The notes below the pieces were generated by a model, which was not told the origin of the DNA, made no database searches, and worked only from the letters and a program-made list of their open reading frames with translations. This document shows positions 1 through 21,241 of a stretch of DNA of 21,241 nt, piece by piece. Numbering within the stretch: the stretch's first letter is position 1; each line of letters starts with the position of its first letter. Source of the stretch: a virus. The translations under genes were made by a program, and so were the position numbers. The DNA lies in IMG/VR virus record IMGVR_UViG_3300048838_001160, positions 1-21,241 of that record. One strand, given 5' to 3'.

Positions 1-280
1 TCTTCTGCAGCGCCAGATCAGCGCCGCGGTCAATCTGGTCCCACGCCGCCTCAGCGCCTTTCGCCAGCCCGGCAAACGCAACCCCGGCCACGGCCAGAGA
101 CGCGCCAATAGCCGCCGCCGACTGGCCGACCCTGCCGAACCCGCCGGACGTTTGCTCTAGACCCGTGTTGGCCTGCTTGGCCGCGTCGTCCACCTGGCGC
201 AAGTCGGACTGTGCCTTCAGCACATCCGACTCGCCCTGGTAGTCAACCGCCAGAATCGCCTTGACTTGCCTGTCAGCCAT
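1..280 (-). CDS. Tail tape measure protein, N-terminal part (cut by window edge)
   Basis: The reading frame opens with ATG at 278-280 (MADRQVKAILAVDYQGE...) and stays open to the window edge, giving 93 codons. The N-terminus has the short beta start and then the alanine- and glutamine-rich helical sequence (QVDDAAKQANTGLEQ) typical of tape measure proteins, followed by a hydrophobic alanine/glycine stretch at about residues 55-75. Tape measure proteins set tail length and are threaded inside the tail tube. The position directly behind the frameshifted chaperone pair is the canonical place for this gene in siphoviruses. It starts two bases after the stop of the chaperone fusion. The rest of the gene lies outside the window, so total length and any C-terminal hydrolase domain cannot be judged. 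Confidence 0.85.
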   Translation of the reverse strand, partial: MADRQVKAILAVDYQGESDVLKAQSDLRQVDDAAKQANTGLEQTSGGFGRVGQSAAAIGASLAVAGVAFAGLAKGAEAAWDQIDRGADLALQK

Positions 281-282
281 AG

Positions 283-986
283 TTACCTACCGGTCACTCG
301 CTGCCACTGTTGGCGCGCCAACATATTGCCCGCGACGGTCTCCCAACGTTCCATCCGCGTCGACTCCGGCTCGCTCGCCAGCAGCAGCGCCTTCACCTGC
401 CCCACGACCTCAGCCCCGGCCGGGTGCTTGTTCAACCACTGCACCGGGTTCTCAGCCATGCGATAGCCCTGCCAGGCGTTGTAGACGTTTCGCACCAGCA
501 ATGTCTCCATGAGCGCCCCTGGCGGCCAGCGCATCCAGCCCTGCCCCCACGGGTCGCCGAAGTCTCTCAGATGGAAATAGAACACCAGTTCCGGCGGTGG
601 CTCCCCGTTGCCGTCAACGTAGTCCACCACCGCCAAAATCACTTTTTTGGGTTCGGCACCGTCGTCAACGCCGTGTAATGCGCGTCCATCATCAGGCCGT
701 AGTGCTTCACCTCGGCCGCCGTCAGTTTGCGCACGTCCACGCCGTCGAACAGATACACCGTCTCGGCCTTGCCCGTGGCGATGTCCTCCAACCGCTGCGC
801 CGATGTCTCCGGCGAGTCGATCCACCCGGCCACAATCGCCGCCTGCAGCGCCGCCTGACACTGCTCCGGCAACCCTACCCGCGGCATCTGCACATAGGCC
901 CGCGCCCAGGCTGCTACGTCCTCCTGTAGCAGCCCGTCGCGCAGGACCAGTGTTCGCCCAAATGGGTCTGTGGTGCTCTTCGCCAT
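283..986 (-). CDS. Tail assembly chaperone, -1 frameshift product (lambda gpGT-like)
   Basis: Reading the short chaperone up to its two C-terminal lysines and slipping one base back gives a fusion of about 234 residues. The added part begins VILAVVDYVDGNGEPP and ends QQWQRVTGR at 283. The downstream segment has no good start of its own, and its open frame only makes sense as an extension; the stretch of this frame upstream of the slip site is arginine- and glycine-rich shadow sequence. In lambda and many siphoviruses the minor GT fusion is required in a fixed ratio to G, with the T part contacting the tail tube protein. The segment with tryptophan-rich motifs (WGQGWMRWPPGAL, YNAWQGYRM) would be that T-like domain. 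The fusion stops three bases before the tape measure start region. Confidence 0.85.
308..323. repeat. 16-bp palindrome TGTTGGCGCGCCAACA, copy 1
   Basis: Perfect palindrome within the 3' end of the tail chaperone fusion gene, where it encodes MLARQQ. Identical copies lie at 8083-8098 and 17033-17048. See the finding on parS-like sites. Confidence 0.7.
593..648 (-). promoter_or_regulatory. Programmed -1 ribosomal frameshift signal
   Basis: On the minus strand the heptamer A AAA AAG (642-648) is read in frame as CCA AAA AAG followed directly by TGA. This is the same heptamer as in E. coli dnaX. Seven bases further on, GGCGGTGG (627-634) can pair perfectly with CCACCGCC (593-600) across a 26-base loop. 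This makes an 8-bp GC-rich stem at the usual stimulator distance. The two overlapping frames flank it exactly as in lambda G/GT. Confidence 0.85.
639..986 (-). CDS. Tail assembly chaperone, short form (lambda gpG-like)
   Basis: This 115-residue protein starts MAKSTTDPFG and ends in NPKK just before a TGA at 639-641. Its helical middle part (RAYVQMPRVGLPEQCQAALQAAI) and its place between the tail tube gene and the tape measure gene match the gpG-type tail chaperones. In the family these bind the tape measure protein and recruit tail tube subunits during assembly, and are absent from the finished virion. Its ATG overlaps the stop of the tail tube gene (TAATG), so translation is probably coupled. 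The 3' end carries an A AAA AAG slippery heptamer, so a fraction of ribosomes should continue in the -1 frame to make the longer product annotated separately. Assignment rests on gene order and the frameshift, since sequence similarity in this family is low. Confidence 0.85.
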   Translation of the reverse strand: MAKSTTDPFGRTLVLRDGLLQEDVAAWARAYVQMPRVGLPEQCQAALQAAIVAGWIDSPETSAQRLEDIATGKAETVYLFDGVDVRKLTAAEVKHYGLMMDAHYTALTTVPNPKK

Positions 987-1372
987 TAGGCCGTCTCAGC
1001 CTCAACCGTGATCGCGCCGCTGGCCGTGAACTCAGCCGTCACCGTCACCCAGCCGCCCGAGGGCGCGCTGACGTCATACCCGGCCGCGTAACCCGCTGCT
1101 GCCGACAGCTTCACCCCGTCCACCTTGTCGTGGGCGATTGTGCCGCTGGTCCCCTGGGCAATAGCCGCAAGCGTCGTGTGCGGCGTGGAGGCCGGGAGAT
1201 TGAACGTCACCGTCCACTTCGCCAGACCGGGGATCGTCACCGTGATCGGGTAAGCCGCGTCCGCCACAACCTTGCTCAGGATCTGCCCCTTGCTGTTGAA
1301 CTTGATGTCTTCCACGTTGGGCAGCACCGTGCTGCCAAATGTGAACGTCTGTCCATGTCCTGTACCTGCCAT
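986..1372 (-). CDS. Major tail tube protein
   Basis: A 128-residue protein, MAGTGHGQTFTFGSTVLPNV..., rich in beta-strand patterns and threonine/valine. It has alternating hydrophobic residues throughout (ITVTIPGLAKWTVTFNLP, WVTVTAEFTASGAITVEAE). It sits between the tail terminator gene and the tail chaperones, which is the normal place of the tail tube subunit. Members of this family stack as hexameric rings around the tape measure. Two ATGs follow each other (1375 and 1372). GAGG is three bases before the first and six before the second, so the second was chosen. At under 130 residues it is short for a major tail protein and has no added C-terminal Ig-like domain. Assignment is mainly by context and overall beta character. 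Confidence 0.75.
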   Translation of the reverse strand: MAGTGHGQTFTFGSTVLPNVEDIKFNSKGQILSKVVADAAYPITVTIPGLAKWTVTFNLPASTPHTTLAAIAQGTSGTIAHDKVDGVKLSAAAGYAAGYDVSAPSGGWVTVTAEFTASGAITVEAETA

Positions 1373-1380
1373 CATTCACC

Positions 1381-1758
1381 TCATTCGCTGTAATAGATCT
1401 CGAACTCAACCAGCTGCCGGTACCACATGGTTTCCGGCTCGTAATCGTCACGCATGTCCGTGACCTCAATGCGGTCCACGGCTCCGCTCTGATACCCGTT
1501 AATCGCGGCCAACAGCGCCGCCTTCCCGGCCTTGATGCCGCCGTAGCTGCGATCCCAGTAGTGCAGCTTGTACCGCCCCACCCGCAGCCCCGTGTCGCCG
1601 TCGGCCCGCACCTCTGTGCGCGTGTTCATCTCATCGTAAACGACGCAGGGCAACGTGGCGTTGTCCGGCATCAGCCGCGGATACATCCGCGTGCCAATCA
1701 GCGCCGATACGCCCGCCGTGCCTGTAATCAGCGTGACCAGTGTCGTCTCAATTGCCAT
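1381..1758 (-). CDS. Tail terminator / tail completion protein, DUF3168-like
   Basis: A 125-residue protein beginning MAIETTLVTLITGTAGVSALIGTRMYP. The pattern of an N-terminal helix, then a small-residue turn and R(I/M)YP, a mid-protein P.VVYDE strand, and a late LxAINGYQSG helix matches the DUF3168 family. These proteins act as tail terminators or tail completion proteins (lambda gpU position). They cap the growing tail tube and attach it to the head. Its start overlaps the stop of the upstream gene in a TAATG, and its stop lies shortly before the tail tube start, so it belongs to one translational chain with both. Confidence 0.8.
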   Translation of the reverse strand: MAIETTLVTLITGTAGVSALIGTRMYPRLMPDNATLPCVVYDEMNTRTEVRADGDTGLRVGRYKLHYWDRSYGGIKAGKAALLAAINGYQSGAVDRIEVTDMRDDYEPETMWYRQLVEFEIYYSE

Positions 1759-2129
1759 TACAGGTTCAACCCCGCCAACAGGTGGTTCATCAGGACTTCC
1801 AGCCGCGTCGCCAGTTGCCCGACGCCCTTTGCGTTGGCGTTGCCAATCATGTGGTGAGCCACGTTGCGACTGCCACCGTCCTCAACCTGCGCCGCGTAGA
1901 TCAGCGTGGACCCCCACGCCAAACGGGCAGTGTTGCGGTTCACCTCGTTCGTAAACACCCGGATCGAATCCCGCAGCTCGCCCGACTCCACCGGTGTGTT
2001 GGCCTTGGCGTCGGTCAGCACATACGCGCCCGTTTCCGTCAACGCCGGCCCCACAACGTCAGGCATCACCCGCCGGTGAAAGTCGCCCATGTCATTGAGC
2101 AGGTCGTCCATGCCCACAAAGCCGCTCAT
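1758..2129 (-). CDS. HK97 gp10-like head-tail/tail component
   Basis: A 123-residue protein with the hallmark middle segment TPVESGELRDSIRV followed by YAAQVEDGGSRN. This is the signature of the HK97 gp10 family (tail component; structural neck protein). In the family these proteins sit at the head-tail interface, between connector and tail terminator. The first 40 residues are predicted helical (LLNDMGDFHRRVMPDVVGPAL). The start ATG overlaps the upstream stop as ATGA, with GAGGAG just before it. Order (adaptor, gp10, DUF3168, tail tube) agrees with HK97-like genomes. Confidence 0.85.
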   Translation of the reverse strand: MSGFVGMDDLLNDMGDFHRRVMPDVVGPALTETGAYVLTDAKANTPVESGELRDSIRVFTNEVNRNTARLAWGSTLIYAAQVEDGGSRNVAHHMIGNANAKGVGQLATRLEVLMNHLLAGLNL

Positions 2130-2452
2130 TCAGGCTCCTCGCACAACAGTTCCAGATACGCCCGGCGGTCGCCCACATCAATCGGGTCCTGAACCAGATG
2201 GTAGGCCCGGCCCCCATACAGCACGCGCCAGGTGTTGTCCACATCCTCACGATACCGAACGACAAACCGCCGCGTCAGCTTGGCGTGCACCGCCTGCGCC
2301 GCGAACAGCTCCCGGCCGTCCAGCGGCTCAGCCGAGGCCCACACCGTCGCCGCCGTGACCCACGTCGTCACCGGTTCGCCGTAGCTGTCCTGCGCCGTCG
2401 TCGGCCGTTGCAGCGATACCCGCCGCCGTAGCTGTCCCGCGCCGCGTTTCAT
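2126..2452 (-). CDS. Head-tail adaptor / head closure protein (SPP1 gp16 family)
   Basis: A 108-residue protein beginning MKRGAGQLRRRVSLQRPT, with the downstream pattern DSYGEPVTTWVTAATVWASAEPLDGRE. This is the typical phage head-tail joining (stopper) sequence. Such proteins form a ring below the portal adaptor that closes the head after DNA packaging. The later RRFVVRYREDVDNTWRVLYGGRAYHL segment also fits: the family ends with a small beta-barrel edge strand and Y.I..I...  Start overlaps the stop of the connector gene in TGATG. Confidence is high from both motif and position. Confidence 0.85.
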   Translation of the reverse strand: MKRGAGQLRRRVSLQRPTTAQDSYGEPVTTWVTAATVWASAEPLDGRELFAAQAVHAKLTRRFVVRYREDVDNTWRVLYGGRAYHLVQDPIDVGDRRAYLELLCEEPE

Positions 2453-3039
2453 CAGTACGTTTTCGTCTCAAACATGCGGAACAGGTCGTCCACGCGGTCG
2501 TTGGTCGGCACCACCATCCCCGCCGGATAGTTGCTCTCGCGGTACTCGTACAGGTCGCCAATCATCAGCTTCATCGCTGCGATCAGCTCGGCCGGCACAC
2601 TCAGCCCGTCCGCGCCGTACCCCAGCACCACCCGCACCCGCACCGCATTCACGACCTCCAGGATGACCCCCGGCCACGTCGTGCCGCTCTTCAGCCAGAT
2701 AGACGCCGGCTGCCCGTAGCGGTCGAGTATGTAGTTCTCAGCCGCAAACACCGTTTCCGCGGCGTCGCGGGGCGTGTAGTTGATCGATGTCACCGACGCC
2801 ACCGGCGAGGCGCTGTTGGGCAGCACCAGCACGCCGCCACTGGGAAACCGGTCCGCATACAGATCCCACGTCTGCGTGATGAGCTTCACCCCGGTCACGT
2901 TCTCACACCGTTGCCGCGCCGTGCGAATCGCGCCCGCCAGCCAATCGTTGTCGTCGTGGCTGTCCAACCGCAAATGCGCCTGTGCTTCCGGGATGGTGAT
3001 CGGCTCAACGGCCGGGGCTGTGACCAGTACCGCCTTCAT
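2452..3039 (-). CDS. Head-tail connector protein (HK97 gp6-like)
   Basis: A 195-residue protein, MKAVLVTAPAVEPITIPEAQAHLRLD..., with the characteristic opening of the gp6-like / phiE125 gp8 connector family. The order is an ITIPEAKxHLR motif, then an acidic short turn (DSHDDNDWLAGAIRTARQRCENVTG) and a C-terminal helix rich in Leu/Ile (LIAAMKLMIGDLYEYRES). The family forms the ring attached directly to the portal. The start ATG is preceded by GAGGGTAAGCC, and it begins three bases after the stop of the small upstream gene. The middle region carries a beta-rich insertion (SPVASVTSINY, VRVRVVLGYGADG). Confidence 0.85.
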   Translation of the reverse strand: MKAVLVTAPAVEPITIPEAQAHLRLDSHDDNDWLAGAIRTARQRCENVTGVKLITQTWDLYADRFPSGGVLVLPNSASPVASVTSINYTPRDAAETVFAAENYILDRYGQPASIWLKSGTTWPGVILEVVNAVRVRVVLGYGADGLSVPAELIAAMKLMIGDLYEYRESNYPAGMVVPTNDRVDDLFRMFETKTY

Positions 3040-3042
3040 GGC

Positions 3043-3249
3043 TTACCCTCGTTTCCGCGCTCGCGGCTTGACGGCCGTTTCCGGCGGTTGCGTGGCCGCC
3101 GTCTCCGGCCCGTCATCCATGGGAACAACCAACCCTGCATCAATCCAGTCCGACCCGACCGGCAACTCGAACACGTCTCCGACATCTTTCCGGTACTTGA
3201 CGCCATCCGTCCCCTTGCCTACAAACGACTTGATCGCTCGTACTATCAC
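3043..3249 (-). CDS. Small phage protein of unknown function in the neck module
   Basis: A 68-residue protein starting with GTG at 3247-3249 (VIVRAIKSFVGKGTDGVKYRKDVGDVFELP). The start is supported by GGAGG eight bases upstream and by a GTGA overlap with the stop of the glycosyltransferase gene; longer ATG starts would overlap that gene deeply. The N-terminal 45 residues look like a small beta domain (VKYRKDVGDVFELPVGSDWIDAGLVVP). The C-terminus is disordered and proline/threonine-rich, ending basic (KPRARKRG). Similar small proteins with a (V/I)xxGxxxEVP..A..L...G pattern are common beside connector genes. No function is claimed. Confidence 0.75.
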   Translation of the reverse strand: MIVRAIKSFVGKGTDGVKYRKDVGDVFELPVGSDWIDAGLVVPMDDGPETAATQPPETAVKPRARKRG

Positions 3250-3872
3250 GCTATCGCCTCCAGGTGCGGCCACTGTATCTCGCCATGTTCGTTGACATGC
3301 CCGCACACCACACCCATATCGGCCCGCTGGCTGAGTCCCGCGTGCATCACGTCCCGATTGAAGTACGTGTCGCAGTGGGCCGTCTCTTCCATCCGAAACG
3401 GGATCACCTCCAGTACATGCCGCTGAATCAGCGCACACCCCAGCCCGCCGCCGCTACAGGGCACCGCGCCCTTCGCTACGGCGTCAGCCAGCAGGGCAGG
3501 GTGAATGCTGAGGCTTTCGCCCTCATTGCGCGGATTGCCCGGATACCGCTCAAACACGTTGATGATCTGCGTGTTGCGAAACCGGTACACCCCATAGGCC
3601 ACGTCCGCTTCCAATGCCGCCAACCGCGTCAGCGTATCAGGCGGCACGATGATGTCGGATTCAACGACCAGCATCGCATCGTACCGCCCCGCCAGAAACA
3701 CCTCACGGGCCCGGATGTACTGGTGCAGGATATTCTCCCGCCCGCTCTCCGTCGGATTGTCCCGCTGGAGCAGCCACGATAGCGGCCCCGGCCAGACCAG
3801 TCCGGCCACTCCCTCTACCGCTTCGGGCTCCAGCCGGTACACCGGCGTGAACACCAGTACATCACGGGTCAT
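3246..3872 (-). CDS. Glycosyltransferase-like protein (GT-A fold, GT2-type)
   Basis: A 208-residue protein, MTRDVLVFTPVYRLEPE... The features in order are an N-terminal beta strand opening the Rossmann-like half; a helix N/R-rich (RENILHQYIRAREVFL); a strand leading to the metal-binding type motif ESD at 71-73 inside LVVESDIIVPPDTL; a YGVYRFRN segment; a glycine-rich stretch PCSGGGLGCALI; and a C-terminal Asp/His segment ending VVCGHVN. This order is that of GT2-like nucleotide-sugar transferases. The ATG at 3872 was chosen because the longer frame runs into the capsid gene; there is no clear Shine-Dalgarno, so coupling to the capsid stop seven bases upstream is likely. Lying directly behind the capsid gene, it may modify virion proteins; that is inference. 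The substrate is unknown. Confidence 0.7.
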   Translation of the reverse strand: MTRDVLVFTPVYRLEPEAVEGVAGLVWPGPLSWLLQRDNPTESGRENILHQYIRAREVFLAGRYDAMLVVESDIIVPPDTLTRLAALEADVAYGVYRFRNTQIINVFERYPGNPRNEGESLSIHPALLADAVAKGAVPCSGGGLGCALIQRHVLEVIPFRMEETAHCDTYFNRDVMHAGLSQRADMGVVCGHVNEHGEIQWPHLEAIA

Positions 3873-3879
3873 GATTGTC

Positions 3880-5124
3880 TTAGGCGCTCGGATGCACGCC
3901 GTAGCCGATCGCGCCGCTCTGCAACGTGCCGTAATCAAAGGCGAAGTGGTACTTCAACAGCACCATGCCCGCCACCGAATACGGGTCACGCAGCAGCGTG
4001 ATCTGCGGGCTCTCGTACAGCCCGACATAGTTCCAGTTGCCGAACAGCACCGGCTTGGCCGAGGCCGCAATGGCCGCCACCGACCCGGAGAAGTACACCG
4101 GGTAGCCCATGACCGTCCGGTTGAACGACCCGGCCGGCGTCTCCGCATACAGCCGCGCGTTGCCGGTCAGGCTGGTGATGTCGCCGAACGTCGGCGGGCG
4201 CATGACCCACGCCACGTTGCTGTCGCCCTCCAGATAGTAAGACAGCGTGTTGTTGTACACGATGTCTTCCGGCTCGCCCGCGGCGATGGCCGTGGCGCTG
4301 GCAAAGGTCTTCAGCACCGAGCCCTGACCCACAACTTCGGCCACCAGGGCGGCGTTGTGGGTCAGGGCCACGCTCTGACCGATCATGCTGGCGATGTGGC
4401 CGTCCAGGTCAACAGCGTTGTTCTGCAACAGCTGCAGGGTCAACTCCAGAACCTTGGTCTTCCACACCAGCGTGAACGTGGTCTTGCCGAACTGCAGCGC
4501 GTCACGCTCCCAGCTCACGTCATGGGCGTCGCTCTGCTCGGCCGTGGTGGCAAATACCTGCGGGTCAGCGGCCTGGGTCGGGAAATCGATCGCCGACGCC
4601 GTACCCTGAATCCGCTGCACTGCCAGCCGGTCAGCCAGCATCATCTCCGACATGCGCTCAGCGATGCGGGGCACGAACCCGGTCGGGTTCAGATTGCCGC
4701 CGTCGGCCGCGGTGCCGATGTTCATCGAGCTGTTGGTCACGGCGCGATGCTCGGCCAGGTCAAACGTCACACCGCGGCCCTGCGGGGTGTCGCCAACCAT
4801 GTGGCTCAGGCCGCCGGTGTCGCCGGTGCGCACCCAGTGATTGAACGCATTGCGCTCGTTGTCGGCGCCCATCTTGTTCCACGCCGGGGCTTTGCCCTGC
4901 GCCTGCGTGCCCGCGCTGGTGCGCGCCTCGGCCTGCAAACGCTCCGTCTCTTCCAGGCGCTCAATCTGCGCCCGCAGCCCCTCAACCTCGCCCTTCAGGC
5001 CGTCGTACTGGCCCTGCTCGGCTTCGGTCAAGTCGCGCTCTTCCTGCAGCGCCTTGTCATTCAGTGCAGCCATCGCGCTGATCTTGTCGGCGCGGGCCTG
5101 TCGCAATTCCTTCAAACCCTTCAT
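3880..5124 (-). CDS. Major capsid protein, HK97 fold
   Basis: A 414-residue protein. Start MKGLKELRQAR (ATG 5122-5124) has AGGAG eight bases upstream; the longer frame begins inside the protease gene. Residues 1 to about 75 form a charged coiled-coil delta domain (LRQARADKISAMAAL ... LKGEVEGLRAQIERLEE), which in HK97-like phages acts as internal scaffold and is removed by the protease. The body contains typical capsid sequence: an MNIGTAADGGNLNPTGF N-arm region; VWKTKVLELTLQLLQN in the long helix; a YLEGDSNVAWVMRPPTFGDI P-domain; and RTVMGYPVYF and the C-terminal DPYSVAGMVLLKYHFAFDYG. The gene order protease-capsid-connectors is standard. No N-terminal cleavage site can be pinned with certainty, but the linker at about 75-100 is a reasonable guess. 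Confidence 0.92.
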   Translation of the reverse strand: MKGLKELRQARADKISAMAALNDKALQEERDLTEAEQGQYDGLKGEVEGLRAQIERLEETERLQAEARTSAGTQAQGKAPAWNKMGADNERNAFNHWVRTGDTGGLSHMVGDTPQGRGVTFDLAEHRAVTNSSMNIGTAADGGNLNPTGFVPRIAERMSEMMLADRLAVQRIQGTASAIDFPTQAADPQVFATTAEQSDAHDVSWERDALQFGKTTFTLVWKTKVLELTLQLLQNNAVDLDGHIASMIGQSVALTHNAALVAEVVGQGSVLKTFASATAIAAGEPEDIVYNNTLSYYLEGDSNVAWVMRPPTFGDITSLTGNARLYAETPAGSFNRTVMGYPVYFSGSVAAIAASAKPVLFGNWNYVGLYESPQITLLRDPYSVAGMVLLKYHFAFDYGTLQSGAIGYGVHPSA

Positions 5125-5125
5125 C

Positions 5126-5755
5126 TCACTTGCTCCTGTTGATCTCAATCTCTCGTTGCCGCGCTGCCGCCCGCGCCTGCGTTTTGGCCCGCTCTGCCTG
5201 TTCATGTTCGTCGGCGGCCGTGGCCCCCTGGCTCATGGCCGTCGCCTTATCCCGTGCCTGTGCGCTTGTCTGCGGATAGGCCGGGTAGGTGACTAGTGAT
5301 ACATCCCCGTCGTTCAGGTCGATGTCCTGCAACGTCCGCAACGGCATCCCGTCACCGTCGCTCCACGTCTCGCCGCCCTTGGGGATGCGAAAGGCGAAAG
5401 ACATCTGGTCCACGTAGCCGCCGCGTACCAGCGTCATGGCGTCGCGCCCGGCCTGCGTGTCGGGCGGGGTGATGACCACCCGCAGCCCCTTGCTGTCCTC
5501 AGTCAGTCCCAGGGTGCCGTTGCGCGTCCGACCGATGGTGGTCAGCCCGCCCTCGTGCTCGATCGTCGCCCGCACGTCCGGGTTGGCGGCCAGCGTCCTG
5601 GCAAACGCGCCCGGCGCAATCTGCTCCTGGAAGTTCCAGATCTCCGTCCGCTCGTTGAACACCGCCGCATAGCCTTCAATCACCGGCGGCCGTTCACCGT
5701 CCTCGCGCACTTCCAATCCCTGTGCCGTCAGCGTTCGCCGTTCTTTATCGCTCAT
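5126..5755 (-). CDS. Prohead maturation protease (HK97 gp4-like, peptidase U35)
   Basis: A 209-residue serine protease of the herpesvirus assemblin type. The motif IEHEGGLTTIGRT contains the expected histidine (His67), followed by NGTLGLTEDSKGL. The later GGYVDQMSFAF carries the expected serine (Ser119). The N-terminal IEGYAAVFNERTEI is the usual family opening. In HK97-like phages the protease enters the prohead and removes the capsid delta domain and itself. The C-terminal 50 residues (ATAADEHEQAERAKTQARAAARQ) are charged and helical, probably the self-cleaved tail that packs with scaffold. Its ATG overlaps the stop of the kinase gene, and its stop is one base before the capsid start. Confidence 0.92.
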   Translation of the reverse strand: MSDKERRTLTAQGLEVREDGERPPVIEGYAAVFNERTEIWNFQEQIAPGAFARTLAANPDVRATIEHEGGLTTIGRTRNGTLGLTEDSKGLRVVITPPDTQAGRDAMTLVRGGYVDQMSFAFRIPKGGETWSDGDGMPLRTLQDIDLNDGDVSLVTYPAYPQTSAQARDKATAMSQGATAADEHEQAERAKTQARAAARQREIEINRSK

Positions 5756-6159
5756 TGCACTACCTCATCGCGTTCGTCGCGTTCGTAAGCTGCCCACCAC
5801 GCCTCAACCAGTGCCGGCCAATCGGCCAGCCCCTCGCGCCGGATGTCGCCCTCAATGCGCCGCAGACATTCATCCGCCGGCGTCTCCAGCACCACCACCT
5901 CAGCGCCACGCCCCCGCATCAGCTCGCGGTACTTCGCCGTCGGGTCGCTGCTGATCACGTAGTCCGGCGACAACTCATCAATGATGAGATCCCGCGCGTC
6001 CAGCACCCGCCCCACCGCCACCGGCGGCTTGTCGTACACCGGCCGCATGGTCAACGCGCTAAATAGCAAATCCACGTCAACCGCGATCTGCCCCGCCTGA
6101 ATACGTTCCCGTACCCAGGTCGTTTTGCCACTGCCCGGCGCGCCGACAATTACCTTCAC
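5752..6159 (-). CDS. Small P-loop nucleotide kinase-like ATPase
   Basis: A 135-residue protein beginning VKVIVGAPGSGKTTWVRERI with GTG at 6157-6159, which overlaps the portal stop as GTGA. Walker A is GAPGSGKT at residues 6-13. An aspartate-rich DVDLLFSAL follows at 28-36, where nucleoside and polynucleotide kinases place the acceptor-binding acid. A Walker-B-like LIIDE is at 58-62. A late LETPADECLRRIEGDIRREG at about 91-110 looks like the lid/arginine region of AAA_33 or zeta-like kinases. The longer upstream frame is only an overlap with the portal gene. Its target (5' ends of RNA or DNA, nucleotides or another small molecule) cannot be told. Its place between portal and protease is unusual for a metabolic enzyme. 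Confidence 0.75.
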   Translation of the reverse strand: MKVIVGAPGSGKTTWVRERIQAGQIAVDVDLLFSALTMRPVYDKPPVAVGRVLDARDLIIDELSPDYVISSDPTAKYRELMRGRGAEVVVLETPADECLRRIEGDIRREGLADWPALVEAWWAAYERDERDEVVQ

Positions 6160-8117
6160 GCCGGCACCACCGTACACTGGCAGCCCCGGTGCGCCGGCGG
6201 GTGTGACACACTGCGCCACTCCGGCAGGTTGGGGATGCTGAACGACCCGCCTACGGCCATCGTCCGGCCGTTGAGCGAATCGCAGTAGAAACAACTCTTC
6301 TCGCCCCAGCTCGTCACCCAGCGCACTTCGCCCACCCCGGCCGCCTTGTAAACGTCCGTCACGGCCGAATTGAGCGCCCGCGCCGTCTCCCGCGTTGCCA
6401 TCTGCTCCGGCCACTCCGACACCCACATGCCGGTGGCCGCTTCCATGGCGCTGAGCTGGTCCTCGTTCCGCAATGCCTGCCCCACCTTGCGCCGGCTTCT
6501 GGCAATGTGGGCCGCCACCAGCGCCAGCACGTAGTCACGCGCCGCCGGGCCGATGTCGTAATCGCCTGCACCGAAGTCCCCTTCGGCCACGTCTTGTAAG
6601 GCGTCGGCTGCCGCCGTGCCCATGTAACTGCCATACAGCGGCAGCAGCTGCTCCCGCGTCCACTCGCTGTGTTCCCGCAGGAACGTATCCAGCCAGATGT
6701 CGAACTCCGCCTGATTGCGCTGGTTCAAATACTTCCGGGCGGCGCGCATCACGTCCTGCGCCTGGCGCCGGCACACCCGCCCAAACGTTTCCTCAAACAG
6801 CGGCTTGTTGCTGTTCATCAGCCGCTGCCGGATGTCGGCCGTATCGTCGGCCGACCGCTTCTCCCGCGTTGCCCGGGCGTTGTCGCCGCTGGCCACCGCC
6901 GGCACGCCGCCGTCGCCCGTCTGCGTCCCTACCATATCGGCCGGGACCATGTTCAACGGCACGAGATACACATCCCCGCCGTCGATCTCGTTCATGTTCT
7001 CCAGCTTGCGGATGTCGTTGGCGCTCATCCAGCCGTTCTGCCGCGCCACGGCATACGCCTGATAGCGCGTCACCGTGTCGCCCCGCAATAGGCTGTCCAC
7101 CAGAAACTCCGGGTAGTACCGCGCCCGCTCCTGTTCGGTCATCAGCTGCAAGCGGATGCTCTGCTCCCAGCGCACCAGCCACGGCTGCAAACTGTCGGTC
7201 ACAAACTCAATGGCCTGGTGTTCGATGTTGCTGAACGTCGCCCGGTCGAGGTCGCCGATCTTGTGTGGCGGCACCCCGAAGATGCGGGCGATCTCGCTGA
7301 CCTGGAACTTGCGTGTCTCAAGGAACTGGGCATCATCCGGCGCGATGCCAATGGTCTGGTACGTTACGCCCTCTTCCAGCACCGCCGTCCGGTGAGACTG
7401 GCTCAGCCCGCCGTAGCTCTCATGCCAGGCCGACTGCAACCGCTTGATGCTCTCGTCCTTCAGTCGCCCCGGATGCGTCAGCACGCCGCCCGGCCGGGCG
7501 TCGTTGCCAAAGAACCGCGCGCCATACTCCTCAGCGGCAATGCCCAGGCCAATGGCCTGCCGGTGCACCTGGATCGGCGAGTAGCCGATGAGGCCGTCGC
7601 TGCTCCAGCCGCGCAAATGCCACACGCGGTCGCCGCGCAACGTCACCAGCGAGTTGTCGGGCATCCTGAACTTGTAGACCAGCATGTCGCCGACGCGGCT
7701 CCATGACTCCATGCGGTCCGGTCGCAACGGCCACAGCGCCTTGATGCGCCCGCCGTTGTCGTACTCAATTTCGCAGTAGGCATTGCCCCACAGCAGCAAA
7801 TGGCCCTGCAACGCCTCGCGGAACTCCAGCGAACTCATCAGTGGGTTGGGCTGGTCGTGGAGGAGCGGGTACAGGTAGAACTCCGACGCCACGCGCCGGT
7901 TGTCGCCCTGCCGCTCGTAGATCTTCAACGGCAGCGCCGCAATCGTCTGCGACAACACCCGCACGCAGGCCCACACCGCCGCATAGCCCAGCGCCGTATC
8001 CGGCGTCACCGACACGCCCGCCGCCGAGGTGTGCACCATCCCGGCCAACACCACATCGGCCGTCCCGCGCTGTTCCGGATACTGTTGGCGCGCCAACATC
8101 TGCCGCAAGATCCCCAT
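6156..8117 (-). CDS. Portal protein fused to a C-terminal Mu F-like minor head domain
   Basis: A 653-residue protein. Residues 1 to about 400 are an HK97-family portal with the usual signatures: YAAVWACVRVLSQTIAALPL; LLWGNAYCEIEYDNGGRI; HLRGWSSDGLIGYSPI; IFGVPPHKIGDL followed by FSNIEHQAIEFV; and LRGDTVTRYQAYAVARQNGWMSANDIR. The portal dodecamer is the DNA entry gate. After a helical linker the last about 65 residues carry SCFYCDSLNGRTM and HPPAHRGCQCTVVP, with Cys at about 609/612 and 646/648. These are the metal-binding motifs of phage Mu gpF/SPP1 gp7-type head morphogenesis domains. ATG at 8115-8117 was preferred to the adjacent GTG because GAGG lies four bases before it. The third 16-bp palindrome-type site falls in codons near its start. 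Confidence 0.92.
   Translation of the reverse strand: MGILRQMLARQQYPEQRGTADVVLAGMVHTSAAGVSVTPDTALGYAAVWACVRVLSQTIAALPLKIYERQGDNRRVASEFYLYPLLHDQPNPLMSSLEFREALQGHLLLWGNAYCEIEYDNGGRIKALWPLRPDRMESWSRVGDMLVYKFRMPDNSLVTLRGDRVWHLRGWSSDGLIGYSPIQVHRQAIGLGIAAEEYGARFFGNDARPGGVLTHPGRLKDESIKRLQSAWHESYGGLSQSHRTAVLEEGVTYQTIGIAPDDAQFLETRKFQVSEIARIFGVPPHKIGDLDRATFSNIEHQAIEFVTDSLQPWLVRWEQSIRLQLMTEQERARYYPEFLVDSLLRGDTVTRYQAYAVARQNGWMSANDIRKLENMNEIDGGDVYLVPLNMVPADMVGTQTGDGGVPAVASGDNARATREKRSADDTADIRQRLMNSNKPLFEETFGRVCRRQAQDVMRAARKYLNQRNQAEFDIWLDTFLREHSEWTREQLLPLYGSYMGTAAADALQDVAEGDFGAGDYDIGPAARDYVLALVAAHIARSRRKVGQALRNEDQLSAMEAATGMWVSEWPEQMATRETARALNSAVTDVYKAAGVGEVRWVTSWGEKSCFYCDSLNGRTMAVGGSFSIPNLPEWRSVSHPPAHRGCQCTVVPA
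8083..8098. repeat. 16-bp palindrome TGTTGGCGCGCCAACA, copy 2
   Basis: Perfect palindrome in the first codons of the portal gene, where it encodes MLARQQ as in copy 1. Identical to 308-323 and 17033-17048. Confidence 0.7.
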
Positions 8118-8285
8118 CACACCTCACCACCCCAGCCCACACCCAATAGAACGAGCGATGGCCAACCGCCAGGCTGGCCACCGCTCACATTGGAGGAGGA
8201 ATTAGAGGAGACATCCATGTCGTTGCTCGTGCCGTGTCTCGATGCCCCTACCATACCACCCACCCGTCAACCCCCAGATGACAAT
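8118..8285. other. Non-coding gap upstream of the portal gene
   Basis: Between the terminator at 8286-8311 and the portal start no convincing gene was found. The gap holds a weak hairpin formed by two TGGCCA copies (8159-8180). It also holds a purine-rich run (AGGAGGAATTAGAGGAG) on the plus strand. Because a terminator precedes it, a minus-strand promoter for the head operon should lie here, but no good -35/-10 pair is visible. Confidence 0.4.
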
Positions 8286-8311
8286 AAAAAAGGCCGGGAA
8301 CATTCCCGGCC
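8286..8311 (-). terminator. Rho-independent terminator ending the small-gene block
   Basis: On the minus strand GGCCGGGAA, a two-base gap and TTCCCGGCC (8292-8311) make a near-perfect 8-9 bp GC-rich stem, followed directly by six T (8286-8291). It lies 25 bases behind the stop of the small membrane protein gene and upstream of the portal gene. It therefore separates the terminase-side transcript from the head module. Confidence 0.85.
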
Positions 8312-8335
8312 GTCTCTCACAATCTGGCGTGGCGC

Positions 8336-8503
8336 CTACCCCTCCTCCTGCTCCGGCGGCACTGCTGCTCGAGATGCTCCCAGAATCCCCAGCAGCATCA
8401 ACACAGCCCCCGGCACAATCAGCCCCAACGGCGGCCAGGCCCAATAAAACCCACCCGCCAACAACCCCAACCCCACCACCACCAACCCATCATACCGATC
8501 CAT
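8336..8503 (-). CDS. Small two-helix membrane protein (55 residues)
   Basis: ATG at 8501-8503 begins MDRYDGLVVVGLGLLAGG and the frame ends at TAG 8336-8338. AGGAGG stands just before the start, and the start overlaps the stop of the previous gene in TGATG. Two hydrophobic segments are seen, about residues 7-22 (LVVVGLGLLAGGFYWA) and 25-44 (LGLIVPGAVLMLLGILGA), followed by a short acidic tail PPEQEEG. It therefore looks like a small inner-membrane protein. The size and two helices would fit a holin-like or accessory membrane protein, but nothing ties it to lysis; no endolysin is adjacent. It is the last gene before the terminator. Confidence 0.7.
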   Translation of the reverse strand: MDRYDGLVVVGLGLLAGGFYWAWPPLGLIVPGAVLMLLGILGASRAAVPPEQEEG

Positions 8504-8733
8504 CACCCCTCCTGACCCGACGCCAGATGCCGCGCCGCCTGCTCCAGCCGCAACGCCAGCGCCGGTCGCTGCGTCAACCGCAACGCAAACCGCCCGATCG
8601 CCACCGGCGATGCCCCGCCCCGCAGCTCCGCCGCCACCGCCTCCACCAACTCCGGATACCCCTCCACCATAAACTCATAACTCTCCGCATCCAGCGCCGC
8701 TTGCAGCGCCGGCATCGCCCTTGCAATAGCCAT
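8503..8733 (-). CDS. Hypothetical helical protein (76 residues)
   Basis: The frame MAIARAMPALQAALDAE... is preceded by GGAGG six bases before ATG, and its stop overlaps the start of the small membrane protein gene. The sequence is alanine/leucine-rich and helical, with a YEFMVEGYPELVEAVAAEL segment and a basic-hydrophobic C-terminal half (FALRLTQRPALALRLEQAARHL). No family is recognised. The clean Shine-Dalgarno and the overlaps on the downstream side argue that it is a real gene. It lies in a block of short genes between terminase and portal, where many phages carry unique accessory genes. Confidence 0.65.
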   Translation of the reverse strand: MAIARAMPALQAALDAESYEFMVEGYPELVEAVAAELRGGASPVAIGRFALRLTQRPALALRLEQAARHLASGQEG

Positions 8734-8771
8734 GCCATACCTCCGTGGCGCAAGTTTGCCAACCTGCCGCC

Positions 8772-8993
8772 CTAACTCACCTCACTCCCAATTGACGAAG
8801 GCCCCACCAGCCCCGCCGCCGCCAATACCGCTACCGTCCGGGCGTTCACCGTCTCCACCTCCCCCCCATCCGGCGCCACCAGCACCGTGACCTGGTGGTC
8901 CCAACAGAACCCAAACCCCGTCCGGCGCATCCGCTGCTCCAACCGATACCCACGCTCCAACATCCCCGCAATTCGCTCCTGATAAGGTGACAT
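8772..8993 (-). CDS. Hypothetical protein (73 residues)
   Basis: ATG at 8991-8993 is preceded by AGGAGG with a four-base spacer, so this start was taken over the TTG one codon upstream. The protein MSPYQERIAGMLERGYRLEQR... has a helical first third, a single Cys/Trp pair (FGFCWDHQ) and then short beta-like strands (VTVLVAPDGGEVETVNARTVAVLAAAGLV). No motif or family is recognised. A perfect 8-bp hairpin lies about 50 bases upstream of its start. Confidence 0.65.
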   Translation of the reverse strand: MSPYQERIAGMLERGYRLEQRMRRTGFGFCWDHQVTVLVAPDGGEVETVNARTVAVLAAAGLVGPSSIGSEVS

Positions 8994-9043
8994 CAAACCT
9001 CCTACAGACTATCAATAATCATCATTAATCCGACTAACTTCAT

Positions 9044-9067
9044 AGCTCAGTCATTCCTGACTGAGTT
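9044..9067. other. Perfect inverted repeat without T-run
   Basis: CTCAGTCA, four bases, TGACTGAG form a perfect 8-bp stem-loop in the 82-base gap between the PD-(D/E)XK-like nuclease gene and the 73-residue gene. Neither strand has a T-run after it, so an operator or an RNA processing site is as likely as a terminator. Confidence 0.5.
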
Positions 9068-9075
9068 CCCCTCCC

Positions 9076-9408
9076 CTACCACGGCGGCGCCTCACACGCC
9101 AACAGCCGCTGCAACCACGCCACCGCCCGGCCGCTGTCGATCTGTTCCTTCGTCACCCGCACCACCCGCCAGCCGTCGGCCGTCGCCTCGTTGTACTTCT
9201 CGCAGTCCTCAATAAACCCCGCCGCCCGATTGTGCCGGCCCCCCGTCCACACACCCCCCTCCACCTCCAGCGCCACCCGCTCATTCGGCCAGGCGAAGTC
9301 AAAACGCCACTGCCGCGTCGGATGCCAACGATGCTCCTCCACCCACTCCGGAAACTCATCCGCCCGCAACCACAACCGCATCGCCGCTTCCAGATGTGAC
9401 TCACTCAT
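9076..9408 (-). CDS. PD-(D/E)XK-like nuclease
   Basis: A 110-residue protein starting MSESHLEAAMRLWLR at ATG 9406-9408, overlapping the stop of the preceding gene. The core WRFDFAWPNERVALEVEGG carries Asp37 and an E-x-E pair (Glu48, Glu50). This is the spacing of the second-strand acid and the (D/E)xK-type position of PD-(D/E)XK enzymes. It is followed by a histidine-containing helix (GGRHNRAAGFIEDCEKYNEA) and the strand DGWRVVRVT. This layout resembles DUF559/Vsr/resolvase-like small nucleases that many phages carry near the terminase genes, where they may resolve branched DNA before packaging. The usual lysine is replaced or displaced (E-V-E-G), so activity is not certain. Confidence 0.65.
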   Translation of the reverse strand: MSESHLEAAMRLWLRADEFPEWVEEHRWHPTRQWRFDFAWPNERVALEVEGGVWTGGRHNRAAGFIEDCEKYNEATADGWRVVRVTKEQIDSGRAVAWLQRLLACEAPPW

Positions 9409-9643
9409 TAGCCTCAACCCATCTCCTCCCGAAACGACGGAACCCGTTGTGAATCAGTATCGGATCCACATCCAACTCAACGTCCACCTCGGCCAATAGC
9501 GTCAGCGTGACCTCGGTGAACTTCTCCGCACCCAACTCGATATCAACATCTAGCAAGTTCTCGATCTCTATCCCGTCGAGCCACGCCTTCATGCCACGAC
9601 CCGTCAACCCGTCAGTCACTACTTTCAGCTTGTTTTGTTTCAT
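9401..9643 (-). CDS. Hypothetical beta-rich acidic protein (80 residues)
   Basis: The frame MKQNKLKVVTDGLTGRGMKAWLDG... starts in an ATGA overlap with the large terminase stop and its own stop overlaps the nuclease start, so it is firmly within the operon. The protein is acidic with regular alternating hydrophobic residues (LLDVDIELGAEKFTEVTLTLLAEVDVELDVD). This suggests a small beta-sandwich or barrel. The pattern is reminiscent of small phage proteins that begin with KV.VDG..I....v.v. and follow terminase or capsid genes, but no family can be named. Confidence 0.7.
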   Translation of the reverse strand: MKQNKLKVVTDGLTGRGMKAWLDGIEIENLLDVDIELGAEKFTEVTLTLLAEVDVELDVDPILIHNGFRRFGRRWVEANE

Positions 9644-11178
9644 AACGTCACCAATCCTCTCTCATCGTACACACTGCCACTCTCCTCATTCCGCAGCGCC
9701 CTGTCCAGCGCCATGATCAGCGCCACCATGCCGTCGATCTTCTCCCGGCTCCGCTTCTTGTCCGGCTTGACGTTGCCCGCAGGATCCTGCGTCACCACCA
9801 TATTGTCCGCCATCCACCTCAACACCGGCTGCATCCCGTGGTGGAGGTTGCGCTCCAACACCAACCGCAACAACTCCTTCGTCGGCGAGGCCATGCTGGC
9901 ATACCCCTGCCCGAACTGCACCATCATGTAGCCCATGCTGTCCAGCTGCTGGCTGACCTGCACCGCCCCCCACCGGTCAAACGCGATCTCCTTGATCTCA
10001 ACCACCTGACCCAGGTCGTCAATCTCTTTCAGGATGTGACCGTAGTCGATGACGTTGCCCGGCGTGGCCGTGATGTGGCCGTCCCGCGCCCAGGCGTCAT
10101 ACGGCACGCGGTCCCGCCGCGTCCGCTCCATCATGTTCTCCCTGGGTATCCAGAACCGCGGCACCACCTGAAACGAGCCGTCGTCCATGGGGAACACCAT
10201 CACGAACGCGGCCACGTCACCGGTGCTGGCAAGGTCCAACCCGCCATAGCACGGCCGTCCCTGCAACGCCTCCCAGTCCACCTCGCCCGCGCTGGCCTCC
10301 CAGGCCGCCATGTCCAGCCACCGCTCTTCCTGTTGCGTCCACTGGTCCAGATGCAACCGCCGGAACGTGTTCTGATAGGCCGGCACCTGCCGCGCCTTCT
10401 CAGCCGCGGCCCGCAGATAGTCCTCTTTCAGCGTGATCCCATAGCTGGGATTGGCCTTGGCCCACACCGCCGGATCCATCCAATCGTCGTCCTCGTCGGC
10501 CGCGGCGATGAACGCGTAGTAGCTATCGTCCTGAATCACGCCGTCCAACACCTGCCGCGCATAGGCGTGCTGCTCCCAGCAAATGCTCTGACGGTCATAC
10601 CCCGCCGTGGTGATCGCGATGACCAGCGGTTGCCGGCGCGCGCCGATGCTGGTCGTCAGCACGTCCCACAGCTCCCGGTTCGGCTGCGCGTGCAGCTCGT
10701 CCACCAGCACGGCATGGGCGTTGAGCCCGTGCTTGGTCGGCGCGTCTGACGACAACACCCGAAACACGCTACCCGTCTCGTTAACCACAATCGAGCGTTT
10801 ATACACTTCGGTGAATCTCGACAACGGCGACGCCTCCAGCATCTTCTTTGCCTCGTCGAAGACGATCGCCGCCTGGTCACGGTCGGCCGCGGCGCTGTAC
10901 ACCTCCGCGCCCGGCTCCCCGTCGGCAATGGTCAGGTATAGCCCCAGCCCGGAGACGAACGCGCTCTTGCCGTTCTTTCTGGGCACCTCGATGTAGACCC
11001 AACGGTAGCGCCGCGTGCCGTCCGGCCGCTTCCAGCCGAACACGTCCCGCACAATCCGTTCTTGCCAGTCGAGCAACTTAAACGGCTGCCCCGCCCACTC
11101 GCCTTTCGTGTGGGTCAACGCGTTGTGAAAGAAATTGACGGCGCGCTGCGCTGCGTCATTGTCGCGCGTGTATTTCAT
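9640..11178 (-). CDS. Terminase large subunit (Terminase_1 type)
   Basis: A 512-residue packaging motor. It has an adenine-binding region FKLLDWQERIVRDVFGW at about 33-49, a Walker A variant EVPRKNGKS at 64-72, and Walker B VLVDE at 157-161 with the following LHAQPNRE. The coupling motif region is AITTAGYDRQS at about 188-198. The C-terminal RNase H-like nuclease has candidate acids Asp315 (GGLDLAST), Asp401 (AFDRWGA) and Asp482 (KIDGMVALIMALDRA). It docks on the portal, pumps DNA into the prohead and cuts genome ends. Start and stop both overlap neighbours as ATGA. Length and motifs are full and intact, and resemble HK97/phi-type terminases linked to P27-like small subunits. Confidence 0.95.
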   Translation of the reverse strand: MKYTRDNDAAQRAVNFFHNALTHTKGEWAGQPFKLLDWQERIVRDVFGWKRPDGTRRYRWVYIEVPRKNGKSAFVSGLGLYLTIADGEPGAEVYSAAADRDQAAIVFDEAKKMLEASPLSRFTEVYKRSIVVNETGSVFRVLSSDAPTKHGLNAHAVLVDELHAQPNRELWDVLTTSIGARRQPLVIAITTAGYDRQSICWEQHAYARQVLDGVIQDDSYYAFIAAADEDDDWMDPAVWAKANPSYGITLKEDYLRAAAEKARQVPAYQNTFRRLHLDQWTQQEERWLDMAAWEASAGEVDWEALQGRPCYGGLDLASTGDVAAFVMVFPMDDGSFQVVPRFWIPRENMMERTRRDRVPYDAWARDGHITATPGNVIDYGHILKEIDDLGQVVEIKEIAFDRWGAVQVSQQLDSMGYMMVQFGQGYASMASPTKELLRLVLERNLHHGMQPVLRWMADNMVVTQDPAGNVKPDKKRSREKIDGMVALIMALDRALRNEESGSVYDERGLVTL

Positions 11179-11621
11179 CCGCCGTGGGTCATCAAGCTCA
11201 GCATCTCGGCCAGCGTGTCCTCACGCTGCCCCGCGCCGGCAGGCCGGCTCTTGGGCGTCGCCCCCAACTCCTTAAGCGTCGTCAACAGCGCCTGGCTGTG
11301 CTGCAGGAACACCATCTGCGCCGGGTTGCGCCGGACCCCGCCATGCGCCGTGTCGGCCACCACAATCGCACCGTCCTGCAACTCCGCCAGGGCGTCCATC
11401 GCTATCTGGTAGTGCAGGCACGCAATATGCATCGCCGCCGCGTCCGCCGGCCGCAGTTCCGCGCCCAGCTCCCCCGCCAGCGCCTTCCACAGCCGCGCCG
11501 CATGTCGCATCTTGCCCAGGCCCCACGGCATGTCGCCCACGCCGGGCTGCTGCCCCGCCGCCTGCCGGTCCGCCCGCGCCGTCCCCGCCAGCCGCTTTTC
11601 CTCCGCCGTCTTTCGCCTCAT
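11175..11621 (-). CDS. Terminase small subunit, P27 family
   Basis: A 148-residue protein, MRRKTAEEKRLAGTARADR..., with a late VRRNPAQMVFLQHSQALLTTLKELGATPKSR segment. These are the two conserved ends of P27-type small terminases (KRLxGTxRxDR near the start and NPxxxxxxxxxxxLxxLxxxLGxTPxxR near the end). The small subunit recognises the packaging site and regulates the large subunit. GAGG lies eight bases before ATG. Its stop overlaps the large-subunit start. The 69-base gap upstream contains an alternating GC run (CGCGCGCGC at about 11657) but nothing that can be called a cos site with confidence. Confidence 0.88.
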   Translation of the reverse strand: MRRKTAEEKRLAGTARADRQAAGQQPGVGDMPWGLGKMRHAARLWKALAGELGAELRPADAAAMHIACLHYQIAMDALAELQDGAIVVADTAHGGVRRNPAQMVFLQHSQALLTTLKELGATPKSRPAGAGQREDTLAEMLSLMTHGG

Positions 11622-11690
11622 CGTTCTTGCCTCACATTTTGCCTAATCATTGACACCGCGCGCGCGTGACCAAGACGGCGGTTGCGGGCC

Positions 11691-12053
11691 TTAGCCTGCC
11701 AGAGATTTGCTAGGCCCCGTCATTTCTCGTCTCGTCTTCTTGCTGTGACATGACTTGCACAGCGGCTGAAGGTTCTCATCATCGTGTGTTCCACCGTCGC
11801 GCAGGGGTATGATGTGGTCCACCTCATTGGCCGCCGTCACCACCCCCACCCTCATGCACTCCACACACAACGGCCGCTCTCTCAGCACGCGAGCACGGAT
11901 CTTGCGCCACGTTGCATCATACCCGCGCCGATTGCTACTCTCTCGTGCATCCGGCTTGCGCTCCAGTGGGGCATGGGCTGGGCAGTATCGCCCGCCTCGC
12001 ACCACCGCCGGACACCCCGGCGCCCCACACGGCCGCCCTACTCGAGTTGGCAT
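11691..12053 (-). CDS. HNH endonuclease
   Basis: A 120-residue protein with an N-terminal zinc knuckle-like motif (Cys9, Cys14, Cys24, His27). A classic HNH core follows: CVEC at 63-66, EVDHIIPLRDGGTHDDENLQPLC with His80 and Asn94, and CKSCHSKKT with Cys99, Cys102 and His103. In HK97-type cos phages an HNH protein encoded next to the terminase takes part in genome end cleavage. The position here, directly upstream of the small terminase, fits that role. Its ATG overlaps the HTH gene by 16 bases and lacks a strong Shine-Dalgarno, so an internal start a little downstream remains possible. Confidence 0.9.
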   Translation of the reverse strand: MPTRVGRPCGAPGCPAVVRGGRYCPAHAPLERKPDARESSNRRGYDATWRKIRARVLRERPLCVECMRVGVVTAANEVDHIIPLRDGGTHDDENLQPLCKSCHSKKTRREMTGPSKSLAG

Positions 12054-12259
12054 ACGTCACTCACCCGCCACAACGCCCCATCTGCATACAATGGGATCAC
12101 GCGACTCGCCCGGCTCAGCGTCGTATACGCCCATTGCCGGCTGATGCCATACTCCAGCGCGATCTGCCGCGTCGACAACGCCTCACCCAGCATCAACCGC
12201 CTCGTAATGTGCGCTGTCCGTTCCAGGCCATCCATGTCCACAAACTCTCCACCACCCAT
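12038..12259 (-). CDS. Small helix-turn-helix DNA-binding protein
   Basis: A 73-residue protein, MGGGEFVDMDGLERTAHITRRL..., with a helix-turn-helix LSTRQIALEYGISRQWAYTTLSRAS at about residues 29-53 and a short C-terminal WRVSDVCQLE. The start has GGAGG six bases upstream. A perfect inverted repeat, GTTTCATAATGAAAC, lies 20 bases before the start, a suggestive place for an autoregulatory operator. It precedes the HNH and terminase genes, so it may be a late-gene regulator or an extra packaging-site binding protein. Which of these is right cannot be told from sequence. Confidence 0.75.
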   Translation of the reverse strand: MGGGEFVDMDGLERTAHITRRLMLGEALSTRQIALEYGISRQWAYTTLSRASRVIPLYADGALWRVSDVCQLE

Positions 12260-12279
12260 CCGTGACCTCCCCGGCTAAC

Positions 12280-12294
12280 GTTTCATAATGAAAC
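12280..12294. promoter_or_regulatory. Palindromic operator candidate GTTTCATAATGAAAC
   Basis: Two 7-bp arms (GTTTCAT and ATGAAAC) around one central A, in the 83-base gap upstream of the HTH gene, between it and the 62-residue gene. AT-rich in GC-rich surroundings. It probably binds a dimeric repressor, perhaps the HTH product itself. Confidence 0.6.
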
Positions 12295-12342
12295 ATGCGT
12301 GCGCTCACAGCATACCATAGCCCGGACCGTCACTGACTCGCT

Positions 12343-12531
12343 CTAATCTGCCGATCGCTCGTCCGGGCGCGTCCGGCAGTACCCATAGGCTCCATCAAAC
12401 ACAGCTGACTCAGACGGTCCCATGAACATCTGATACAACCACGGCCCATGCCACACCCAGGCCACGAACCAATCACGACGCACCCTCGCCCGCTCCGTTT
12501 CCACCATGAACTGCCCTATTCGTTGCTTCAT
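12343..12531 (-). CDS. Hypothetical small protein with tryptophan-rich centre
   Basis: A 62-residue frame, MKQRIGQFMVETERARVRRDWFV..., overlapping the end of the Lar-like gene by 59 bases. A later ATG at 12505-12507 with AGGGCAG upstream would shorten the overlap to 35 bases. The centre RRDWFVAWVWHGPWLYQMFMG is hydrophobic and tryptophan-rich, too short for a confident membrane segment. The C-terminus GAYGYCRTRPDERSAD looks like a short folded tail. No family is recognised. It is the last gene of the early operon before the operator-like palindrome. Confidence 0.5.
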   Translation of the reverse strand: MKQRIGQFMVETERARVRRDWFVAWVWHGPWLYQMFMGPSESAVFDGAYGYCRTRPDERSAD

Positions 12532-12715
12532 ACACCCTGCTCATCGGTACTATCCGAACCGCCTCGGTCAGACGGCCGTTCCACTTCGCCACCGCCTCAG
12601 CCAGCTTCTCCCCCTCCGGCCCATTCGCCCCACACCCATCACACTGCACCCAGCACGACACCTTCTTAAACGCCGTCACCGACCACGAACCACAGAACGG
12701 ACACGCCAGCACCAT
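12473..12715 (-). CDS. Lar-like zinc-ribbon protein
   Basis: The core MVLACPFCGSWSVTAFKK... has CPFCG at residues 5-9 and CDGCGANGP about 20 residues later, followed by EKLAEAVAKWNGRL. This is the pattern of the Lar family (CPFCG ... C..CGA.GP ... EA...WN.R), named after the Rac prophage protein that relieves type I restriction. The ATG at 12713-12715 was chosen for its GAGG spacing and for placing CPFCG near the start. An earlier ATG at 12763 overlapping the ParB-like gene would add 16 residues. The C-terminal 30 residues after the zinc core are variable, and their 3' end overlaps the next gene. Confidence 0.7.
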   Translation of the reverse strand: MVLACPFCGSWSVTAFKKVSCWVQCDGCGANGPEGEKLAEAVAKWNGRLTEAVRIVPMSRVYEATNRAVHGGNGAGEGAS

Positions 12716-12752
12716 TAAGCCTCGCGCCAATATCGCATCCGTCGAATAACCC

Positions 12753-14564
12753 TTACTCACCATCCACCTCCTCAACCCGTTCCAGCAGCGCCCGCGCCTC
12801 AGCCACCGCCCTCGCCAACCACCCATCCAACGACTTACCCATATCCGGCAGCAGCCCCAGCGCCCCACCATCAAACTCCGGCGACAACCACCGCTCATTC
12901 GCCTGGAGCAGCCTCTCGGCCACCCTCTTGTTGCCCCAACTATCCCGATAGAAGTCGTACAACGCGTCCAACAAGGAGGCCAACGCCACCACCTCGTCAT
13001 CCCAGCAAATCCCCATTCGCTCGGCCCGTTCGGCCAGCTTATCGGCCGAATCATGCTTGATATACGCATTGCCCCAAGCGTGGTCCACAATCGCCGCCAG
13101 CGTCTCGGCCGGGTCGCCAATGGCCAGGAACTTGTCAAACGACATGTGCATCAACGTCGCCAGCAGTGGCTGCAACTCACCAAAACTGCCGGCCAGGTTA
13201 CTCGTCCGCTCCGACAGCTGCCTGTATAACTCGTCCCGCAAGCCATCGCACAACAACCGTTCCTGCTCGTGCCACGCATTCAGCACCAGGTGCCCCGGCC
13301 CCCGCTCCTCGCCGACGGCCGTCTCACTCCCCTCCGCCACAGCCGCCGCCACAACCCGGCGCGCCGCCTCATACTCCTCATCCGAGACCCAGCCCGCCGA
13401 ATGAAAATAAACCACACCATGACGGCCGTTCGCCTGAAAACGATTTGATTGCCAGTCTCTGTCCGGCGCCGCATGCACTCCAAAATCCGTCGTCCAGGCC
13501 AACCCCAGGTTGTCCGTCATGCCCGCCTCAACCAGCATTTGCAGGCGATCCCGATACGCATATGCCGGCTGCTTGCTCGTCGCCGGTGAAACGTACAACC
13601 CCGGCGGCACGCCCAACTCCTCCGACAGCAATTGGGCCGCCTGGTCGCCAAACGCGATTACCTTGCGATTAAAGCACGTGTGGTTCAGGCAAAACTGGTT
13701 CATCCGCATCGGGCAGCCCTGGCACGTCGGCTGCACCGTCCCCGCCACACCCAGTTCCATTTCAGCCACCACATCCGGCACCTCCTCGCCGGCCCACTTA
13801 AGGGCCGACTTAACATACTCGCGAATGTCGTCGCTGGGCGTCTCCGGGTTGGCCAACACATGCTCAATGAACCATTCCGGCGATCGCGCGCCGGCCCAAT
13901 CGTTCGGCGTCTCATTCCACGGCACACCGTGCGTCAACTGAACCAGCTTCACCACCGGTGCCAACGCCAGCAACTGCCGCTCACTCAACGTGCCCGCCCG
14001 ATTGGCCGCCTGAAGCTCCTGGGGCAATTCCAGCAGCCGCAACCGATTCGCAACTGTCGGCCGCGAAATACCCCACGCCTCGGCCACTTCCCGCTGCGAA
14101 CCCCCCTCAGCCTGCACACGGGCCAGCTTTCTCTGCAACAGCTCCGCCTCCTCGACGGCCGATATATCGCTCCGCTCCCGATTCTCGCTCCACACCGCAT
14201 CCAGCATCTGCTCATCAGTCAGATCAACGATCTGGACCGGCATACCTTCATAGCGGCGGGGATCCCGGTCGCACAAATACCGAAACGCCCGTAGACGCCG
14301 ATGGCCAAACGCCAGCTGCACCCGCAGTCCCACCGGCATTCCCTCTTCACCGATCCGAGCCAGCGCGCCGGCCAGCACATCCCTATCCAGCACTGTGCCA
14401 TCCTCATACACCAGACGGCCGAGCGGCACTTGCATCAGCCCCCGCGTTAGCGGAAAGGCGTCATACTTCGCCTCAATCCTGTCAGCCAGCTCTTCCACAT
14501 CCCCATAAGCCGACCGTACCTGAAACGGGTTATCAGTTATTCTCGACGGATGAACGATTACCAT
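12753..14564 (-). CDS. ParB-like protein with HTH and C-terminal cysteine cluster
   Basis: A 603-residue protein starting MVIVHPSRITDNPFQVR (ATG 14562-14564, GAGG four bases upstream). Positions count from this start. The ParB N-terminal fold ends with FGHRRLRAFRYL (about 86-97), the equivalent of the GERR motif, and is followed by ENRERSDISAVEEAELL (about 127-143), the classic ParB ENxxR.dl...E.A box. The helix-turn-helix GSQREVAEAWGISRPTVANRL lies at about 155-175. A cluster C-x2-C-x7-C-x4-C (Cys 281, 284, 292, 297) in TCQGCPMRMNQFCLNHTCF looks metal-binding. The remaining 300 residues are helical and unassigned. ParB proteins load on parS DNA and hydrolyse CTP; no ParA is visible here, so partition is not proven. 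Candidate sites are the palindromes noted elsewhere. Confidence 0.8.
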   Translation of the reverse strand: MVIVHPSRITDNPFQVRSAYGDVEELADRIEAKYDAFPLTRGLMQVPLGRLVYEDGTVLDRDVLAGALARIGEEGMPVGLRVQLAFGHRRLRAFRYLCDRDPRRYEGMPVQIVDLTDEQMLDAVWSENRERSDISAVEEAELLQRKLARVQAEGGSQREVAEAWGISRPTVANRLRLLELPQELQAANRAGTLSERQLLALAPVVKLVQLTHGVPWNETPNDWAGARSPEWFIEHVLANPETPSDDIREYVKSALKWAGEEVPDVVAEMELGVAGTVQPTCQGCPMRMNQFCLNHTCFNRKVIAFGDQAAQLLSEELGVPPGLYVSPATSKQPAYAYRDRLQMLVEAGMTDNLGLAWTTDFGVHAAPDRDWQSNRFQANGRHGVVYFHSAGWVSDEEYEAARRVVAAAVAEGSETAVGEERGPGHLVLNAWHEQERLLCDGLRDELYRQLSERTSNLAGSFGELQPLLATLMHMSFDKFLAIGDPAETLAAIVDHAWGNAYIKHDSADKLAERAERMGICWDDEVVALASLLDALYDFYRDSWGNKRVAERLLQANERWLSPEFDGGALGLLPDMGKSLDGWLARAVAEARALLERVEEVDGE

Positions 14565-14697
14565 GATCCTCACTCCCACCCGGCCACAGATCCGTATCCT
14601 TCGGCGCCTGTGGCCACGTCCGCGCGATCACCACTACAATCACCGCTGTCCCGACCACCCAGGCCAGACAGAACACGCGCACAATCTCCAACAACAT
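14533..14697 (-). CDS. Small single-pass membrane protein (54 residues)
   Basis: ATG at 14695-14697, with GGAGGGG about six bases upstream, opens MLLEIVRVFCLAWVVGTAVI. The first about 25 residues form one strongly hydrophobic helix (up to VVVIA), followed by a soluble tail RTWPQAPKDTDLWPGG. The frame overlaps the start of the ParB-like gene by 32 bases and ends at TGA 14533-14535. Small single-helix proteins are frequent in phage early operons; role unknown. Confidence 0.6.
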   Translation of the reverse strand: MLLEIVRVFCLAWVVGTAVIVVVIARTWPQAPKDTDLWPGGSEDHGNRSSVENN

Positions 14698-14700
14698 GAT

Positions 14701-15003
14701 TCACCCCTCCAGCGGGAAGGCATACAGCCCCCGCTCAGCCGGCTCCGCCACATACGGCATCTCCACCTGCACCAGCACATACGTCCCCGGATCCAGCTTC
14801 TGCTTCGTGAACTCATCCCCCGTCGTCACCTGCAGCTGCATGTTGTCCGCGTCCAAAACCGCCCACACATCCCGCACCACCAGCGTCACCCGCTCATCGG
14901 CCAGCAACGCCTTGCTCAACGCGCCGTACAACCACTCGGCGAGCGTCCCGGCCACGTCGGCCAGCGGCCTGCTTACGTTCACGGTACTCAGCATATTGCT
15001 CAT
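14701..15003 (-). CDS. Hypothetical protein (100 residues)
   Basis: The frame MSNMLSTVNVSRPLADVAGTLAE... has GGAGG nine bases upstream of ATG and stops three bases before the small membrane protein gene. The N-terminal half is helical (ADVAGTLAEWLYGALSKALL) and the C-terminal half beta-like (VTLVVRDVWAVLDADNMQLQV, GTYVLVQVEMPYV). No family is recognised. It overlaps the arginine-rich end of the neighbouring upstream frame by 110 bases. Here the more protein-like composition is in this frame, so at least the overlap part of the other frame is doubtful. Confidence 0.65.
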   Translation of the reverse strand: MSNMLSTVNVSRPLADVAGTLAEWLYGALSKALLADERVTLVVRDVWAVLDADNMQLQVTTGDEFTKQKLDPGTYVLVQVEMPYVAEPAERGLYAFPLEG

Positions 15004-15226
15004 CGTTCAACGGCCTCCAATCTGTCCTGTAAATGGGCCGGCTCTTCCGCCACACCCCATCCTCATCCTTGTACCAATACCGCCACCGCGGCCAGCGCAA
15101 ATTCCCCTTCTTCGGCCATTCCGTCCACCCGCCCTTGCCCGCCAGCCGAACCGCCGTCACACGGCCGGGCGCAGGTGCGGGCGGCAAGGCGGGCCGCGTC
15201 GTGGGCGGCCGCGCCGAGCCGCCCAC
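14894..15226 (-). CDS. Hypothetical basic protein, start and end uncertain
   Basis: A frame of about 110 residues beginning with GTG at 15224-15226. Its middle (GWTEWPKKGNLRWPRWRYWYKD, then WRKSRPIYRTDWRPLNDEQYAEYRERK) is rich in Trp, Tyr, Lys and Arg and looks like genuine protein, perhaps nucleic-acid binding. Both ends are weak: the start is proline/alanine-rich and the last 30 residues, within the 110-base overlap with the next gene, are arginine-rich low complexity. GAGG is ten bases before the GTG. A frameshift or alternative start linking it to the preceding membrane-protein gene was considered, but no slippery site was seen. Function unknown. Confidence 0.5.
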   Translation of the reverse strand: MGGSARPPTTRPALPPAPAPGRVTAVRLAGKGGWTEWPKKGNLRWPRWRYWYKDEDGVWRKSRPIYRTDWRPLNDEQYAEYRERKQAAGRRGRDARRVVVRRVEQGVAGR

Positions 15227-15240
15227 CGACGAAACAGCCT

Positions 15241-16068
15241 CTACCCGTTTGGGTGCGTCCCATTCACCCCCGCCCGGGGCGCCGGCTCCCGCATCGACTG
15301 CCCTATCGGCATTGGTCGCGCTACCTGCGGCGTCTCCAAAATGTCCGGGCGGCCGTTCCCGTCATTGTCGACCAGCAAGTCGGGCGTATACTGCATCATG
15401 AACCGGATCTGCTCCTCGGTGTAGCCCGCGCTGCGCAGCTCCTTCACCGCATCCATCCACGCCCGCTGATACTCAATCCGCGTCATCGCCGGCGACAACA
15501 ACGCCTGGTGACGCGCCTTGAACCGCACCGCCGTCACCCGCTCCTTCGCCGCCGCCTGCTCCTGTGACCGCGTGTGGTCCGGGTCGCTGCGCACCAGCAG
15601 ATACGTCAACGCCCCCGCCACCAGAGCCGAGATCGGTAACCCATACTCCACCCACATCACCTGCCAGCTCTGCAACGCCTGGCCCCGCTCCACAGCGAAG
15701 AAGGTGATCATGTTCGCCGCCGCAAAAACCAGCCACACCATCTCAATGCTCAGGCCCACCGTCTTCTGGCCGCCGCGCCACCGGCTCTGAATGAACCCCA
15801 GCCCGGCCACTACCGCCGCCACCTCCACCAGGATCGGAAACGCGATCCGGATCCCCGTCAGGATCGACTCCACCAATCCCGACTGGGCCGCAAACGCATA
15901 CGTGGCCGTCTGGCTCAACACCAGCATCACCGCATGAGCCGCCGTAATCACCACCAGGGCCGTCAGCACCAGGTACAACAGCCCCTTCACCGCCTTGCCC
16001 GCATTTTGCCGGCCCTCATCGGCCGTCAGCTCATACATCTCGCTCGAACCACCAAAGAAATCGTTCAC
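15241..16068 (-). CDS. Multi-pass membrane protein with soluble C-terminal domain
   Basis: A 275-residue protein starting at GTG 16066-16068 with GGAG eight bases before it. Four hydrophobic segments are visible at about residues 29-52 (LLYLVLTALVVITAAHAVML), 75-95 (IRIAFPILVEVAAVVAGLGF), 108-125 (IEMVWLVFAAANMITFFA) and 140-160 (YGLPISALVAGALTYLL). The soluble C-terminal 110 residues contain a helical region (RVTAVRFKARHQALLSP, RIEYQRAWMDAVKELRSAGYTEEQI) and a linker DNDGNGRPDI that resembles a calcium-binding loop. No family is named. It is the largest membrane protein of the early operon and a candidate for host takeover or exclusion functions; that is inference from position only. Confidence 0.8.
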   Translation of the reverse strand: MNDFFGGSSEMYELTADEGRQNAGKAVKGLLYLVLTALVVITAAHAVMLVLSQTATYAFAAQSGLVESILTGIRIAFPILVEVAAVVAGLGFIQSRWRGGQKTVGLSIEMVWLVFAAANMITFFAVERGQALQSWQVMWVEYGLPISALVAGALTYLLVRSDPDHTRSQEQAAAKERVTAVRFKARHQALLSPAMTRIEYQRAWMDAVKELRSAGYTEEQIRFMMQYTPDLLVDNDGNGRPDILETPQVARPMPIGQSMREPAPRAGVNGTHPNG

Positions 16069-16079
16069 AATATCACTCC

Positions 16080-16109
16080 TTGACTACGCTGACGGCCGTT
16101 CGCTATACT
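16080..16109 (+). promoter_or_regulatory. Sigma70-like promoter, plus strand, against the operon
   Basis: TTGACT (16080-16085), 18 bases, TATACT (16104-16109) is a good consensus pair reading rightwards, opposite to the surrounding genes. A GC-rich hairpin 30 bases after the expected start site (16139-16171) could end a very short transcript. On the opposite strand TATAGC overlaps the same -10, with TCGACA 18 bases upstream, and could start the membrane-protein gene. Confidence 0.55.
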
Positions 16110-16138
16110 GTGAACAGTCGTCCTTGTCGATGACTAGA

Positions 16139-16171
16139 GGCGCGCCGTCGTTTTGCGACACTCGGCGCGCC
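16139..16171. terminator. GC-rich hairpin between two early genes
   Basis: Two GGCGCGCC octamers (16139-16146 and 16164-16171) pair with each other, and GTCG / CGAC extends the stem inside, leaving a TTTTG loop. It lies five bases past the stop of the 85-residue gene and upstream of the membrane-protein gene. The plus side is followed by a moderately T-rich stretch (GTTCTCATTTC); the minus side is not, so it would work better for plus-strand transcription. Confidence 0.5.
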
Positions 16172-16175
16172 GTTC

Positions 16176-16433
16176 TCATTTCACATTGACCAATGGCAGC
16201 CCCAGCTGCCCATCCAGGGGATGCCGCTGCCCGGGCACCTCCAGATACACGTAACCGGCCGCCATGCGGGTTGACTCAATCACCGCAATGGAAGGTGGAG
16301 GCGACGCGCTGACATGAGTAGTGCCAGGAGCCACCCACACGGCGACCGGCGGGCAGCCGTGACGCTGCTGATAGATCTCCAACGACTTACGGAATTCCGC
16401 GTCGTCCCGAACCTGAAACACATGAAACAACAT
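16176..16433 (-). CDS. Hypothetical protein (85 residues)
   Basis: ATG at 16431-16433 with AGGAGAGATAGCG before it; the longer frame would overlap the upstream gene and starts in low-quality sequence. The protein MLFHVFQVRDDAEFRKSLE... opens with a strand-helix unit (FHVFQVRDDAEFRKSLEIYQQRHG) and then short strands (VAVWVAPGTTHV, SIAVIES, AGYVYLEVP). This is a compact alpha/beta fold of unknown family. It is followed by a GC-rich hairpin. Confidence 0.65.
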   Translation of the reverse strand: MLFHVFQVRDDAEFRKSLEIYQQRHGCPPVAVWVAPGTTHVSASPPPSIAVIESTRMAAGYVYLEVPGQRHPLDGQLGLPLVNVK

Positions 16434-16444
16434 CGCTATCTCTC

Positions 16445-16669
16445 CTACGGCCACATCGCCCGGCGCTTCATCACACTGCCGTCCGGCAACGCCATCGTCA
16501 CCCAGCCCGTACACGGATCCTGCCAGTCGATGTCTACCCGCAACACCTCGGCCGTAAACGCCTCGCCCACGTCCGGCAACACCTGTCGCAGCACATAACT
16601 GTGCTCAACCTGCGGCCGCACCACGAACGACAGCAACGGCTCCTGACGGCCGACCTTCACCGCGCTCAC
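16445..16669 (-). CDS. Hypothetical beta-rich protein (74 residues)
   Basis: GTG at 16667-16669 overlaps the stop of the small membrane-protein gene (GTGA) with GAGG just upstream. The sequence SAVKVGRQEPLLSFVVRPQ... alternates hydrophobic and polar residues and reads like five or six beta strands (LLSFVVRPQVEHSYVL, AFTAEVLRVDIDWQ, GWVTMALPDGSVM). No family is recognised. Confidence 0.65.
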   Translation of the reverse strand: MSAVKVGRQEPLLSFVVRPQVEHSYVLRQVLPDVGEAFTAEVLRVDIDWQDPCTGWVTMALPDGSVMKRRAMWP

Positions 16670-16764
16670 GCCTCATCCTCCTCGTCGATCCAGCCGTGCT
16701 TGAACAAGAACAACGCGATAAACAACGCCAGGCCCACGACTATCACCGTCTGCATCGTTTCCAC
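16666..16764 (-). CDS. Very small single-pass membrane protein (32 residues)
   Basis: GTG at 16762-16764, with GGAGGGG four bases upstream, starts one base after the stop of the previous gene. The product VETMQTVIVVGLALFIALFLF consists of a hydrophobic helix with a short charged tail KHGWIDEEDEA. A start at the ATG at 16755 is possible. Small single-helix proteins like this often regulate larger membrane proteins. Coupled on both sides, so probably real despite its size. Confidence 0.55.
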   Translation of the reverse strand: METMQTVIVVGLALFIALFLFKHGWIDEEDEA

Positions 16765-16765
16765 G

Positions 16766-17008
16766 TCACCCCTCCCCGCCGGCCTGCTTGGCCCGCATCG
16801 CCAGCATGGCCTGCACATGGTCGTCATTCGTCCGGCCGGCCTCCCGCAACACCTTCGCCAGCAGATAGCTGGCCTGATTGTTCGGATCCCGATAGTTCTC
16901 CCGACCCAGCTGCACCAGCGCAGCATAGTCGGCCGCGTGAAGGACAATCGTCACTTTCACATCATCGTCAGAACCCAGCACCTTCTTGTTCGCAACTCCT
17001 CTTGCCAT
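16766..17008 (-). CDS. Putative ribbon-helix-helix protein (80 residues)
   Basis: GGAGG is six bases before ATG 17006-17008. After a basic lead (ARGVANKKVLGSDDD) the segment VKVTIVLHAADYAALVQLGRE, then A-S-Y-L-L-A-K-V-L, has the strand-helix-helix layout of Arc/MetJ (RHH) DNA-binding proteins. The strand residues would be KVTIVL. The remaining 25 residues form a third helix region. If correct it is a dimeric regulator within the replication block. The copy of the 16-bp palindrome at 17033-17048 lies 25 bases upstream of its start codon, a possible target. Assignment is moderate because RHH domains are short and divergent. Confidence 0.55.
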   Translation of the reverse strand: MARGVANKKVLGSDDDVKVTIVLHAADYAALVQLGRENYRDPNNQASYLLAKVLREAGRTNDDHVQAMLAMRAKQAGGEG

Positions 17009-17026
17009 CGTAAACCTCCTCAGTCA

Positions 17027-17434
17027 CTAATGTGTTGGCGCGCCAACACCTGTCTCAACCAATGTCATCCCGGCCAGGTCCTCGCAGAACGGACAAACCG
17101 TCACCCCGGGTGGCAACCGCTCGCCGCAACCATCCACACACACCGGCCACGATTCATACTCCGCCTGCCACTGCCGGCGACGAATCTCCCGGTGGGCCCA
17201 GTCCACAGCGGTCTGGTCCGCGGCCGCCTCAGCCTCAGCCTTGAGCCGGCGCACCATCGCCCCCAACTCGCTGACCGCCGGCATCCACTTCAACTCCCGG
17301 CTCAATGCCTTGGCCGCCTCCAGCACCACCGCCGGTTCCTCATCAGCAAACGCCAGCAGGTAGGCTGACTTGCGGGCGGTGTCATCACCCCGCGGTGGGT
17401 AAACGGCCGTCAGATACTCATACCACTTGCTCAT
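17027..17434 (-). CDS. Putative replication protein / helicase-loader-like, with zinc motif
   Basis: A 135-residue protein, MSKWYEYLTAVYPPRGDDTARKS..., starting at the second of two tandem ATGs because GGAGG has a four-base spacer to it; this overlaps the initiator stop. The helical N-terminal 70 residues (AYLLAFADEEPAVVLEAAKALSRELKWMPAVSELGAMVRRL) resemble phage replication partners that come after an O-like initiator. Such proteins load the host helicase (lambda P role). The C-terminal part contains CVDGCGE and CPFC at about 100-120, a four-cysteine zinc site. Loader function is inferred from order, not from a known ATPase motif. The gene's last codons form copy 3 of the 16-bp palindrome. 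Confidence 0.55.
   Translation of the reverse strand: MSKWYEYLTAVYPPRGDDTARKSAYLLAFADEEPAVVLEAAKALSRELKWMPAVSELGAMVRRLKAEAEAAADQTAVDWAHREIRRRQWQAEYESWPVCVDGCGERLPPGVTVCPFCEDLAGMTLVETGVGAPTH
17033..17048. repeat. 16-bp palindrome TGTTGGCGCGCCAACA, copy 3
   Basis: Perfect palindrome (18 bp here, flanked by G and C) at the very end of the 17027-17434 gene, where it is read in a different frame from copies 1 and 2. Shared sequence is therefore at DNA level. Confidence 0.7.
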
Positions 17435-18216
17435 CATGCCTCCGCAAAATAGCTCGTCCAGTCCTCGACCGTCTGAGGACGGCCGTTTTCAACAACGGCA
17501 CCTTTGTCCAGCTCCGCCAGGGCATACGGCACAACCGATCGCGGCCGGAAGGGCGTCTTGCCCTCGGCCAACATCCTTTGGCGCACGGCTGCCATGGCCT
17601 CAAACGCCGCGTCCTCATCCCGCCCCACCCGCACCCACAACTGGTTCACCGGCACAAACCATTCTCGTGCCCACTCATCATCATCCCTAGGTGGTGTTCT
17701 CCCAATCAACTGTTGCCATCGGGTCAGGATCCGCCTGCCGGCGTCGATGTGGTCGCCCACGACTTCATTGACGGTTCCATCCTGACGATTCATTGATGAT
17801 TCAGAATGAAGATTTGGGTGATCGTGTGTCACCCCTACGGGTGATCCTGTGTCACCCCCCGGGTGATCGTGTGTCACCCCTAGGGGTGTTCGTGTGTCAC
17901 CCCTGAGTGATCGTGTGTCACCCCTGGGGTGATCCTGTGTCACCCCTAAACGCTGCTTCGACAACCAGAAGCCGTTGGTCATATCTTTGCCCGATTCCGC
18001 TCGCCGCTGTCGAGTCAACCAGCCCGCCTCTTCCAGCTCTTTCACCACCCGAATCACCGTGCGGCGCGACAAGCAGCACTTCATGGCCACATGCTCATAG
18101 CTCGGCCAGCAATACCCGTGGTCGTTGGCATGGTCGGCCAACGCCAGAAGGACAAACCGTTGTGTGATGTTGTCCGGTCCGGCCTTCCAAACCGCTGTCA
18201 TAAGTTCAATGCTCAT
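17434..18216 (-). CDS. Replication initiator, lambda O-like (HTH domain plus internal iterons)
   Basis: A 260-residue protein. The N-terminal domain, from FVLLALADHANDHGYCWPS through LSRRTVIRVVKELEEAGWL (about residues 20-66), is a winged helix-turn-helix of the HTH_36 kind. Such domains open many phage initiators. Residues 91-134 are encoded by six tandem 20-base repeats and translate to low-complexity peptide (variants of GVTHDHP and RGDTR). Their spacing is not a multiple of three, so the DNA, not the peptide, is conserved. The C-terminal about 100 residues (ILTRWQQLIGRTPPRDDDE ...) are helical and may recruit the partner encoded next. The start ATG overlaps the upstream stop. The design, initiator protein with the origin inside its own gene, is that of lambda O. 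Confidence 0.85.
   Translation of the reverse strand: MSIELMTAVWKAGPDNITQRFVLLALADHANDHGYCWPSYEHVAMKCCLSRRTVIRVVKELEEAGWLTRQRRAESGKDMTNGFWLSKQRLGVTQDHPRGDTRSLRGDTRTPLGVTHDHPGGDTGSPVGVTHDHPNLHSESSMNRQDGTVNEVVGDHIDAGRRILTRWQQLIGRTPPRDDDEWAREWFVPVNQLWVRVGRDEDAAFEAMAAVRQRMLAEGKTPFRPRSVVPYALAELDKGAVVENGRPQTVEDWTSYFAEA
17816..17946. repeat. Six-iteron array, probable replication origin
   Basis: Six copies of about GGGTGATCGTGTGTCACCCC start at 17816, 17839, 17861, 17884, 17905 and 17927, so the period is 21-23 bases, close to two helical turns. Each copy is itself an imperfect inverted repeat, GGGTGA and TCACCC around an 8-base centre. Copies 2 and 6 have C for G in the centre; copy 4 has TGTTC for TGATC and copy 5 GAGTGA. 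Located inside the initiator gene. Confidence 0.85.
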
Positions 18217-18437
18217 CCTGATTCATCCTTGTCGTCGTTCATCGCGGCAATCAGCCCCCGCCTGGTCGCTCCCGCCGCCGCAATGATGTCCGCGATAAAC
18301 GGCTCCACCTCTTCTAACGTCGACACGTCCAGCAGGCTGGCCAGCTTCTGCGTCAGACGGACAATCCGCACCTGACGCGCGATAGCATCCTCATAAAACA
18401 GCAGCTGGCTGTCAGCTATCCTGCGCCGCGTTTGCAT
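18213..18437 (-). CDS. Hypothetical helical protein (74 residues)
   Basis: The frame MQTRRRIADSQLLFYEDAIARQ... overlaps the upstream membrane-protein gene by 26 bases and the initiator start by four. It is mostly helical with charged and hydrophobic residues alternating (RIVRLTQKLASLLDVSTLEEVEPFIADIIAAAGATRRGL). It could be a small coiled or helix-bundle regulator. No motif is recognised. Confidence 0.6.
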   Translation of the reverse strand: MQTRRRIADSQLLFYEDAIARQVRIVRLTQKLASLLDVSTLEEVEPFIADIIAAAGATRRGLIAAMNDDKDESG

Positions 18438-18786
18438 CGTGGCTCACCTTGCCCAGCAACGACCGCGACCGTAGGCTGTCCAGATACGCCGTCGCCGCCT
18501 TGACCCCGCCCGCGACCAAAAAACCGCCCTGCACCATCACCCAGGTCGTCATGTCGGCATCGCCGAGCCAAACAACCAGGAGAAACAGCAACAGAACGGT
18601 CTCAATGCCGATCGCCCGCCGTACAAACTCCCGCCGCTGCCAGGCCGGCGTACGGAAGGCCATGTGCTCCAACCACACCGCCCCGGCAGTCAACAGAAGA
18701 AAAACCAAGTAGGCGTCAATTTTCTCCAACGTAATCACAAGCTCTCCAATGTCTGCTACAGTGTTCGTATCCTTGTCCACATCCAT
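18412..18786 (-). CDS. Small integral membrane protein, first gene of the early operon
   Basis: A 124-residue protein, MDVDKDTNTVADIGELVITLEKI. Three hydrophobic segments are at about residues 26-42 (YLVFLLLTAGAVWLEHM), 60-76 (IGIETVLLLFLLVVWLG) and 80-100 (MTTWVMVQGGFLVAGGV). A basic-charged loop RTPAWQRREFVRR lies between the first two. A short soluble tail follows. It opens the leftward operon across from the integrase. No Shine-Dalgarno is obvious; the upstream region instead has a 12-bp perfect hairpin (18793-18824). Membrane proteins at this position often act in superinfection exclusion, but there is no direct evidence. Confidence 0.7.
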   Translation of the reverse strand: MDVDKDTNTVADIGELVITLEKIDAYLVFLLLTAGAVWLEHMAFRTPAWQRREFVRRAIGIETVLLLFLLVVWLGDADMTTWVMVQGGFLVAGGVKAATAYLDSLRSRSLLGKVSHDANAAQDS

Positions 18787-18792
18787 CCGGCT

Positions 18793-18824
18793 CGTGTGGG
18801 GCAGTTAAGGAGCTGCCCCACACG
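18793..18824. promoter_or_regulatory. Perfect 12-bp inverted repeat in the leader of the early operon
   Basis: CGTGTGGGGCAG (18793-18804), an 8-base loop TTAAGGAG, CTGCCCCACACG (18813-18824). Without a T-run on either side and directly before the first leftward gene, it is more likely an operator or a leader hairpin controlling the early transcript than a terminator. On the minus strand the loop is CTCCTTAA. Confidence 0.6.
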
Positions 18825-18853
18825 ATGACCCTCATAAACACCAACAAGATTAG

Positions 18854-18863
18854 AACATATGTT
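18854..18863. promoter_or_regulatory. Operator-like palindrome AACATATGTT
   Basis: Ten-base perfect palindrome overlapping the integrase -35. A related palindrome TAACATGTTA (20297-20306) lies at the start site of the excisionase promoter. The pair may bind the same regulator. Confidence 0.45.
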
Positions 18864-18890
18864 TGCATTTCTCATCTTACCTGATATAGT
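18863..18890 (+). promoter_or_regulatory. Integrase promoter (sigma70-like)
   Basis: TTGCAT (18863-18868), 16 bases, TATAGT (18885-18890), about 30 bases ahead of the integrase ATG. Confidence 0.65.
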
Positions 18891-18920
18891 GCGCGTCCAG
18901 CTTGGTCCGAGGTCGCAGTT

Positions 18921-19838
18921 ATGGCGTTCGCAGATCCATCTGGACGGCCGTGGTCCGTGGCCGTCCACAATGCCGTCTTTATCCAGGGGGTGTGCACCGT
19001 CTCTCCCCGCACCGTTCGCTGGCTCGAGCAGTCGCTCGAATACCTGTTACGATTTGCCAATTGCGAAGTGGGGGATATTTCCGCTGAGGTTGTCGCCCTC
19101 TGGCACCGGGCGCTGCTGGAGTATGTTTCTCCGACTACGGCCAATAACTACCTGCGTGGTGTGCGGGTCGTCATGGCCCGGCTCGTAAACCGTGACCTGC
19201 TCGATGACAACCCCGCCGCCGTCGTCCCCTACCACCCCCAGCCGCCCCACCGGCCCGAAGCCGTTACCGTCGAAACCTATCACGCCCTGCTGGCCGTTGC
19301 CGGCCTGCGCGATGCTGCAATCGTGTCTTTGCTGTGGGGCACTGGATGCCGAATCGGCGAGATCGCCACCATCTCAACTGAGACGATGGACTTGTGGCAA
19401 GAAAATGGGGAATATCGCTTTGCCGCTGCTGTGGTGGGGAAATACCACCGCCGCCACGGTCTGGGTCATGCGACCCGCTACGTGTACGCCAATGACCAGG
19501 AGGCTGAGGCCCTGCGGGCCTGGCTCGTCGCCCGGCCGGCTACCTCCAGCCCCGCCCTCTTCACCTCGCGTGATGGCCGGCAGCCCATCCCCAACAGCAC
19601 CATTCAATCAGCGCTGCGGGCTCTCAAGGATCGCGCGGGTGTCGATTCAGTCTGCAACCCCCACGCCTTCCGGCATGCCTTTGCTTATCGCAAGCGCCGC
19701 GAGGGCTACCCCCTGGAGTGGATCTCCGAATGGCTGGGCCATAGCGATCCGGCCTTCACCGCCGCCATGTACGGCGACAAGACCGAACGAGAAATCCGAA
19801 ACCGCTACTTTGCGCGACCGCCCCGCAATCGAGATTGA
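18921..19838 (+). CDS. Tyrosine recombinase / phage integrase
   Basis: A 305-residue site-specific recombinase. The N-terminal half (VSPRTVRWLEQSLEYLLRFA ... TTANNYLRGVRVVMARLV) is the SAM-like core-binding domain. The catalytic residues of the C-terminal domain are all present: Arg144 (GCRIGE), Lys174 (VVGKYHRR), His248 and Arg251 (HAFRHAFA), His274 (WLGHSDP) and nucleophile Tyr284 (AAMYGDK). It has no clear N-terminal arm-binding domain beyond the first 25 residues. GAGG is eight bases before ATG. It reads toward the attachment region, which begins right after its stop. It integrates the phage into a tRNA-Gly gene, judged from the adjacent tRNA fragment. The promoter is noted separately. 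Confidence 0.95.
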   Translation: MAFADPSGRPWSVAVHNAVFIQGVCTVSPRTVRWLEQSLEYLLRFANCEVGDISAEVVALWHRALLEYVSPTTANNYLRGVRVVMARLVNRDLLDDNPAAVVPYHPQPPHRPEAVTVETYHALLAVAGLRDAAIVSLLWGTGCRIGEIATISTETMDLWQENGEYRFAAAVVGKYHRRHGLGHATRYVYANDQEAEALRAWLVARPATSSPALFTSRDGRQPIPNSTIQSALRALKDRAGVDSVCNPHAFRHAFAYRKRREGYPLEWISEWLGHSDPAFTAAMYGDKTEREIRNRYFARPPRNRD

Positions 19839-19916
19839 GCAGTCCCACTGGGGTGGGAGGGGGGAGTGGAGACCGCGCCGATCAGACCGCCGAACGGCCG
19901 CGGAAAGTAGCGGTTC

Positions 19917-19968
19917 ACAGCAGCTTCCCAAGCTGTTATCACGGGTTCGAATCCCGTATGCCGCTCTA
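19917..19968 (+). other. tRNA-Gly(CCC) 3' fragment, att core
   Basis: The sequence contains an anticodon arm GCAGC-TTCCCAA-GCTGT (anticodon CCC, Gly), a T arm ACGGG-TTCGAAT-CCCGT, the acceptor half ATGCCGC and discriminator T as in bacterial tRNA-Gly. Upstream no matching GCGGCAT or D arm is found; only GCGG at 19900 pairs. It is thus the 3' half of a tRNA gene, as carried by phages that integrate into tRNA-Gly. Confidence 0.85.
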
Positions 19969-20035
19969 GTATCAGGTTGTTAAAGTGCGCCTAAGCAACT
20001 GCGACAACTGATGCGTAGCGGTTCGGCCGCGACAG

Positions 20036-20060
20036 AGTGGCCAGCTAGATCCTGGCCACT
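20036..20060. terminator. Hairpin downstream of xis / att region
   Basis: AGTGGCCAG, 7-base loop, CTGGCCACT: perfect 9-bp stem, followed on the plus strand by TTGGTCTCTT. It lies 20 bases past the excisionase stop on the minus strand and could end transcripts from either side, better from the left. Confidence 0.5.
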
Positions 20061-20080
20061 TTGGTCTCTTCCGACCACCG

Positions 20081-20278
20081 CTACCCTTTAGGCAAATCGA
20101 GTTCCAGTCCCATGTACTCAGCTGCCTTCTGCAAATCCTCTTCCTTGATTGCATACGGCGACTTCTTGCCCAGCCCGGTTCTCCGCGCTGGCAAAAGACC
20201 GTCCTGGATCCACTGCCAGACTGTCACTCGACTGACCTTAAGCAGCTTGGCCGTTTCAGAAACTGAAAACTCTTTCAC
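20081..20278 (-). CDS. Excisionase-like HTH protein (MerR/HTH_17 type)
   Basis: A 65-residue protein starting with GTG at 20276-20278 (VKEFSVSETAKLLKVSRVTVWQ), with GAGGAGG eight bases upstream. The longer frame reaching 20338 uses a TTG that is in fact the -35 hexamer of a consensus promoter, so it was rejected. The winged helix-turn-helix EFSVSETAKLLKVSRVTVWQW followed by IQDGLLPARRTGLGKKSPYAIKEEDL is the usual excisionase/AlpA-like domain. It lies across the att core from integrase, as expected of a recombination directionality factor. It could also be a regulator of int. Its stop codon overlaps an arm-type GTAGCGGT site. Confidence 0.85.
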   Translation of the reverse strand: MKEFSVSETAKLLKVSRVTVWQWIQDGLLPARRTGLGKKSPYAIKEEDLQKAAEYMGLELDLPKG

Positions 20279-20308
20279 GGTAGCTGCCTCCTCAAATAAC
20301 ATGTTAGC

Positions 20309-20338
20309 ATTATACCGGCTGTTAAGTTTGTTTGTCAA
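20309..20338 (-). promoter_or_regulatory. Consensus sigma70 promoter of the xis gene
   Basis: On the minus strand TTGACA (20333-20338), 18 bases, TATAAT (20309-20314), both perfect consensus. The expected start site at about 20302 falls on the palindrome TAACATGTTA (20297-20306), a likely operator. Confidence 0.85.
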
Positions 20339-20381
20339 TCACTAAACGGACCAATTACCCTACGAAATCGATGCCCCAGCT

Positions 20382-20508
20382 CTTTGCCCACCAATCCACG
20401 GGGCTTTGCCCACCAATCCATTGCCTTTGCCCACCAATGCGCTACCCTTTGCCCACCAATGCACGACAGGCTTTGCCCACCAATGCGCCAACGGCCGTTT
20501 GGTGGGCA
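20382..20508. repeat. Array of five CTTTGCCCACCAATGC repeats plus one inverted copy
   Basis: Direct copies start at 20382, 20404, 20425, 20447 and 20471 (the first two end in CC, the others GC), with periods of 22, 21, 22 and 24 bases. An inverted copy TTGGTGGGCA is at 20499-20508. The last direct copy and the inverted one can form a 10-bp stem enclosing ACGGCCGT, ending just before the Shine-Dalgarno of the gene at 20521. No protein is convincingly encoded here. Confidence 0.85.
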
Positions 20509-20520
20509 TGAGGAGGAACT

Positions 20521-20991
20521 ATGAATCACGCCGACCAACATGCGATGGAGCAGATCAAGCCAAACCACACCGTCCGGAACGTCCTGATCGGGCTGGCAGC
20601 TGTGGCAGCCATCATTGGTGCGGTCTACCTGGCGTTTTCCTTTGGGCGTGGCGACATTACCGTGACGGTTGGTGACGGACTGCCCGAAGTCCGGAATGAC
20701 TGTCCCGACTGCGGCCGGGAAGGAGTTGTCGGCACCTGGTCATCAGAAATTAACGGCGCTACCCTCGTGTTTTCAAACGACGGCACATTCACCCTGCAAC
20801 GCGGCGAGGGGGTACTGAGCGGGACGTTTGAGCGTTCGGATGACGAGCTGTGCCTCGTTGCGACAGACGGCAGTGCGACTGCAGGATACTGCTACGATTA
20901 CGTTCAGGCTGTCGATGCGATGAAGCTAGATGATGTCACTTACATCCGCGGAGGCTCCGGCATGCCCTCCGGCGGCTCCGGCAGCCCGTAG
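20521..20991 (+). CDS. Membrane-anchored extracytoplasmic protein (moron-like)
   Basis: A 156-residue protein with GAGGAGG four bases before ATG. Residues 19-42 (RNVLIGLAAVAAIIGAVYLAFSF) form one transmembrane anchor with a short cytoplasmic N-terminus, so the rest is extracytoplasmic. CPDCG gives a cysteine pair at about 62-65. The domain GTWSSEINGATLVFSNDGTF and then GVLSGTFERSDDELCLV resembles lipocalin-like small beta-barrel domains that read GxW....L.F..DGTF...G.Y. The end is a GGSG linker-like tail. It is the only plus-strand gene besides integrase, isolated by repeats, and may be expressed in the prophage state. Its last 52 bases overlap the opposing gene. Confidence 0.75.
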   Translation: MNHADQHAMEQIKPNHTVRNVLIGLAAVAAIIGAVYLAFSFGRGDITVTVGDGLPEVRNDCPDCGREGVVGTWSSEINGATLVFSNDGTFTLQRGEGVLSGTFERSDDELCLVATDGSATAGYCYDYVQAVDAMKLDDVTYIRGGSGMPSGGSGSP

Positions 20992-21176
20992 GCCACCGCC
21001 CGCAGCTCCACGTCGAGCGACGCCATCTCACGGATGGCCTTCTCGTCGGCTTGCTTCACCGGCCACTTGGCGCCCACGCCGTAGACGATGCGATACATCG
21101 TCCTGGTCAGGCGGTCATAGGCGGCCGCGTACTGCGCCTCAATGAGCGCCTGCTGGTCAGATAGCTGCTGATTCAT
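20940..21176 (-). CDS. Hypothetical protein closing the right-hand minus-strand module
   Basis: A 78-residue protein, MNQQLSDQQALIEAQYAAAYDRL..., with GGAG four bases before ATG. The longer frame overlaps the upstream gene and was not used. It is helical (YAAAYDRLTRTMYRIVYG, KQADEKAIREMASLDVELRAVAYG), with a proline tail LPEPPEGMPEPPRM. Its start overlaps the end of the truncated gene at the window edge, so it belongs to a leftward operon coming from outside. Its tail is antisense to the end of the plus-strand membrane gene. Likely the last gene of the late (tail) module of the phage; function unknown. Confidence 0.6.
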   Translation of the reverse strand: MNQQLSDQQALIEAQYAAAYDRLTRTMYRIVYGVGAKWPVKQADEKAIREMASLDVELRAVAYGLPEPPEGMPEPPRM

Positions 21177-21241
21177 CGGTCTCCGCCCCCACAATCCGAT
21201 ATGCCACCGTGCTGGTCCACACACCGTCAATTCGTTGCGTC
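21157..21241 (-). CDS. C-terminal end of a phage gene (cut by window edge)
   Basis: Only 27 codons are seen: ...IDGVWTSTVAYRIVGAETD to a TGA at 21157-21159. The frame is open to the edge and overlaps the start of the next gene by 20 bases. The fragment is too short to identify. A beta-strand character and its position before the terminal small gene would fit a tail or baseplate protein. Confidence 0.5.
   Translation of the reverse strand, partial: TQRIDGVWTSTVAYRIVGAETDESAAI

Follow-up and report, generated by a model that had tools for sequence, protein, structure and literature searches.

Most temperate phages have no annotated replication origin. An origin placed inside the initiator gene is already established for lambda (gene O), the Stx phages, P22 (gene 18), SPP1 (gene 38) and the plasmid pSK41 (rep). 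Lambda iterons are 19-bp inverted repeats at a spacing of 20-24 bp, and the Stx phages carry six iterons (PMC7466680). In SPP1, oriL comprises direct repeats and an AT-rich unwinding element inside gene 38, which encodes the origin-binding protein (PMC6316719), and in pSK41, of the RepA_N type, four Rep boxes lie centrally in rep, the N-terminal domain of the protein binds and the linker-coding part of the gene is the ori (PMC5703833). Among plasmid initiators with a winged helix, TrfA and RepE bind a single strand of the repeats in their unwinding elements (PMC4081077). Here we describe a viral locus at which positions 17769-17946 very probably constitute an intragenic theta origin, made up of iterons read by the initiator and an unwinding element that is itself conserved in sequence.

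The window (the whole stretch of DNA analysed, an IMG/VR virus record of 21,241 bp) also encodes a terminase, a portal, an integrase and a ParB-like protein, as judged from Pfam and PHROG searches. The ParB-like protein is large and lies at 12753-14579 on the minus strand (phrog_4715, 1.7e-15). The features discussed below are the following, with the iterons numbered in gene order.

17434-18216, minus strand: initiator gene, 260 aa, HTH_36/O-like replication initiator (Pfam, PHROG)
17962-18216, minus strand: winged-helix DNA-binding domain, residues 1-85 (predicted structure)
18025-18066, minus strand: recognition helix, residues 51-64, containing R52 (predicted structure)
17776-17943, minus strand: origin-encoded protein linker, residues about 92-147, predicted mostly disordered
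17927-17946: iteron 1, 19/20 to consensus
17905-17924: iteron 2, 19/20 to consensus
17884-17903: iteron 3, 19/20 to consensus
17861-17880: iteron 4, 20/20 to consensus
17839-17858: iteron 5, 19/20 to consensus
17816-17835: iteron 6, closest to the unwinding element, 20/20 to consensus
17764-17815: predicted DNA unwinding element, the least stable 50 bp of the gene
17807-17814, minus strand: second-array unit 0, AATCTTCA, directly after the last iteron, one mismatch to AAYCRTCA
17794-17801, minus strand: second-array unit 1, AATCATCA, exact, frame 1
17783-17790, minus strand: second-array unit 2, AATCGTCA, exact, frame 0
17769-17776, minus strand: second-array unit 3, AACCGTCA, exact, frame 2
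17027-17437, minus strand: 136-aa open reading frame with a 4-bp overlap between its start and the initiator stop (coordinates)

The initiator combines an N-terminal winged helix, matched by HTH_36 (PF13730, E=7e-17), with O-like PHROG matches (PHROG 1032, 391, 8540, 4617 and 270, ‘replication initiation’, 3e-23 to 8e-21), the two marks of the HTH_36/O-like phage initiators. Its Pfam matches up to E=0.1 include neither the lambda O family nor the RepA_N domain (PF06970), and by sequence it lies outside both; its fold similarity to the Rep structures 5kbj and 4pt7 is weak (E about 6e-3). In the predicted structure residues 1-70 are mostly at a pLDDT of about 95, with helices at 3-12, 17-29, 40-47 and 51-64 and wing strands at 67-71 and 81-85, and the linker has 10-residue block means of 41-62 across residues 91-150, disorder that is expected of a peptide merely tolerating an origin.

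The arrangement of the locus is that of the lambda ori (gene O) and the P22 ori (gene 18), namely a winged-helix-type initiator with iterons mid-gene and an unwinding region directly 3' of them, and, as in lambda, the iteron array consists of inverted repeats. The window origin would work like that of lambda, with an initiator that belongs to the HTH_36 O-like group instead of the lambda O Pfam family. The resemblance to SPP1 is one of layout, SPP1 differing in its second origin (oriR), and RepA_N plasmids differ in the domain and fold comparisons given above. The nearest homologous initiators are the ‘DNA replication protein O’ of the SfV, mEp044, ST64B and LESphi3 type (HTH_36 phages and phage-plasmids), whose genes hold intragenic dyad repeats of a sequence that varies between phages, followed in most by the second array that is seen in the window. 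None of 18 HTH_36 phage and phage-plasmid records (L012-L029) carries an origin annotation, yet most of them show the two-part array.

The iteron consensus reads GGGTGATCGTGTGTCACCCC on the plus strand and GGGTGACACACGATCACCC in the sense of the gene. The first-pass annotation had described six near-identical copies at a spacing of 21-23 bases within an HTH gene, each a dyad, with a peptide frame that varies among copies, and all of this was borne out: the start-to-start spacings are 23, 22, 23, 21 and 22; each unit is a dyad, albeit an imperfect one (GGGTGA-N7-TCACCC, with 6-bp arms that are perfect in four of the six units); and the copies occupy two reading frames (phases 0,1,0,1,1,0), encoding GVTHDHP- and GDTRSP-like peptides. 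Its statement that the spacing is not divisible by three is true of four of the five intervals only, since one interval is 21. Within the whole 21,241-bp record these six are the only matches to the iteron at up to three mismatches, and the reversed pattern has none at the same tolerance. The number of units and their internal dyads had also been said to differ from lambda; this did not hold, because lambda iterons are inverted repeats and the Stx phages have six (PMC7466680), so that neither property sets the window apart and we reject both as novelties.

Constraint on the repeats was assessed by shuffling synonymous codons within the gene 60 times, which preserves the protein and its codon usage. 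Shuffled versions of the window gene contain on average 14 repeated 14-mer pairs (maximum 37) and 5.3 short dyads (maximum 11), whereas the gene itself has 194 and 19. Across 115 non-redundant homologous genes from phages, phage-plasmids, viral contigs and prophages, 107 beat all 60 shuffles for repeats, in the same place after the winged helix, and the pooled count is 4987 repeat pairs where 401 are expected. Lambda O, the positive control, gives 15 pairs against 0.2, and just one of 108 control ORFs from the same loci passes. Dyads alone are a weaker signal (1077 against 454 in the 115 genes, of which 37 exceed every shuffle). In the family, 318 of 561 offsets are in frame, more than expected, which indicates that the arrays are shaped also by constraint on the peptide or by in-frame duplication and that the peptide is not wholly free. 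A chance origin of the repeats is rejected, given the excess over shuffles and the lack of other matches in the contig. DNA-level constraint in a conserved place is established by these counts, and the selection on DNA that had been proposed earlier stands: the repeats are lost when only the protein is preserved, the copies fall in two frames and, in the comparison with related phages that had been suggested, the repeats are kept while the peptide and even the iteron sequence drift. At short range this drift could not be followed, because there is only one close relative and its initiator gene carries a single change, silent and outside the array. This relative (L007, IMGVR_UViG_3300048588_000412) is a longer contig of 30.7 kb, 97% identical to the window (14701-21181 against 9537-3016); it is the sole match in an exact iteron search of IMG/VR and the only close one among four loci in a single-protein viral scan.

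Immediately 3' of the iterons, at 17769-17814, lies a second array that the first-pass annotation missed while placing the six iterons correctly. The three exact units of the window are in three different frames, and most of the 18 relatives read have a short repeat directly 3' of their iterons. In an unbiased count of 8-mers over 66 genes the top three, GAACCAGT, AACCAGTC and ACCAGTCA, occur in 36, 35 and 32 genes, compared with 11, 9 and 6 after shuffling. We then fixed the pattern, AAYCRTCA or AAYCAGTCA, before the scan of the genome collection, from which 49 unseen, non-redundant genes form the held-out set. The discovery set has 116 copies against 15.3 expected and the held-out set 79 against 11.5 (maximum 18). 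At least two copies are found in 42 of 66 and 32 of 49 genes, the latter against 1.7 expected (maximum 4), and at least two exact copies are absent from 17 of the 49; the window itself has three exact copies and one imperfect copy. Among the 32 held-out multi-copy genes, 26 place their units in more than one frame, the reversed pattern has two copies in the 49 genes, and none of the control ORFs from the same loci has at least two copies. The array is one-sided (195 sense copies against 23 antisense), its commonest spacings are 17, 11 and 12 bp, and in 64 of 86 genes its first copy begins 2-4 bp beyond the last iteron-arm motif.

Held-out Pseudomonadota contribute 28 genes with at least two copies and 17 without, and the array is also present in single held-out genes of Actinomycetota, Campylobacterota, Verrucomicrobiota and Candidatus Hydrogenedentota. 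It accompanies neighbours annotated as P (a Psychrobacter phage, a Shewanella plasmid) as well as helicases (ZF40, a Microbulbifer plasmid) and, being indifferent to the type of neighbour, goes with the initiator or a host factor and not with the loader. Two forms exist, the 9-base AACCAGTCA and the 8-base AACCRTCA, which separate completely by initiator residue 3 (Met3 versus Ile, Val or Thr) and almost completely by Met10 and Lys25, but not by the recognition helix; this is one deep clade split, fully confounded with ancestry. In contrast to the window, the AT-rich tract of lambda O lacks AAYC(A)RTCA, and a single copy is present in P22 gene 18. The motif conserved in the unwinding element, common to most of the related phages examined, appears to be undescribed: we found no description in the open-access literature, though a subscription paper may hold one.

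The second array coincides with the least stable DNA of the gene. By nearest-neighbour calculation the stability minimum of the window falls at gene nt 426, inside the second array and within the lowest 0.5% of the contig, and across 86 genes the mean profile has its minimum (z=-1.58) 20 nt past the point at which the second array begins. For lambda, this calculation gives a minimum at O nt 462, just beyond the annotated iterons, and for P22 one within the annotated ori; the z value is -2.81 in both the window and lambda O and -2.68 in P22 gene 18. A low-stability element thus lies directly beside the iterons, as in lambda, and since the three minima are alike, layout and stability agree with known origins. 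GC skew has no inflection at the array.

Iteron sequence covaries with the winged helix. In pairs of relatives below 60% identity, we compared each winged-helix residue with repeat similarity, allowing for overall identity, and residue 52 is the best predictor (partial correlation 0.30; the next residues reach 0.13-0.14), ranking top in the discovery set and in the held-out set each taken alone. The best 8-residue window is 49-56, in the recognition helix. At a 45% cut-off R52 is first in the full and discovery sets and fifth in the held-out set. GGTG-type half-sites are present in 53 of 65 genes with R52 and in 2 of 50 with other residues at this position. Residue 52 changes 16 times on a poorly resolved tree that offers only 3 supported independent contrasts for R52, about 2.8 of them agreeing (p=0.25); R52 and iteron type change together, and ancestry is the weakness of the link. 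The link, itself a direct observation, favours binding by the winged helix without proving it.

The comparative support for an origin therefore comprises the conservation in place in 107 of the 115 genes, the least stable DNA abutting the repeats and a recognition-helix residue that tracks the iterons, and the earlier interpretation, that of a phage origin to which the HTH protein binds, is, apart from the claimed differences from lambda, well supported at the level of sequence comparison. From these patterns we infer binding, opening, the strand and protein involved in reading the second array, and helicase loading. The origin would be embedded in the linker-coding part of the phage's own initiator gene, and the winged helix of the initiator would bind the six dyads, probably with one dimer on each ~22-bp unit. 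Once wrapped, the initiator complex could then open the adjoining low-stability DNA bearing the AAYC(A)RTCA repeat, and one exposed strand of the second array may be held by the initiator or used for loading of the replicative helicase.

Other readings of the iterons are far less probable. The HTH protein might bind the array as an operator to repress or time its own transcription, with replication starting elsewhere; the covariation of protein and DNA suits any binding role and iterons bound inside the gene could block RNA polymerase, but the array lies about 270-400 nt into the gene and not at a promoter, the family has after its iterons a stability minimum with a conserved motif that an operator does not need, and the identical layout is seen in lambda and P22 at known or annotated origins, so that we consider this improbable. 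A role of the array as a partition (parS-like) site for the ParB-like protein of the phage is very improbable: such a protein is encoded and inverted-repeat arrays can serve as centromeres, but in relatives of diverse kinds the array sits within the initiator gene, and its sequence follows the recognition helix of that gene's product. A repetitive peptide linker with incidental DNA repetition is scarcely credible and was rejected on codon shuffles and frame use, for although the linker is repetitive in many relatives and in-frame spacings are in excess, peptide-preserving shuffles lose the repeats, the window iterons occupy two frames and the second array three, and the linker is predicted to be mostly disordered.

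Within the reading as an origin, we put forward, at slightly less than even confidence, that O-like HTH_36 phages have a two-code origin, in which variable iterons are read by the recognition helix and combined with a near-constant array in a single orientation. R52 would read GTG half-sites, and the array at the unwinding site would be recognised, in single-stranded or duplex form, either by a conserved host factor or by a conserved surface on the initiator. The separation of the 8- and 9-base forms by residues 3, 10 and 25, and not by the recognition helix, would fit the initiator surface. Single-strand binding by TrfA and RepE is the nearest tested precedent for such reading of the second array.

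The open reading frame at 17027-17437 lies where relatives encode a helicase loader or helicase, and we regard it as an unproven, positional candidate for a helicase loader. Its C-terminus is cysteine-rich and zinc-ribbon-like (Pfam Zn_Ribbon_1 at E=0.05 only); it has no recognisable family in Pfam or PHROG and no phage homologue, and family and homologue searches found no recognisable helicase or loader next to the initiator gene. In the close relative L007, a 467-aa fusion of a ParB-like protein and a DNA methyltransferase (9553-10956, plus strand) lies downstream of the replication genes.

The two-part signature provides a simple rule for finding origins in a large initiator family across Proteobacteria, with a reach, in single examples, to Actinomycetota, Campylobacterota, Verrucomicrobiota, Hydrogenedentota and a cyanophage. 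The family also provides a natural series in which the DNA target of a winged-helix initiator shifts against a fixed unwinding element, and in which one may ask whether winged-helix phage initiators read the single-stranded DNA of the unwinding element as TrfA and RepE do (PMC4081077).
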